Source of the DNA: Kitasatospora sp. NA04385
GTDB taxonomy: Bacteria; Actinomycetota; Actinomycetes; Streptomycetales; Streptomycetaceae
Direction of reading: 5' to 3'
Assembly (NCBI RefSeq): GCF_013364235.1
Contig: NZ_CP054919.1
Location: 2,565,951 to 2,629,950 of the forward strand
Length of the DNA stretch: 64,000 bases
Both the position numbers and the translations under genes were made by a program. Under the pieces are notes generated by a model. The model did no database searches, was not told the DNA's origin, and saw only the letters and a program-made list of their open reading frames with translations. Every line of letters begins with the position of its first letter. The stretch's first letter is position 1. Of this stretch, positions 1 through 64,000 are shown piece after piece.

Positions 1-789
1 GACCCGGCGACGGCGGCCGACGCCGCTGTACTCGAACTCCTCCTCGGTGGCCTGCTGCTCGGGCTCGGCCGCGACGGCCGGAGCCGGCTCGGCGGCCTTG
101 GCGGGCTGCGCGGCGGCGGACGCGGCGGCCTTCGCGGGCTGCACGGGCTGCGCGGCGGGCGCGGTGTAGGGCGCGGGCTCCTGGAACACCGGCGCCTGGA
201 AGATCGCGGTGGACGGGCGGACCGCCCGGCGGCGGGCGCGCGGCGGCTCGGCCTCGACGACCGGCTCGGGCTCCGCGACGGCCTCGGCGGCCACCGGCTC
301 CTCCTCGGCCTCCGGCTCCTCCTCGACGGTCTCGGCGGTCTCGACGGTCGCGGCGGCAGGCTCCTCGGCGGCCGCGGGCGACTGCACCGGGGCCGAGGCG
401 CGCTTGCGGGTCCGGCGGGCCCGGACCGGCTTCTCCTCCGCCACCGGCTCGCTCTCGGCGGCCACCGGCTCGGCCTCGGCGGCCGGAGCAGCGGACTCCT
501 CGGCGGCGGCGGGCGCCTCCGGCGCACCGGCCGGTGCCTCGGCGCTTGCGGGTGCGCCGGCGCGCACCGGCTTCTCGGCGGGGCTCGGCCTCGGCGGCCG
601 GAGCGGCGGGCTCCTCGGCGGGCGCGGAGCGACCACCGTCCCGGCGCCCTCGCCCGCGGCGCCCTGCGGCGATCCGGCCGGGCGGGACACCGCCCGGCGG
701 CGGCGGCGCGGCGGGGCCGCGGCGGCGCCTTCGGCGGCGTTGTCGTTGTTGTCGGCCGCAGCGGGCTGCGGTTCGGTGTTTTCGAGCAT
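1..789 (-). CDS. rne: Rne/Rng family ribonuclease, N-terminal part (3' end outside window)
   Basis: A frame of 263 codons starts at ATG 787-789 and runs without a stop off the left edge, so only the N-terminal extension is visible. It begins MLENTEPQPAAADNND and is very rich in Ala, Pro, Glu and Arg, with blocks such as EEKPVRARRTRKR and a segment reading STAIFQAPVFQEP. This composition and the DUF2344 and radical SAM neighbours match the N-terminal extension of streptomycete RNase E/G. The S1 and catalytic domains would lie to the left of the window, so the RNA-degradosome role is inferred from family and context. Around 541-640 the Ala/Glu/Arg repeat pattern reads better in another frame (see findings). 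Confidence 0.82.
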   Translation of the reverse strand, partial: MLENTEPQPAAADNNDNAAEGAAAAPPRRRRRAVSRPAGSPQGAAGEGAGTVVAPRPPRSPPLRPPRPSPAEKPVRAGAPASAEAPAGAPEAPAAAEESAAPAAEAEPVAAESEPVAEEKPVRARRTRKRASAPVQSPAAAEEPAAATVETAETVEEEPEAEEEPVAAEAVAEPEPVVEAEPPRARRRAVRPSTAIFQAPVFQEPAPYTAPAAQPVQPAKAAASAAAQPAKAAEPAPAVAAEPEQQATEEEFEYSGVGRRRRV

Positions 790-1152
790 GCGGGTGTGTC
801 TCCCGTCAGGCCCCCGGGCTCCGCGTCCGGGCACGACGCTCCACCGCATTTCACCAGCCGGGCGCCGCTTCGGGCGGGTCCGGCTCCCACGGTGCCGTCG
901 TGCGGACGTGAGACCGCACAGGGGCTCGTAGTCTCGCTCGCCCACCGCGGGGCGCGGTGCGGCGAAAAGTCTTCTGGTCTGACCAGTCTTCTCAGTTTTC
1001 AAGGGCCTGGCCGAGGGGGTGGCCGGGCCTGCGCGCGACGACGCTCGCTCCCCTGGGGAGCCGCGGGGGCCGGGGAGCCACAGGCCCGGAGTTCTCTCCG
1101 TGCCTGCGCTCCCGCCCACTCGGCGGACGGCGGTTGCGCGCGGCGGGGCGGC
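790..1152. other. Intergenic region upstream of the RNase E/G gene
   Basis: This 363-bp stretch lies between the RNase E/G start and the end of the DUF2344 gene, both on the minus strand. It should hold the RNase promoter and a long 5' leader. The only clear structure is a 13-nt palindrome, CTGGTCTGACCAG, at 974-986. I see no convincing small gene. Confidence 0.5.
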
Positions 1153-2010
1153 CTACCGGCCGACCTCGGCCGCGGCGCGGTCGAGCGCCAGCGGGTCGGT
1201 CACCGTGCCGGTCTGCTCGTCGAGCGGCCCCTGCGCCAGCCTGGTCACCTCTGCGGGGACCGGCGGCGCGAGGTCGGCCGTCGAACGGAGACCGGACAAT
1301 ACGTCGTCGGGTCGTACGGCGGGTGTGGCGTGTCGTACTACCAGGCGCAGTATCGCACAGGGAGCACCCGTACGAACATCGTCCGCACCTTCCGTGGCTG
1401 TGTCGTCACCGATCCCGACCAGCGGGGAGCCCTCGGGGAGGAGTTCCACCGCGGCGACGGCGGCGCGCGCGTCGAAGGTGCGCAGGCCGTTCTTGGTCAT
1501 CCGCTGGACCTCGACCGTCTCGGCGGCCAGGAACGCGGCGGCGGCCTTCTCGGCCTCGACCGGCTCCACGCCGGGCAGGCGCAGCAGCCACTCGGAGGCC
1601 TCCAGGCGCTCCACGAAGTTGCCCGTGGCGACCTCGACGGCCTCGGTGATGTCTAGGCCGGGCGGCAGCGACTCGTCCAGTTGGCGGCGCAGCGCCTCCG
1701 GGTCGCGGGGCTCGGCGAGGCCGATCTCCAGGTACTCGGCCTCGCTCGCGGTGCCGGTCGGGGCGGCGTTGGCGTAGGAGACCTTGGGGTGCGGGGTGAA
1801 GCCCGCGGAGTAGGCCATCGGGACGGCCGAGCGGCGGAGCGCGCGCTCGAACGCCCGCTGGAAGTCCCGGTGGCTGGTGAAGCGCAGACGGCCGCGCTTG
1901 GTGTAGCGGAGACGGATGCGCTGCACCGTCGGCGCGGGCGGCGGACCGTCGGGCGTGCGGCGTGCCAGGGGGCTCAGTCCTTCGTCAGTTGTCCCCGTCC
2001 GGCCTCGCAC
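1153..2010 (-). CDS. TIGR03936 / DUF2344 family radical-SAM-associated protein
   Basis: A DUF2344 (TIGR03936) protein of up to 285 aa. The recognisable domain begins near residue 29 with VQRIRLRYTKRGRLRFTSHRD and continues through FERALRRS and AGFTPHPKVSYANAAP, which are typical of the family. In many bacteria this domain is fused to the C-terminus of the TIGR03960-type radical SAM protein, whose gene here ends at 2779. The two presumably act together, but the reaction is unknown. The annotated GTG start at 2008-2010 has a poor ribosome binding site. The GTG at 1924-1926, just before the conserved domain, is an alternative and would give about 257 aa. The C-terminus (ALDRAAAEVGR) is variable in the family. 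Confidence 0.85.
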   Translation of the reverse strand: MRGRTGTTDEGLSPLARRTPDGPPPAPTVQRIRLRYTKRGRLRFTSHRDFQRAFERALRRSAVPMAYSAGFTPHPKVSYANAAPTGTASEAEYLEIGLAEPRDPEALRRQLDESLPPGLDITEAVEVATGNFVERLEASEWLLRLPGVEPVEAEKAAAAFLAAETVEVQRMTKNGLRTFDARAAVAAVELLPEGSPLVGIGDDTATEGADDVRTGAPCAILRLVVRHATPAVRPDDVLSGLRSTADLAPPVPAEVTRLAQGPLDEQTGTVTDPLALDRAAAEVGR

Positions 2011-2059
2011 CGCGTGCGGCTCCGGCCGGACCTTGTCCCCACCAAGGGTACGCGGTGCG

Positions 2060-2683
2060 TCAGCCGAACAGCGCCCGCCGTACCTCCCCGGCGACCCGGC
2101 GGATCTCCGCCTTGACGGGCCACCAGACGCTGCGGCGCACCCAGCGGCAGGGGGCGACCACGGTGAAGCGCCAGATCCGGCCGCCGATCCGCCAGGCCCA
2201 GCGGAACGCCAGCCACAGCGCGCGCAGCACCGGGAACAGCACCGGCCGCCACAGGCCGTGGTGGAACGCCTTGCCGATCGGCACCAGCACCCAGTGCCAC
2301 AGCGCCCGCAGCGGCACCGCGACCAGGTAGTACCCCAGCCAGGCGATCACCTTGCCGAAGCCGGCGGCGACGGCGACCATCCCGTTCCAGGCCGGTTCCA
2401 GCACGTAGTTCCAGAGGAACCCGAGCACCGGTTCCAGCACGTACCGCCACAGCAGCCGCAGCGGTTCGACCACCAGCCACTTCAGCAGCGGCCGCAGCAG
2501 GTACCGCCACAGCATCCGCAGCGGCCACAGCAGCACCTTGTCGACCACCCAGCCGAGGCCGCGCGCGACCAGCACCACCAGCTCCCACAGCAGCCGCAGC
2601 GGCACCACGACCGCCACCACCACCGGCCGCACCACCGCGACCAGACAGCCCTCGCCCTGCCCCTGCCGCCCCTGCTGAGCCAC
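2060..2683 (-). CDS. Trp/Leu/Pro-repeat hydrophobic protein of unknown function
   Basis: The frame is open from GTG 2701, but the best start is GTG 2681-2683, preceded by GGGGGAG at a spacing of 5 nt, giving 207 aa. After a short polar N-terminus (AQQGRQGQGEG) almost the whole protein is a repeated hydrophobic unit of about 13-20 residues: RPLRMLWRYLLRPLLKWL, EPLRLLWRYVLEPVLGFLW, VPLRALWHWVLVPIG and FPVLRALWLAF. Each unit has a Pro, a Leu-Trp pair and one or two Arg, so it looks like repeated amphipathic or interfacial helices rather than ordinary membrane segments. It lies between the DUF2344 gene and its radical SAM partner in the same orientation. I recognise no family. It may be membrane-associated. 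Confidence 0.72.
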   Translation of the reverse strand: MAQQGRQGQGEGCLVAVVRPVVVAVVVPLRLLWELVVLVARGLGWVVDKVLLWPLRMLWRYLLRPLLKWLVVEPLRLLWRYVLEPVLGFLWNYVLEPAWNGMVAVAAGFGKVIAWLGYYLVAVPLRALWHWVLVPIGKAFHHGLWRPVLFPVLRALWLAFRWAWRIGGRIWRFTVVAPCRWVRRSVWWPVKAEIRRVAGEVRRALFG

Positions 2684-2730
2684 CGTCACTCCCCCGTCCA
2701 CCGATCAGCAGATGGTAATGCCCGCGCAAA

Positions 2731-2762
2731 GGGCCCCCGCCACGGGGTCGTGGCGGGGGCCC
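2731..2762 (-). terminator. Hairpin terminator after the radical SAM gene
   Basis: A perfect 13-bp stem (GGGCCCCCGCCAC pairing with GTGGCGGGGGCCC) encloses a 6-nt loop. It sits 17 bp downstream of the radical SAM gene stop on the minus strand and ends that transcript before the Trp-rich gene. Confidence 0.85.
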
Positions 2763-2778
2763 TGCGGGTGAGGCCGCG

Positions 2779-4707
<1,929 letters not shown>

Positions 4708-4728
4708 GTACGAGGACCTTTACGGCAG

Positions 4729-4773
4729 AAAAAGCAGTGACCCTTCAGGGTAGCCGAGCCCCGAGGGTCACTG
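4729..4773 (-). terminator. Intrinsic terminator of the mre-rodA unit
   Basis: On the minus strand, 10-bp arms CAGTGACCCT and AGGGTCACTG (4764-4773 and 4735-4744) form a stem followed directly by CTTTTTC. This is a classical Rho-independent terminator about 20 bp after the rodA stop. Confidence 0.88.
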
Positions 4774-4794
4774 TTTCCACACCGGCGACCGGCG

Positions 4795-5994
4795 CTAGAT
4801 CCCTATCGGCCGCTGGGAGCGCACCGACTGCAGCAGTCCGATCGCGATCCAGACCGCGAACATCGAGGAGCCGCCGTAGGAGACGAACGGCAGCGGGATG
4901 CCCGCGACCGGCATGATGCCGAGGTTCATGCCGATGTTCTCGAACGCCTGGAAGGCGAACCAGGTGACCGCGCCGGCCGCCAGGATCGTCCCGTACAGGT
5001 CGGTGGCCTGGCGCGCTATCCGGCAGGCGCGCCACAGGATGACGCCGAGCAGGCCGAACATCACCAGGCCGCCGGCGAAGCCGAGCTCCTCGCCGGCCAC
5101 GCTGAACACGAAGTCGGTCTGCTGCTCGGGGACGAACTGCCCTATCGTCTGGGTGCCGTGGAACAGGCCCATGCCGGTCAGGCCGCCGGAGCCGATCGCG
5201 ATCCGGGCCTGCGCGGTGTTGTAGCCGACGCCGGCCGGGTCGAGCGCCGGGTTGGCGAAGGCCGCGAAGCGGTCGACCTGGTACTGGCTGAGGATGCCGA
5301 GCTTCCAGATCGCCAGCGCCCCGGCGGTGCCGCCGGCCAGCAGGCCGATCACCCAGCGGTTGGCGGCGCCGGAGGCCATCAGCACGCCGAGCATGGTGAC
5401 CACCATCACCATCACCGAGCCGAGGTCCGGCATCAGCATGACCACGGCCATCGGGAAGCCGGCCACCGCCAGCGACTGCAGCACGCTGCGGGTGGGCGGG
5501 AACTCCCGCTCGCCGGTGTCGACCCGGGAGGAGAGCACCACGGCCATGCCCAGCACGATCGCCAGCTTGGCGAACTCGGCGGGCTGGATGGAGAAGCCGC
5601 CGCCGAACTGGATCCAGGAGTGCGCGCCGTTGATGGTCGAGCCGAGCGGGCTGAGCACCGCGAACAGCATCAGGATGACGGCCAGGTAGACGAACGGCAC
5701 CGCGGTGCGCAGCCGCCGGGTGCCCAGCAGGATCACCGCCGCGCACAGGCCGATGCCGATCACCAGGTTGGTCAGGTGCCGGTACAGGAAGTACTGCGGG
5801 TCGCCGTGGGTCAGCTGGTCCCGACCGCGGGTGGCGGACCAGACCAGCAGCGAGCCGAGCAGGGACAGCGCCAGCGCCGCCAGGATCATCACCCAGTCGA
5901 GCCGCCGCAGCGGGGAGTCCTTGGCCAGCGCCCGGCCGAGCGAGGAGCGCCGGGGCGACAGCCGGACGGCGCGGTAGGAGTCGTAGGAGGTCAT
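4795..5994 (-). CDS. rodA: FtsW/RodA/SpoVE family SEDS glycosyltransferase
   Basis: A 399-aa polytopic membrane protein of the SEDS family, peptidoglycan polymerases that assemble glycan strands from lipid II at the cytoplasmic membrane with a partner class B PBP. About ten membrane segments are visible, and the family block near the C-terminus reads GIMPVAGIPLPFVSYGGSSM. The extracellular loop contains FIPEQQTDFVFSV-like sequence (FVPEQQTDFVFSVAGEELG). Its ATG overlaps the stop of mrdA as ATGA (5991-5994), so RodA and PBP2 are translationally coupled, as expected for an obligate pair. In streptomycetes this locus (sfr) contributes to spore-wall synthesis together with MreB. It is the last gene of the unit and is followed by a strong terminator. 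Confidence 0.95.
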   Translation of the reverse strand: MTSYDSYRAVRLSPRRSSLGRALAKDSPLRRLDWVMILAALALSLLGSLLVWSATRGRDQLTHGDPQYFLYRHLTNLVIGIGLCAAVILLGTRRLRTAVPFVYLAVILMLFAVLSPLGSTINGAHSWIQFGGGFSIQPAEFAKLAIVLGMAVVLSSRVDTGEREFPPTRSVLQSLAVAGFPMAVVMLMPDLGSVMVMVVTMLGVLMASGAANRWVIGLLAGGTAGALAIWKLGILSQYQVDRFAAFANPALDPAGVGYNTAQARIAIGSGGLTGMGLFHGTQTIGQFVPEQQTDFVFSVAGEELGFAGGLVMFGLLGVILWRACRIARQATDLYGTILAAGAVTWFAFQAFENIGMNLGIMPVAGIPLPFVSYGGSSMFAVWIAIGLLQSVRSQRPIGI

Positions 5995-8225
5995 GCCCGG
6001 CCCCTTCCGTACCCGCCGCCGCGGGTGGGTTCGACGGCGGCCGGCAGCACGCCCGACGGCTGGCCGGCCCGGGCCGGCGGGGCCGGGTCCAGGAAGGTGG
6101 CGCCGGGCTCGTAGCTGAAGGTGGTGGGGACGATCGCGGTGCCGTCCGGGTTGAACTTGGGCAGTTCGGCCTGCGGCTTGGGCAGCAGCGCCTTGCCGTT
6201 GTCGATGGTGCCCTTGTCGTCGACGCCGTACAGCGCCTGGTAGATCCGGCGGACCGAGTCGCCGGAGCCGCCGGAGCCGGTGCCGCCCTGGCTGATCGTC
6301 ATGACCACCGCGTAGTCGTTGCTGTAGGTGGTCAGCCAGGAGGTGGTCTGCTTGCCGGCGACCTCGGCGGTGCCGGTCTTGGCGTGCAGCTCGATCTTGC
6401 CCTGCGGCCAGCCGGAGCCGGTGAACTTCCAGGCGGCGGTGCCGGAGGTGATGACGCCGGCGGTGGCCTGGTCGATGTACTCCAGCAGCTTGCCCTGGGC
6501 GGGGATCTTGCCGTCCTCGTGCGGGGCGATGTCGCGCACCAGGGTGCCGTCGGGGCTGACGACCGCCTTGCCGATGGTGGGCCGGTACAGCGTGCCGCCG
6601 TTGGCGAGCGCCGAGTAGATCCGGGCCATCTGCAGCGGGGTGACCAGGGTGTCGCCCTGGCCGATGGCGAAGTTGACCATGTCACCGGCGCGCATCTGGT
6701 TGCCGTCGGCGCAGTTCTCGCGGGCGATCTCGTCGGCGTACTCGTGGCCGCCCTTGGCCGCCTGCTCGCACCAGGAGTTCTTCATCGCGTCGTAGTACGA
6801 CTGCTTCCACTGCCGGTCGGGGACGCGCCCGGCCACCTCGCCGGGCAGGTCGATGCCGGTCTTGGCGCCGAGGCCGAACTCGTGGGCGGTCTTGAAGAAC
6901 CAGTCCTGGGCGTCCTTCTTGGGCTTGAGGCCGCCGTCCTTCATCCACTGGTCGTAGGCCAGGCCGTAGAACACGGTGTCGCAGGAGACCTCCAGCGCCT
7001 TCTCCAGGGAGATGTCGCCGAAGCTCTCGGACTCGAAGTTCTTGAACTCGCGGCCGCCGATGGTCAGCGACTTCGGGCACGGGTAGTGCCCGTTGAGGTC
7101 GTAGCCGGCCTGCACGGCGGCGGTGGTGGAGATCACCTTGAAGGTGGAGCCGGGGGCGGACTGACCCTGTATGGCCCGGTTGATCAGCGGGTAGTTGGAG
7201 TCCTTGCTGTTCAGCGACTCGTAGTCCTTGGCGGAGATGCCGCCGACCCACAGGTTGGGGTCGTAGGTGGGGGCGCTGGCCATCGCGACGATCCGGCCGG
7301 TGTGGACGTCCATCACGACGGCCGCGCCGGAGTCGGCGATGTAGTTGCGGCTGGTCTCCTTGTCGTACTGGGTGCGGGCCTCGACCATGGCCTGGGCGAG
7401 CTGGTCCTCGACCACCTTCTGCACCCTGGCGTCGATCGAGGTGACCAGGTTGTTGCCGGACTGCGCGGGGGTGTTGCCGGCGCTGCCGATCACCCGGCCG
7501 AGGTTGTCGACCTCCAGCCGGTCCACGCCGGTGGTGCCGCGCAGGTCGTCGTCGTACACCGACTCCAGGCCGGCCCGGCCGATCTGGTCGGACGGCAGGC
7601 GGCGCTCGCGGCCGGCCTTGTCGGCGCTCTTGGTGACCTCGTCGTCGGTGACCGGCGAGAGGTAGCCGAGGATCTGGGCGGCGCTGGCGCCCTCCGCGTT
7701 GGTGTAGCGGCGCAGCGCGGTGGGCTGGGCGGTGACGCCGGGGAAGTCCTCGCGGCGCTCCATTATCTGCATCGCCTGCTGGGTGGTGGCCTGCTGGGTG
7801 ACCGGGATCGGCTGGTACGGGGAGCCGTTCCAGCACGGCTGCGGCGTCTTGGCGTCGCACAGCCGGACCTTGTTCTTCACGTCGTCGGCCGGCACGCCCA
7901 GCACGTCGGCGAGCCGGGCCAGCACGGCCTTGCCCCTGTCCTTCTGCTGGAGCAGCGCGGTGCGGGAGACCGACACCACCAGCTTGGTCTCGTTGCCGGC
8001 CAGGATCCGCCCGGAGGCGTCCAGGATCTCGCCGCGGACGGCGGGCTCCACCACCTCGCGGATGTGGTTGCCCTGGGCCTTCTCGCTGAACTCCTTGCCG
8101 TTGCGGATCTGCAGGTACCACAGCCGGCCGCCGAGGGTGGCGAGCAGCGACAGGACCAGCACCTGGAGGACGATCAGCCGGATCGTCACCCGGCGGGTCC
8201 GGCCGGTCTCGGGGATGTTGCTCAC
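5991..8225 (-). CDS. mrdA: Penicillin-binding protein 2 (class B transpeptidase)
   Basis: A 744-aa class B PBP that cross-links peptidoglycan in the elongation/spore-wall machinery. It has one N-terminal membrane anchor (about residues 14-33, IRLIVLQVLVLSLLATLGG), a PBP dimerisation domain (about 55-260) and a C-terminal transpeptidase domain. All three active-site motifs are intact: STFK with nucleophile Ser360, SCD at 414-416, and KTG at 615-617 (HAKTGTAE). The GTG start at 8223-8225 lies 21 bp after the mreD stop, and its own stop overlaps rodA. Four extra cysteines in the domain insert (NSWCEQ, ENCADG and nearby) are unusual but occur in actinobacterial PBP2s. It is the partner of the downstream SEDS protein. 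Confidence 0.95.
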   Translation of the reverse strand: MSNIPETGRTRRVTIRLIVLQVLVLSLLATLGGRLWYLQIRNGKEFSEKAQGNHIREVVEPAVRGEILDASGRILAGNETKLVVSVSRTALLQQKDRGKAVLARLADVLGVPADDVKNKVRLCDAKTPQPCWNGSPYQPIPVTQQATTQQAMQIMERREDFPGVTAQPTALRRYTNAEGASAAQILGYLSPVTDDEVTKSADKAGRERRLPSDQIGRAGLESVYDDDLRGTTGVDRLEVDNLGRVIGSAGNTPAQSGNNLVTSIDARVQKVVEDQLAQAMVEARTQYDKETSRNYIADSGAAVVMDVHTGRIVAMASAPTYDPNLWVGGISAKDYESLNSKDSNYPLINRAIQGQSAPGSTFKVISTTAAVQAGYDLNGHYPCPKSLTIGGREFKNFESESFGDISLEKALEVSCDTVFYGLAYDQWMKDGGLKPKKDAQDWFFKTAHEFGLGAKTGIDLPGEVAGRVPDRQWKQSYYDAMKNSWCEQAAKGGHEYADEIARENCADGNQMRAGDMVNFAIGQGDTLVTPLQMARIYSALANGGTLYRPTIGKAVVSPDGTLVRDIAPHEDGKIPAQGKLLEYIDQATAGVITSGTAAWKFTGSGWPQGKIELHAKTGTAEVAGKQTTSWLTTYSNDYAVVMTISQGGTGSGGSGDSVRRIYQALYGVDDKGTIDNGKALLPKPQAELPKFNPDGTAIVPTTFSYEPGATFLDPAPPARAGQPSGVLPAAVEPTRGGGYGRGRA

Positions 8226-8246
8226 GTGCGCGGACTCCGTCCCGGC

Positions 8247-8891
8247 TCAGGGGCGCTTGGCGAGGCCGAGCGCGCGCTTCTTCTTGTAGGGGGTGGCGGA
8301 GGGCTCGCGGGTGGTCCGGTAGCGGGCCAGCGCGCCGAGGCCGGAGCCGCCGTCCGCGCCGCGCACCGTCTCGTTGACCACCCGGTCGCCGTCGAAGCGG
8401 CGGGCCAGCAGCATCACCAGCGGCACCGTGAACGGGGCCAGCAGCACGTCGTACAGCAGGGCGCTGAAGACCAGGCCGGTCAGTCCGACGTGCCGGGCGG
8501 CGGTGTCGCCGACCAGTGCGCCCACCGTCGCGTACAGCAGGGTGGAGACCACCGCGGCGACCGCGACCACGCCCAGCGCGGAGAGCGCCGAGCGCTGCCG
8601 GCCGCCCTCCGGCTTGAGCAGGCCGGCGCCGTAGCCGACCAGGCACAGCACCAGCGCGTACCGGCCGACCGCGTGGTCGGACGGCGGGGCGAGGTCGGCC
8701 AGCAGGCCGGCGCAGAAGCCGACCAGGCAGCCGCCGGTCGGTCCGTACACCAGGGCCAGGCCGACCACCACCAGCATCAGCAGGTCCGGGGTGGCGCCGG
8801 GCAGTTGGAGCCGGCCGAGGATGCTGACCTGGATGACCAGGGCCAGCACCAGCAGCACGGCGGACAGCAGGATCCGGTTCACACGCGGCAT
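8247..8891 (-). CDS. mreD: Rod shape-determining protein MreD
   Basis: A 214-aa integral membrane protein with about six hydrophobic segments, starting MPRVNRILLSAVLLVLALVIQVSILGRL. The FCAGLLADLAPPSDHAVGRYAL block is typical of MreD. MreD bridges MreC and the RodA-PBP2 synthase. The ATG overlaps the mreC stop as TGATG (8889-8893), showing translational coupling. The C-terminal tail of about 35 residues after the last helix is basic and cytoplasmic (YKKKRALGLAKRP). It is part of the mreBCD-mrdA-rodA unit read on the minus strand. Confidence 0.93.
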   Translation of the reverse strand: MPRVNRILLSAVLLVLALVIQVSILGRLQLPGATPDLLMLVVVGLALVYGPTGGCLVGFCAGLLADLAPPSDHAVGRYALVLCLVGYGAGLLKPEGGRQRSALSALGVVAVAAVVSTLLYATVGALVGDTAARHVGLTGLVFSALLYDVLLAPFTVPLVMLLARRFDGDRVVNETVRGADGGSGLGALARYRTTREPSATPYKKKRALGLAKRP

Positions 8892-9826
8892 CAGTTCCCC
8901 CCGGTGGTCGGCGGTGCGGCGGCGATCGGGGCCTGCGGGTTGCCCTCGGCGCCGGCGGAGGCGGCGGGCACCGGCGGCAGCACGCCGTCCCGCGGGTCGG
9001 TGCGCGGCGGGACGACCACCACGCCGACCAGGTCGAGCCGGGTGAACTGCACGTACGGCTCGACCAGGATGGTCTTGGTCAGCTGGCCCGGCGTGGCCTG
9101 CACCTCCTTGACGGTGCCGACCGGCACGCCGGGCACGAACGGGCGGCCGCTCTGCGAGCCGAAGGTGACCAGCCGGTCGCCGGCCTTCACCTGGGCCCGG
9201 CCGTTGAGCAGCTCGATCCGCATCGGCGAGGCGCCCTGCCCGGCCGCGAAGCCGATCTCGCCGCTGCCCTCCAGCCGGACGCCGGCGGTGAAGCCGGGGT
9301 CGGAGGCGAGCAGCACGGTGGCGGTGGTGGGCGCGACGGTGGTGATCCGGCCGACCAGGCCCTGGCCGTCGATCACCGTCATGTCGCGGGTGAGGCCGTC
9401 GTCGCTGCCGGCGTCGATGGTGATGGTCCAGGAGAAGCCCTGGGCCGCGCCGATCGCGATGACCTGGGCGGCCTTGACGGTGTAGCCGCCGGCGCCGGCG
9501 GTGCGCAGCATGTCGTCGAGCTGCTTGCCGCGGCCGGCGGCGGCGTCCGAGGAGGCCAGCTTCTGGCGCAGCTCGGTGTTCTCCCGGGTGATCTGGTCGA
9601 GTCGCTGCTGGTGGGTGCCGGCGTCGCGGATCGCCCGGATGTAGCCGGCGACCGGGTCGACCGCGCCGGCCGCGGCGTCCTCCACCGGGCCGAGCGCGGA
9701 GGCGGCGGCCCGGCGGGCGCCGCCGAGCGGCGAGTCGTCACCGCCCTTGATGTCCACGGTGATCAGTGCGAAGGCCACCAGGACCAGCAGGACCAGCAGT
9801 AGTCGACTCTGTCGGGTGTCCCTCAC
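8891..9826 (-). CDS. mreC: Rod shape-determining protein MreC
   Basis: A 311-aa bitopic protein: a short cytoplasmic N-terminus, one membrane segment (about residues 8-26, RLLLVLLVLVAFALITVDI), a coiled-coil stretch (DQITRENTELRQKLASSDAA) and a beta-rich periplasmic MreC domain ending near VEPYVQFTRLDLVGVVVVPP. MreC scaffolds PBP2 and stimulates the RodA-PBP2 pair. The GTG start is at 9824-9826, 69 bp after mreB, and the gene overlaps mreD. The Pro/Ala-rich C-terminal tail (about 40 residues) is variable in the family. Confidence 0.94.
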   Translation of the reverse strand: MRDTRQSRLLLVLLVLVAFALITVDIKGGDDSPLGGARRAAASALGPVEDAAAGAVDPVAGYIRAIRDAGTHQQRLDQITRENTELRQKLASSDAAAGRGKQLDDMLRTAGAGGYTVKAAQVIAIGAAQGFSWTITIDAGSDDGLTRDMTVIDGQGLVGRITTVAPTTATVLLASDPGFTAGVRLEGSGEIGFAAGQGASPMRIELLNGRAQVKAGDRLVTFGSQSGRPFVPGVPVGTVKEVQATPGQLTKTILVEPYVQFTRLDLVGVVVVPPRTDPRDGVLPPVPAASAGAEGNPQAPIAAAPPTTGGN

Positions 9827-9895
9827 GGTGACGCCGCCGCCCCTTCGTGCTGCATGCTCATCAGCTCAGCTCGGTGTGTTTTCGAATGGCCTTGC

Positions 9896-10933
9896 TCAAC
9901 GCCGCGGCTGGGCGTCCAGTACCTGCTGCAGCGCCTCGAACTCCTCGACGCACTTGCCCGCCCCCAGCGCCACCGAGTCCAGCGGGTTCTCCGCGATGTG
10001 CACCGGCATGCCGGTCTCCCGGCGCAGCCGCTCGTCCAGGCCGCGCAGCAGGGCGCCGCCGCCGGTGAGCACGATGCCGCGGTCCATCACGTCGCCCGCG
10101 AGCTCCGGCGGGCACTGGTCCAGGGTGGTCTTCACCGAGTCGATGATCGAGTTCACCGGCTCGTCGATGGCCTCGCGGACCTCGGCGGCCGAGATCACCA
10201 CCGTCTTGGGCAGGCCGGAGACCAGGTCGCGGCCGCGGATCTCGGCGTGCTCGTCCTTCTCGCCCTCCAGGCCGAAGGCGGAGCCGATCGACATCTTGAT
10301 CTGCTCGGCGGAGCGCTCGCCCAGCAGCAGGCTGTACTCCTTCTTGATGTGCTGGACGATCGCGCTGTCCAGCTCGTCGCCGGCCACCCGCAGCGACTGG
10401 GCGGTGACGATCCCGCCGAGCGAGATCACCGCGACCTCGGTGGTGCCGCCGCCGATGTCGACCACCATGTTGCCGGTGGGCTCGTGCACGGGCAGGCCGG
10501 AGCCGATCGCCGCGGCCATCGGCTCCTCGATGATGTGCACCTGGCGGGCGCCGGCCTGGATGCTGGCCTCCACCACGGCGCGGCGCTCGACGCCGGTGAT
10601 GCCGGAGGGGACGCAGACCACGACCCGCGGGCGGACCAGGTAGCGGCGGCGGTGGATCTTCATGATGAAGTACCGCAGCATCCGCTCGGTGATCTCGAAG
10701 TCGGCGATCACGCCGTCCTTGAGCGGGCGGATCGCGACGATGTTGCCGGGGGTGCGGCCGATCATCTTCTTGGCCTCGGCCCCGACCGCGAGGATCCCGC
10801 CGGTGTTGGTGTTCACCGCCACGACCGACGGCTCGTTCAGCACGATGCCCTTGCCCCGGACGTACACCAGCGTGTTCGCGGTGCCTAGGTCGATCGCCAG
10901 GTCCCGGCCGAGAAACGACAGGTTGTTCGCCAT
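9896..10933 (-). CDS. mreB: Rod shape-determining protein MreB (bacterial actin)
   Basis: A 345-aa actin-like ATPase that forms membrane-associated filaments; in streptomycetes it mainly serves spore-wall assembly. It begins [32 protein letters not shown] is the phosphate-1 motif, and the second phosphate loop [18 protein letters not shown] and adenosine motif [17 protein letters not shown] are intact. The frame is open 11 codons further upstream, but ATG 10931-10933 gives the usual family N-terminus. It is the first gene of mreBCD-mrdA-rodA. The 350-bp region upstream must carry the promoter. A short amphipathic N-terminus (NLSFLG) could mediate membrane binding. Confidence 0.95.
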
Positions 10934-11244
10934 GGGATGTCGAGTGCCTTCCCGAGTTCGGATCAAGGGCGGGGAGCGGGCCGGCCGTACGGGCCCGCGG
11001 CAGGGCTTGCGGCGGCTGAGCAGCCGCTCCGTGCCCGTGAGTTGGGTCCATCGTAGTCACGCCGGTCAGCGCGGGCGGCGGGTACGGCGTGCCGCCCATT
11101 CTCCGGGGGCGAATCGCCTTCTCCTGGCATTGGGACGCCGTGTCGGAGGGTAGGGTTCCGTGATTTGACGATTAACGCCCAGAGGGAGCAACCCGGCCCG
11201 CCATCCGGCCGCTGAGCTGCTCGTTCCCCGTGGGCGGCGCCCCA
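10934..11244. other. mreB upstream region
   Basis: About 310 bp without a gene, between the mreB start and the ndk terminator. It should contain the mreB promoter. The stretch 11155-11180 (GATTTGACGATTAACG) is locally AT-richer. No hairpin strong enough to name an RNA element is visible. Confidence 0.4.
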
Positions 11245-11260
11245 TGCCCCCGAGGGGGCA
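11245..11260 (-). terminator. Short hairpin after ndk
   Basis: TGCCCCCGAGGGGGCA forms a 6-7 bp GC stem 26 bp downstream of the ndk stop. It is a plausible terminator, but small and without a T tract. Confidence 0.5.
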
Positions 11261-11285
11261 GGGGCACCGGATCGCTACCGGACCC

Positions 11286-11699
11286 TCACGCGTGGGACGG
11301 GAAGAAGATCTTGATCTCGCGCTCGGCCGACTCCGGGGAGTCCGAGGCGTGGATCAGGTTCTCCCGGGTGATGGTCGCGTAGTCGCCGCGGATGGTGCCC
11401 GCGCCGGCCGCCAGCGGGTCGGTCGCGCCGGCCAGCGCCCGGATGCCGGGGACCACGTTCTCGCCCTCGACGATCAGCGCGATCGACGGGCCGGAGGTCA
11501 TGAAGCCCAGCAGCGGCTCGTAGAAGTCGCGGCCGACGTGCTCGGCGTAGTGCTGTTCGAGGGTGGCGCGGTCGAAGGTGCGAAGCTCCATCGCAGCGAA
11601 CCGCCAGCCGGCCTTGCGCTCGATCCGGCTGATGATCTCGCCGGCCAGGCCGCGCTGCACGGCGTCGGGCTTGAGCAGGACGAGAGTGCGCTGGGACAC
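11286..11699 (-). CDS. ndk: Nucleoside-diphosphate kinase
   Basis: A 137-aa cytoplasmic enzyme that moves the gamma phosphate of NTPs to NDPs through a phosphohistidine. It starts MSQRTLVLLKPDAVQRGLAGEI. The active-site histidine is at about residue 117 in ENLIHASDSPESAEREI, and the length is standard. The frame stays open far upstream by chance. GTG 11697-11699 is chosen because AGGAG lies 8 nt before it and it gives the canonical N-terminus. It follows the folC-DUF4233 pair on the same strand with a 140-bp gap, so it may have its own promoter as well as read-through. Confidence 0.96.
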   Translation of the reverse strand: MSQRTLVLLKPDAVQRGLAGEIISRIERKAGWRFAAMELRTFDRATLEQHYAEHVGRDFYEPLLGFMTSGPSIALIVEGENVVPGIRALAGATDPLAAGAGTIRGDYATITRENLIHASDSPESAEREIKIFFPSHA

Positions 11700-11839
11700 G
11701 GTACGGCTCCTGAGGTGTTCGGTCGTGCCTGACTGTGTCCCCGACACTACCCCGGACGGGTGGCCGGCCCGTTGACCAGGCCCGTCGGGCCGTCGGCCGG
11801 GGCCGACGGCGGCGACCCGGACGGCGGCCCGACGGTGGG

Positions 11840-12187
11840 TCAGACCGCGGCCGGGGCGGCCTCGGCCGCCCGCTGCGCCTTGAGCACGTCGATCTTGCGG
11901 CCGTAGTGCACCGAGCACCACCACAGGCCGCCGAAGACCACGCCGAAGGCGTACATGGTCGGCAGCACCAGCCCACTGGCCAGCACCGCCACCTGCAGCG
12001 CCCAGCCGACCTGCACCGCGCCGGGGCGGGTGATCACGCCGCAGAGCAGCACGCACAGGACCATCGCCACCGCGCTGACCGCCCAGATGGTGCCGGTGCC
12101 GACGTCGGTGAGCTTCATCGCGACCAGGCCGGCGAACATGATCAGCAGCGCCTCGCCGATCAGCGTGGAGGAGCACAGGGTGCGCAT
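11840..12187 (-). CDS. DUF4233 family membrane protein
   Basis: A 115-aa protein with four predicted membrane helices (for example ALLIMFAGLVAMKL, AVSAVAMVLCVLLCGVI and LQVAVLASGLVLPTMYAFGVVFGGL) and a charged C-terminal tail (GRKIDVLKAQRAAE). It matches the DUF4233 family, which is linked to folC throughout actinobacteria. The ATG lies 6 bp after the folC stop, so the two are almost certainly co-transcribed and translationally linked. Function unknown. The conserved link with folate polyglutamylation suggests a role near folate or membrane physiology, but this is only inference. Confidence 0.88.
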   Translation of the reverse strand: MRTLCSSTLIGEALLIMFAGLVAMKLTDVGTGTIWAVSAVAMVLCVLLCGVITRPGAVQVGWALQVAVLASGLVLPTMYAFGVVFGGLWWCSVHYGRKIDVLKAQRAAEAAPAAV

Positions 12188-12193
12188 CTGCGG

Positions 12194-13585
12194 TTACTTC
12201 CTTCCGAACAGCAGGCGCGCCTCGCCCACCGTGATGACGGAGCCGGTGACCAGGACGCCGGCGCCGCCGAGGTCCTCCTCCTCGGCCAGGGTGACGGCGG
12301 CGTCGATCGCGTCGTCCAGCCGCGGCTCGACCTGCACCCGGTCCTCGCCGAAGACCTCGACGGCGATCGCGGCCAGCCGGTCGACCGGCATCGCGCGGTG
12401 GGTGGAGTTCTGGGTGATCACGACCTCGGCGAGGATCGGTTCGAAGACCTCCAGCAGGCCGGTGACGTCCTTGTCCCCGCTGGTGGCGATCACGCCGACC
12501 AGCTTGGTGAAGCCGAACGCCTCGCCGATCGCGGCGGCGGCGGCCTGCGCGCCGTGCGGGTTGTGCGCGGCGTCCAGGATGACGGTGGGGCTGCGCCGGA
12601 CGACCTCCAGCCGGCCCGGGGAGGAGACGCCGAACAGCGCCTGCCGGACCTTCTCCTCGTCCAGGTGCTCGGCGCCGCCCTGGCCGATGCCGAAGAAGGC
12701 CTCGACGGCGGCCAGCGCCAGCGCGGCGTTCTGCGCCTGGTGGTCGCCGTGCAGCGGGAGGAAGAGGTCCTGGTACTCGTGGCCGCCGAGGCCGCGCAGG
12801 GTGACCAGCTGGCCGCCGATCGCGACCTCGCGGCGCAGCACGCCGAACTCCATGCCCTCGCGGGCCACCGTGGCGTCCACCTCGACGGCGCGGCGCAGGA
12901 TCTGCTCGGCGGCGTCCAGCTGCTGCTGGGCGACCACGGCGAGCGCGCCGGGCTTGATGACGCCGGACTTCTCGACCGCGATCTCGCCGGTGGTCTCCCC
13001 CAGCTTGTCGGTGTGGTCCAGGCCGATCGGGGTGATCACGGCGACCTGGGCGTCGATCACGTTGGTGGCGTCCCAGGTGCCGCCCATGCCGACCTCGACG
13101 ACCGCGACGTCCACCGGCGCGTCGGCGAAGGCGGCGTAGGCCATGCCGGTGAGCACCTCGAAGAAGGACATCGCGATCGGCTGGGCGGCGTCCACCATCC
13201 GCACGTAGGGCTCGATGTCCCGGTAGGTCTCGACGAACTTCTCGGGGGTGATCGGCGCGCCGTCCAGGCTGATCCGCTCGGTGACGGACTCCACGTGCGG
13301 GGAGGTGTAGCGGCCGGTGCGCAGCTCGAAGGCGCCGAGCAACTGCTCGACCATCCGGGCGGTGGAGGTCTTGCCGTTGGTGCCGGTGATGTGGATCGAG
13401 GGGTAGGAGCGCTGCGGCTGGCCGAGGATGTCCATCAGCGCCTCGATCCGCGTCAGCGAGGGCTCCAGCTTGTTCTCCGGCCAGCGGGTGGCCAGCTCGG
13501 CCTCGACGGCGCGCAGTTCGGGGTCGGTGCCGCCGGCGTCGGCGGGACGGACGGTGTAGGGGTTGGGCTCGGCCTTGTCGCTCAC
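12194..13585 (-). CDS. folC: Folylpolyglutamate synthase / dihydrofolate synthase
   Basis: A 463-aa Mur-ligase-type enzyme that adds glutamate to dihydropteroate or folates using ATP. The P-loop is ITGTNGKTST (about residues 66-75). The central domain carries the motif VEVGMGGTWDATNVIDAQVAVITPIGLDHTDK, and the C-terminal Mur-ligase domain has LDAAHNPHGAQ. The start is GTG 13583-13585. TAGACT at 13592-13597 lies 6 nt before this GTG, so the transcript may be leaderless. The DUF4233 gene follows after 6 bp. In related genomes the next upstream gene is valS; here a chitinase and a hypothetical gene lie between. Confidence 0.95.
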   Translation of the reverse strand: MSDKAEPNPYTVRPADAGGTDPELRAVEAELATRWPENKLEPSLTRIEALMDILGQPQRSYPSIHITGTNGKTSTARMVEQLLGAFELRTGRYTSPHVESVTERISLDGAPITPEKFVETYRDIEPYVRMVDAAQPIAMSFFEVLTGMAYAAFADAPVDVAVVEVGMGGTWDATNVIDAQVAVITPIGLDHTDKLGETTGEIAVEKSGVIKPGALAVVAQQQLDAAEQILRRAVEVDATVAREGMEFGVLRREVAIGGQLVTLRGLGGHEYQDLFLPLHGDHQAQNAALALAAVEAFFGIGQGGAEHLDEEKVRQALFGVSSPGRLEVVRRSPTVILDAAHNPHGAQAAAAAIGEAFGFTKLVGVIATSGDKDVTGLLEVFEPILAEVVITQNSTHRAMPVDRLAAIAVEVFGEDRVQVEPRLDDAIDAAVTLAEEEDLGGAGVLVTGSVITVGEARLLFGRK

Positions 13586-13591
13586 CTCGCC

Positions 13592-13597
13592 AGTCTA
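13592..13597 (-). promoter_or_regulatory. -10-like hexamer for leaderless folC
   Basis: TAGACT on the minus strand ends 6 nt before the folC GTG, the spacing expected when transcription begins at the start codon. Confidence 0.5.
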
Positions 13598-13657
13598 AGG
13601 ACTCCGCGCGCCCGGCCCGGACGGCCGCCCCGGGGCGCAGGCCCTCTTGACACCGGA

Positions 13658-13673
13658 ATTGGTCTACTCCACC
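13658..13673 (+). promoter_or_regulatory. DasR-type (dre-like) site before chitinase 1
   Basis: ATTGGTCTACTCCACC matches the DasR consensus ACTGGTCTAGACCACT at most positions. A TTGACA -35-like hexamer is at 13647-13652. The site lies 80 bp before the chitinase start, the position where dre sites and chitinase-type repeats occur in streptomycete chi promoters. Confidence 0.65.
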
Positions 13674-13752
13674 GTGTGAGTCGCTCCTCCCGCGCCACGC
13701 TCGAAGCTCCCCGCACCGCACCCCCATCGACACTCCCCCACATGGAGATGGC

Positions 13753-15315
13753 ATGCGTGCACCACAGCCACGACCGCACCGCCGCCCGCGCACCGGACGG
13801 GCCCTGCTCGCCGGACTGGTGGCGGCGTCCACCGGCCTGGCCGGCCTGCTGATGGCAGGCACCGGCACGGCCACCGCCGCCGCGCCCAATGTGAACGTGG
13901 TCGCCAACGGCGACTTCTCGGCCGGCAACCACATCAGCCCGTGGACCTGCGGCCCCACCGTCACCGCGGTGAACAACGCCGCCACCGGCTGGGACCTGCA
14001 GGGCTCCCCGGCCGGCACGGACTACGCCAACTGCAGCCAGAGCGTCACCGTGCTGCCGAACTCGACGTACACCCTGACCGCCACCGTGCAGGGCAGCTAC
14101 GTGTTCGCGGGCGTCACCGGCACCGGCGGCACCGACCCGTCCGTCTGGAGCTCCAACTCCGGCTGGAACAACCTGACCTCCACCTTCACCACCGGCGCGT
14201 CCACCACCTCGGTGTCGGTGTGGTTCCACGGCTGGTACGGGCAGACGCCGTTCACCGTGGACAAGGTCTCGCTGGTCGGCCCGGGCACCGGCGCCAGCCC
14301 CTCGCCGTCCGGGACGGTCATCGTCGACCCGACGCCGAGCGGGACCGGGTCGAGCAGCCCGTCCCCGTCGGCGTCCGCGTCGGCGTCCCCGTCGACCTCG
14401 GTCAGCCCGACCGCGCCGCCGCCCCGCAAGCACCTGCTGACCGGCTACTGGCAGGACTTCTACAACGGCGCCACCCCGCAGCGGATCAGTGACGTCCCGG
14501 CCGCGTACGACATCATCGCGGTGGCCTTCGCGGACGCCACCAGCACCCAGGGCGGGATCAGCTTCACCCTGGACCCGACGCTGTCCTCCAAGCTCGGCGG
14601 CTACACCGAGGCCCAGTTCAAGGCCGACATCGCGGCCAAGCGGGCGGCCGGCAAGAAGGTGATCATCTCGGTCGGCGGGCAGAACGGCACCGTCTCGGTG
14701 GCCAACTCCACGGCCGCGACCAACTTCGCCAACTCGGCCTACGGCCTGATCCAGCAGTACGGCTTCGACGGCATCGACATCGACCTGGAGAACGGCGTCA
14801 ACTCCACCTACATGGCGCAGGCGCTGCACAGCCTGGCGGCCAAGGTCGGGTCCGGGTTCGTGCTGACCATGGCGCCGGAGACCATCGGCATGCAGTCCAC
14901 CGGCGGCGAGTACTTCAAGCTGGCGCTGGCCACCAAGGACATCCTGACCATCGTCAACATGCAGTACTACAACAGCGGGGCGATGCTCGGCTGCGACGGC
15001 GGCGTGTACTCGCAGGGCACCGAGAACTTCCTCACCGGCCTGGCCTGCATCCAGCTCCAGGGCGGCCTGCGGCCCGACCAGGTCGGCCTCGGCGTCCCGG
15101 CGTCCACCAGCGCGGCGGGCGGCGGGTACATCAGCCCGGCGACCGTGAACAACGCGCTGGACTGCCTGGCCGCCGGCACCAACTGCGGTTCGTTCAAGCC
15201 GAGTCAGACCTGGCCGACCATCGGCGGCGCGATGACCTGGTCCACCAACTGGGACGCCACCGCGGGCAACCAGATCGCCAACACGATCGGCGCGCACCTG
15301 CACGCGATGCCGTGA
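13753..15315 (+). CDS. Secreted GH18 chitinase with N-terminal carbohydrate-binding domain
   Basis: A 520-aa exported endo-chitinase. Parts in order: a signal peptide with a long basic n-region (about residues 1-43, ending GTATAAA), a beta-sandwich carbohydrate-binding domain (about 46-175, with two Cys and many Trp/Tyr), a Ser/Thr/Pro linker (about 180-224), and a GH18 catalytic domain (about 228-520). The GH18 motif FDGIDIDLE is at 338-346 with catalytic Glu346. SVGG at about 306-309 is the second family motif. The start is ATG 13753. It is monocistronic, with a dre-like site upstream and a strong hairpin after it. Insertion between folC and valS, adjacent in related genomes, suggests lineage-specific acquisition. 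Confidence 0.94.
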   Translation: MRAPQPRPHRRPRTGRALLAGLVAASTGLAGLLMAGTGTATAAAPNVNVVANGDFSAGNHISPWTCGPTVTAVNNAATGWDLQGSPAGTDYANCSQSVTVLPNSTYTLTATVQGSYVFAGVTGTGGTDPSVWSSNSGWNNLTSTFTTGASTTSVSVWFHGWYGQTPFTVDKVSLVGPGTGASPSPSGTVIVDPTPSGTGSSSPSPSASASASPSTSVSPTAPPPRKHLLTGYWQDFYNGATPQRISDVPAAYDIIAVAFADATSTQGGISFTLDPTLSSKLGGYTEAQFKADIAAKRAAGKKVIISVGGQNGTVSVANSTAATNFANSAYGLIQQYGFDGIDIDLENGVNSTYMAQALHSLAAKVGSGFVLTMAPETIGMQSTGGEYFKLALATKDILTIVNMQYYNSGAMLGCDGGVYSQGTENFLTGLACIQLQGGLRPDQVGLGVPASTSAAGGGYISPATVNNALDCLAAGTNCGSFKPSQTWPTIGGAMTWSTNWDATAGNQIANTIGAHLHAMP

Positions 15316-15328
15316 CCTGACCCACCGC

Positions 15329-15367
15329 GCGCGCCCCGGGATGGAAGCCTCCCGTCCCGGGGCGCGC
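15329..15367. terminator. Bidirectional terminator between chitinase 1 and the 15.4-kb gene
   Basis: Two 16-nt arms (starting GCGCGCCCCGGGA and ending CCCGGGGCGCGC) pair with one mismatch around a 7-nt loop, between two convergent genes. Confidence 0.85.
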
Positions 15368-15379
15368 AGTGACGATCCG

Positions 15380-15910
15380 TCAGCGGGTGCCGCGCGGCAT
15401 CGGCAGCCGGCCCGCGTGCCGGCGGCGCAGCTCGGCCGCGATCTCCTCGGCCTCGCCCTCGGGCAGCAACGGCAGCATCATCGCCACCGCCTGCACCAGG
15501 CCGCCGAGCAGGTAGGTGGTGTCGGGCGTGCCGGCCACCAGGGTGCGGACCTCGGCCACGTCGCCCGCGGCGACGGCCTCCAGCAGCAGGGCCGCGCCGG
15601 CCGCCTCCTCGTCCACCGGCACCTGGGCGGTGTCCTGCGGGGCGCGCCGGGCGAGGCCGCGCAGCACCCGGTCGGCGACCTCGGGGGCGTACGCCTTGCG
15701 GACCGCCTCGGCGGCGATCCACACCAGCAGGGTGGCCACTTCGCGCTCGACGTGCTCGGCCAGCAGCCGGTCCAGCTCGGTGTCGAAGGCGACCTGGTTT
15801 CCGTGCCGGAATGCCAGCAGCAGTGTCGCCGCCCTGGCCTTGGCCGCCTCCACTTCTTCCCTCGGAAGTTCGTCCGGAAGTTCGTCGACCAACTCCCCGG
15901 TCGCCATCAT
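15380..15910 (-). CDS. Hypothetical alpha-helical protein
   Basis: A 176-aa cytoplasmic protein with no family I can name. The start is ATG 15908-15910 (MMATGELVDELP), preceded by GGAGGG at 7 nt; the frame is open further upstream but without a ribosome binding site. The sequence is mostly helical and acidic: EVEAAKARAATLLLAF, LDRLLAEHVEREVATLLVWIAAEAV, then VDEEAAGAALLLEAVAAGDVAEVRTLV. There is no signal peptide or obvious catalytic motif. A 9-bp inverted repeat with a 5-nt spacer lies about 110 bp upstream. It stands alone between a convergent terminator and the valS terminator. Confidence 0.7.
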   Translation of the reverse strand: MMATGELVDELPDELPREEVEAAKARAATLLLAFRHGNQVAFDTELDRLLAEHVEREVATLLVWIAAEAVRKAYAPEVADRVLRGLARRAPQDTAQVPVDEEAAGAALLLEAVAAGDVAEVRTLVAGTPDTTYLLGGLVQAVAMMLPLLPEGEAEEIAAELRRRHAGRLPMPRGTR

Positions 15911-16017
15911 GCGCGCACCCTCCGTTCGTGCCCCGTCCGAATGGGAACGTCGCCCACCGTACACACCGGACGTGCAAAGGTCGCTGAACGCGCGGGGATC
16001 GGCAACGCAATGCATTC

Positions 16018-16040
16018 CAATTGGCGCGACACGCCAATTG
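16018..16040. repeat. Perfect inverted repeat, operator-like
   Basis: CAATTGGCG and CGCCAATTG are separated by CGACA. The repeat lies in an AT-richer patch between the hypothetical gene (start 15910) and the valS terminator. It could be an operator for the hypothetical gene. Confidence 0.6.
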
Positions 16041-16127
16041 CCCGGGAATGACGCCGAATAGGGGGTGTTCCGGCCGTACCGCGACGCGCGGGCAAGGGAA
16101 TTGACAAACCGTCGGGAACAACTCGGG

Positions 16128-16169
16128 AAAAGCCGCAGGGCCGCCGCCCCGGGGGGAGCGACGGCCCTG
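16128..16169 (-). terminator. valS terminator
   Basis: Arms CAGGGCCG (16136-16143) and CGGCCCTG (16162-16169) form a hairpin 12 bp after the valS stop. On the minus strand it is followed by GCGGCTTTTCCC, giving a short T run. Confidence 0.7.
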
Positions 16170-16180
16170 TCGGCGGGCGG

Positions 16181-18820
16181 TCAGCCCTGCGGCAGCGCCG
16201 CGAGCTGGGCGGTGATCCGCTCGACGTCGGCCTCGGCGGCCGCCAGCCGGGTGCGGATCTTGGCGACCACCGCGTCCGGCGCCTTGGCCAGGAAGGCCTC
16301 GTTGCCGAGCTTGCCCTCGGCCTGCGCCTTCTCCTTCTCGGCCGCCGCCAAGTCCTTGTGCAGGCGCTTGCGTTCGGCCGCCACGTCGATGGTGCCGGAC
16401 AGGTCGAGCTCGACCGTCGTGCCGGCCACCGGGAGCGAGGCGGTGGCGTGGAAGCCCTCCTCCGGCGGCGTCAGGCGCAGCAGCGAGCGGATCGCCGCCT
16501 CGTGCACCTCCAGCCGGTGGCCGGCCAGCGCCAGCCGGGCCGGGACCTTCTGGGTGGCGTTCAGGTTCTGGTCGTTGCGGAACCGGCGGACCTCGGTGAC
16601 CACCTGCTGGAGCAGGGCGATCTCCGACTCGGCGTCGGCGTCCCGGTAGCCGGAGTCCTTCGGCCACTCGGCGACGACCACCGACTCGGCGCCGGTGAGC
16701 GTCGTCCACAGCGCGTCGGTGACGAACGGGACGATCGGGTGCAGCAGGCGCAGCGTCACGTCGAGCACCTCGCCGAGGACCCGGCGGGCGTGGTCGGCCT
16801 GCGCGCCGCCCTTGTTCAGCGTGGTCTTGGAGAGCTCGACGTACCAGTCGAAGACCTCGTCCCAGGCGAAGTGGAACAGCGCGTCCGAGACCTTGGCGAA
16901 CTCGAAGTCCTCGTACAGCGCGTCGACTTCGGCGACCGTGGCGTTCAGCCGGGACAGGATCCAGCGGTCCGCGGCGGTGAGCTCCTCCGGCGCGGGCAGC
17001 GGGCCCCGGACGGTGGCGCCGTTCATCAGGGCGAAGCGGGTGGCGTTCCAGATCTTGTTGCAGAAGTTCCGCGAGCCCTTGACCCAGTCCTCGCCGATCG
17101 GCACGTCGGCGCCGGGGTTGGCGCCGCGGGCCAGCGTGAAGCGGACGGCGTCGGCGCCGTAGGCGTCCATCCAGTCCAGCGGGTCGACGGCGGTGCCGGA
17201 GGACTTCGACATCTTCTTGCCGAACTCGTCGCGGACCAGGCCGGTCAGCGCGATGGTCTTGAACGGGATCTCGCCGTCCATCGCGTACAGGCCGAACATC
17301 ATCATCCGGGCGACCCAGAAGAAGATGATGTCGTGGCCGGTCAGCAGGACGTCGGTCGGGTAGAACTTCTCCAGGTCGGCGGTGCGCTCCGGCCAGCCCA
17401 GGGTGGAGAACGGCCACAGGCCGGAGGAGAACCAGGTGTCCAGCACGTCCGGGTCCTGGACCCAGCCCTCGCCGGCGGGGGGCTGCTCGTTCGGTCCGAC
17501 GCAGACGACCTCGCCGTCCGGGCCGTACCAGACCGGGATCCGGTGGCCCCACCAGAGCTGGCGCGAGATGCACCAGTCGTACATGTTGTCGACCCAGTCG
17601 AAGTAGCGGCGCTCCAGCTCCTTCGGGTGGATCTCGACCCGGCCGTCGCGGACCGCGTCGCCCGCGGCCCTGGCCAGCGGCTCGACCTTGACCCACCACT
17701 GCAGCGACAGCCGCGGCTCGACCACGGTCCTGCAGCGCGAGCAGTGGCCGACCGCGTGGTCGTAGGGGCGCTTCTCGGCGACGATGCGCCCCTGCTCGCG
17801 CAGCGCGCCGACCACCGCGGCGCGCGCGTCGTGCCGGTCCAGGCCGAGGAACGGGCCGTGCACCGTGATGGCGCCGCGCTCGTCCATCACCGTCAGGTTC
17901 GGCAGGTTGTGGCGCTGGCCGATGGCGAAGTCGTTCGGGTCGTGCGCGGGCGTCACCTTGACGGCGCCGGTGCCGAACTCCGGGTCGACGTGCTCGTCGG
18001 CGACGACCGGGATCTCCCGGTCCGTCAGCGGCAGCTTGACCGTCCGGCCGACCAGGTGCGCGTAGCGCTCGTCGGACGGGTGGACGGCGATCGCGGTGTC
18101 GCCCAGCAGGGTCTCGGCGCGGGTGGTGGCGACCACGATCGAGTCGGCCCCGTCGCCGTAGCGGATCGAGACCAGCTCGCCGGGGACGTCCTCGTGCTCG
18201 ACCTCGATGTCGGACAGCGCGGTCAGGCAGCGCGGGCACCAGTTGATGATGCGCTCGGCGCGGTAGATCAGGCCGTCGTCGAAGAGCTTCTTGAAGATGG
18301 TCTGCACGGCCTGGGAGAGGCCCTCGTCCATGGTGAAGCGCTCGCGCGACCAGTCGACGCCGTCGCCCAGGCGGCGCATCTGGCCGAGGATGCGGCCGCC
18401 GTAGTTCTCCTTCCACTCCCAGACCTTGTCGACGAAGGCCTCCCGGCCCAGGTCGTGCCGGGACAGGCCGGCCTCGGCGAGCTGCTGCTCCACCTTGTTC
18501 TGGGTGGCGATGCCCGCGTGGTCCATGCCCGGCAGCCACAGCGCCTCGAAGCCGAGCATCCGCTTGCGGCGGGTCAGCGCGTCCATCAGCGTGTGCTGGA
18601 AGGCGTGGCCGAGGTGCAGCGCGCCGGTGACGTTCGGGGGCGGAATGACGATGGTGTACGCCGGCTTCTCGCTCTTCGCGTCGGCCGTGAAGTAACCGCG
18701 CTCCACCCAGCGCTCGTACAGCTCGCCCTCTACCTCGGCCGGGGCGTAGGTCGTCGGGAGGGTGGCTGCGTCGTCCCCGGGGTGCGAGTTCACGGGGCGC
18801 TGGTTCGTCGTGTCGGTCAC
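16181..18820 (-). CDS. valS: Valyl-tRNA synthetase
   Basis: A class Ia synthetase of 879 aa that charges tRNA-Val and edits threonyl-tRNA. Visible parts: the HIGH motif as HLGH (residues 69-72, in [14 protein letters not shown]), zinc-knuckle-type cysteines (WCPRC and HCSRC), the CP1 editing insert, the KMSKS motif at 536-540, and a C-terminal coiled coil ([27 protein letters not shown]). Start GTG 18818-18820 (VTDTTNQRP) is preferred over upstream in-frame codons because it gives the usual N-terminus, though no strong ribosome binding site is present. No T-box-like leader is seen. In related genomes folC follows directly; here two genes intervene. Confidence 0.96.
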
Positions 18821-18897
18821 GACGCACAGTTTACGGAAGGCCGGACCGCGGTTACGAACCGATTGTGCCCGGACCACTCGGGCGCGCCGGGGGGGCC

Positions 18898-18903
18898 GTA
18901 CGA
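18898..18903 (+). promoter_or_regulatory. -10-like element TACGAT for the PGYGQ-repeat genes
   Basis: TACGAT in the gap between divergent valS and the plus-strand membrane protein genes, about 78 bp before the first start. No convincing -35 partner is seen. Confidence 0.4.
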
Positions 18904-18980
18904 TAGCGTGCCGCATGGTAAAGCACTCGACGAGGAACAGTGCCGCGGGACGCTCACGCGGCGGGGGAGACTGACGACCG

Positions 18981-19943
18981 ATGTACGGCCAGGGGCAGGG
19001 ACCGCAGCAGTATCCGCAGGGGCAGCCGCCGCAGCCTTACGGCGCCCCGCCGCCGCCGCAGCAGCCCGGCTACGGGCAGCAGCCCCCCGCGTACGGGGCG
19101 CCGCAGCCGCCGCAGCCCGGGTACGGCTACCCGCAGCAGGCCCCGCCGCAGCCGGGGTACGGACAGCCCGGCTACGGGCAGCCCGGCCACCCCCAGCCCG
19201 GGTACGGGCAGCCCGGTTACGGACAGCAGCCGCCGCCGCAGTACGGCGGGCCGCAGCAGCCGGAGTACGGCGGCTACCCGGTGCCGCCCGCGCCGCCCAA
19301 GAAGGGCAGGGGCGGGATCATCGCCCTGACCGTCGTCGTGGTGCTGGCCGCGATCGGCGGCGGCGTCTGGTGGGGGCTGAAGGGCGGCGACAGCGCCGAC
19401 CCGTCCAGGGGCGCCAACACCAAGGCGAAGTACAAGCTGGCGGAGACCGCGAGCGTCGCGGGCTACACCAAGAAGGGCAAGGAGGAGGCGGACGGCCTGG
19501 ACGGCCTGGAGTCGGTCGGCACCTTCGAGTCCTCGATCAGCGTGACCTACTCGAAGAACACCTCCCAGCTGGTCAACATCAACGGCACCTGGGGCAGCAT
19601 CGACGACCCCGACAAGGCCGCCAAGGCGCTGACCGCCCGGGCCGAGCAGAGCGTCGACGAGACCAACTCCGAAGCCACCTCGGACACCAAGAAGATCGTC
19701 TGGAAGGTGCCCTTCAAGAGCTTCGACGCCAAGGACCCGAAGGACCCGGGCGGTCGGCTGTACTGCGCCGTGGCCGCGTCGGCCGGCACCGGCAAGGAGC
19801 AGCCGGCCTGCGTGTTCGCGACGCACTCGACGCTCGGCTCGGTCTCCGCGCTCGACCTCGACCAGAGCGCCAAGTCGCTCTCGGTCGACGAGATGGCCGC
19901 GCTGGCCCGCCAGGTCCGGGACGCCTCGACCGTCGCCAAGTAG
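18981..19943 (+). CDS. PGYGQ-repeat single-pass membrane protein (copy 1)
   Basis: A 320-aa protein with three parts: a cytoplasmic, disordered Pro/Gln/Gly/Tyr-rich N-terminus (about residues 1-105) with many PGYGQ and PPQ units; one membrane helix after a KKGRG stop ([21 protein letters not shown], about 113-133); and an extracellular domain of about 185 residues ending in a helix ([22 protein letters not shown]). It starts at ATG 18981 ([13 protein letters not shown]). The next gene is a paralogue with the same plan, 39 bp downstream, so this is a duplicated pair. Such PQ-rich single-pass proteins are common in actinomycetes but have no assigned function. Confidence 0.8.
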
Positions 19944-19982
19944 ACCCCCGCACCACCTCCACGTGTGAACGGAGCCCCAGCC

Positions 19983-20804
19983 GTGTCCGACAACCAGTTC
20001 GGCCCGCCGCAGCCCGGCTTCGGGCCGCCGCAGCCCCCCGGCGCCCCGATACCCCCGCAGGGCGCCCCGCAGCCCGGATACGGCTACCCGCAGCAGGGCG
20101 CGCCCCAGCCGCCGCAGCCCGGGTACGGCTACCCGCAGCAGCAGCCCCAGCAGGCCTGGGGCGGCGCCGCGGTGCCGCCCCAGGGCTACCCGGTCGGCGT
20201 GCCCGGCTACCCCGGCTACCCGGCTCCGCCGAAGAAGTCCCGCAAGGGCCTGTGGATCACGCTGTCGATCGTGTCCGTCCTGATCCTGGGCGCCGTCGGC
20301 GTGATCGGCTACTTCGCCTACGACACCGTCTCGAAGACCGGCAAGTACAAGCTGGTCCTGCCCTCGACCTTCCAGGGCCTGGAGAGCGGCGACAACGCGG
20401 CCGACGCCCAGAAGATGGCCGACTCGATCCGCAGCAACGCCTCCTCCAGCGGCGGCACCCCGGACGGCGCGGTCGCCGCGATCTACAACTCGGACGATCG
20501 CTACGTCCAGGCCGGCGGCTACTACGGCAAGATCTCCGACCCGCAGGCCCAGCTGGACGCGGAGTTCAAGGCGATGGGCAGCGGCATCGGCGCGCGCAAG
20601 TCGGTGGACCCGGGCCCGCTCGGCGGCAAGATGGACTGCGCCACCAACGGCGAGGGCGTCGACGGCGAGGAGACCGGCTTCTGCCTCTGGGCCGACAACT
20701 CCACCGTGATGGTCGTCCTGGAGGGCTCCCTGGACGGCGTCGACCTGGACAAGATCGCCGCCGACGCGCGCGAGCTGCGCAAGACCGCCGAGGTCGTCAA
20801 GTAG
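19983..20804 (+). CDS. PGYGQ-repeat single-pass membrane protein (copy 2)
   Basis: A 273-aa paralogue of the preceding protein: a Pro/Gln/Gly/Tyr-rich N-terminus (about residues 1-80, [11 protein letters not shown] units), a KKSRKG basic stop, one membrane helix ([24 protein letters not shown]) and an extracellular domain ending in [20 protein letters not shown], parallel to the C-terminus of copy 1. Two Cys in the outer domain (MDCATN and FCLWAD) match the YCAVAA and PACVFA positions of copy 1 and may form a disulfide. Start GTG 19983-19985 follows GGAG; an in-frame ATG 18 bp earlier has no ribosome binding site. The pair is probably one operon ending at the large palindrome downstream. Confidence 0.8.
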
Positions 20805-20834
20805 TCCTCGCGGCACCGCGGTTCGCCGACCGGC

Positions 20835-20889
20835 GAGCAACGGGAAGGGCCCCGCACCGGTGACCGGTGCGGGGCCCTTCCCGTTGCTC
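20835..20889. terminator. 55-nt perfect palindromic bidirectional terminator
   Basis: Two perfectly complementary 27-nt arms (beginning GAGCAACGGGAAGGGCCCCG) flank a single central G at 20862. It sits between the convergent PGYGQ-repeat gene and clpX and would form a very stable hairpin in RNA from either strand. Confidence 0.93.
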
Positions 20890-20900
20890 GGGCGCCGGGC

Positions 20901-22187
<1,287 letters not shown>

Positions 22188-22416
22188 GAGGTGCTTCCCC
22201 TTCGCCAGGGGCCCCGCGGGGGTCGGGGCCTGGTGCTGTGAGACCGGCTGCGCCGTCGGCGGTCGGTCTGGTATCCGACGGTACTCTGCCTAGCCGCGGT
22301 TTCCGCCGACTTCGACCGCTCTGCCCTACGCCCTGGGCGAATTGATACCGAACAGATGCCGTCGCGGGCGCATGGACCCGACTGCCCATTGTGCGGGACG
22401 GACGCCCGGACCGGAA

Positions 22417-22461
22417 CGCCCCGGGGCGGGGCGTACGTCACGTACGCACCGCCCCGGGGCG
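22417..22461 (-). terminator. clpP2 terminator
   Basis: Two 22-nt arms around one central C pair with a single mismatch (CGCCCCGGGGCGG...CCGCCCCGGGGCG). The hairpin lies 6 bp after the clpP2 stop. Confidence 0.9.
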
Positions 22462-22467
22462 GGAGGG

Positions 22468-23130
22468 TCAGTCGGTGTACGAGTTCTTCCGGGTCGAGAC
22501 GATCTGGTCGATCAGCCCGTACTCCAGCGACTCCTCGGCGGTGAGGATCTTGTCGCGCTCGATGTCCTCGCGGACCTGCTCGACGTCCTTGCTGGAGTGC
22601 TTGGCCAGCATGGTCTCCAGCTGCTCGCGCATCCGGAAGATCTCCTTGGCCTGGATCTCCAGGTCGGACACCTGGCCGCGGCCGGTCTCGGTGTACGGCT
22701 GGTGGATGAGCACCCGGGCGTTCGGCAGCGCGAGGCGCTTGCCGGGGGTGCCCGCGGCCAGGATCACCGCGGCGGCCGAGGCCGCCTGGCCCATGCAGAC
22801 CGTCTGGATGTCCGGCTTCACGAACTGCATGGTGTCGTAGATCGCGGTCAGCGCGGTGAACGAGCCGCCGGGCGAGTTGATGTAGAGCGAGATGTCCCGG
22901 TCCGGGTCCATCGACTCCAGGCAGATCAGCTGCGCCATGATGTCGTTCGCCGAGACGTCGTCCACCTGCGAGCCGAGGAAGATGATGCGCTCCTCGAACA
23001 GCTTGGCGTACGGGTCGTACTCGCGGATGCCCTGCGAGGTGCGCTCGACGAAGCGCGGGACGATGTAGCGGCCCTCGGCGCGCATGTCCTCCAGGCGGGC
23101 CTTGGCACCCGACAGGCTGGGGATGTTCAT
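22468..23130 (-). CDS. clpP2: ATP-dependent Clp protease proteolytic subunit, ClpP2 type
   Basis: A 220-aa serine peptidase subunit. Catalytic residues are Ser118 in MGQAAS, His143 in LIHQPY and Asp193 in [10 protein letters not shown]. The N-terminus [22 protein letters not shown] carries a propeptide of the length usual for the second ClpP of streptomycetes. The start is ATG 23128-23130 after GGAGGACC. It is the second gene of the clpP1-clpP2 operon (gap 44 bp); actinobacterial ClpP1 and ClpP2 form a mixed tetradecamer driven by ClpX or ClpC. A large hairpin closes the operon. Confidence 0.94.
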
Positions 23131-23174
23131 GGTTTCTGGTCCTCCGAAGCGTGCGGTCAGGGTTCCGATGCCGG

Positions 23175-23825
23175 TCAGCCGGCCAGGCCGGCGCCGGTGC
23201 CGCCGCCGCCCGGGACGTCCGCGGCGCTGTGCATGATCTCGTCGATCAGGCCGTACGCCTTGGCCTCCTCCGGCGTGAACCAGCGGTCGCGGTCGGAGTC
23301 CAGGGTGATCTGCTCGAAGGACTGGCCGCTGTGGAAGGCGATCAGCTCCGACATCCGCTTCTTGGTGCGCAGCAGCTGCTCGGCCTGGATCCGGATGTCG
23401 GTGGCGGAGCCGCCGAGGCCCGCGGAGGGCTGGTGCATCAGGATGTTGGCGTTCGGCAGCGAGAAGCGCTTGCCCTTGGCGCCCGCGGTCAGCAGGAACT
23501 GGCCCATCGACGCCGCCATGCCCATCGCGATGGTGACCACGTCGTTCTTGATGTACTGCATGGTGTCGTAGATCGCCATGCCGGCCGAGATGGATCCACC
23601 CGGGGAGTTGATGTAGAGGTAGATGTCCTTCTCGGGGTCCGCCGCGAGCAGCAGCAGCTGGGCGGTGATCTTGTTGGCGATGTCGTCGTCGACCTGCTGG
23701 CCGAGGAAGATGATGCGCTCGTTGAGCAGCCGGTTGTAGACCTGGTCGCCCAGGCCGCCACCCACGTCGCCGCCGGCGGCGTGCGGTGCCATCGGGCCAG
23801 GCATCTGCATCTGCGGGAACGTCAC
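23175..23825 (-). CDS. clpP1: ATP-dependent Clp protease proteolytic subunit, ClpP1 type
   Basis: A 216-aa ClpP subunit, first gene of the clpP1-clpP2 operon. The catalytic Ser lies in MGMAAS, His in LMHQPS, and Asp in [12 protein letters not shown]. The Gly-rich C-terminus ([12 protein letters not shown]) is typical of streptomycete ClpP1. The GTG start at 23823-23825 has AGGTGG at a short spacing. The N-terminus [15 protein letters not shown] is Met/Pro-rich and probably removed on maturation. The ClgR-like box 90 bp upstream suggests activation by ClgR, as known for this operon in Streptomyces lividans. Confidence 0.95.
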
Positions 23826-23914
23826 TTAGCCACCTGCTCAGTCGATCTGCGTGTGTGTCGCTGTCCACCGACCCTAACGCGCAGGCCCCGCCGCTGAATC
23901 CCCCACGCAGAACT

Positions 23915-23930
23915 GTTCGCTGTGAGCGCA
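23915..23930. promoter_or_regulatory. ClgR-like operator before clpP1
   Basis: GTTCGCTGTGAGCGCA resembles the GTTCGC-N5-GCG type box bound by ClgR upstream of clp operons. It is centred about 97 bp before the clpP1 start, between the tig terminator and clpP1. Confidence 0.65.
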
Positions 23931-23973
23931 GGGTGAGCAGGCCGAACGCGTCCGGGACGGCCCGGGAACGCGC

Positions 23974-24011
23974 GAACGGGCCCGGACACCCTGCGGTGTC
24001 CGGGCCCGTTC
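23974..24011 (-). terminator. tig terminator
   Basis: A perfect 17-bp stem (GAACGGGCCCGGACACC and its complement) with loop CTGC lies 43 bp after the tig stop. Confidence 0.9.
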
Positions 24012-24054
24012 CCGGTGCTTCGACGCCCCGTCGGCGGTCCGACGGTCAGGAGGC

Positions 24055-25446
24055 TCAGGCCTCGGCGGACTCCTCGGAGGTCTCCGCCGCGGCGGCCTCG
24101 GCGGCCTCGGTGGTCTCCTCCTCGTCGTCCTCGAAGGAGACGGTCTCGCCGTTGGTGTCGGTGACCTTGGCGGCCTCGACGACCAGGGCCAGCGCCTTGC
24201 CGCGGGCGACCTCGCCGACCAGGAGCTGCACCTGGCCGCCCTGGACGACCTGCTGGGCGAACTGGTCCGGGGTCAGACCGGAGCCGGCGGCGCGGCGGAT
24301 GAGGTGCTCGGTGAGCTCCTCCTGGTTGACGCCCAGCTCCTCGTTCTTGACGATCTGGTCCAGCACGAACTGGGTCTTGATGCCCTTCTTCGCCTGCTCC
24401 TCGGTCTCCTTGTCGTAGTCCTCGCGGGACTTGTCCTGGGAGGCGAGGTAGGTGTCGAGGGTCAGGCCCATCGGCTCCAGCTGGTGGTGCTCCAGGTTGT
24501 GCTTGCGGGTGCCGATCTCGTCCGCGAGCAGCTTCTCCGGGTAGTCCATCTCGACCCGCGAGAGCAGCTCGTCGAGGACCTTCTCCTGGGCCTGGGTGGC
24601 CTGGTCGAACTCCTTCATCCGCTCGAGGCGCTTGACGGAGTCCGCGCGGAGCTCCTCCAGGGTGTCGAACTCGCTCGCCAGCTGCGCGAACTCGTCGTCC
24701 AGCGCCGGGAGTTCCTTCTCCTGGACGGCGGTCACGGTGACGGTGACCTCCGACTCCTTGCCGACCTGGGTGCCGCCCTTGAGGGTGGTGGTGAAGGTCT
24801 TGGACTCACCGGCGGACAGGCCGACCACGGCCTCGTCGATGCCGTCCAGCAGGCGGCCGGAGCCGATCTCGTAGCTCACGCCGGTGGCGGTGCCGTCTTC
24901 CGGCACCTCGCCGTCGACCTTGGCCTCCAGGTCGACCACGACGATGTCGTTCTCGCCGGCGGCGCGCTCGACGTCCTTCACGGAGGCGAACCGCTCGCGC
25001 AGCTGCTCCAGGGACTTCTCGACGTCCTCGTCGCCGACCTCGATCGGGTCGACCACGACCGCGATCTCGGCGAACTCGGGCAGGGTGACCTCGGGGCGCA
25101 CGTCGACCTCGGCGGTGAACTTGAGGTCACCGCCGTCGGCCAGGTTCTCGACACCCTCGATCTCGGTGATGTCGGGCTGGCCCAGGACGTCGATCTGGCC
25201 CTCGTCGACGGCCTGCGTGTAGAAGCGCGGAAGCGCGTCGTTGACGGCCTCCTCCAGCACCGCGCCACGACCGAAGCGCTGGTCGATCACCTTGTTCGGG
25301 ATCTTGCCCTTGCGGAAGCCCGGAACGGTGACCTGCTGGTTGATCTTCTTGTACGCCGCGTCGAGGCTGGGCTTGAGCTCCTCGAAGGGCACCTCGACGG
25401 TGAGTCGAACCCGGGTCGGGTTCAGAGTCTCGACGGCGCTCTTCAC
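24055..25446 (-). CDS. tig: Trigger factor, ribosome-associated chaperone and prolyl isomerase
   Basis: A 463-aa protein with the three trigger-factor parts: an N-terminal ribosome-binding domain including the signature [14 protein letters not shown] (usually GFRxGKxP), a FKBP-type PPIase domain (about 150-245, [11 protein letters not shown]...[10 protein letters not shown]) and a C-terminal chaperone domain. The acidic tail ([25 protein letters not shown]) is typical of actinobacteria. Start GTG 25444-25446 follows AGGAGA; an in-frame ATG 54 bp upstream has no ribosome binding site. It is monocistronic, upstream of clpP1-clpP2 as in related genomes. Confidence 0.96.
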
Positions 25447-25658
25447 GGTTGGGTCTCCTAGGGGGCTTGCGGTCAGGGCGATAGGCGGTTGGGGCTGCAT
25501 TGCTGTCCGTACTACCGCCAGCGGTCCATCCTACCGGTACCACGAAAGCGACTGTGCCCGGCACCGGGGCCGGACCGGGGGCGGCCCCGCACGGGGCCGC
25601 ACGGGGTGCCGGAACGACAACAGGGCCCCGCCCTCCGACGAGACCCTGCCGCACACGG

Positions 25659-25732
25659 TCGGGGTGACCGGATTCGAACCGACGGCCTTCCGCTCCCAAA
25701 GCGGACGCGCTACCAACCTGCGCCACACCCCG
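25659..25732 (-). tRNA. tRNA-Pro (TGG)
   Basis: Read on the minus strand, the acceptor stem is CGGGGTG pairing with CACCCCG, with discriminator A. The D-arm GGCGCAGGTTGGTAGCGC, anticodon loop CTTTGGGAG (anticodon TGG) and T-loop GGTTCGAATCC are all intact. The 3' CCA is not encoded (ACCG follows). It lies in the gap upstream of tig, transcribed in the same direction. Confidence 0.96.
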
Positions 25733-25883
25733 TGGTGCCGAGCAGAAGAGTACACGTCGGCCCGCCCCCGACCGGGGCGATATCGGCGAGCCGACAACGG
25801 CGAAGGAGTGTGCAATCCACCGACCCGACCAGGTACGCTGAGCCAGTCCTCACCACCCTCGCGGTGGCGACGGACGCTCCTGT

Positions 25884-25954
25884 GCGGGTGTAGCTCAATG
25901 GTAGAGCCCCAGTCTTCCAAACTGGTCACGCGAGTTCGATTCTCGTCACCCGCT
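25884..25954 (+). tRNA. tRNA-Gly (TCC)
   Basis: Acceptor GCGGGTG pairs with CACCCGC, discriminator T. The D-arm is GCTCAATGGTAGAGC, the anticodon loop CTTCCAA gives anticodon TCC, and the T-arm contains GTTCGATTC. Unlike the neighbouring tRNA-Pro, CCA is encoded directly after (25955-25957). A hairpin terminator follows. Confidence 0.96.
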
Positions 25955-25964
25955 CCACGAGGCC

Positions 25965-25998
25965 GACGGCCCCGACCGCACCAGCGGCCGGGGCCGTC
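25965..25998 (+). terminator. tRNA-Gly terminator
   Basis: Arms GACGGCCCCG (25965-25974) and CGGGGCCGTC (25989-25998) form a 10-bp hairpin just after the tRNA. Confidence 0.75.
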
Positions 25999-26020
25999 GC
26001 CGTTCCCGCCCCGGAACGGC

Positions 26021-26056
26021 CCGAAGGCCCCGCGCAGCGGATCGCGGGGCCTTCGG
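26021..26056 (-). terminator. Terminator of the LysM/M23 peptidase gene
   Basis: A perfect 14-bp stem (CCGAAGGCCCCGCG and its complement) with an 8-nt loop, 16 bp after the gene stop. It may also block read-through from the tRNA side. Confidence 0.88.
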
Positions 26057-26071
26057 GGGTGGTGCCGGGGA

Positions 26072-27103
26072 TCAGACGTTGACGCCGTGGGCCGCCAGGT
26101 AGGCGACCGGGTCGATGTCGGAGCCGTAGTCCGGGGTGGTGCGGATCTCGAAGTGCAGGTGCGGGCCGGTCACGTTGCCGGTGGCACCGGACAGGCCGAT
26201 CTGCTGGCCCGCGGTCACGGACTGGCCGGCCGAGACGGAGATCGAGGAGAGGTGCGCGTACTGGGCGTACTTGCCGTCGGCGAGCTTGATGACGACCTGG
26301 TTGCCGTAGGCGCCGCCGTTGCCGGCCGAGACCACGGTGCCGTTGGCGATCGCCTTGAGGCTGGTGCCGGTGGCGACCGGGAAGTCGATGCCGGTGTGGT
26401 AGCCGCTGGACCAGCTGGAGCCCGCCACCTTGTAACCGGTGGTGACGCTGCCCGGCGCGGGGGCGACGTAGCCGGAGGAGGAGCTCGCGGAGGAGCTGCT
26501 GCCGCCGGTGGTGGTGGAGGTGGTGGTGGAGGTGGTGGCGGTCGACGACTTCGCGGTCGACGACTTGGCGGTCGAGGACTTCGCGGTCGAGGACTTCGCG
26601 CTCGACGACGAGGAGGTCGACTCCTGGGCCTGGGTCTTCTCGGTGCCGGTGCTCGACTTGGCCGAGGTCTTCGGGGCGGCGGCGGGGGCCGCGGCGTCCG
26701 AGGAGGTGGTGGCGGAGCCCGTCGCGGCCTTGCCGTTGACGGTCAGCTGCTGGCCCGGGTAGATCAGGTTCGGGTTGCCGCCGATGACCGAGCGGTTGTC
26801 CTGGTAGAGCTTCTCCCAGCCGCCGTCGACGTTCTTCGCGTCGGCGATCTTGGAGAGGGTGTCGCCGGCGGCGACCCGGTAGGACTCGGCGGCGGCCGAG
26901 GAGGCGGCGCCGTGGTCGGCGACGGGGGTGGCGTCGACCGAGACGCTGGCCCACGAGCGGCCGCCGTCGTGCTGGTCGGTGGTGCCGTGCGCGGAGGCGG
27001 CGGTGGCCGGGAGGCCGACCGCGGCGCCGGCGACGCCGACGGCGATGGCGATGCGGGCGACGGTGGCCAGGCGCGGCTTGCGGTGCTTGCCCTGAGCGGA
27101 CAT
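26072..27103 (-). CDS. Secreted LysM and M23 metallopeptidase, cell-wall hydrolase
   Basis: A 343-aa exported protein. Parts: a signal peptide (about residues 1-37, ending ATAASA), a LysM domain (about 74-122, YRVAAGDTLSKIADAKNV...LIYPGQQLTV), a low-complexity Ser/Thr/Ala linker (about 130-215, with repeated SSTAK units) and a C-terminal M23 domain. M23 zinc ligands are visible in GYHTGIDF (His, Asp) and GPHLHFEIR (HxH). It should cut peptidoglycan peptide cross-links in the wall. The ATG follows GAGGAA, and the leader contains a ydaO-type c-di-AMP riboswitch, so expression is expected to fall when c-di-AMP is high. The gene is monocistronic. Confidence 0.94.
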   Translation of the reverse strand: MSAQGKHRKPRLATVARIAIAVGVAGAAVGLPATAASAHGTTDQHDGGRSWASVSVDATPVADHGAASSAAAESYRVAAGDTLSKIADAKNVDGGWEKLYQDNRSVIGGNPNLIYPGQQLTVNGKAATGSATTSSDAAAPAAAPKTSAKSSTGTEKTQAQESTSSSSSAKSSTAKSSTAKSSTAKSSTATTSTTTSTTTGGSSSSASSSSGYVAPAPGSVTTGYKVAGSSWSSGYHTGIDFPVATGTSLKAIANGTVVSAGNGGAYGNQVVIKLADGKYAQYAHLSSISVSAGQSVTAGQQIGLSGATGNVTGPHLHFEIRTTPDYGSDIDPVAYLAAHGVNV

Positions 27104-27112
27104 GAAGCTGTT

Positions 27113-27250
27113 CCTCTCCGACGCCTACGAGGTGAGCTGTCGGGTTCGGGCGAGAGTTGCCCGGCCGCGTTCTCCGCGGCTTCACCCCGAGCCGTTCCCG
27201 TGCGTTCCGGGCCCGGCGTACTACCTGTGGTTCCCCCGCTCCTGCCGTGG
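27113..27250 (-). promoter_or_regulatory. ydaO/yuaA-type c-di-AMP riboswitch
   Basis: On the minus strand the leader holds the conserved blocks of the ydaO motif in order: GGAGCGGGGGAACCACAGGT (5' block), CTCGGGGTGAAGCCGC, a GGGCAAC segment, then CCGAACCCGACAGCTCACCT and CGTAGGCGTCGGAGAGG close to the start codon. This motif is known upstream of cell-wall hydrolase genes (LysM/M23, Rpf) in streptomycetes and senses cyclic di-AMP. The 3' end lies about 10 nt before the ATG. Confidence 0.9.
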
Positions 27251-27539
27251 CGTGGTGTCTGGTCGGCACCGAACGGCGGCAGGACTAGGCGTTCCGCTCG
27301 GTGGCCCACCCGGCCGATGTCCGGGCTGCGGAGGAAGCAAAACCCACGGCTCACGGAGCTGGCAAGCGCCGGTAGGCCCCGTTCCCGGGCTCGGGAGGGG
27401 GCTGACGGTCCGCCAGGTCACGCTGTGCCGTCGGGGGGCTGCGGTGCGCGTACGGGATCATGACCGTGCGCCCACGAACCATGTACGGTGGGCGACTTCG
27501 GCCACCGTGCGCGTCCGGGCGCCGACCCCGCGTGACGCG

Positions 27540-27561
27540 GCGGGTGACCCTGGTCACCCGC
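27540..27561. repeat. 22-bp near-perfect palindrome, operator-like
   Basis: Arms GCGGGTGACC and GGTCACCCGC are separated by CT. The site lies between the riboswitch leader and the small membrane protein gene, about 70 bp after that gene's stop. It could be a regulator site for the hydrolase or a terminator. The surrounding 27256-27629 holds no other gene. Confidence 0.6.
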
Positions 27562-27629
27562 GGGCAGGACTCTGCGACGGCCGGGGGCGTCTCCCGTCCG
27601 TCGGAACGTGCGCTCCGGGGTCGGGCGAG

Positions 27630-27824
27630 TCAGCCCGCGATGCCGGAGATCGCCTTGGAGACGGACTGGAGGAACTGGGTGATCGGGGATGCCATGTTCG
27701 ACTGGCTGAGCATGAAGCCGAATAGCGCCGCCATGATCGCGTGACCGGTCTTCAACTGCTTGTTGCGGATGAAGATGGCGACGATGATGCCGAACAGGAC
27801 CAGGGCGGAGACGGAGAAGGCCAC
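27630..27824 (-). CDS. Small conserved-type membrane protein
   Basis: A 64-aa protein starting MAFSVSALVLFGIIVAIFIRNKQLKTGHAI, with one clear membrane helix at residues 4-19 and a second hydrophobic stretch (MAALFGFMLSQS), and an amphipathic C-terminus (PITQFLQSVSKAISGIAG). The GTG start at 27822-27824 has GAGGAAG upstream. Similar small proteins are widespread in Streptomyces without known function. It stands alone, with a 456-bp upstream gap. Confidence 0.75.
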   Translation of the reverse strand: MAFSVSALVLFGIIVAIFIRNKQLKTGHAIMAALFGFMLSQSNMASPITQFLQSVSKAISGIAG

Positions 27825-28280
27825 CGGGACTCACTTCCTCGATTCGTGGCGGGGATTCGGGTCGGAACCGGCGACGGCTCCAGGCGGAAACCGGCCCGTG
27901 CCCCCCGTGTCCCCACCACTCCATCCGGACTCAGTGTGGTCGCTCGTGCGGAGTGCGTAAAGGACTTGCCCAGTCACCCGGGGCCCCAACCCGGGTGCTG
28001 GGGCTGATTTCCGCCGACCGTGACGATAGCGGACGGGTCCTGACGGGCCGTCGGTGGGATGCGGTCCGCCACGGCCGGGGCGGCAAAGCGGCAGGCAGAC
28101 CGGGCATCCGCCCACCGACCGGGTATGCCAGTGGAATTGGCCGAAGATCAACGCCCTGGTTTGACACTCCGTGGGCACTTCCTGCTCACCCTTCGTGCAC
28201 TCCCGCCACCGGCGGCGGCCCGGGGCGCGGCGCCCGCGCACGGGCCCCGGCCCGCGGCGCCCGGCGGCGCCCGGTGACGT
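27825..28280. other. Gene-free region upstream of the small membrane protein
   Basis: 456 bp that must carry the promoter of the small membrane protein gene. The part next to the phosphatase gene end (about 28205-28272) is extremely GC-rich with overlapping GGCGCC-type inverted repeats and may act as terminator. No tRNA, riboswitch or supported small ORF is visible. Confidence 0.45.
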
Positions 28281-29492
28281 TCAGCGGCGCCAGACCAGCA
28301 GCACCGCGCGGTCGTCGTTGACGTGCTTGGCGACGCTGTCGATCAGCCGGACCGCCGCCCCCGAGCGCCCGGCCACCGGGGTGGTGGCGACCAGCCGGTC
28401 GGCCTCGCCCATCAGCCGGTCCATGCCCTCGTCCAAGTCCCGGCCGGGGATCTCCACCATGCCGTCGGTGCACAGCATCAGCACGTCGCCGGGGCCCAAA
28501 GTACCGCGCACGCCTTCGAACTTGGCGCCGTCGTAGACACCGAGCAGCGGCCCCTCGGCCTCCTTGACCTCCCAGTGGCCGGCCCCGGCGAGGCGGTGCA
28601 TGCCGGGGAGGTGGCCGGCCGAGAGGAGCTCGTACTCGCCGGTGTCCAGGTCGAGGACCAGGTGCGCGGCGGTGGCGAAGCCCTCGGCCCAGTCCTGGCG
28701 CAGCAGGTAGCCGTTGGCGGCGGGCAGGAAGTCGTGGGCGGGCAGCGAGCCGAGGAGTCCGCCGAAGGCGCCGGAGAGCAGCAGGGCGCGGCTGCCCGCG
28801 TCCATGCCCTTGCCGGAGACGTCGGCGAGGACGACTTCGAGCACCCGGCCGCCGGGGCCGGTGCGGGCGGCGACCATGAAGTCGCCGGAGAAGGACTGGC
28901 CGCCGGCCGGGCGCAGCGCGGTGTCGGTGTGCCAGCCGTCGGGCAGCCGCGGGACGCGGCCCTGCACCCGGATCCGCTCGCGCAGGTCGAACAGCATGGT
29001 GGAGCCGCCGCGCCAGGGCACGCCGATCCGGCGGCGGAACTGGGCGACCAGCAGCCCGGCGACGCCGACCGCGCCGACCACCAGGGCGGCGCCGGGGGTG
29101 ACGCCGTGGGTGTACGCCTCGGGGCGCTCGCTGGCCACCTGCTCCCCGGTGTGCACCACGGACTCGGTGATCAGGCCGGCGGCCGCGGCGGCGTACAGCA
29201 GCACCAGGGTGCCGGGGCGCAGCAGCAGCGCGCCGGCCAGGATCGGCAGGACCAGGGCGGTGGGCGGGGCCCAGTCGGGGACGGCGACGTTGAGCAGCAC
29301 CAGCAGCGGGACGGCCAGGGCGAGCGCGGCGAACGCCCACCAGTCGGCGCCGTCGCCGCGGAAGTAGTCGACGCCGGTGCGGCGCAGCCTGCGCCGGGCC
29401 CGGTACAGCGCCGCGCGCAGCCGGGCCGTCACGGGTTCGCGGGACGGCGGGCCGCCCCGGCCCGTCGCACTGGGACGCGCGCTGCCGGCCAT
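28281..29492 (-). CDS. Membrane-anchored PP2C/SpoIIE-type serine phosphatase
   Basis: A 403-aa protein. The N-terminal third has a basic segment (TARLRAALYRARRRLRR) and about four to five membrane helices (WWAFAALALAVPLLVLLNVAV, TALVLPILAGALLLRPGTLVLLYAAAAAGLI and VVGAVGVAGLLVAQF). The C-terminal SpoIIE/PP2C domain has the metal-binding motifs SGDFMVA, LADVSGKGMDAG and LCTDGMVE, and ends VNDDRAVLLVWRR. Family members dephosphorylate anti-sigma-factor antagonists, but no such partner is in the window. ATG 29490-29492 is chosen; the upstream in-frame ATG would add 34 Arg/Cys-rich residues of poor quality. Divergent from the acetyltransferase gene. Confidence 0.92.
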   Translation of the reverse strand: MAGSARPSATGRGGPPSREPVTARLRAALYRARRRLRRTGVDYFRGDGADWWAFAALALAVPLLVLLNVAVPDWAPPTALVLPILAGALLLRPGTLVLLYAAAAAGLITESVVHTGEQVASERPEAYTHGVTPGAALVVGAVGVAGLLVAQFRRRIGVPWRGGSTMLFDLRERIRVQGRVPRLPDGWHTDTALRPAGGQSFSGDFMVAARTGPGGRVLEVVLADVSGKGMDAGSRALLLSGAFGGLLGSLPAHDFLPAANGYLLRQDWAEGFATAAHLVLDLDTGEYELLSAGHLPGMHRLAGAGHWEVKEAEGPLLGVYDGAKFEGVRGTLGPGDVLMLCTDGMVEIPGRDLDEGMDRLMGEADRLVATTPVAGRSGAAVRLIDSVAKHVNDDRAVLLVWRR

Positions 29493-29653
29493 GGGGACCG
29501 ACCTTATCCACCGCCGGTGCCCGCGTCGACGGGCCGGGTGGCACCGGGTGCAGCGGAGGTGGCACGCCCGGCGGGTTTCGGCCGCCCGGGACACGTCGGG
29601 CGCGGGGCGGTTATTCGCTCGCCGGGCCCCGATCCGGCTGGTAGGCAGGCCCC

Positions 29654-30907
29654 ATGACGATTCGACACCCCGAACTGACCGTCCGGCCGCTGCGCGACGA
29701 GGAGTGGGAGACCTGGTACCGGAACGTGGAGGTGGCCTTCGGCGGTGGCGAGGAGGCGCCGGAGGCCCGGGAGTTGTGGCGGCGGCTGATCGACGTGGAG
29801 CGCACGCTGGTGGCCTGCGCGGCCGGCCGGCCGGTGGGCGGGACGACCTCGTTCGACTTCCGGCTGGTGGTGCCGGGCGGGGCGGTGCTCCCGGCGGCGG
29901 GGGTGGCCGCGGTGGGCGTGCTGCCGACCCACCGGCGGCGGGGTGCGCTGAGCGCGCTGATGCGCCGCCAGTTGGACGACGTGCGGGCGGCCGGGGAGCC
30001 GCTGGCGGTGCTGACCGCCTCCGAGCCGGTGATCTACGGGCGGTTCGGGTACGGGCCGGCCACCCGGAAGACCGCGGTGTCGATGCTGCGCGGCAGGGTG
30101 CGGGTGCGCACCCCGGAGCGGGACGGCGAGGTGGTGCTGCGGCTGGCCGACCCGGTGGCCGAACTGCCGCGCTGCGAGGAGTTGTACGCCGCCCTGGCCG
30201 CCGCCCGGCCGGGCACGCTGCTGCGGCGGCCGGGTTGGGAGGAGGTGGCGGTGCTGGACGCGCCGGCCGACCGGGGCGGCTTCTCCCCGCTGCAGTGCGT
30301 GCTGGCCGAGGACGCGGCTAGCGGTGAACTGCTGGGCTACGCCCGGTACGCGGTGAAGTCGGAGTGGACCGACCGGGGCGCGGCCGGGGTGGTGCGGGTG
30401 CGGGTGGTGCAGGGGGCCGAGCCCTGGGTGGCGGCCCGGCTGTGGGAGTTCCTGCTGGACCTGGACCTGACCGAGCGGGTGGAGGCGCCCAACCTGCCGG
30501 TGGACGACGCGCTGCTGCACCTGGTGTCGGACGTCCGGCACCTGGTGCCGCGGATCGTGGACGGGATGTACGTGCGGCTGGTGGACCTGCCGGCCGCGCT
30601 GGCGGCGCGCGGCTACCCGGTGGGGGTGGACCTGGTGCTGGAGGTGACCGACGCGTTCTGCCCGTGGAACGCCGGGCGTTGGCGGCTGACGGCGGCGCCG
30701 GGCGGCCCGGCCTCCTGCGTGCGGACCGGGGATGCGGCCGAACTGGAGCTGGACGTCCGCGAGTTGGGCTCGGTGTACCTGGGCGGCGGTTCGCTGGCGG
30801 CGCTGGCCGCGGCGGGCCTGGTGCGGGAGCTGCGGCCGGGGGCGCTGGAGCCGGCCTCGGCGGCGTTCCGCTCGGGGCTGGAGCCCTGGCTGCCGCACGG
30901 CTTCTGA
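29654..30907 (+). CDS. Eis-like GNAT family N-acetyltransferase
   Basis: A 417-aa protein with the architecture of Eis-type enhanced intracellular survival acetyltransferases: an N-terminal GNAT domain with the acetyl-CoA loop GVLPTHRRRGALSALM, a second divergent GNAT-like domain and a C-terminal SCP2-like domain. The FGYG segment (VIYGRFGYGPATRK) carries the usual active-site tyrosine region, and the chain ends with Phe (WLPHGF), as in Eis, where the C-terminal carboxylate takes part in catalysis. Acetyl acceptors could be aminoglycosides, peptides or proteins; the sequence does not decide. The gene is monocistronic, closed by a bidirectional hairpin. Confidence 0.88.
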   Translation: MTIRHPELTVRPLRDEEWETWYRNVEVAFGGGEEAPEARELWRRLIDVERTLVACAAGRPVGGTTSFDFRLVVPGGAVLPAAGVAAVGVLPTHRRRGALSALMRRQLDDVRAAGEPLAVLTASEPVIYGRFGYGPATRKTAVSMLRGRVRVRTPERDGEVVLRLADPVAELPRCEELYAALAAARPGTLLRRPGWEEVAVLDAPADRGGFSPLQCVLAEDAASGELLGYARYAVKSEWTDRGAAGVVRVRVVQGAEPWVAARLWEFLLDLDLTERVEAPNLPVDDALLHLVSDVRHLVPRIVDGMYVRLVDLPAALAARGYPVGVDLVLEVTDAFCPWNAGRWRLTAAPGGPASCVRTGDAAELELDVRELGSVYLGGGSLAALAAAGLVRELRPGALEPASAAFRSGLEPWLPHGF

Positions 30908-30919
30908 CGGCGGCTGCGC

Positions 30920-30945
30920 GGGGGACGCCCGGGCGGGCGTCCCCC
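30920..30945. terminator. Bidirectional terminator between the acetyltransferase gene and rpiB
   Basis: A perfect 11-bp stem (GGGGGACGCCC and its complement) with loop GGGC between convergent genes. Confidence 0.85.
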
Positions 30946-30953
30946 GGCGCGGC

Positions 30954-31439
30954 TCAGCCCTGCGGGTGGTGGGCCGGGATCGGCGGGAGTTCGCCGGTGG
31001 TCTCGTACTCGGACAGCATCTCGATCCGGCGGGTGTGCCGCGGCTCGCCGCTGTAGGGGGTGTTGAGGAAGATCTCGACGAACTTGGTGGCCTCGTCGAG
31101 GGAGTGCATCCGGCCGCCGACCGAGACGACGTTGGCGTTGTTGTGCTCGCGGCCGAGGGCGGCGGTCTGCTCGCTCCAGGCGAGGGCGGCCCGGACGCCC
31201 TTGACCTTGTTGGCGGCGATCGCCTCGCCGTTGCCGGAGCCGCCGATCACCACGCCCAGTGCCTCGGGGTCGGCGGCGGTGCGCTCGGCCGCCCGGAGGC
31301 AGAACGGCGGGTAGTCGTCCTCGGCGTCGTAGATGTGCGGGCCGCAGTCGACCGGCTCGTGCCCGGCCCCCTTCAGCCACTCGACGAGGTGGTTCTTCAG
31401 TTCGTATCCGGCGTGGTCGGAGCCCAGGTAGACGCGCAT
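30954..31439 (-). CDS. rpiB: Ribose-5-phosphate isomerase B (RpiB/LacA family)
   Basis: A 161-aa enzyme interconverting ribose 5-phosphate and ribulose 5-phosphate in the pentose phosphate pathway. It begins MRVYLGSDHAGYELKNHL, the phosphate-binding SDHAG motif of RpiB. GVVIGGSGNGEAIAANKVKG is the second signature; the Ser in the GGSGNG loop replaces the Cys used as base in some homologues, as usual in actinobacterial RpiB. HNNANVVSVGGR is the third. The start is ATG 31437-31439. Downstream of bioY on the same strand with a 70-bp gap, but apparently metabolically unrelated. Confidence 0.94.
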   Translation of the reverse strand: MRVYLGSDHAGYELKNHLVEWLKGAGHEPVDCGPHIYDAEDDYPPFCLRAAERTAADPEALGVVIGGSGNGEAIAANKVKGVRAALAWSEQTAALGREHNNANVVSVGGRMHSLDEATKFVEIFLNTPYSGEPRHTRRIEMLSEYETTGELPPIPAHHPQG

Positions 31440-31510
31440 GACCACGAGTGTGACATGCCGCCGGGCCCGCTCCCCGACAGGGGCGCGGGCCCGGCGGGCG
31501 TGACCGTCCG

Positions 31511-32107
31511 TCAGCGGCGGCCGAGCAGCTTCCAGGTGAGCGGCAGGGCGCCCATCGCGAGCGCCACCTTGAGCGCGTCGCCGACCAGGTACGGGTAGAG
31601 GCCGAGGTGGGCGGCCTTCGCCAGCGGGACGTCCAGGGCGAAGGCCAGGTAGGGCACGCCGACGGCGTAGATCGCCAGGCTGCCGAGCACCATCGCGCCG
31701 GCGGTGGCCAGCGGGCTGCGGTCGGCGCCGCGGCGGGCCAGCGCGCCGGTCAGCGCGGCGGCGACCACGAAGCCGATCACGTAGCCGAGGGTGGCCAGGC
31801 CCGCGCCCGAGGTGCCCTGGGCGAACCAGGGCAGGCCGGCCGCGCCGGCGGCCAGGTAGAGGCCGAGCGCGGCGGCGCCGCGGCGGGCGCCGAGCGCGGT
31901 GCCGACCAGCAGCGCGGCGAAGGTCTGGCCGGTCACCGGCACCGGGGAGCCGGGGACGGGCACCGAGAGCTGCGCGGCCAGGCCGGTCAGCGCGGCGCCG
32001 CCGGCGACCAGGGCCAGGTCGCGGGCGCGGGCACCGAACCGGGTGGCGGCCTGCGGCAGCAGGTCGGCGAGGACGGCGGTGGACGGTGTCGGCGCGGCGA
32101 TGGCCAT
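31511..32107 (-). CDS. bioY: BioY family biotin transporter (S component)
   Basis: A 198-aa membrane protein with about six helices. The family pattern SVPVPGSPVPVTGQTFAALLVGTALGARRGAAALGLYLAAG in the N-terminal third identifies BioY, the biotin-binding S unit of ECF-type importers. No EcfA or EcfT genes lie next to it, so it is a solitary BioY that either works alone or shares a distant ECF module. The ATG start is at 32105-32107. A 10-bp palindrome GGTGATCACC lies 35 bp upstream and could be an operator, but I see no clear BioQ or BirA box. Confidence 0.92.
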   Translation of the reverse strand: MAIAAPTPSTAVLADLLPQAATRFGARARDLALVAGGAALTGLAAQLSVPVPGSPVPVTGQTFAALLVGTALGARRGAAALGLYLAAGAAGLPWFAQGTSGAGLATLGYVIGFVVAAALTGALARRGADRSPLATAGAMVLGSLAIYAVGVPYLAFALDVPLAKAAHLGLYPYLVGDALKVALAMGALPLTWKLLGRR

Positions 32108-32141
32108 GGCTGCTCCCTGGGTTTCCGTTGGCTCCGGTGCG

Positions 32142-32151
32142 GGTGATCACC
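32142..32151. promoter_or_regulatory. Short palindrome upstream of bioY
   Basis: GGTGATCACC, 35 bp before the bioY start in the divergent bioY-permease gap. It is possible operator DNA; too short to assign. Confidence 0.35.
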
Positions 32152-32394
32152 TGTGAACCTACGTGCTGTCAGGTGCTTCGCGCCGCGTCGGGCGTGACAA
32201 AAGCCGACCGTCCCGGCTTGTCGGATCCGGCCTGTGACGGGGCCCTCACCCGCACGGTGAGCGTACGGCCGACCACCTCGCGTCACGCCCGCGTCCGGAT
32301 GGCGGTACCGCTTGGGAGGTCCACATCCCATGCCGAATAGTGGACAGACCCCCTTTGAACATGACCAATCAGTCGAACAGTCTGGAACCGCCGC

Positions 32395-33789
32395 ATGACC
32401 CGCACCCCCACCCCCGAGACCGCTCCCGCCCGGGAGGCGGCCGCCGAGGACGCGGGCCTGTCCCACGGGCTCAAGCAGCGCCACCTGTCGATGATCGCGC
32501 TCGGCGGCGTGATCGGTGCCGGGCTGTTCGTCGGCTCCGGGGCCGGGATCGCCGCGGCCGGGCCGGCCGTGGTGCTGGCCTTCGCCGCCTCCGGGCTGCT
32601 GGTGATGCTGGTGATGCGGATGCTCGGCGAGATGTCCGCGGCCCGCCCCGCCTCCGGCTCCTTCTCGGTGCACGCGGACCGGGAGATCGGCCGCTGGGCC
32701 GGGTTCACCGTCGGCTGGCTGTTCTGGGTGCTGCTGTGCGTGGGCGTCGCGGTGGAGGCGATCGGCGCGGCCGGGATCGTCTCCGGCTGGCTGCCCGGCG
32801 TGCCCTCCTGGGCCTGGGTGGCGGTGTTCATGGCCTTCTTCTGCCTCACCAACCTGGCCGCCGTCCGCAACTTCGGCGAGTTCGAGTTCTGGTTCGCCGC
32901 GGTGAAGGTGCTGGCCATCGGCGCCTTCCTGGTGATCGGCGTGCTGGCGGTCTGCGGCCTGCTGCCCGGCACCCCGGCGCCGGGGCTGAGCAACCTCACC
33001 GGCCACGGCGGCTTCCTCCCGAACGGCGCGAGCGGCCTGATCACCGGCCTGCTCGCCTCGGTGTTCGCGTACGGCGGCCTGGAGACGGTCACCATCGCCG
33101 CCGCCGAGTCCGAGGACCCGCGGCGCAGCGTGGCGATCGCGGTGCGCACCGCGATGTGGCGGATCGCGCTGTTCTACGTCGGCTCGATGGCGGTGATCGT
33201 CACGCTGGTGCCGTGGGACGACCCGGAGGTGGTCAAGCCGGGCCCGTACGTCGCCGTGCTGGACGCGCTGGGCATCCCGGGCGCCGCCCAGCTGATGAAC
33301 GTGGTGGTGCTGGTCGCGCTGCTGTCCGCGATGAACGCCAACATCTACGGCTCCTCGCGGATGGCGCACTCGCTGATCGCCCGCGGCCACGGCCCGCGCC
33401 CGCTGTCCCGGATCTCGGGGGGCGTCCCGCGCCGCGCGGTGCTGGCCTCCTGCGCGTTCGGGTTCCTGGCGGTGCTGCTCTCGTACTGGTGGCCCGAGAC
33501 GGTGTTCTCCTGGCTGCTGAACATGGTCGGCGCGGCGGTGCTGGTGGTCTGGGGGTTCATCTGCGTCGCCCAGCTGCGGACCAGGCGGCACCTGTCGGCG
33601 GCCGAACTGCCCGTCCGGATGTGGGCGTTCCCGTACCTGACCTACCTGGCGCTGGCCGCGATCGTGGCGGTGCTGGTGCTGATGACGCTGGACCCGGCCA
33701 ACCGCGTCCAGCTGTACTTCACCGCCGGGCTGACGCTGGTGCTGGCGGTGTCCGGGTACCTGCGCGGCCGCCGGCCGGCCGCGTCCTGA
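32395..33789 (+). CDS. Amino-acid permease (APC family)
   Basis: A 464-aa cytoplasmic-membrane transporter with twelve predicted helices. The start of helix 1, LSMIALGGVIGAGLFVGSGAGIAAAGPA, is the substrate-binding GxGxG signature of AAT/APC permeases, and LITGLLASVFAYGGLETVTIAAAESEDPRR is the conserved helix 6-loop region. Sequence style fits GabP/AnsP-like importers of GABA, asparagine or similar amino acids; the exact substrate cannot be told. ATG 32395 is followed by a soluble Thr/Pro/Glu-rich N-terminus of about 20 residues. The gene is divergent from bioY and monocistronic, closed by a bidirectional hairpin. Confidence 0.92.
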   Translation: MTRTPTPETAPAREAAAEDAGLSHGLKQRHLSMIALGGVIGAGLFVGSGAGIAAAGPAVVLAFAASGLLVMLVMRMLGEMSAARPASGSFSVHADREIGRWAGFTVGWLFWVLLCVGVAVEAIGAAGIVSGWLPGVPSWAWVAVFMAFFCLTNLAAVRNFGEFEFWFAAVKVLAIGAFLVIGVLAVCGLLPGTPAPGLSNLTGHGGFLPNGASGLITGLLASVFAYGGLETVTIAAAESEDPRRSVAIAVRTAMWRIALFYVGSMAVIVTLVPWDDPEVVKPGPYVAVLDALGIPGAAQLMNVVVLVALLSAMNANIYGSSRMAHSLIARGHGPRPLSRISGGVPRRAVLASCAFGFLAVLLSYWWPETVFSWLLNMVGAAVLVVWGFICVAQLRTRRHLSAAELPVRMWAFPYLTYLALAAIVAVLVLMTLDPANRVQLYFTAGLTLVLAVSGYLRGRRPAAS

Positions 33790-33813
33790 CCCGCCGGGCC
33801 CCCTCCCGACGCG

Positions 33814-33850
33814 CCGGAACCCCGCGCCCCTGGCGGGTGCGGGGTTCCGG
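33814..33850. terminator. Bidirectional terminator between the permease and nitroreductase genes
   Basis: A perfect 12-bp stem (CCGGAACCCCGC and its complement) with a 13-nt loop between convergent genes. Confidence 0.85.
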
Positions 33851-33861
33851 TGCCGGGCGGG

Positions 33862-34497
33862 CTACTCGAAGGACGGGCCGGCGGTGCGGGTGCGCTTGAT
33901 CTCGTAGAAGCCGGGGGTGGAGGCCACCAGGACGGTGCCGTCCCACAGCCGGGCCGCGGCCTCGCCGCGCGGGGTGGGGGTGACGACCGGGCCGAAGAAG
34001 GCGACGCGGTCGCCGTCCGGGCCGTCGACGGCGATCACCGGGGTGCCGACGTCCTCGCCGACCAGGCCGATGCCCTCGGCGTGCGAGGCGCGCAACGCCT
34101 CGTCGTACGCGTCGGTGTCGGCGGCGTCGGCCAGTTCCTCCGGCAGGTTCGCGGCGCGCAGCGCGGCCACGAGGGTCTCCCGGTTGTTGGGCAGGCCCTG
34201 GTTGTGGAAGCGGGTGCCGAGCTCGGTGTAGAGCGGGCCGAGCACCTTGTCGCCGTGCGCCTGGGCGGCGGCGATCAGCACCCGGACCGGGCCCCAGCCG
34301 GCGGCCAGCAGCGCGCGGTAGGACTCGGGCAGGTCGTCCCGGTTCTCGTTCAGGACGGACAGGCTCATCACGTGCCAGCGGGTGTCCACCGGGCGGAGCT
34401 TCTCGACCTCCAGCATCCAGCGGGAGGTCATCCAGGCCCAGGGGCAGATCGGGTCGAACCAGAAGTCGGCGATCTTGCGGGAGTCTGCGGTCGTCAC
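33862..34497 (-). CDS. DsbA-like mycothiol-dependent nitroreductase family (Rv2466c-type) protein
   Basis: A 211-aa thioredoxin-fold oxidoreductase. The N-terminus KIADFWFDPICPWAWMTSRW places the active site at CPWA: the first Cys is present, but the second position is Ala, so it has a monothiol motif instead of the CPWC of mycobacterial Rv2466c. The helical insert and the C-terminal FGPVVTPTPRGEAAARLWDG (cis-Pro region) are typical of the family. The enzyme is expected to act with mycothiol. Start GTG 34495-34497 follows GAAGGG; upstream in-frame codons overlap the pepN leader. It is divergent from pepN with a 175-bp gap. Confidence 0.86.
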   Translation of the reverse strand: MTTADSRKIADFWFDPICPWAWMTSRWMLEVEKLRPVDTRWHVMSLSVLNENRDDLPESYRALLAAGWGPVRVLIAAAQAHGDKVLGPLYTELGTRFHNQGLPNNRETLVAALRAANLPEELADAADTDAYDEALRASHAEGIGLVGEDVGTPVIAVDGPDGDRVAFFGPVVTPTPRGEAAARLWDGTVLVASTPGFYEIKRTRTAGPSFE

Positions 34498-34672
34498 GGA
34501 CGGCGCCCTTCGGGTCGGCGGGTCGGGGGTTTCCCCCGGGATCCAACTCCGCGCCGGCCGCGATGATTCCTCCCCCAGTGCAATGGCACAGGTCCTCGCG
34601 CGTGAAAGGATGCCCCCGAAGGGGTGCCATGAACACTCCGAAACCGTGTGTTCCGTACAGAGGAGTACCGAC

Positions 34673-37258
34673 GTGCCGGGCAAGAACCTGAGCCGTGAGG
34701 AGGCCCGCGACCGGGCCGCGATCATCCGGGTGGAGAGCTACCGCGTGCACCTGGACGTCAGTGCGGCGGCCGACCCCGGCCGGCCCACCTTCCGTTCCAC
34801 CACCCGGATCTCGTTCGACTGCGCCGAGCCGGGCGCGAGCAGCTTCGCCGACCTGCTGGCCCCCGAGGTGGTCTCGGTCGAGCTGAACGGCCTCGCGCTG
34901 GACGCGGCCGAGGTGTTCGACGGCACCCGGGTCGCGCTGCCGGTGCTGGCCGCGCACAACGAGCTGACCGTGGTCGCCGAGTGCGCCTACAGCCGCACCG
35001 GCGAGGGGCTGCACCGCTTCGTCGACCCGGTGGACGGCGAGACCTACCTGTACACCCACTACGAGCCGGCCGACGCCCGCCGGGTCTTCGCGAACTTCGA
35101 ACAGCCGGACCTGAAGGCCCCGTTCGCCTTCACCGTGACCGCCCCGGCGGCCTGGGACGTGTACGCCAACGCGGTGCCCGCGGAGATCACCGACGAGGGC
35201 GCCGCCCGCACCTGGGAGTTCGCCCCGACCCGGCCGATCTCCACCTACCTGACCGCCGTGGTGGCCGGCCCGTACCACGTGGTGCGCGACCACTACGCGC
35301 GCGAACTCCCCGACGGCACGGTGCTGGAGATCCCGCTGGCCGCCACCTGCCGGCGCTCGCTCGCCCCGCACTTCGACGCCGAGGAGATCCTCACCGTCAC
35401 CAAGCAGGGCCTGGACTTCTTCCACCAGGAGTTCGACTACCCGTACCCGTTCGGCAAGTACGACCAGTGCTTCGTCCCCGAGTACAACATCGGCGCGATG
35501 GAGAACCCGGGCTGCGTGACCTTCCGCGAGGAGTTCGTCTTCCGCTCGAAGGTCACCGGGGCCGCGTACGAGTCCCGGGCCAACGTGATCCTGCACGAGA
35601 TGGCGCACATGTGGTTCGGCGACCTGGTCACCATGAAGTGGTGGGACGACCTGTGGCTGAAGGAGTCCTTCGCCGACTTCATGGGCTCCTACGCGCAGAT
35701 CGGCGCGGGCACCCGGTACCGCTCCGCCTGGATCACCTTCGCCAACCGCCGCAAGGCCTGGGCGTACCGGCAGGACCAGTTCCCCACCACCCACCCGATC
35801 ACCGCGGACATCCGCGACCTGGAGGACGCCAAGCTCAACTTCGACGGCATCACCTACGCCAAGGGCGCCTCCGTCCTCAAGCAGCTGGTCGCCTACGTCG
35901 GCCGGGACGCCTTCTTCGAGGGCGCCCGCGGCTACTTCAGGAAGCACGCCTTCGGGAACACCGTCCTCACCGACCTGCTGGACGCCCTGGAGGAGACCAG
36001 CGGCCGCGACCTGCGCACCTGGTCCGCCGCCTGGCTGCAGACCTCCGGCGTCAACACGCTGACCCCCGAGGTGGTGTGCGACGCCGAGGGCCGGATCACC
36101 GAGCTGGCGATCCGCCAGGACGGCGAGCCGCTGCGCCCGCACCGGATCGCGGTCGGCCTGTACGACCGGGCCGGGGACGGCGCGCTGCTGCGCACCGGCC
36201 GCTTCGAGCTGGACGTCGCCGGGGAGCGCACCGCGGTCGCCGAGGCGGTCGGCCGGGAGCTGCCCGCGCTGGTGCTGGTCAACGACGACGACCTGACGTA
36301 CTGCAAGGTCCGCTTCGACGAGCACTCGCTGGAGACCCTGCGCACCGGCCTCGGCGACATCGCCGACGGCGCGGAGGCCGGCGGGCCGAGCCTGGCCCGG
36401 GCGCTGGCCTGGTCCGCGGTGTGGAACCTCACCCGGGACGGTCTGATGCCCACCCGGGACTACCTCGACCTGGTGCTGCGCTTCGCCGGCCGGGAGTCCG
36501 ACATCGGCGTCCTGCAGTCGCTGCACCAGCAGGCCGGCAGCGCGCTGGCGGTGTACGCCGACCCGGCCCGGCGCGCCGAGTACGGCACCGCGCTCGCCGA
36601 GTGCGCGCTGCGCGAGCTGGCGCAGGCCGCCCCCGGCAGCGACCACCAGCTGGCCTGGGCCCGCTTCCTGGCCGACACCGCCGAGCGCGCCGACCACCTG
36701 GAACTGCTGCGCGGGCTGCTCGACGGCACCGGCCGGATCGACGGCCTGGCGGTCGACCAGGAGCTGCGCTGGAGCTTCTGGCTGGCGCTCGCCTCGCACG
36801 GGCGGGCCTCCACCGAGGAGCTGGCCGCCGAACTGGCCCGCGACAACACCGCCAGCGGCCGCCGCCAGCAGACCCAGTGCCTGGCCGCGCTGCCCACCCC
36901 GGGCGCCAAGGCCGCCGCCTGGACCTCGGTGGTCGACTCCGAGGAACTGCCCAACGCCCTGGTGGAGGCCCAGATCGCGGGCTTCAACCGGGCCGGGCAA
37001 CGGGAGCTGACCGCCGGGTACGCCGAGCCGTACTTCGAGATGCTGGAGTCGGTCTGGGCGGAGCGCTCGATCGAGATCGCGATGCGGATCGTCGGCGGCT
37101 TCTTCCCGCGCTACCAGACCTCCGCCGGGACGCTGGCGGCCACCGACGCCTGGCTGGCCGGGCACCCGGACGCCGCCCCGGCGCTGCGCCGGCTGGTGCT
37201 GGAGTGCCGGGACGACCTGGCCCGGGCGCTGCGGGCCCAGGAGTGCGACGCCCGGTGA
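34673..37258 (+). CDS. pepN: Aminopeptidase N (M1 family)
   Basis: An 861-aa cytosolic zinc aminopeptidase that removes N-terminal residues from peptides. The exopeptidase motif GAMEN is at 274-278. The zinc site HEMAH is at 308-312 with the third ligand Glu331 (18 residues later, as required). The C-terminal ERAP1-like helical domain is complete, and the length is standard for actinobacterial PepN. Start GTG 34673-34675 has AGAGGAG 7 nt upstream; the frame is open earlier without a ribosome binding site. Its stop lies only 10 bp from the end of the convergent ngcG gene, so the two transcripts must overlap or share read-through. Confidence 0.96.
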   Translation: MPGKNLSREEARDRAAIIRVESYRVHLDVSAAADPGRPTFRSTTRISFDCAEPGASSFADLLAPEVVSVELNGLALDAAEVFDGTRVALPVLAAHNELTVVAECAYSRTGEGLHRFVDPVDGETYLYTHYEPADARRVFANFEQPDLKAPFAFTVTAPAAWDVYANAVPAEITDEGAARTWEFAPTRPISTYLTAVVAGPYHVVRDHYARELPDGTVLEIPLAATCRRSLAPHFDAEEILTVTKQGLDFFHQEFDYPYPFGKYDQCFVPEYNIGAMENPGCVTFREEFVFRSKVTGAAYESRANVILHEMAHMWFGDLVTMKWWDDLWLKESFADFMGSYAQIGAGTRYRSAWITFANRRKAWAYRQDQFPTTHPITADIRDLEDAKLNFDGITYAKGASVLKQLVAYVGRDAFFEGARGYFRKHAFGNTVLTDLLDALEETSGRDLRTWSAAWLQTSGVNTLTPEVVCDAEGRITELAIRQDGEPLRPHRIAVGLYDRAGDGALLRTGRFELDVAGERTAVAEAVGRELPALVLVNDDDLTYCKVRFDEHSLETLRTGLGDIADGAEAGGPSLARALAWSAVWNLTRDGLMPTRDYLDLVLRFAGRESDIGVLQSLHQQAGSALAVYADPARRAEYGTALAECALRELAQAAPGSDHQLAWARFLADTAERADHLELLRGLLDGTGRIDGLAVDQELRWSFWLALASHGRASTEELAAELARDNTASGRRQQTQCLAALPTPGAKAAAWTSVVDSEELPNALVEAQIAGFNRAGQRELTAGYAEPYFEMLESVWAERSIEIAMRIVGGFFPRYQTSAGTLAATDAWLAGHPDAAPALRRLVLECRDDLARALRAQECDAR

Positions 37259-37268
37259 CGCGCCGCGG

Positions 37269-38222
37269 CTACTTCAGGGTGGCCGAGGTCAGGCCCGCCT
37301 GGACCTGGCGCTGGAAGGACAGGTACACCACCAGCACCGGCAGCATCGCGATCGTCATGCCGGCGAACAGGCCGGGGAAGTCGCTGGCGTAGCCGGACTG
37401 CTGGGCCAGGTTCATCAGGCCCTGGGCCAGCATCGAGCGGTCCGGGTCACCGCTGCTCTGCTGCTGCATCAGGGTCAGCGGCAGCAGGTACTGGTTCCAC
37501 TGGCCGAGCACGTTGAAGATGAACACGCTGATCAGGCCGGACTTCGCCATCGGCACCATGACCTGGAAGAACGCCCGGCTGTGCGAGCAGCCGTCGATCA
37601 TCGCGGCCTCGTGGACGGCGCTGGGCAGCGACCGGAAGAACGAGTGCAGGAAGAACACGGTGAACGGCAGCGAGTAGGCCGTGTACACCAGGATCAGGCC
37701 GGCGTACTGGTTCAGGCCCAGCCACGGGATGACGGTGCCGAGGTTCTTCATCATGAAGAACAGCGGGACGAGCGCCAGGTAGACCGGGAACATCGCGCCG
37801 GCCACGAAGAAGTAGTAGATGACCCGGTTGCCGCGGAACTCGTAGCGGGCCAGCACGTAGGCGGCCATCGAGCCGAGCAGCATGGTCAGGGTGAGCGACC
37901 CCGCCAGCACGATCACGGTGCTGATGAAGAAGTCGCCGATGCCCTTGTCCCAGGCGCGGGTGAAGGCGTCGAAGCCCCAGTGCGAGGGCCAGCTCCAGGC
38001 GCTGTCGCCGATCTCGGTGTTGTTCTTGAACGAGCCGAGGACGATCCAGATCAGCGGGACGATGATCAGCACGGCCCACAGGGCCAGGAAGCCGTGCGAG
38101 AAGACGTTGAGGACTCCCCCGCCGTCGGCGAAGCGCTGCGCCTTGCCGGACGTGCGCGGCTTGTCGTTCCCGCCGCTGCGCTGGGCCGGGATGCCGGTGG
38201 TCGCGTCGGTGTTGGTGCTCAT
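37269..38222 (-). CDS. ngcG: Chitin-sugar ABC transporter permease, NgcG-like
   Basis: A 317-aa MalG-type permease with six membrane helices. The conserved cytoplasmic EAA loop reads EAAMIDGCSHSRAFFQVMVPMAKSG (EAA-X3-G). It pairs with the upstream NgcF-like permease, and both would couple to a shared ATPase such as MsiK encoded elsewhere, since no ATPase gene is present here. The N-terminus has about 45 disordered residues before the first helix. The start is ATG 38220-38222, 10 bp after ngcF. It is the last gene of ngcEFG and ends 10 bp from the convergent pepN stop without a visible terminator. Confidence 0.88.
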   Translation of the reverse strand: MSTNTDATTGIPAQRSGGNDKPRTSGKAQRFADGGGVLNVFSHGFLALWAVLIIVPLIWIVLGSFKNNTEIGDSAWSWPSHWGFDAFTRAWDKGIGDFFISTVIVLAGSLTLTMLLGSMAAYVLARYEFRGNRVIYYFFVAGAMFPVYLALVPLFFMMKNLGTVIPWLGLNQYAGLILVYTAYSLPFTVFFLHSFFRSLPSAVHEAAMIDGCSHSRAFFQVMVPMAKSGLISVFIFNVLGQWNQYLLPLTLMQQQSSGDPDRSMLAQGLMNLAQQSGYASDFPGLFAGMTIAMLPVLVVYLSFQRQVQAGLTSATLK

Positions 38223-38232
38223 GCCGGGAACC

Positions 38233-39165
38233 TCAGAACTCGATCTTCTCGCGCCGGGTGACCCGGAGCGAGACGACGGACAGGACCAGGGTGATGAAGA
38301 AGATCACCACACCCATGGCGCAGGCGTAGCCGGCCTTGCCGTAGGTGATGAAGTTGCGCATCAGCAAGGTCGCCATGATCTCGCTGTGGTGGTCCGGGCC
38401 ACCGCCGTAGTACGCGCCGGGGGTCATGGTGGAGACCAGGGCGAAGGCGTCCATCGCGGCGATCGCGAGGTAGACCCAGGCGGTCTGGATGCTCTCCCAG
38501 AGCAGCGGCAGCGTGATCTTGAAGAAGGTGGTGCCGCGCTTGGCGCCGTCCAGCAGGGCGGCCTCGTAGATGTCCTTCGGGATGCTCTGCATGGCGGCCG
38601 AGAACAGCACCAGGTAGAAGCCGACGCCGGACCAGATGATCACGCCCATGACGCACCACAGGCCGAAGGTCGGGTTGGACGCGAAGTCCCAGGGGTGGTT
38701 CTCGTCGACGATGCCGAGCCCGATCAGGACGCCGTTGAGCAGGCCGCCCTTGTCGGTCCGGTACACGCCCTGGAACAGCACCGACAGGATGGCGACCGAC
38801 AGCACCTGCGGGAAGAAGAAGACGACCTTGTAGAAGGCCGAACCGCGCACGCCCTGCACGCCGCCGGTGCCGCTCTTGCCGCCCACGTTGAGCATGAAGG
38901 CGAAGAACAGCGCCAGCAGGATGGTGGCCAGCGGCAGCACGATCAGCAGCAGCAGGTTGTGCTGGAGCGCGTCGAGGAAGGCGCTGTCCTGGAAGAGCTT
39001 GGTGTAGTTGTCCAGCCCGATGAAGTTCATGTCGGGCGAGGCGCCGGACCAGTCGGTCAGCGAGTAGCCGAAGGTCTGCAGGTAGGGCCAGATGACCAGG
39101 GCGATGTACAGCACGACGGGAACCACGAGGAACCCGAAGATGAAGGGTGTTTTACGGTGTCGCAT
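38233..39165 (-). CDS. ngcF: Chitin-sugar ABC transporter permease, NgcF-like
   Basis: A 310-aa MalF-type permease with six membrane helices, starting MRHRKTPFIFGFLVVPVVLYIALVIWPYLQTF. The EAA loop is EAALLDGAKRGTTFFKITLPLLWES. It is the central gene of the ngcEFG order (binding protein, permease, permease), which imports N-acetylglucosamine and N,N'-diacetylchitobiose in streptomycetes. The ATG is at 39163-39165. It is preceded by a 28-nt perfect palindrome in the 127-bp gap after ngcE, which probably lowers permease transcript relative to the binding protein. Confidence 0.89.
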   Translation of the reverse strand: MRHRKTPFIFGFLVVPVVLYIALVIWPYLQTFGYSLTDWSGASPDMNFIGLDNYTKLFQDSAFLDALQHNLLLLIVLPLATILLALFFAFMLNVGGKSGTGGVQGVRGSAFYKVVFFFPQVLSVAILSVLFQGVYRTDKGGLLNGVLIGLGIVDENHPWDFASNPTFGLWCVMGVIIWSGVGFYLVLFSAAMQSIPKDIYEAALLDGAKRGTTFFKITLPLLWESIQTAWVYLAIAAMDAFALVSTMTPGAYYGGGPDHHSEIMATLLMRNFITYGKAGYACAMGVVIFFITLVLSVVSLRVTRREKIEF

Positions 39166-39232
39166 GGGAGCTGCTCCTGTCCGCCGACAGCCTGTGGTCA
39201 GACAGGCCTGGAACTGCGGTATCGCGTGGAAC

Positions 39233-39260
39233 GGCCGGGGCCCGCGCGCGGGCCCCGGCC
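39233..39260. terminator. Intercistronic palindrome between ngcE and ngcF
   Basis: A 28-nt perfect palindrome (GGCCGGGGCCCGCG followed by its reverse complement). In the RNA it forms a stable hairpin 33 bp after the ngcE stop, a typical partial terminator or mRNA-stabilising element in binding-protein-dependent operons. Confidence 0.8.
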
Positions 39261-39292
39261 TTGCGGTGACAAGCCGTCGGCCTGCTGGGGTG

Positions 39293-40690
39293 TCAGACCT
39301 TCTTGGAGGTCGCGGCCTTGCCGCGGGAGACCCACTCCGCCGGGGAGATGCGCTTGTTGACCAGCTCGTTGGTGGCGTTCTCGACCTCGGCGTCGAACGC
39401 GGTCTGCAGGTCCTGGAAGCTGAAGTTGAAGGTGACGTCGCCGGCCGCCGTGACCGCCGCGGCCGAGGACTTGGTGCCCGGCTTGAGCGGGACGTCCGCG
39501 TTGACGCCGTCCTTCAGGACGGTGAGCGAGTTCGCGGTGGCCACGAACTTCGAGGAACCGTCCTTGGTCAGCATCATGCGCAGGAACTCGAGGCCGCCGG
39601 CCTTGTTCTTGGCCTTGCTCGGGACCATGAACGGCTCGCCGGCGCCGGCCCACAGGGCGGTGGCGGGCAGCTTGTCGTTCGGCAGCGACGGGATGGGCAG
39701 GAAGGCCATGTCGAAGTCGGCCGGGGTGGAGGCCAGCATCTCGTTCTCCAGCCAGGAGCCGGACGGGATGAAGGCGGCCTTGCCCTGGCACCAGGCGGTC
39801 TGCGACTCGGTGTGGGTCATGCCGTTGGTGCCGGGGAGGAGGAAGTCGCCCTCCATGATCTTGTTGAACGCGGTGACGCCGGCCAGCACCGCCGGGTCGT
39901 CCCAGGCCGTCGCGTCACAGGCGTTGATCTTCTTGACCAGGTCCAGGCCGCCCTGCTTGGCGATCAGGCTGAAGATGACGTAGTTCGCGTAGTAGGGGTA
40001 CTTGCCCTGGTGCGCGAAGGGGGCGATGCCCGCGGCCTTGATGGTGCCGCAGAGGGTGATGAACTCGTCCCAGGTCTTCGGCGGGGTCCAGCCCTTCTCC
40101 TTGAAGAGCTTGGCGGAGTACCACAGGCCGAACACGGTGTAGACGTAGTTCAGCGAGTACATCTTGCCGTTGATGGTGCCCTGCTCGACGGTGCCGGGCA
40201 GCAGGACGTCGCGGATCTTCTTGGTCGGGTCGTCCAGGTAAGGGGCGTCCAGCAGGACCGTCAGGTCGGTCAGCTGGTCGGCGCTGACCAGGACGTCCGC
40301 CTTCATGGCCTGGGCACCGGAGTTGTCGAAGACGTCCGGCGGGCTGCCGGCGTTGAAGCGCGGCTGCAGCTTGCCGCTGATCTCCTGGGTGCCCAGGTGG
40401 GAGACGTTGGCACCGGCGTACGCCTTCTTGTAGGCGTCCTCGAAGACCTTGGCGTAGTCGTCGCCGTAGCCGCCCTTGAAGATCACGACGTCGAGCGCGT
40501 CGCTGGCCTTCACGCCGAACGGGTTCTTGTTGTCGCTGCCGAGCGTCGGGGAGGCACCCGACTTGCTGTCACTGCTGCCGGAACCGCCGGCGCAGGCCGC
40601 GAGCAGCGAGGTGCCGCCCGCCGCGAGGACGGTGATCGCGGCCGCGCGCTTGAACAGGTCGCGACGGTTGTACTCAGTTGCAGAGCCCAT
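39293..40690 (-). CDS. ngcE: N-acetylglucosamine/chitobiose-binding lipoprotein, NgcE-like
   Basis: A 465-aa extracytoplasmic solute-binding protein. The N-terminus MGSATEYNRRDLFKRAAAI has a twin-arginine motif, and LLAACAGG is a lipobox, so it is a Tat-exported lipoprotein. The body matches the NgcE subfamily (TIGR03851): ALDVVIFKGGYGDDYAK, LQPRFNAGSPPDVFDNSGAQ, NGKMYSLNYVYTVFGLWYS and TESQTAWCQGKAAFIPSGSWLENE. Substrates in characterised relatives are N-acetylglucosamine and diacetylchitobiose. Start ATG 40688-40690. A dre-like site overlaps the presumed -10 about 120 bp upstream. It lies just downstream of a GH18 chitinase gene on the same strand, linking degradation with uptake. Confidence 0.92.
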   Translation of the reverse strand: MGSATEYNRRDLFKRAAAITVLAAGGTSLLAACAGGSGSSDSKSGASPTLGSDNKNPFGVKASDALDVVIFKGGYGDDYAKVFEDAYKKAYAGANVSHLGTQEISGKLQPRFNAGSPPDVFDNSGAQAMKADVLVSADQLTDLTVLLDAPYLDDPTKKIRDVLLPGTVEQGTINGKMYSLNYVYTVFGLWYSAKLFKEKGWTPPKTWDEFITLCGTIKAAGIAPFAHQGKYPYYANYVIFSLIAKQGGLDLVKKINACDATAWDDPAVLAGVTAFNKIMEGDFLLPGTNGMTHTESQTAWCQGKAAFIPSGSWLENEMLASTPADFDMAFLPIPSLPNDKLPATALWAGAGEPFMVPSKAKNKAGGLEFLRMMLTKDGSSKFVATANSLTVLKDGVNADVPLKPGTKSSAAAVTAAGDVTFNFSFQDLQTAFDAEVENATNELVNKRISPAEWVSRGKAATSKKV

Positions 40691-40810
40691 GAGTGCCCTA
40701 ACCCCTCAGTTCCAGAAGAAGTGGACCTGAGCTGACGAAGCGTCAACTCCCGTGGCCCGGAAGGTGCCCAGCGGCGAAGGTGCCGGTCAGAGGCGGTGTG
40801 ATGATGCTGC

Positions 40811-40826
40811 AAAGGTATAGTCCACT
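40811..40826 (-). promoter_or_regulatory. DasR-type (dre-like) site before ngcE
   Basis: AAAGGTATAGTCCACT (plus strand) fits the DasR consensus ACTGGTCTAGACCACT at 12 of 16 positions. On the minus strand it contains a TATACC hexamer that could be the -10, so DasR would block RNA polymerase directly. Confidence 0.7.
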
Positions 40827-40987
40827 GTTCACCCAGCGGCAATAGTCAGCGGGTCCGATAACAAACCTGACGGTCGAACCGTTGTCCGCGATGCAGCATG
40901 TGCAATGTGCAGGAACCCTGCTTATTGCGTGTCCGCGCCAGGCATGGACCGAAATCTAGCGCGAACGTGTTCGTTTGGACATAGAAA

Positions 40988-41039
40988 CGCGCAGCTTCGC
41001 GCATCATGGTCATCGAACCGTGATGCGCGAAGCCGCGCG
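40988..41039 (-). terminator. Terminator of chitinase 2
   Basis: Two 19-nt arms (40988-41006 and 41021-41039; TTCGCGCATCA pairing with TGATGCGCGAA at the loop side) with one mismatch and a 14-nt loop. A TTTCTA run follows on the minus strand. Confidence 0.82.
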
Positions 41040-41061
41040 CGGTACTGCGGCCGACCCGGGG

Positions 41062-42393
<1,332 letters not shown>

Positions 42394-42420
42394 TCCGTGA
42401 ATCTCTCCGATTCAGCGTCA

Positions 42421-42436
42421 ATTGGTATGGACCATG
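42421..42436 (-). promoter_or_regulatory. DasR-type (dre-like) site 1 before chitinase 2
   Basis: ATTGGTATGGACCATG agrees with ACTGGTCTAGACCACT at 11 of 16 positions, centred about 35 bp before the start codon. Confidence 0.65.
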
Positions 42437-42444
42437 TGCTGTGG

Positions 42445-42460
42445 AGAGGTTTAGTCCACC
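42445..42460 (-). promoter_or_regulatory. DasR-type (dre-like) site 2 before chitinase 2
   Basis: AGAGGTTTAGTCCACC agrees with the consensus at 10 of 16 positions and begins 24 bp after site 1. On the minus strand it shares GTGGACTA(A/T)ACCT with the ngcE site. Confidence 0.6.
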
Positions 42461-42509
42461 CGGCGGTGCCCGCACAAGGGGAACGGCAGGATCCGTGCCG
42501 GGGAACGGC

Positions 42510-42547
42510 GAGGGCCGCACCGCCCCTCACGGGACGGTGCGGCCCTC
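42510..42547 (-). terminator. acnA terminator
   Basis: A perfect 13-bp stem (GAGGGCCGCACCG and its complement) with a 12-nt loop, 14 bp after the acnA stop. Confidence 0.88.
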
Positions 42548-42560
42548 ACCCGGTGCCCGG

Positions 42561-45206
<2,646 letters not shown>

Positions 45207-45235
45207 GACTGACTCCTTCTTGGTCCACCCGGTGA

Positions 45236-45254
45236 TAAGGTAAGCCTCAGCTAA
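45236..45254 (-). promoter_or_regulatory. Iron-box-like (DmdR/IdeR) site before acnA
   Basis: TAAGGTAAGCCTCAGCTAA matches the consensus TTAGGTTAGGCTAACCTAA at 14 of 19 positions. A second, overlapping frame (TAAGCCTCAGCTAACCTGA, 45241-45259) matches at 13 of 19, as in double-dimer DtxR-family sites. It lies 30 bp before the acnA start. Confidence 0.6.
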
Positions 45255-45309
45255 CCTGACTGCCGCCGCTTACCGAGCCGATGATGGAAGGCCTGCGCCT
45301 CTCGACAAG

Positions 45310-45327
45310 TATCTTGACGTCAAGATA
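45310..45327. promoter_or_regulatory. 18-bp perfect palindrome, operator 1 of the acnA region
   Basis: TATCTTGACGTCAAGATA, a perfect palindrome about 104 bp before acnA. It is of MarR-family operator type; TamR, which controls aconitase in S. coelicolor, is a natural candidate (inference). Confidence 0.75.
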
Positions 45328-45344
45328 AAGCGTAACGCGGAATG

Positions 45345-45362
45345 TATCTCGATGTCGAGATA
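45345..45362. promoter_or_regulatory. 18-bp perfect palindrome, operator 2 of the acnA region
   Basis: TATCTCGATGTCGAGATA differs from operator 1 in its middle bases but shares TATCT-GA-GTC-AGATA. The centre-to-centre distance is 35 bp. Confidence 0.75.
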
Positions 45363-45562
45363 AACCATAGTGCATGGGCTCCACCCGCACTCCACCGGCT
45401 CGTCCCGCCGCGTCGCCGCGTCGCCGCGGCCTTCCCACCAGGGTGCACCTCCCCGCCCCCGCGAGCACCCGAACGGGCCGCGGCCGGAGCGGGCGGCCCG
45501 CGCCGTGCACCGGCCGCGGGCCGGTTGTAACGGAACCGGCCGGCCCGCGCGTCCTGTCCTTC

Positions 45563-45604
45563 GGGTAGGTGTCGGTAGGCGCCGGGTAGGTGTCGGTAGG
45601 CGCC
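45563..45604. repeat. Perfect tandem duplication of 21 bp
   Basis: Two adjacent copies of GGGTAGGTGTCGGTAGGCGC plus a final C (45563-45583 and 45584-45604), followed by a partial third copy. It lies in the leader of the sigma factor gene, 48 bp before its start. Confidence 0.9.
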
Positions 45605-45651
45605 GGGCGGGTGTGACGGGGCCGGGACGGCGGACGACGACGGGGGCGCGG

Positions 45652-46173
45652 ATGGCGGTGGGACGGCGCAGGGCGGCCGAGGAGCGGCGCGAGTTCGAGG
45701 AGTTCGCGCACACCCGGGGCGCCGCGCTGTTCCGCACCGCGCTGCTGCTGTGCGGCGACTGGCACCTCGCCGAGGACCTCACCCAGACCGCCCTCGCCCG
45801 GATCTACGCCTCCTGGAACCGGGTGAAGCACGCCGAGAGCCCCGCCGCGTACGCCCGCACCGTGCTGGTCCGCTGCTACCTCTCGCACCGCAGGCTCCGC
45901 CGCAGCACCGAACTGCCGGTGCTGGACAGCGTCCCCGAGCAGGCCGCCCCCGACCACGACCCCGCGCTGCGGGTCGCCCTGCTCGCCGCGCTCGCCGAAC
46001 TGCCGCCCAAGGACCGGGCCGTGCTCGTGCTGCGCTACTGGGAGGACCGGAGCGTCGACGAGACCGCCGCCGAACTCCAGCTCTCCCCCGGCACCGTCCG
46101 GGTCCGCGCCCTGCGCGCGCTGACCAGACTGCGCCGCCAGCTCGCCCCGCACCTGGACAGCCTGGTGCCGTGA
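45652..46173 (+). CDS. SigE-family (ECF-type) RNA polymerase sigma factor
   Basis: A 173-aa extracytoplasmic-function-type sigma factor. Region 2 runs FEEFAHTRGAALFRTALLLCGDWHLAEDLTQTALARIYASW; region 4 is ALAELPPKDRAVLVLRYWEDRSVDETAAELQLSPGTVRVRALRALTRLRRQL. The pattern matches the actinobacterial SigE family (SIG41-like). ATG 45652-45654 follows GGGGGC; the frame is open upstream over the tandem repeat but looks non-coding. The next gene, a membrane protein that would be the expected partner, is broken by a frameshift. Which promoters this factor reads is unknown. Confidence 0.9.
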   Translation: MAVGRRRAAEERREFEEFAHTRGAALFRTALLLCGDWHLAEDLTQTALARIYASWNRVKHAESPAAYARTVLVRCYLSHRRLRRSTELPVLDSVPEQAAPDHDPALRVALLAALAELPPKDRAVLVLRYWEDRSVDETAAELQLSPGTVRVRALRALTRLRRQLAPHLDSLVP

Positions 46174-46187
46174 CCGACCGCCCGCCC

Positions 46188-46265
46188 GGTGCCGCTGCCC
46201 GGCCCTGCCCCTCTCCTTGCCCCCGCCCTTTCCCCTGCTCCCGCCCCTCTCCCTGTCCCTCCGCA
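46188..46265 (+). repeat. Pyrimidine-rich tract
   Basis: About 75 nt made almost only of C and T (for example CCCCTCTCCTTGCCCCC), between the sigma factor stop and the next start. Strand-asymmetric low complexity; no hairpin. Confidence 0.6.
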
Positions 46266-46310
46266 CCGTCCCGCGTCCGTGGCGGCCGTCAGAAAGCGAG
46301 ATACCTCCCG

Positions 46311-47224
46311 ATGCCCGAGCAGGAGCTCAGCGACGTCTTCGTGCGGGCGGTCGGCGACAGCGTGCCCGACCTCGGCCTGCTGGTCGCCGGGGCCACCGCC
46401 GAGGGGCGGAGCATCCGGGTGCGGCGGCGGCTCGCGTTCACCGGGGCGGTCGCCGCCGTCGCCGTGCTGGCCGTCGGCGGCGGGCTGCTGCTGCGCCCCG
46501 CCCGCCCCCGCCCGCCGTGTCGGCCGCCGTGTCGGCCGCCGCCCCCGGGGCGGGCCCCGGCGTCGCGTCGGCCACCCTCCCGCCCGCCCCGGACCGGGAC
46601 CTCGTGCTCGACACCGTGGAGAAGTTCGCCCCGGCGGACCTGCCCAGGGGCACGTGGGAGGTCGACGGCGCGGACACCCGGGGCAGGCCGGGGGGCGCGC
46701 CCGAGGTCTCGGTCCTGATCCGGTTCCGCGACGCCTCCGGGGCGGACGCCGGAACGGTCGAGGTGCTCGCCCAACGCGCCCCCGGGTCCCTGGGGCTGGC
46801 GCGCACGGAATGCGGCGAGGGGCCGACCGCGGGCGGCTGCGAGCTCAGCGGGGACAAGGACTTCGACACCGTGGCGGTCGCCCGCCCCGCCGAGGCCGAC
46901 CGCCCGGTCAGCTACCGGGCGGACCTGCTGGACCACGACGGACTGCGGATCGTCGTGACGTGCACGGGGCGGGCGGGCGGCGTCCCGCCGCTGGAGCAGA
47001 CCGACGTCGGCAAACTCGCGGTGGTCCTGCGCCAGAACCTCTTCCGCTCCGAGGACCCGGCCGAGGTGCTCGCCCGGAAGGAGGCCGCCGCGAACGCCGA
47101 GTCCCCGCCCGCGTCCCCCGAACCCACCCTCACCCGGCCGGCGGGCGGCACCGCCGGTGCCGGTGCCGGCGGTACTGACGGCTCCGGCGGTTCCGGCGGC
47201 GCCTGGAACGGCTCGGGCCGGTAG
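46311..47224 (+). pseudogene. Frameshifted single-pass membrane protein downstream of the sigma factor
   Basis: ATG 46311 opens a frame reading MPEQELSDVFVRAVGDSVPDLGLLVAG, then RRRLAFTGAVAAVAVLAVGGGLLLRPA (one membrane helix). After about 46500 this frame turns to low-quality Pro/Arg sequence, while the frame shifted by one base continues sensibly: VSAAVSAAAPGAGPGVASATLPPAPDRDLVLDTVEKFAPADL... to a stop at 47224, with the two Cys of an outer domain (TECGEG, GGCELSG). The join lies in a C/G run at about 46495-46545 and fits a 1-nt deletion. Repaired, it would be a cytoplasmic N-terminus, one helix and an outer domain, a likely partner of the sigma factor. It may be a true pseudogene or a sequencing error. 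Confidence 0.72.
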
Positions 47225-47264
47225 CGGGCGGACCCCGGTGGCGGGGCGGTGGAGGCGGGCGGGC

Positions 47265-47270
47265 TACCGT
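47265..47270 (+). promoter_or_regulatory. -10-like hexamer for the leaderless PIN gene
   Basis: TACCGT ends 6 nt before the GTG start, with no ribosome binding site between. Confidence 0.5.
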
Positions 47271-47276
47271 GGGCGG

Positions 47277-47681
47277 GTGATCGTGGTGGACGCTTCCGCA
47301 GTGGTGCTGTCGCTCTCCGACCGGGGGCCCCGGGGCGACGCCGCCCGGGCCGCGCTGGCCGCCGACCCCGAGTGGGTGGCGCCCGAGCACGTGGTGATCG
47401 AGGTGATGCAGTCGCTGCGCGGCCTGTACCTCGCCAAGCAGCTGACGGCCGACGAGGTCGCCGAACTCACCCTCCGACTGCCGGAGTTGGCCATCCGCAA
47501 GGTGGAGGTCGCCCCGCTGCTCGGCCGGATCTGGGAGCTCAAGGACAACCTGACCCCGGACGACGCCGCCTACGTCGCGGTCGCCGAGCGCTACGGCGCC
47601 CCGCTGGTCACCGCCGACCTGCGCCTGATGCGCGCCAGCGGGCCGCGCTGCGAGATCCGCGGCATCACGGCGACGGGCTGA
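47277..47681 (+). CDS. PIN domain nuclease (VapC-like), no antitoxin gene visible
   Basis: A 134-aa PIN-domain protein starting MIVVDASAVVLSL, where the Asp is the first metal ligand. Further acidic residues expected in the fold are Glu in HVVIEVMQSL, Asp-Asp in LTPDDAAYVAVAERYG and Asp in LVTADLRLM. The layout is that of VapC toxins, Mg2+-dependent RNases that cut tRNA or rRNA. GTG 47277 has no ribosome binding site, but TACCGT lies just upstream, so the mRNA is probably leaderless. The upstream gene is the frameshifted membrane protein and the downstream one a SodC-like protein; no VapB-like gene is adjacent, making it an orphan. Confidence 0.85.
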   Translation: MIVVDASAVVLSLSDRGPRGDAARAALAADPEWVAPEHVVIEVMQSLRGLYLAKQLTADEVAELTLRLPELAIRKVEVAPLLGRIWELKDNLTPDDAAYVAVAERYGAPLVTADLRLMRASGPRCEIRGITATG

Positions 47682-47875
47682 CCCGCACCGCACGGGCCGG
47701 CGTCGCACGGACCAGCGCCGCGTCGCCACCGGTCGGGGGCGCCGGGCCGGACGCCGTTCGAACCCGGTTCCCGTACGGGTGACTGCGGGCGGCGGTGCGG
47801 CACGGCGGCGTGCGCGGCGGTGCGGGGGCGGCCACCGTGTCGGGTGTTCCCTGACGGTCCGTCGGAAGGTCCGCG

Positions 47876-48430
47876 ATGCCCCTGTCCTCCGCTGCCGGTG
47901 CGCTGATGGTGCCGCTCGCCCTGCTGCCGATCGGCCCGCCCGGCGCCCAGGGCCCGGCGGGTCCCGCCGGGCCGACCGCTCCGAAGGCCGGCCCGGTGGT
48001 GGACGCCCGGTTCGACCGGGCGGACGGCTTCGTCCCGGCGCGGGCGATCACCCACGCGCCCGACCTGGTGCCGTACGGCTCGCAGGTGCGGGTCACGGTC
48101 GGCCGGGCGGCCGGGCGCACCTCCGTCACGGTGGAACTCGCCGGGGTGGCCGACCGGCACGAGTTCCCGGCGCACGTGCACACCGGGCGCTGCGGCTCCG
48201 ACCCGGCGTCCTCCGGTCCGCACTACCAGCAGGTGGCGGGGGCGGACGCGGCCGACAACGAGGTGCGGATGACGGTGCGCACCGGCCCGGACGGGACCGG
48301 GTCCGCCTCGGCGACCGTCCCCTGGGAGTTCCGGCCCGGCGAGGCGCACTCGCTGGTGCTGCACGCGGGCACCCCCGCCGGACCGCACGCCGCGGCCGAC
48401 CGGGCGGCCTGCGTGGACGTCGACTTCTGA
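47876..48430 (+). CDS. Cu-only superoxide dismutase-like (SodC family) protein
   Basis: A 184-aa protein with the SodC beta-barrel pattern. The four copper-ligand positions are present: His100 and His102 (FPAHVHTGRCG), His116 (SGPHYQQ) and His163 (LVLHAG); Cys106 and Cys179 can form the usual disulfide. The zinc loop with its His/Asp ligands is missing, because NEVRMTV follows soon after His116. This resembles Cu-only SodC proteins. The N-terminus (MPLSSAAGALMVPLALLPIGPPGAQG) is hydrophobic, followed by a collagen-like GPAGPAGP stretch, but lacks the basic residues of a normal signal peptide. ATG 47876 follows GGAAGG. Activity is not proven by sequence. Confidence 0.8.
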   Translation: MPLSSAAGALMVPLALLPIGPPGAQGPAGPAGPTAPKAGPVVDARFDRADGFVPARAITHAPDLVPYGSQVRVTVGRAAGRTSVTVELAGVADRHEFPAHVHTGRCGSDPASSGPHYQQVAGADAADNEVRMTVRTGPDGTGSASATVPWEFRPGEAHSLVLHAGTPAGPHAAADRAACVDVDF

Positions 48431-48484
48431 GACCCGCCGGAGCCGTCCGACCCGGGCACCCGGGCTCCCGGGCACCTGGACGTC

Positions 48485-48530
48485 CGAACGCCCGGACGCC
48501 CGCCGGGCTGGTGCGTCCGGCGGGCGTTCG
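48485..48530 (-). terminator. argF terminator
   Basis: An imperfect inverted repeat with outer arms CGAACGCCC (48485 on) and GGGCGTTCG (to 48530) and inner GGACGC/GCGTCC pairing, about 35 bp after the argF stop. Confidence 0.65.
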
Positions 48531-48565
48531 GGGGAGCGGGCGTTCGGGTGGAGCGGGTGCGGCGG

Positions 48566-49567
48566 TCAGGACCCGAGGGTCGCCACCATCACCGCCTTGA
48601 TGGTGTGCAGCCGGTTCTCGGCCTGGTCGAAGACCACCGAGTGCGCGGACTCGAACAGCTCGTCGGTGCACTCCAGCTCCGACATGCCGGTGAGCTCGAA
48701 CATCTGCCGGCCGACCTCGGTGCCGAGGTCGTGGAACGCGGGCAGGCAGTGCAGGAACTTGACCGCCGGGTTTCCGGTGGCGCGCACCGTGTCCATCGAG
48801 ACCTGGTAGGGCTTGAGCAGCGCGATCCGCTCGGCCCAGACCTCCTTGGGCTCACCCATCGACACCCAGACGTCGGTGTAGAGGAAGTCGGCCCCGGCCA
48901 CACCGGCCGCCACGTCCTCGGTGAGGGTGATCCGGGCGCCGCTGGTCTCGGCCAGCGCGTCGGCGGCCTTGCGGATCTCCTCGCCGGGCCAGAGCGAGGC
49001 CGGGGCGACGATCCGGATGTCCATGCCCAGCAGCGCGCCGGTGACCAGCACCGAGTTGCCCATGTTGAAGCGGGCGTCACCGAGGTAGACCAGGGTGGTC
49101 TGGTTCAGCGGCTTGGTGGAGTGCTCCTGGATGGTGAGCACGTCGGCCAGCAGTTGGGTGGGGTGCCACTCGTCGGTCAGGCCGTTCCAGACCGGGACGC
49201 CCGCGTGCGCGGCCAGTTCCTCGACGATCTCCTGGCCGTCGCCGCGGTACTCGATGCCGTCGAACATCCGGCCCAGCACCCGCGCGGTGTCCTTGATCGA
49301 CTCCTTGTGCCCCATCTGCGACCCGGCCGGGTCCAGGTAGGTGGTGGTGGCGCCCTGGTCGTGGGCGGCCACCTCGAAGGCGCAGCGGGTGCGGGTGGAG
49401 GTCTTGGCGAAGATCAGCGCGATGTTCTTGCCGCGCAGCCGGGGCTGCTCGGTGCCCGCGTACTTGGCGGCCTTCAGCTGGGCCGCCAGGTCGACCAGGT
49501 GGCGGAACTCCTGGGGAGTGAAGTCGAGCTCCTTGAGGAAGTGCCTGTTCCGGAGATTGAACGCCAT
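48566..49567 (-). CDS. argF: Ornithine carbamoyltransferase
   Basis: A 333-aa enzyme forming citrulline from ornithine and carbamoyl phosphate. The carbamoyl-phosphate loop is STRTRC in [14 protein letters not shown]; the usual Glu of FEKTSTRTR is Ala here. HPTQLLAD and the ornithine/catalytic HCLPAF motif are intact. The [22 protein letters not shown]-terminus and [20 protein letters not shown] region resemble E. coli ArgF/ArgI and streptomycete ArcB-type enzymes, so either an anabolic or a catabolic role is possible. It stands alone without other arg or arc genes. ATG 49565-49567 follows AGGAGA. ARG-box-like sequence lies 40-70 bp upstream, favouring ArgR control. Confidence 0.93.
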
Positions 49568-49605
49568 ACCGGTCTCCTGGGTCGGTCAACGGACTGAAGT
49601 GGGAA

Positions 49606-49637
49606 GTGTATACGAGGAGTCGAATATTCATGCAACA
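49606..49637 (-). promoter_or_regulatory. ARG-box-like sequence before argF
   Basis: On the minus strand TTGCATGAATATTCG resembles an ArgR box, followed by a weaker half box around CGTATACACTT. It lies 40-70 bp before the start, in an AT-rich patch. Confidence 0.5.
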
Positions 49638-49644
49638 CTTCGAT

Positions 49645-49702
49645 GGCCGGTGCCCGGCCGGGGCCACCGCGGGGATGCGGGGACCCCGGCCGTGCACCGG
49701 CC
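49645..49702 (-). terminator. Terminator of the hen1-pnkp operon
   Basis: Two 19-nt arms (GGCCGGTGCCCGGCCGGGG and its near complement, one mismatch) with a 20-nt loop, 16 bp after the pnkp stop. Confidence 0.85.
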
Positions 49703-49717
49703 GGGCGTCGGACCCGG

Positions 49718-52324
49718 TCAGAGCCGGGGGTCGACCGGTTCGGACTCCAGGGCCAGCACCGCGAACACCGCCTCGTGCACCCGCCACAGCGGTTCGCCGG
49801 CCGCCAGCCGGTCCAGCGCCTCCAGGCCGAGCGCGTGCTCGCGCAGGGCGAGCGAGCGCTTGTGGCCGAGCGAGCGCCGGCGCAGGTCGTCCAGGCGCCG
49901 GGTGTAGTCCGGGCCGTAGATGATCCGCAGGTAGTCGCGGCCGCGGACCTTCAGCCCGGGCTGCACCAGCCGTCCGGAGCCGTCCCGGTGCAGCGGGTCG
50001 ACCGGCTTGACCACCATGCCCTCGCCGCCGGCCGCGGTCAGCTCCTCCCACCAGGCGACGGCGGCGGCGACCGACGACTCGTCCTCGGTGTCGACCAGCA
50101 GCCGCCCGGTGCGGTGCAGCACCGGCGCGCCGCCGCCCGGCTCCTCGGTGCGCCGCCGGTCGGCGTCCACCAGCCGGTCGATCAGAGCGAGGTGCTCGGT
50201 GTGCGGGCGCAGCGCCAGGTTGGCGCCCTCGGCGGCGAGCAGCTGGAACGGGGCCAGCCGGATGCCGTCGAGGCCCTCGGTCGGCCAGCAGTAGCGCCGG
50301 TACGCCTCGGTGAAGGCCCGGGCGTCGACGGCGTGCTCCCGCTGGCGCCGCGTCAGCTCCGCCACGTCCAGCCCCCGGGCCGCGGCCCGGTCGAGGGCGT
50401 CGAGCGCGGTGGGCAGGGCGGCCCCGGCGGCGGCGCCGACGGCGGCGTACTGGCGGCGCAGCAGCTCGGCCGCCTTGAGCGACCAGGGCATCAGTTCGGC
50501 GTCCAGCAGCAGCCAGCCGGTGTCGAGTTCGTCGAACAGGCCGGTGTGCTCGGCGGCGGCCCGGAGCCGGTCGAGGACCGCTTCGGTGAGGTGCCGGTCG
50601 TTGAGGAAGGCGCGGCCGGTCCTGGTCCAGATCGCACCGGGGCCGGGCAGGCCGAAGCGCTTCTCCAGGGCGGACCCGTCCCGGGCGACCAGGACGACGG
50701 CCCGCGAGCCCATGTGCTTCTCCTCGCAGACCACCTGCCGCACCCCGTCGTGCCGGTAGGCGAAGAACGCCTCCTCGGGGTGCTCCAGCAGGTCCTCGCG
50801 CCGGGAGGTCGGCGCGGGGGCCATGGTGGGCGGCAGGTAGGCGAGCAGCCTCGGGTCGAGCGCGAAGCGGCTCATCACCTCCAGCGCGGCGGCGGCGTTC
50901 TCCTCCCGGACGGCGACGTTGCCGAGCCGGGCGGTCTCCACCACCCGGCGGCCGGCCACGTCCGCCACGTCGAGCGGACGGCCCTCGCGACCGCCGGGCG
51001 CGTCGGTGTGCATCGGGCGGACCGGCTCGTACCACTCCCGCTCGGCCGGGACGGCGACGATCTCCCGCTCCGGGTAGCGCAGCGCGGTCAGGCTGCCGCC
51101 GAACACGCAGCCGGTGTCCAGGCAGATGGTGTTGTTGAGGAAGCTCGCCACCGGCACCGGGGTGTGGCCGTAGACCACCAGGGCGCGGCCGCGGTACTCC
51201 TCGGCCCACGGGTAGCGCACCGGCAGGCCGTACTCGTCGGTCTCGCCGGTGGTGTCGCCGTACAGCGCGTGCGAGCGGACCCGGCCGGAGGCGCGGCCGT
51301 GGAACCTCTCCGGCAGGCCGGCGTGGCAGACCACCAGCGCGCCGCCGTCCAGCAGGTAGTGGCTGACCAGGCCGCGCATGAACTCCCGCACCCGGGCCCG
51401 GAACTCGTCGCTCTCGGCGGACAGCTGGTCGATCGACTCCTGCAGGCCGTACGAGACGGTGACCTTGCGGCCGTCCATCCAGCGGCCGAGCTTGTTCTCG
51501 TGGTTGCCGGGGACGCAGAGCGCGTGGCTGGCCTCGACCATGCCCATCACCAGGCGCAGCACGCCCGGGGTGTCCGGGCCGCGGTCGACCAGGTCGCCGA
51601 CGAACACCGCGGTGCGGCCCTCGGGGTGGACGGCGTCGACGGCGCGGCCCCGCTCGTCGCGGGTGAGCTCGTAGCCGAGCCGGTCGAGCAGGGTCTCCAG
51701 CTCGGAGCGGCAGCCGTGGATGTCGCCGACGACGTCGAACGGGCCGGTGAGGTGCCGCAGGTCGTTGTACCGCTTCTCCGGGACGATCTCGGCGTGCTCG
51801 ACCTCCTCGACCCCGCGCAGCACGTGCACCTTGCGGAAGCCCTCGCGCTCCAGCCCGCGCAAGGAGCGGCGCAGGTCCCGCTGGTGGCGGGGGATCACGT
51901 GGGCGGGCAGCTGCCGGTCCGGCCGCTGCCGGTTGCGCTCGGCGCACACCTCGGCCGGGACGTCCAGCACGATGGCGATCGGCAGCACGTGGTGCTCCCG
52001 GGCGATCGCGACCAGCGCCCGGCGGGCGTGGTCCTGGACGTTGGTGGCGTCGACCACGGTGAGCCGGCCCGCCGCGAGCCGCTTGCCGACGATGTAGTGC
52101 AGCACGTCGAAGGCGTCGGCGGAGGCGGACTGGTCGTTCTCGTCGTCGGCGACCAGGCCCCGGCAGAAGTCGGAGGAGACCACCTCGGTGGGCTTGAAGT
52201 GCTTGCGGGCGAAGCTGGACTTGCCGGAGCCGGTGCTGCCGATCAGCACCACCAGCGAGACGTCGGTGACGGGCAGTCGGCGGCCGGCCCGGGCAGGGGT
52301 CGGCTCCGGAGTTGCGGTGGTCAT
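49718..52324 (-). CDS. pnkp: Polynucleotide kinase-phosphatase of the bacterial RNA-repair system
   Basis: An 868-aa three-domain RNA-repair enzyme. The N-terminal kinase has P-loop GSTGSGKSS (residues 29-37). The central metallophosphatase has GDIHG (200-204), GDLVDRG (243-249) and GNHE (273-276). The C-terminal ligase-like domain has the adenylation motif EEKHMGSRAV with the nucleophilic Lys, and downstream nucleotidyltransferase motifs (DTGWLLLDAELMPWS, EGMVVKPVDP). It heals and seals cleaved tRNA ends together with Hen1, which methylates the 3'-terminal ribose so the repaired site resists renewed cutting. The ATG overlaps the hen1 stop (ATGA, 52321-52324), giving tight coupling. A strong hairpin closes the operon. 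Confidence 0.95.
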   Translation of the reverse strand: MTTATPEPTPARAGRRLPVTDVSLVVLIGSTGSGKSSFARKHFKPTEVVSSDFCRGLVADDENDQSASADAFDVLHYIVGKRLAAGRLTVVDATNVQDHARRALVAIAREHHVLPIAIVLDVPAEVCAERNRQRPDRQLPAHVIPRHQRDLRRSLRGLEREGFRKVHVLRGVEEVEHAEIVPEKRYNDLRHLTGPFDVVGDIHGCRSELETLLDRLGYELTRDERGRAVDAVHPEGRTAVFVGDLVDRGPDTPGVLRLVMGMVEASHALCVPGNHENKLGRWMDGRKVTVSYGLQESIDQLSAESDEFRARVREFMRGLVSHYLLDGGALVVCHAGLPERFHGRASGRVRSHALYGDTTGETDEYGLPVRYPWAEEYRGRALVVYGHTPVPVASFLNNTICLDTGCVFGGSLTALRYPEREIVAVPAEREWYEPVRPMHTDAPGGREGRPLDVADVAGRRVVETARLGNVAVREENAAAALEVMSRFALDPRLLAYLPPTMAPAPTSRREDLLEHPEEAFFAYRHDGVRQVVCEEKHMGSRAVVLVARDGSALEKRFGLPGPGAIWTRTGRAFLNDRHLTEAVLDRLRAAAEHTGLFDELDTGWLLLDAELMPWSLKAAELLRRQYAAVGAAAGAALPTALDALDRAAARGLDVAELTRRQREHAVDARAFTEAYRRYCWPTEGLDGIRLAPFQLLAAEGANLALRPHTEHLALIDRLVDADRRRTEEPGGGAPVLHRTGRLLVDTEDESSVAAAVAWWEELTAAGGEGMVVKPVDPLHRDGSGRLVQPGLKVRGRDYLRIIYGPDYTRRLDDLRRRSLGHKRSLALREHALGLEALDRLAAGEPLWRVHEAVFAVLALESEPVDPRL

Positions 52325-54057
52325 CGGTGGGCGCTCCCTTCCGGGGCGGGGTCGTTCGACGGGACGGTGGCGGCTCCGGGGGCCGCCGGGGTTTCGAGTG
52401 CTTCGGGGATATCGGGTGCTTCGGGTGCTTCGGGGGCGAGACGGAAGTGGGCGAGCTGGGTGGGCGCCCCGACCTCGGGGTCGAGCGGGCCGACCGGTTC
52501 GAGGTCGACGGTGTACCCGTACGCCTCGGCCACCCGGCGAGTCCAGGCCGCGAACTCGGCCCGGCTCCACTCGAAGCGGTGGTCGTCGTGCCGCATCCGC
52601 CCGGCGGGCAGGGTCTCCCAGCGGACGTTGTACTCGGCGTTCGGGGTGGTGACCACGACCGCCGCCGGCCGGGCCGCGCCGAACACCGCGTACTCGAGCG
52701 CGGGCAGCCGGGGCAGGTCGAGGTGCTCGATCACCTCGCACAGCACCGCCGCGTCGTAGCCCTTCAACCGGGCGTCGGTGTACGTCAGCGCGCCCTGGAC
52801 CAGCTTGACCCGGCGGGCCTGGCGCTCCGGCAGCCGGTCCAGGCGGAGCCGGCGGGCGGCAGTCGTCAGCGCCCGCGAGGACACGTCCACCCCGAGCACC
52901 TCGGTGACCCGCGGCTCCTTGAGCAGCGCGCCCACCAACTCGCCCTGCCCGCAGCCCAGGTCGAGCACCCGGGCCGCGCCGGTGCGGGCCAGCGCCGCCA
53001 GGATCGCCGTCCGCCGCTGCCCGGCGAGCGGCCCCCCGCGCTCGCGGTCGGCCTCGGTGGTCTCGGTGGCCTCGCCCGTCCCGGTGGCCTCGGCACTCTC
53101 AGCCTGCTCGGCCTGCTCGGCCTGCTCGGCCGCTCCAGCGGCGTTCACCTCCTCGGTGGCGTCCGGGGCACCCGGGGTGCCCTGAGCCCCCGGAGCCTCC
53201 GCGGTGTCCTCGGTGTCCCCGGCGTCCGGGTTCTCCGGGACGTCCGGGACGGCGTTGTCGATCTCCTCGGCCTCGCGGTCGTCGGCCTCGGCCAGCCGGG
53301 CCAGGGCGAGGCGTTCCGTGGCGAGCCTGGTCAGCGACCAGCGGCGGGACAGGTAGCGGCGGACGATCAGGGCGCGTTCGGGGTGGTCGGCGAGCCAGCC
53401 CTGGCCGGCCGCGAGCAGCTTGTCGACCTCGTCGGGGGCGACCCAGTAGTGCTTGGCCCCGTCGAGGACGGGCAGCAGCACGTACAGGTGCTGCAGCGCG
53501 TCGGACAGCCGCAGGGTGCCGGTCAGTTCGAGCCGCACGTACCGGGAGTCGCCCCACTCGGGGAAGGACTCGTCCAGCGGGAGGGGCCGCGCGTCGACCT
53601 GCCAGCCCAGCGGGGCGAACAGCCGCTCCACCAGCGCGGGGCCGTCGGCGCCGGCCACCGGGACGGCGGGCAGCGCGATCCGCAGCGGCCGCGCCCGGCC
53701 GGGCAGCTCGGGCCGGTGCGCGCACTCGCCCTTCATCGCGGACCGGTAGACCGTGCGCAGCGCCACCGCGAGCAGCGAGGAGGCGGCGTACGGGCGGTCG
53801 TTGACGTACTGGGCGAGCGCGAGGTCGGGCGAGCCGGAGCGGCCCTTGCCGCGGCCCTGGCGGAGCAGTGCGGCGGGGTCGACCTCCAGCAGCAGCGCGG
53901 CGGTGCACGCCCGCTCGCCGGACTCGGGGTAGAAGACGTGGGCGCTGCCGTGCGCGGTGGCGAAGCGCTGCACCTTGTCGGGGTGCTTGTGCAGCAGGAA
54001 GCCCAGGTCGGAGGCGGGTTCCTCGGCGGTGCCGGTGGTGGAGATCGATACGAACAC
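52321..54057 (-). CDS. hen1: 3'-terminal RNA ribose 2'-O-methyltransferase Hen1
   Basis: A 578-aa protein. Its N-terminal half is the Hen1-N domain that activates Pnkp ligation (MFVSISTTGTAEEPASDLGFLLHKHP...). The C-terminal half is a SAM methyltransferase with motif I LDLGCGQGELV, the Mn2+-binding EVIEHLD and the HDDHRFEWSR motif. Between them (about residues 280-360) is an expanded acidic Ala/Glu/Thr-rich linker with AEQAEQAEQAESAEA; this linker is usually much shorter. The GTG start at 54055-54057 has no ribosome binding site. CATACT lies 7 nt upstream, so the transcript is probably leaderless. Divergent from dapD. Confidence 0.94.
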   Translation of the reverse strand: MFVSISTTGTAEEPASDLGFLLHKHPDKVQRFATAHGSAHVFYPESGERACTAALLLEVDPAALLRQGRGKGRSGSPDLALAQYVNDRPYAASSLLAVALRTVYRSAMKGECAHRPELPGRARPLRIALPAVPVAGADGPALVERLFAPLGWQVDARPLPLDESFPEWGDSRYVRLELTGTLRLSDALQHLYVLLPVLDGAKHYWVAPDEVDKLLAAGQGWLADHPERALIVRRYLSRRWSLTRLATERLALARLAEADDREAEEIDNAVPDVPENPDAGDTEDTAEAPGAQGTPGAPDATEEVNAAGAAEQAEQAEQAESAEATGTGEATETTEADRERGGPLAGQRRTAILAALARTGAARVLDLGCGQGELVGALLKEPRVTEVLGVDVSSRALTTAARRLRLDRLPERQARRVKLVQGALTYTDARLKGYDAAVLCEVIEHLDLPRLPALEYAVFGAARPAAVVVTTPNAEYNVRWETLPAGRMRHDDHRFEWSRAEFAAWTRRVAEAYGYTVDLEPVGPLDPEVGAPTQLAHFRLAPEAPEAPDIPEALETPAAPGAATVPSNDPAPEGSAHR

Positions 54058-54064
54058 CCGGCCG

Positions 54065-54070
54065 AGTATG
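54065..54070 (-). promoter_or_regulatory. -10-like hexamer for leaderless hen1
   Basis: CATACT on the minus strand ends 7 nt before the hen1 GTG, in the 101-bp gap shared with divergent dapD. Confidence 0.45.
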
Positions 54071-54145
54071 ACCTGCGGCTCCGTCCGTGAGCACCAGGTT
54101 TTGTCCGTCCGGTGAGCGTGTTGGTCAGTCCTCGGCCCGATTGGT

Positions 54146-54151
54146 TACGGT
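54146..54151 (+). promoter_or_regulatory. -10-like hexamer for leaderless dapD
   Basis: TACGGT ends 7 nt before GTG 54159, with no ribosome binding site. Confidence 0.5.
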
Positions 54152-54158
54152 GCGGGAT

Positions 54159-55148
54159 GTGACTGCTGAAACCTCCACCCCCGCAAGCGGCGCGGTGGCC
54201 GCCGGCCTGGCGACCATCGCGGCCGACGGCACCGTCCTCGACACCTGGTTCCCCGCTCCGGCGCTGGCCGCCGCCCCGGGCCCGTCCGGCACCGTCCGGC
54301 TGAGCGCCGAGGAGGCCGAGTCGGCGCTCGGCCCCGGCGCGGCCGAGGCGCTCCGCACCGACGCCCGGCGCGGCGTCGAGGTGGTGGCGGTGCGCACCGT
54401 GATCTCCTCGCTGGAGGAGAAGCCGCTGGACGCGCACGACGTCTACCTGCGGCTGCACCTGCTCTCCGCCCGCCTGGTGAAGCCGCACGGCCAGAACCTC
54501 GACGGCATCTTCGGCCTGCTGGCGAACGTCGCCTGGACCTCGATCGGCCCGACCCCGGTCGCCAACGTGGAGCAGGCCCGGCTGGCGGTGCGCGCCCAGG
54601 GCGGCCAGCTGGCCCTGTACGGCATCGACAAGTTCCCCCGGATGACCGACTACGTGGCCCCGGCGGGCGTCCGGATCGCCCACGCCGACCGGGTGCGCCT
54701 GGGCGCGCACCTGGCCGAGGGCACCACCGTGATGCACGAGGGCTTCGTCAACTTCAACGCGGGCACCCTGGGCACCTCGATGGTCGAGGGCCGGATCAGC
54801 GCGGGCGTGGTGGTCGGCGACCACAGCGACATCGGCGGCGGCGCCTCGATCATGGGCACCCTGTCCGGTGGCGGCAAGCAGGTCGTCTCGGTGGGCGAGC
54901 GCTGCCTGCTGGGCGCCAACGCGGGCATCGGCATCTCGCTGGGCAACGACTGCGTGGTCGAGGCGGGCCTGTACGTCACCGCCGGCACCCGGGTCACCGC
55001 GCCGGACGGCTCGGTGGCCAAGGCGGTGGAGCTGTCCGGCCAGGACAACCTGCTGTTCCGCCGCAACTCGCAGTCCGGCGCGGTCGAGGTGATCGCCCGC
55101 TCCGGTTCGTGGGGCGGCCTGAACGCGGATCTGCACTCGCACAACTGA
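54159..55148 (+). CDS. dapD: Tetrahydrodipicolinate N-succinyltransferase
   Basis: A 329-aa enzyme of the succinylase branch of lysine/meso-diaminopimelate synthesis. It has an N-terminal alpha/beta domain and a C-terminal left-handed beta helix built from hexapeptide repeats ([57 protein letters not shown]). The [16 protein letters not shown] block is typical of the actinobacterial DapD class. GTG 54159-54161 is preferred over GTG 54150 because TACGGT lies 7 nt before it, consistent with a leaderless mRNA. It is monocistronic, divergent from hen1, and ended by a hairpin at 55171-55210. Confidence 0.94.
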
Positions 55149-55170
55149 CCTCCTGTCAGGTGGTGTCCGT

Positions 55171-55210
55171 CGGACGGCCGGTGTCTGCTCCCCAGCAGCC
55201 CGGCCGTCCG
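55171..55210 (+). terminator. dapD terminator
   Basis: A perfect 11-bp stem (CGGACGGCCGG and its complement) with an 18-nt loop, 22 bp after the dapD stop. The rest of the gap to 55419 holds only an imperfect direct repeat (CGCCGTAGCGGAGCG / CGCCGTAGCCGAGCG near 55253-55292). Confidence 0.8.
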
Positions 55211-55419
55211 GCCGTTCCGGCCCGGATGGTTCGGCGGCCCGTCCCGAACGCGACGCCGTAGCGGAGCGAGCGCGGCGCCGTAGCCGAGCGGGGGCGGCCC
55301 CCGCAAACCCGGCTCACTCCTGCGGCTGACCGCTGCCCCCGGTTGGACCTCAACGGGTGGTCCGGGGTGACCGCGCGCGGCGGGGACTCGTTGGACCGGC
55401 GGCGCCGACCCCCGGCGCT

Positions 55420-56295
55420 TCACACCGCACCACCGAGTTGGAGGGGCCCCCTCATGTCCGAGCCCTCGACCGAGCCGCCCACCGCGGCCGCCGCCGCGGG
55501 CGGCGCGCCCGCCGGTCCGAAGTCGCTGCTGGAGCAGATGCAGGAACTGCTCGCCTCGATCAACACCGACCTGGCCGGACTCGACTCCGACCTGCGCTCC
55601 TCGCCCGCCCGCGGCGGGCAGGACACCCCGGCGGACGGCTCGCCCCGCGGCTGAGCGCCGCACGCCGCCGGGACCGGCGGGCCCAGCGGGATCACGAGCC
55701 TCGGCTCCTCCCGCCGGGCCGGACCCGCCGGCGACACCTCGCCCGGCGCCCCCGGCGCCCCCGGTTCCGGCCCCTCCCCCGGCTCGCCGTCCGGGGCCCG
55801 CGCACCCGTCATCCTCCGCTGCTCGCGCAGGAGTTCGGCCACCAGGTCGCGGCACTCGGAGCCGGCGTCGAGCCCGTCGATGCAGCTCCAGTACAGGCTC
55901 TCGGTCTCCGCCCCGCAGGCGAGCACCACCAGGCTCTCGTTCGCCTCCTCCAGCAGCAGGGCGAGTTCGGCCAGCACCGGTTCCAGCTCGCCGAGCGCAC
56001 TGAACCGCTCGACCAGCGTCGGCCCGGACCACTCCGGGTACACGCCGACCGGGCCGCCGGGCAGGTCGTCCAGGCCGGGTTCGGGTGGCTGGCGCAGGCA
56101 GCTCGCGGTGTGCGCGCCGGCCTCGCAGAGTTGCTGCCCGAGGGTGGCCAACGCCTCCCCGTCGTGGTCGGCGACCCGGGCGCCGACCGCTTCGGTGAGC
56201 AGCCCGGTCTGCCAGGCCTCGTGCAGGATGTCTCCGGTCGTCCGGGCCTCGGCCAGGGCGTGCCGGACGGTCTTGATCAGTCGCAGCGCGTGCAC
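55420..56295 (-). CDS. DUF6099-like protein with long C-terminal extension
   Basis: A 291-aa frame. The first 160 residues (MHALRLIKTVRHALAEARTTGDILHEAWQTGLL... to CIDGLDAGSECRDLVAELLREQRR) look like the DUF6099 family of helical streptomycete proteins. The last 130 residues are Pro/Gly/Ser-rich and lie antisense to a small plus-strand gene at 55454-55654. Family proteins usually end after the helical part, so the tail may be a chance extension. The GTG start at 56293-56295 has GAGGGGAG upstream. Function unknown. Confidence 0.68.
   Translation of the reverse strand: MHALRLIKTVRHALAEARTTGDILHEAWQTGLLTEAVGARVADHDGEALATLGQQLCEAGAHTASCLRQPPEPGLDDLPGGPVGVYPEWSGPTLVERFSALGELEPVLAELALLLEEANESLVVLACGAETESLYWSCIDGLDAGSECRDLVAELLREQRRMTGARAPDGEPGEGPEPGAPGAPGEVSPAGPARREEPRLVIPLGPPVPAACGAQPRGEPSAGVSCPPRAGEERRSESSPARSVLIEASSSCICSSSDFGPAGAPPAAAAAVGGSVEGSDMRGPLQLGGAV
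55454..55654 (+). CDS. Small acidic helical protein, antisense to the DUF6099 gene tail
   Basis: A 66-aa frame starting at ATG 55454 with GAGGGG 7 nt upstream. It has a Pro/Ala-rich N-terminus (MSEPSTEPPTAAAAAGG), a clear amphipathic helix (SLLEQMQELLASINTDLAGLDSDL) and a polar tail. Third codon positions are almost all G or C, as in real genes here. It lies wholly within the 3' part of the minus-strand DUF6099 frame, so one of the two may be wrong in this stretch. I recognise no family. Confidence 0.5.
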   Translation: MSEPSTEPPTAAAAAGGAPAGPKSLLEQMQELLASINTDLAGLDSDLRSSPARGGQDTPADGSPRG

Positions 56296-56389
56296 GGTGC
56301 GCTCCCCTCGTCCACCGCCGCCGTCCTTCGGCGGTCGGTCACGGGGATCAGCGTGCCGCCGCTCCCGGGGGTGCTCCCAGCGGATTCGG

Positions 56390-56423
56390 CGGCCCTGTGG
56401 ACAACCCGGCCCTGTGGACGACC
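56390..56423. repeat. Tandem duplication of about 17 bp
   Basis: CGGCCCTGTGGACAAC followed by CGGCCCTGTGGACGACC, in the gap between the DUF6099 and MazG genes. Confidence 0.7.
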
Positions 56424-56465
56424 GGGGTCCCCCGCACGGGGGAATTCCGGATGATCTTCCGGCTT

Positions 56466-56578
56466 CCGGGAATCACCCGGACCCCAGGGAGCCGGGACCC
56501 ACCCGCACCCTGGGACCCGTCCGACCCCTTGGGCGCCGGGAACCACCCGCACCCTGGGACCCGTCCGCCCCTAGGGCA
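56466..56578. repeat. Tandem repeat of about 43 bp, 2.6 copies
   Basis: Units begin CCGGGA(A/C)CCACCCGCACCC and share CTGGGACCCGTCCG; full copies are 56492-56535 and 56536-56578, with a degenerate partial copy at 56466-56491. The array touches the stop codon of the MazG gene. Confidence 0.82.
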
Positions 56579-56924
56579 CCGGGAACCTGCTCTCGTTGCG
56601 CTCGATCTTCTCCGCCAGCGCCCGCAGCGGGTCCACCTCCAGCACGGTGCACAGTTGCAGCAGGTAGGCCAGCACGTCGGCCACCTCGTCGCGGACCCGG
56701 TGCGCCGAGTCCGCGTCCGACATCACCTCGGCGGCCTGCTCGGGCGTCAACCACTGGAAGACCTCCAGCAGTTCGCCGGCCTCGACGGTCAGCGCCGAGG
56801 CCAGGTTCTTCGGGGTGTGGTACTGCTGCCAGCTCCGGACGGCCGCGAACTCGGCCAGCCGCCGCTGCAGTTCGGGCACCGTCAGTTCAGCGTCCGGCAC
56901 GGCCGGCTCCACTTCGTCGCTCAT
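56571..56924 (-). CDS. MazG-like nucleotide pyrophosphohydrolase
   Basis: A 117-aa all-helical NTP pyrophosphohydrolase of the MazG/iMazG type. The metal-binding pattern is visible in TVEAGELLEVFQWLT (ExxE) and RDEVADVLAYLLQL (ExxD). SWQQYHTPKNLASAL is the typical segment after helix 1 in the small actinobacterial members, which clear non-canonical or damaged (d)NTPs. Its ATG overlaps the stop of the AAA ATPase gene as ATGA (56921-56924), so the two are translationally coupled. The 3' end runs into a tandem repeat. The pairing with an SMC/RecF-like ATPase is notable. Confidence 0.9.
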   Translation of the reverse strand: MSDEVEPAVPDAELTVPELQRRLAEFAAVRSWQQYHTPKNLASALTVEAGELLEVFQWLTPEQAAEVMSDADSAHRVRDEVADVLAYLLQLCTVLEVDPLRALAEKIERNESRFPVP

Positions 56925-58354
56925 TCCCCCAGGTCTACCACCGCGCCCTCGCCGCGCGCCGCGCCCTGCGCCGGCACCCGGGCGGCGGGGTCGGTGCAGC
57001 GCAGCAGGCTGTGGCCGGTGGCCGGATCGCGTCGGCACTCGACCAGTTCGACGCCGTCCGGGCCGAGCGCGGGGCCCGGTTCCTGGAGCGTGGCGAGCAG
57101 CCGGATGTCGCCCTTGCCGGTGACCTCGCGGGCCAGCCGCAGCAGGGCGGCGATCTGGTCGGCCGCCAGGCCCGCCCCGAGGTCCTCGGCGAGCAGTACC
57201 AACTGCCGGTGCGCGTCCGGCACTTCGGTGGCGGGATCGACGTCGAGGACGGCGGCGCCGGTGAGCAGGACGGCGGCGAAGGCGAGCAGCCGCAGCATGC
57301 CGTCGGCGGCCTGGTCGGCGCCGGTGCGGCCGAGCACGCCCTCGTCGAAGACCGCGAGCAGCCGCTGCCGGTCGCCGTCGCCGCGGCGGGCGACGCCGAG
57401 GCCGAGCAGCGGGTGCGGGGCGGCGGCCTGGACGGCGCGCAGCAGGCGGGCCCAGCGGCGCGGGCACTCGTGCTCCAGCCGGTCGAGCACGGCGGAGATG
57501 TTGGCGGCGGTGCCGAGCAGCCTGGCCTGCCGTTCGGGCCGGCCCCAGCCGCGCATCGCGGCCGGCACGGGGTGCAGCGCGAACACCTCGCGCAGCGCGG
57601 TGAGCACCTGTTCGGCGGCGGCCAGCACCTTGCGCTCGCCGTTGGAGGACCCGGCGACCCGCAGCGGCAGTTGGGCGGTGACCAGGCTGCCGCTGGGCAG
57701 CGGGGCGCGGATGTCGCCCTGCCGGGAGTCGTTGTGCCAGGTGACGTTGACCCGGCCGCGGGTGAGGTCCTGCTCGCCGGTCTCCATCAGGGTGCGGCCG
57801 TCCAGGGTGAGCCACTCGCGGGCGATCCGGACGCGCCCGTCGGTGCGCACCACCACTTCCAGCCGGATCGTCCCGACGCAGGAGCGCACGGTGCAGCCCA
57901 GGATGATCGCGTTGCGCCCGTGCGGGACGCAGCCGGACAGCCCGCCGCGCACCGGGACGGCCAGCGGGCCGCGCGCGCCGCCGACGCCGTCCAGGGACGG
58001 CCTGATCTCCTCGCCGAGGGCGAGCCGGGAGAGCACGCTCAGCGCGTCCAGCGCGTTGGACTTTCCCGCCCCGGACGGCCCGTGCAGCACGGTCAGCGGC
58101 GACATCGGCAGGACGGCCCGCCGGTACGACTTGAAGGAGGTCAGCCGCAGTTCCTCGACGGTGGGGCGCTTGACCGTCGGCGCGGAAGCCGTCGGCACGG
58201 GCACCGGAAGGGCGGGAGCCGTCGGCACGGGCACCGGAAGGGCGGGCACCGTCGGCACGGACACCGCAGGGGCGGACGCCGCGGGAACGGGCGCCTGCCG
58301 CATTTCGCGGGCGGCGGGCGGCAGGGGTGGGGCCACGGGGGCTTCGCTGGTCAC
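56921..58354 (-). CDS. AAA family ATPase (SMC/RecF/OLD-like)
   Basis: A 477-aa protein. Residues 1 to about 65 are a Pro/Ala/Val-rich repeat (PVPVPTAPALPVPVPTASAP) encoded by a 30-bp tandem repeat. The ATPase part begins VEELRLTSFKSYRRAVLPMSPLTVLHGPSGAGKSNALDAL, with Walker A GPSGAGKSN, as in RecF/OLD-like proteins. The C-terminal part has a Walker-B-like HRQLVLLAEDLGAGL and a sensor region IRLLATLQEP. No nuclease (Toprim) domain is seen. GTG 58352-58354 is preferred because TAGAGT lies 7 nt before it, giving a leaderless mRNA; a GTG 9 bp earlier is possible. It overlaps the MazG gene. A role in DNA metabolism or defence is only inference. Confidence 0.85.
   Translation of the reverse strand: MTSEAPVAPPLPPAAREMRQAPVPAASAPAVSVPTVPALPVPVPTAPALPVPVPTASAPTVKRPTVEELRLTSFKSYRRAVLPMSPLTVLHGPSGAGKSNALDALSVLSRLALGEEIRPSLDGVGGARGPLAVPVRGGLSGCVPHGRNAIILGCTVRSCVGTIRLEVVVRTDGRVRIAREWLTLDGRTLMETGEQDLTRGRVNVTWHNDSRQGDIRAPLPSGSLVTAQLPLRVAGSSNGERKVLAAAEQVLTALREVFALHPVPAAMRGWGRPERQARLLGTAANISAVLDRLEHECPRRWARLLRAVQAAAPHPLLGLGVARRGDGDRQRLLAVFDEGVLGRTGADQAADGMLRLLAFAAVLLTGAAVLDVDPATEVPDAHRQLVLLAEDLGAGLAADQIAALLRLAREVTGKGDIRLLATLQEPGPALGPDGVELVECRRDPATGHSLLRCTDPAARVPAQGAARGEGAVVDLGE
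58189..58278. repeat. 30-bp tandem repeat, three copies, inside the AAA ATPase gene
   Basis: Unit GCCGTCGGCACGGGCACCGG plus AAGGGCGGGA, at 58189-58218, 58219-58248 and a diverged copy at 58249-58278. It is in frame and encodes a 10-aa repeat in the ATPase N-terminus. Confidence 0.9.
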
Positions 58355-58361
58355 CCGGAGC

Positions 58362-58367
58362 ACTCTA
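58362..58367 (-). promoter_or_regulatory. -10-like hexamer for the leaderless AAA ATPase gene
   Basis: TAGAGT on the minus strand ends 7 nt before GTG 58354. Confidence 0.5.
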
Positions 58368-58453
58368 GGTGCGCCCTGAGCTGCAGAAACGTCCCTCCTG
58401 ACGCCCTTTCACCCCTTCGAGTCCCAACCGTCGGGGGTGCGGCGCCGGGCCGT

Positions 58454-59326
58454 TCACCCGTACGCGGTGACCAGCACCGAGCCGGTGACCTCCACCGGTT
58501 CGGGCAGCGCCGCCAGCGCGGCGGCCAGCGCGGCCGGGTCGGTGTGCCAGGCGCTCGGGCCCATGCCGACCACGGCGGCGGCGTCCGCCCGCGACAGCCG
58601 CAGCGCGAACTCCACCTCGGTGCGCTCCACCGGCGCGAACCACGGGCCGAGCTTCTGCCCGATCCGCCGGTCCTTGTCCTCGTCCACCGACAGCAGGCCC
58701 AGCGCGCCCACCAGTTCCCGCAGGTGGCGGGAGGTCGGGGCGGCCACCAGCAGCCGCCCGCCGGGGCGCAGCACCCGCCGCATCTCGGGGCCGTTGCGCG
58801 GCGCGAACACGTTCAGCAGCACGTCCGCGGCGGCGTCCCGCAGCGGCAGCGGCCGCCAGGCGTCGCAGACCACCGCGCCGATCCGCGGGTGCGCCTTCGC
58901 GGCGCGGCGCAGCGCGTACTTGGACAGGTCGAGCGCCGCGCCCGCCGCGCCCGGCCGGGCCTCCAGCACCCGGGCCAGGTAGTGGCCGGTGCCCGCGCCG
59001 AGGTCCGCGACCAGTCCGCTCCGCGTCGCGACGTCGGCCGCGGCGGCGGCCAGCGCCCGTTCCAGCGGGGCGTAGTGGCCGGCCGCCAGGAAGTCGCTGC
59101 GGGCCGCGACCATCTCGGCGGTGTCGGCGGTGCCCTGCTTGGCGTCCCCGGCCAGCAGGCTCACGTAGCCCTGCCGGGCCTGGTCGAAGCCGTGTCCGTC
59201 CGCGCAGCGCAGGGTGCGGGCCTCCAGCGCCAGCGGGCGGGCGCAGTGCGGGCAGACCAGGTAGGGCTCGATGTCCTGCAGCAACTCGCTCGCATCCTCG
59301 GCGCAGATCGTTCGGTGCCCGGGCAC
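58454..59326 (-). CDS. RlmA-like 23S rRNA (guanine) methyltransferase
   Basis: A 290-aa SAM-dependent methyltransferase of the RrmA/TlrB (RlmA) family. The N-terminal zinc finger is visible as CPHC...LRCADGHGFD (three Cys and a His). FDQARQGYVSLLAGD is the family signature after it. SAM motif I is VADLGAGTGHYLARVL, and NVFAPRN follows. Relatives methylate N1 of G745 or G748 in 23S rRNA; the G748 enzymes give resistance to tylosin-type macrolides, but which base this one modifies cannot be told. The GTG start at 59324-59326 lacks a good ribosome binding site. It is upstream of the AAA-MazG unit with a gap of about 100 bp. Confidence 0.9.
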   Translation of the reverse strand: MPGHRTICAEDASELLQDIEPYLVCPHCARPLALEARTLRCADGHGFDQARQGYVSLLAGDAKQGTADTAEMVAARSDFLAAGHYAPLERALAAAAADVATRSGLVADLGAGTGHYLARVLEARPGAAGAALDLSKYALRRAAKAHPRIGAVVCDAWRPLPLRDAAADVLLNVFAPRNGPEMRRVLRPGGRLLVAAPTSRHLRELVGALGLLSVDEDKDRRIGQKLGPWFAPVERTEVEFALRLSRADAAAVVGMGPSAWHTDPAALAAALAALPEPVEVTGSVLVTAYG

Positions 59327-59485
59327 CGTCAGGGGCCGGGGGAACGTCGAGGGTATCCCGCCCGCGGACGCCTCGTCGCTCTCCCGGCCCCTGACGCGGG
59401 CCCGGCGGCGGCTCGCTCCCCGCCGTCGTCCCCGGCCGCTCCCCGCGCCGGGCGGCGGCGGCTCCTCGCTCCGGGCGGCGGCGGC

Positions 59486-59899
59486 TCACTCCTCGCCGTC
59501 GTCGCCGACCTCTTCCTCCTCCGACTCGTCGACCACCCACATCGCCAGCCGCTCGGCCACGCCGGTGATGCCGAGCTTGCCCTCCCGGATCGCCCGGGCC
59601 AGGCTGCGCACCTCGCGCGCGGTGGTCGCCACCCGGCAGCCGCTGGCCACCAGGTACGCGTAGGCCACGGCGGTGGCGAAGAGCTCGTTGTTGCGCTCCA
59701 GCGCGGGCACCCGGATCAGCTGGTGCATCAGCGCCGCCGCCCGGTCCTGCGGTTCGGGGTAGACCGCGATGTCGAAGATCTCGGCCTGGTGCCTGGTGAT
59801 CGCCGCGAGCAGCGATCCGTAGTCGGTGACCTGCGGGTCACCGGGCGTGTACTGCTCGGCGGTCATGAGCAGCCACGAGAGGTCGACCTCCAGTTTCAA
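59486..59899 (-). CDS. Doc/Fic-like toxin component
   Basis: A 137-aa protein with the Doc-type Fic fold pattern (LDLSWLLMTAEQYTPGDPQVTDYGSLLAAITRHQAEIFDIAVYPEPQDRAAALMHQLI). The position of the catalytic HxFx(D/E)xN motif reads RVPALERNNELF, so the His and the Gly/Lys residues of active Fic enzymes are missing, suggesting changed or lost catalysis. An acidic tail (DESEEEEVGDDGEE) follows. The start is TTG 59897-59899, overlapping the antitoxin stop (TTGA), typical of a coupled toxin-antitoxin pair. Doc toxins phosphorylate EF-Tu; that activity is not expected here without the motif. Confidence 0.8.
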   Translation of the reverse strand: MKLEVDLSWLLMTAEQYTPGDPQVTDYGSLLAAITRHQAEIFDIAVYPEPQDRAAALMHQLIRVPALERNNELFATAVAYAYLVASGCRVATTAREVRSLARAIREGKLGITGVAERLAMWVVDESEEEEVGDDGEE

Positions 59900-60132
59900 C
59901 GGCGCACGTCCTGGAGTTCGCCGGGCGACCCGAACTCGGCGAGGAACACCGCCTCGTGCTCCTTCATGAACTGCGCCGCGGCGTCCACGAAGTTGCGCCC
60001 GGCCTCGCCCATGTCCTGCTGCACCAGCCGTTCGATGTACTGGTTCATGCTGATCCCCTGCTGCTCCGCCCGCTCGCGGGCCATCTCGGCGGTGGTCGCG
60101 TCCACCCTGACGTTCAGCTGCTTCTTGGCCAT
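59896..60132 (-). CDS. Ribbon-helix-helix antitoxin
   Basis: A 78-aa protein. The N-terminal half MAKKQLNVRVDATTAEMARERAEQQGISMNQYIERLV is a ribbon-helix-helix DNA-binding domain (Arc/CopG type). The C-terminal half (FVDAAAQFMKEHEAVFLAEFGSP) would wrap the toxin. ATG 60130-60132 follows GAAGG directly. It is the first gene of the pair and overlaps the toxin. The palindrome TGTGCTAGCACA 20 bp upstream is probably its autoregulatory operator. Confidence 0.85.
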   Translation of the reverse strand: MAKKQLNVRVDATTAEMARERAEQQGISMNQYIERLVQQDMGEAGRNFVDAAAQFMKEHEAVFLAEFGSPGELQDVRR

Positions 60133-60151
60133 CCTTCAACGCTAGCGCCGA

Positions 60152-60163
60152 TGTGCTAGCACA
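60152..60163. promoter_or_regulatory. Palindromic operator of the toxin-antitoxin pair
   Basis: TGTGCTAGCACA, a perfect 12-bp palindrome 20 bp before the antitoxin start; a second GCTAGC core lies at 60141-60146. Suits binding of a ribbon-helix-helix dimer. Confidence 0.6.
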
Positions 60164-60416
60164 ACAAGGGCGCAAACCGGCCGCCCCGCTCCCGTGGGTA
60201 TCTGCCCAGCCCGCCCGCGCGAGAACCGCGGACCCCGGCCGGCCCGCCCGGGCGCGACCGCGGACGGACGCCGCCCCGGCGGCCCCGCCCCCTCCCGCGG
60301 CCGCCGGGGTGCGGTGAATCCACTGGTTCACCTATTCGACAGACCGATTCCTTGTCACCCGAAAAGTGGTAGGGCCGTTCGAATAGCGGAGGGCTACTAT
60401 TCATGACGCCCCGCCC

Positions 60417-60439
60417 GTGGGATCCCATCGGGATCCCAC
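60417..60439. promoter_or_regulatory. 23-bp operator-like palindrome before the DUF397 gene
   Basis: Arms GTGGGATCCC and GGGATCCCAC are separated by ATC. It lies 86 bp before the DUF397 start in an AT-richer gap (60164-60524) that also has inverted copies of CTATTCGA (60331 and 60378 region) and GAATAG/CTATTC (60381-60401). No other gene is seen in this gap. Confidence 0.65.
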
Positions 60440-60524
60440 GGCATCATGAGCTGCGGAAATGGGCGACGGTACGATGATGAGACCGCGCGGGGCCGCTTTT
60501 CGCACAAAAAGATTGGACGCTACT

Positions 60525-60776
60525 GTGACCGATTTCCGGAACGGCATGCGGGCGGACGCCATCGACTCCGCCTGCGCGGGTCCCTGGATCAAGGCGAAGA
60601 TCAGCGAAGGCCAGGGGCAGTGCGCGGAGGCCAAGGACCTCCCGGGGAGCCGGGTCGCCGTGCGGCAGAGCACCGATCCGACCGGCCCCGCACTGATCTT
60701 CACCCGCGACGAGTTCGCGGCCTTCCTGACCGGCGCCAAGGCGGGGGAATTCGACCACCTGGGTGCCATCGTTTAA
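60525..60776 (+). CDS. DUF397 domain protein
   Basis: An 83-aa protein of the DUF397 family: WIKAKISEGQGQCAEAKDLPGSRVAVRQSTDPTGPALIFTRDEFAAFLTGAKAGEFDHL. These small proteins are encoded beside XRE-family regulators with a DUF5753 domain in streptomycetes (BldB/AbaA/WhiJ-type modules) and modulate them. GTG 60525-60527 is chosen, giving the usual length; the frame is open 22 codons further upstream. The N-terminus VTDFRNGMRADAIDSACAG is longer than typical. It is upstream of its presumed partner, the reverse of the common order. Confidence 0.85.
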   Translation: MTDFRNGMRADAIDSACAGPWIKAKISEGQGQCAEAKDLPGSRVAVRQSTDPTGPALIFTRDEFAAFLTGAKAGEFDHLGAIV

Positions 60777-60817
60777 TAGTATGACCTACTGATCAAACTC
60801 CCAACGCATGACGGCAG

Positions 60818-60881
60818 GGCCCTCCTCGTGGAATCATTGGTATGTGCGCGCGTTGATGCGCGGGACTTCACGAGGAGGGCC
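60818..60881 (+). promoter_or_regulatory. Long inverted repeat overlapping the HTH gene's ribosome binding site
   Basis: Perfect 13-bp arms GGCCCTCCTCGTG (60818-60830) and CACGAGGAGGGCC (60869-60881) enclose 38 nt that hold a small inner hairpin (CGCGC/GCGCG). The right arm contains the GAGGAGGG ribosome binding site of the gene starting at 60890. In RNA the stem would hide it. It could also be the terminator of the DUF397 gene. Confidence 0.65.
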
Positions 60882-60889
60882 ACGTACCC

Positions 60890-61867
60890 ATGGGCGAGAA
60901 TGCCCCGGTGCTCGGCGGTGGGACGATTCCTTTTCCGCACCAGAACGCCGAAGGGGCGACCTGGGGAATCGCGGCGACCCTGCTGGGCGGGTCGCTGAGG
61001 GCCCTTCGCAACCGGGACCGGACCATGACCCTGCGCAGGCTGGTCGAGCTGATCCACGCGAAGGAGCCGCGGGCCTCGATGTCCGCCTCGAAGCTCAGCC
61101 GGATCGAGGTCGGCGACCGGCGGCTGCACAAGGCCGACGACATCAGGCCGATCCTGGACGCCCTCAAGATCGAGGGGTCGCAGCGGGAGGAGCTGATGAA
61201 GCTCGCCCGGGACGCCTCCGTCGAGGGGCTCTCCGACGTCTACCGGGACGTCGCGCCGGACTGGATGGGCCGGCTGATCGAGCTGGAGTCCAGGGCGAAG
61301 GACCTGTTCTCGCTGGAGACCCGTGCCGTGCCCGGCCTCCTGCAGACCGAGGCCTACACCAGGGCCGTCCTGCCGGGCTCGCTGCCCGTGCGCCTGCGCG
61401 GCAACGCCGAGCGGCTCGCCGCCCTCCGGGTGGCCCGGCGCGAGCGGTATCTCCAGGCGGGCCCGCCGCGATCGGTGTTCTACATCAAGCACACCGTGCT
61501 GGAGGACCTGGTCGGTTCGCCGCGGGTCATGGCCGACCAGATCCGCCGGCTGCTGGAGTACACCGAACTGCCCGACATCGGCGTGCGCGTCATTCCGCCG
61601 GGCGGCGACCGGCTGCGCTGGGTGTCCTCCATGACCCGGCTGGTGTTCCACCCGGGCGACGGCTTACCGGAGATCATCTACAACGAGGAGCACGGCCGCG
61701 GCAAGTACTACGGCCCGCCGGAGGACGCACCGGCGACGGAGGGCGAGCCGAGCGAGTTCAACGAGTTGATGGAGGTCCTGCAGGACGCCATGGTCCTGGC
61801 CCCGGGTCGGGAGGAGAGCCGCCAGGTCCTGCACCGCCTGCTGCGGGGGTGGGAACGGGAGGCGTAG
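60890..61867 (+). CDS. XRE-family regulator with DUF5753 domain
   Basis: A 325-aa DNA-binding regulator. Residues 25-105 form the helix-turn-helix part (LGGSLRALRNRDRTMTLRRLVELIHAKEPRASMSASKLSRIEVGDRRL), followed by the DUF5753 domain (about 125-305), with DLFSLETRAVPGLLQTEAYTRAVLPG as its opening signature and FYIKHTVLEDLVG further on. This is the large family around WhiJ/AbaA-type loci that controls development and antibiotic production with DUF397 partners. ATG 60890 follows GGAGGG. The ribosome binding site lies within the right arm of a 13-bp inverted repeat, so translation may be controlled. The DUF397 gene is 113 bp upstream. Confidence 0.9.
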   Translation: MGENAPVLGGGTIPFPHQNAEGATWGIAATLLGGSLRALRNRDRTMTLRRLVELIHAKEPRASMSASKLSRIEVGDRRLHKADDIRPILDALKIEGSQREELMKLARDASVEGLSDVYRDVAPDWMGRLIELESRAKDLFSLETRAVPGLLQTEAYTRAVLPGSLPVRLRGNAERLAALRVARRERYLQAGPPRSVFYIKHTVLEDLVGSPRVMADQIRRLLEYTELPDIGVRVIPPGGDRLRWVSSMTRLVFHPGDGLPEIIYNEEHGRGKYYGPPEDAPATEGEPSEFNELMEVLQDAMVLAPGREESRQVLHRLLRGWEREA

Positions 61868-61918
61868 GCGGGCGGTTCCGCGGCCTGGCCCGGCCCGCCC
61901 GGCTCCGGGCCCGCCGGG

Positions 61919-62734
61919 TCAGGGGACGAGGGCGAGCCCGCCGTACTCGATCCACTCGTCGGTCAACTGCCGCCGGACGAAGCGCGGATCGCGGTCGGGC
62001 AGCCAGTCCGTGACGTCCAGCAGGCCGGGCTCCTCGATCCGGAGGCCCTCGAAGTAGCCGCGGACCTCCTCCTGCGTGCGCACCCGCCCCCACCTGCCAC
62101 CGGTCTGCTCCTCCATCAACCGGGTCACGGCGTCGCGGATCTCGGCGCGCTCGCTGACCAGTTGGCAGATGACCACGACGCTGCCCGGGGCGAGGCGCTC
62201 GACGGTGCGGCGGATCATGCCGGCCGGGTCCGCCTTGTCGGGGACGCAGTGCAGGACGGAGACGAACAGGGCCGCGACCGGCTCGGTGAAGTCGATCAGC
62301 TCCCGCACCCGCCCGTCACCGTGGACGGCACCGGTGTCGGTCATGTCGGCGCCGACGATGGCCACGTTCGGGTTCTCGTCCAGCAGGGCCCGGCCGTAGC
62401 TGAGGACGATGGGGTCGTTGTCCACGTAGACCACCCGGCTCTCCGGGGCGACCGCCTGGGCGACCTGGTGCACGTTGTCCTGGACGGGCAGGCCCGAGCC
62501 GTGGTCGATGAACTGGCGGATCCCGTAGCGCTGTGCGATCTCCCGGACCACCCGGCGCAGGAACGCCCGGTTGTTCAGGGCGAGTTCCTTCGTGCTGGGG
62601 GCGATCTCCAGCAGCTGCTCGCAGGCCGCGCGGTCGGAGGGGAAGTTGTTGCGGCCGCCCAGCAGCCAGTCGTACATCCGGGCGGCGCTCGGCACGCTCA
62701 CATCAACGGGCTCATGCCAGACGGATTCGCTCAT
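61919..62734 (-). CDS. DUF574 (Methyltransf_19) family SAM-dependent methyltransferase
   Basis: A 271-aa protein. The N-terminus PVDVSVPSAARMYDWLLGGRNNFPSDRAACEQLLEIAPSTKELALNNRAFLRRVV is the signature of DUF574 proteins, which are numerous in streptomycetes and often near HTH/DUF397 genes. The SAM site is FIDHGSGLPVQDNVHQVAQ (motif I degenerate), followed by VVYVDNDPIVL. Substrates are unknown. ATG 62732-62734 has GGGGGAA upstream; the frame is open 26 codons earlier. It is convergent with the HTH regulator gene 51 bp away. Confidence 0.92.
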   Translation of the reverse strand: MSESVWHEPVDVSVPSAARMYDWLLGGRNNFPSDRAACEQLLEIAPSTKELALNNRAFLRRVVREIAQRYGIRQFIDHGSGLPVQDNVHQVAQAVAPESRVVYVDNDPIVLSYGRALLDENPNVAIVGADMTDTGAVHGDGRVRELIDFTEPVAALFVSVLHCVPDKADPAGMIRRTVERLAPGSVVVICQLVSERAEIRDAVTRLMEEQTGGRWGRVRTQEEVRGYFEGLRIEEPGLLDVTDWLPDRDPRFVRRQLTDEWIEYGGLALVP

Positions 62735-62906
62735 GCATTCCCCCGAGTGAGCGTACGGCCTTACCGACAAAGGAGTTTGACGGTCCGTCATCCTAAGCGG
62801 GCATGGCTGCATAGCGCCATCGCACGGACGAGTGAAGATGGCGCGGCCTGGCAGAGGGTGGCGTTCGCCGGCGTCGCGAACGCCACCCCGCCTGGGGGCT
62901 CGCGGA

Positions 62907-63341
62907 TCAGTGGTTCTGCCCGCCCACCTCCCCGCCGCGCCCGGCGGAGCCGAGGATCCGCCGGGCGGCCATCAGGTCGACCTGCAGCTCGGGCTCGGCC
63001 AGTCCCATCAACTCGGCGGCGACCTTGGGGTGGTAGCCGAGGCCGTGGTGGAGCAGGACGGCGTCGGCCGCGGGCCCGGGCAGGGCCAGGTGCAGCGAGT
63101 CCGCGCCGGGTCCGGCGGCTTCGGCGCGCGCGGAGGTCACCGTCTCGCGCAGGATCCGCCAGGCGCACGCCATCGCGCGCTGGTCGCTGAGCAGGGACGT
63201 CCAGTCGAGTGCGGTGCGCCGCAGCGCCTCGGCCACCGCGCGGTGGCCGAGCGCCCGGTCGCCCAACCGCGCCTCGGCGTACCGCTCGTACGGGGAACGG
63301 TGCAGCAGGACGAACGCGGCGAAGCCGGCCGCGTCCGTCAT
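62907..63341 (-). CDS. Sigma-factor-like (region 4-like) small protein
   Basis: A 144-aa protein starting MTDAAGFAAFVLLHRSPYERYAEARLGDRALGHRAVAEALRRTALDW, with a C-terminal part LPGPAADAVLLHHGLGYHPKVAAELMGLAEPELQVDLMAARRIL that resembles the helix-turn-helix of sigma region 4 (the hydrophobic-helix, GL..K.AAELMGL pattern). A full region 2 is not seen, so it is probably not a working sigma factor. ATG 63339-63341 is chosen because GGAG lies 8 nt upstream; the frame is open 16 codons earlier without a ribosome binding site. Confidence 0.62.
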   Translation of the reverse strand: MTDAAGFAAFVLLHRSPYERYAEARLGDRALGHRAVAEALRRTALDWTSLLSDQRAMACAWRILRETVTSARAEAAGPGADSLHLALPGPAADAVLLHHGLGYHPKVAAELMGLAEPELQVDLMAARRILGSAGRGGEVGGQNH

Positions 63342-63506
63342 CGCGTTCTCCGTTCCGGGTCCGCTGGGCACCACGAACTCCTTCGGCATCGATGAGGACG
63401 TCCCCGTACGGACCGGGGCCGGAGGGACGCCGCCGCCGGGCGGAGCGCCGCAGCGGCTGCTGACGGCGGGCGGGTCCGCCGAACCGGCGGTCCCGCCCGC
63501 CCCGGA

Positions 63507-63731
63507 TCAGCGCGGGTCGGCCGGGCTCCGGCCGACGACCGCCTCCTGGGCGAGCCGCACCAGCGAGAGGATCAGCACGACGCGCTCCCCGTCGATCGGA
63601 CCGTCGCCGAGCACCGCCCACGGCAGGAGGAGCAGCGGCAGCGAAGCGCTGATCCGCGCCGCGCCGCCGCGGACCGACAAGCGGCGCCGTCCCCCACGCG
63701 GCCATCCGCCGCTGATACCGTGGTGCACCAT
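63507..63731 (-). CDS. Possible small membrane protein
   Basis: A 74-aa frame from ATG 63731: MVHHGISGGWPRGGRRRLSVRG, then SASLPLLLLPWAVLGDGPIDGERVVLILSLVRLAQEAVVG. One hydrophobic stretch (SLPLLLLPWAVL) follows a strongly basic segment, so the N-terminus would stay in the cytoplasm. There is no good ribosome binding site, and an in-frame ATG 14 codons earlier is possible. The region from 63774 to 64000 holds nothing I can support. Confidence 0.4.
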   Translation of the reverse strand: MVHHGISGGWPRGGRRRLSVRGGAARISASLPLLLLPWAVLGDGPIDGERVVLILSLVRLAQEAVVGRSPADPR

Positions 63732-64000
63732 CGAGGGCAGGAGAACTCGATCCCGAGCGGGCCGTTCATACATTGGGTTGGAGAACCTCTTCTATGTTCG
63801 GCCCACGCCCTGGCCGGTGCTCGTAACACCGGTCGGGGCAACCCCTGTTGGAGCTGCGGCCTCGACGCCAACGCTAGCGCGCCGCGGTCATCCCGCGAGG
63901 CCCGAACCAGCCTCGTGCAATCCCATTTTGGTGCGAATTCCGGGTGCGCGTCCCACGGGCGGAAAATCGATCAGATCCGCAAGAATCCGGTCGATCGGAA

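Follow-up and report, generated by a model that had tools for sequence, protein, structure and literature searches.

The 64,000-nucleotide stretch of Kitasatospora sp. NA04385 analysed here (the window) carries, between the genes for a TIGR03960 B12-binding radical SAM protein and a DUF2344/TIGR03936 protein, an open frame (2060-2683, minus strand, GTG start, TGA stop) whose 207-amino-acid product consists of 9.2% tryptophan, 6.3% proline, and 34% valine plus leucine. All three genes are on the same strand, and the frame is close to the rodA and pbp2 genes. What kind of protein does this gene encode, and is its position between two enzyme genes of any consequence for its function?

A real gene of an undescribed family

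The 207-aa frame is a real gene: GC content by codon position (76, 46 and 97%; third position 96.6%) resembles that of the genes on either side, about 20 examined genomes have a relative in this slot, and a Shine-Dalgarno-like GGGGGAG precedes the start (Table 1). The GTG at 2683 aligns with the ATG starts of relatives. Two other frames, one antisense (1916-2992; codon-position GC 80, 57, 81) and one sense (1974-2729; 92, 73, 51), were rejected on codon-position GC. The genome carries one copy of the gene. In pairwise comparisons with Kitasatospora orthologues most dN/dS values lie at 0.3-0.97 (1.4 for one pair): the gene is therefore under weak to moderate constraint and is evolving fast. Since many close relatives lack it, it is not essential.

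Searches of Pfam, NCBIfam, PADLOC and PDB sequences gave no meaningful match for the protein or for diverse relatives; nor did Foldseek find a match in the PDB for the model of the 207-aa protein, and PHROGs, searched with 12 members, returned nothing meaningful beyond weak matches to one of them. In the literature SCO2605, which perhaps occupies the corresponding slot in S. coelicolor (because SCO2606 is the radical-SAM gene), is mentioned solely as the boundary of a figure. The family is thus uncatalogued, undescribed and fast-changing, and belongs to Streptomyces-type bacteria. Named relatives come from Kitasatospora (L027-L031) and Nocardia inohanensis (L032). A Kitasatospora profile finds the gene in 85 of 200 Streptomycetaceae genomes and a broader profile in 105 of 148 genomes of the order; with the latter profile 11 of 396 genomes across the phylum are positive, ten of them in Streptomycetaceae and one in another family, taken to be that of Nocardia. 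A further family, which we infer to be Frankia-like, has clear relatives in 12 of 35 genomes when queried with one of its own members. Among the Streptomyces-type genomes listed, which include 20 of those without the gene, many that lack it are of about 5-7 Mb and those with it mostly of 7-10 Mb.

Relatives range from 197 to about 500 amino acids, and among 74 distinct frames core lengths reach 493 residues; the full short form is about 197, the few shorter frames being taken as cut by locus ends. Recent internal duplications of 49 residues (L090) and 38 residues (L100) were found. That every duplication adds complete turns of the helix was considered and dropped: offsets of 38 and 49 fit, while 12, 44, 58 and 66 do not.

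Table 1. Features of the repeat gene and its surroundings (coordinates are positions in the window).
Feature	Position	Strand	Basis or remark
LW/RP repeat protein gene	2060..2683	-	codon-position GC 76/46/97; homologues with aligned start
GGGGGAG, Shine-Dalgarno-like	2689..2695	-	5 nt ahead of GTG2683
P-x10-P cassette, residues 54-65, PLRMLWRYLLRP	2489..2524	-	spacing analysis; DNA repeat
P-x10-P cassette, residues 74-85, PLRLLWRYVLEP	2429..2464	-	spacing analysis; DNA repeat
P-x10-P cassette, residues 124-135, PLRALWHWVLVP	2279..2314	-	spacing analysis; DNA repeat
P-x10-P cassette, residues 178-189, PCRWVRRSVWWP	2117..2152	-	spacing analysis
N-terminal conserved block, residues 12-34 (GCL...VVVPLRLLWE)	2582..2650	-	invariant alignment columns
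C-terminal block, residues 160-207, most conserved part	2063..2206	-	alignment
Upstream neighbour, TIGR03960 B12-binding radical SAM protein	2779..4707	-	context, outside feature
Downstream neighbour, DUF2344/TIGR03936 protein	1153..2010	-	context, outside feature
G+C-rich strong hairpin, terminator-like, without T run	2730..2763	-	between radical-SAM and repeat gene

Genomic position and the neighbouring enzymes

The initial annotation took the gene to split a pair that is fused in other bacteria. The position is as described: in Streptomycetaceae, every copy of the repeat gene for which both the radical-SAM and the DUF2344 gene are in view is flanked by them. This position is probably without meaning. 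Several Kitasatospora genomes without the gene have a clean gap of 111-287 bp with no remnant, different genes fill the slot in other genomes, and relatives of the Nocardia type and the L097 type are single genes in unrelated neighbourhoods. The slot is thus a permissive one, and the evidence lends no support to a functional link with the enzymes. As to the fusion itself, its sole basis here is the name of the NCBIfam model, rSAM_fuse_unch, and no paper was found that treats TIGR03960 together with TIGR03936. Across the loci L106, L109, L088, L092-L094, L099 and L100 the slot holds varied accessory genes and resembles a small insertion hotspot.

Could the 207-aa protein nonetheless be part of a radical-SAM/DUF2344 system, for example as a membrane tether? 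Constancy of slot and strand in Streptomycetaceae speaks for this, as does an arrangement found in several Streptomyces-type genomes, where the frame extends across the conserved DUF2344 leader to a stop codon 4-6 nt short of the DUF2344 start, so that translational coupling is possible there. Yet many Kitasatospora carry the enzyme pair without the repeat gene, Nocardia-type genomes carry the repeat gene with no such pair nearby, and the slot also houses other genes. The sequences of pair and repeat protein are unrelated, and their rates of change differ widely: identity to Streptomyces-type genomes is 27-38% for the 207-aa protein, as against 67-76% for DUF2344 and 87-90% for the radical-SAM protein. 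Moreover, the strong hairpin between the repeat gene and the radical-SAM gene (a 96-nt region folding at -58.8 kcal/mol, z -3.6) suggests that the two are transcribed separately. Membership of the enzyme system is very unlikely.

The DUF2344 leader has features of its own. An element like CGTA(A/C)CCTTGG precedes DUF2344 at about 2038-2050 (minus strand) and in L028, L031 and L092-L096; in Streptomycetaceae it is conserved with or without the repeat-gene frame running through it, and is possibly a promoter or regulatory site. A CTG codon at 1966-1968 (minus strand) is conserved in all 40 of 40 distinct DUF2344 upstream sequences: in most of them GAAGGA-, TAAGGA- or GAGGAG-like bases lie about ten positions upstream, in many an in-frame stop lies a few codons ahead, and between this CTG and the next GTG variability peaks at third positions. 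On these sequence patterns the true start of DUF2344/TIGR03936 is probably the CTG at 1968.

Organization of the repeats

About eight units covering nearly 90% of the chain, with regular spacing of both Trp and Pro, had been proposed in the initial annotation. A repeat is present; its extent is smaller, with four strict P-x10-P cassettes and six relaxed ones (PxxxLW-type) that together account for less than half of the chain. Proline spacing is regular (four P-P distances of 11 observed against 0.7 expected, p=0.003), as is that of Arg/Lys (10 pairs at lag 11 against 3.5 expected, p=0.0006), but Trp shows no period of 11 (0 pairs). Absence of periodicity from homologues had been named as grounds for discarding the repeat; among 27 family members it is in fact stronger, with P-P distances of 11, 27 and 38 found 165, 94 and 115 times (22, 21 and 20 expected, respectively). 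Read from these spacings, the repeat is best described as a P-x10-P cassette inside a 38-residue module, P-11-P-27-P. The cassette consensus is approximately LVVxP-L-R-W-L-W-R-Y-V-L-x-P-V-G-R-A-L, and copies are recognizable in the DNA at 2274-2314, 2424-2464 and 2484-2524. The tail TLGSSTTALTKD of Streptomyces relatives was rejected as a motif: it results from the frame reading across the DUF2344 leader, whose conservation extends to L091, in which the repeat-gene frame stops earlier.

In tape measure proteins, as described, 11-residue units vary in number, aromatic residues act as markers, and the periods are a mixture of the 11-11-18 kind (PMC3271669); the family shares with the phage tail tape measure a varying unit number, 11-residue spacing and aromatics. 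One relative from Streptomycetaceae (L095) also has weak PHROGs matches, to an endolysin (E 0.0003) and to a tape measure profile (E 0.001). Even so, it is extremely improbable that the protein serves, in the manner of a tape measure, as the ruler for the tail of a phage or for a contractile injection system: the profile match is confined to this 1 of 12 members, the markers here are Pro and Arg, with Trp lacking the 11-residue period, the composition is of membrane type, and the gene context is different (rodA, pbp2, radical SAM). A tblastn search of phage and plasmid records, with 50,697 phage records, found no match.

A single charged stripe

Across 27 members, distances between consecutive Arg/Lys residues of 3-4 (363), 7-8 (263), 11-12 (198), 15 (28) and 19 (14) are common, while those of 2 (3 against 124 expected), 5-6 (37 against 151), 9-10 (14 against 84) and 13-14 (10 against 47) are rare. 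The distances are quantised, and thus point to one charged stripe along a near-continuous alpha-helix. In the 207-aa protein the 27 positive residues fall on one face (mean resultant 0.70 at 93.5 degrees per residue, p=0.0005), and the stripe spans about 95% of the protein (residues 12-207). Prolines are opposite the charged face (p=0.0015), and Trp is mainly on or beside it. Hydrophobicity, too, has a period of 93.5 degrees (p=0.002), a signal lacking from RodA, the radical-SAM protein and DUF2344. The stripe is kept in most relatives tested, over up to 478 residues and mostly at p<0.01, and is marginal, short of significance, in L092 (p=0.065). Its period, 3.75-3.87 residues per turn, exceeds both 3.6 and 11/3: a straight ideal helix would therefore not hold the stripe in line, and unwinding at prolines or a superhelix may possibly explain the long period.

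AlphaFold2 models are of low confidence (pTM 0.26-0.27, 6-7 sequences) and favour helix over strand, but say little more. For the 207-aa protein a helix is predicted at residues 13-176 (pLDDT 65), and for the Nocardia relative at 16-90, 97-170 and 185-310 (pLDDT 69). The earlier suggestion of a beta-solenoid fits neither the charge period nor these two models, both of which are all-helical and without strand.

Probable association with the membrane

If the protein is such a helix, where would it reside? Its core is 65% hydrophobic and, with 27 positive and 7 negative charges, has a net charge of +20. Charge-free runs are of at most 14 residues, with clusters at 7, 10-11 and 14, whereas in RodA, encoded nearby, the ten longest such runs have 17-43 residues; together with the placing of charges on one face, this supports the initial view of interfacial amphipathic repeats, unlike ordinary transmembrane helices. 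Short charge-free runs, one-faced charge and net positive charge point to a helix that would lie in one leaflet and not cross the membrane. That the 207-aa protein is a monotopic protein of the membrane surface, with a coating or stiffening role, is the reading to which we give a little better than an even chance.

The first alternative is a polytopic transmembrane protein, with short, Arg-interrupted, proline-kinked helices that either span the membrane or make re-entrant hairpins; it may be an oligomer whose Arg stripe faces a channel or a contact between proteins. On the octanol scale five to six non-overlapping 19-residue windows favour insertion, so that short transmembrane or re-entrant pieces are possible; prolines away from the charged face would bend the helix; and in some relatives charge-free runs extend to 22-33 residues. 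Nevertheless, charge-free hydrophobic segments of about 18 residues or more, typical of polytopic proteins, are absent from the 207-aa protein, whose longest is 14. Arg and Lys are locked to one face over the full length, which is unexpected for crossing helices joined by loops, and the predicted model has no breaks where loops would be. We regard a polytopic arrangement as unlikely.

Under the preferred, monotopic reading, residues from about 12 to 207 would form one very long amphipathic alpha-helix punctuated by prolines. A wide Val/Leu/Trp face would be buried in one leaflet, with prolines opposite the charges, and the single Arg/Lys stripe, with Trp on and beside it, would be turned towards the cytosol and the phosphates of the lipids. 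Growth would proceed by the 38-residue module, of about ten turns: gain or loss of modules would change the length of the helix, and with it the membrane area covered and the avidity, with no need for a precise fold. In filamentous actinobacteria such a protein may serve to coat or stiffen membranes, either internal ones or those of the cytoplasmic side.

Discussion

Perilipin 4, which coats lipid droplets, is a giant repetitive amphipathic helix of many repeats, and is weakly hydrophobic (PMC5889406). The 207-aa family shares with perilipin 4, alpha-synuclein and the exchangeable apolipoproteins a very long amphipathic helix (here predicted), 11-related repeats and variable repeat number, and the 207-aa protein has in addition one polar face along its whole length and would have the proline kinks of the apolipoproteins. 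There are also differences. The 207-aa protein is far more hydrophobic, is Arg/Trp-rich, and has almost no acidic residues, Thr or Ser; and in place of 11-residue repeats at 3.67 residues per turn the family has, although P-P distances of 11 are enriched, a module of 38 residues (11+27) and a period of 3.75-3.87. Pfam and PDB searches revealed no homology to proteins of this kind: the resemblance to the giant helices of the perilipin 4 type would be one of likeness and not of membership.

Streptomyces- and Nocardia-type bacteria store triacylglycerol, and the family occurs in both. A coat of lipid droplets or storage granules, in which the long helix would lie on the monolayer of a triacylglycerol droplet as the many-repeat helix of perilipin 4 does (PMC5889406), can thus be envisaged. 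The strong hydrophobicity and Trp-richness of the 207-aa protein (mean 0.81) nevertheless differ from the weak hydrophobicity of perilipin 4 (PMC5889406), no lipid-storage gene is found among the immediate neighbours in the window, and the family is very rare in the other actinobacteria sampled. A droplet coat we consider decidedly improbable.

A broader and rather speculative extension of the monotopic reading, to which we give a low probability, is that the family represents a class of bacterial proteins, giant modular helices that coat membranes, their length tuned by duplication of units, and that these shape or stabilise internal membranes such as cross-membranes in filamentous actinobacteria. 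The family is uncatalogued, occurs in a large fraction of the sampled Streptomyces-type genomes, and bears an unusually clean Arg stripe that can be read from sequence; its natural length variants, together with its natural absences, make the relation between length and function directly testable. If these proteins are indeed membrane coats, then bacteria would possess in them a counterpart, in kind, of perilipin 4 and the apolipoproteins, and the family would offer a handle on the organisation of membranes in hyphae.
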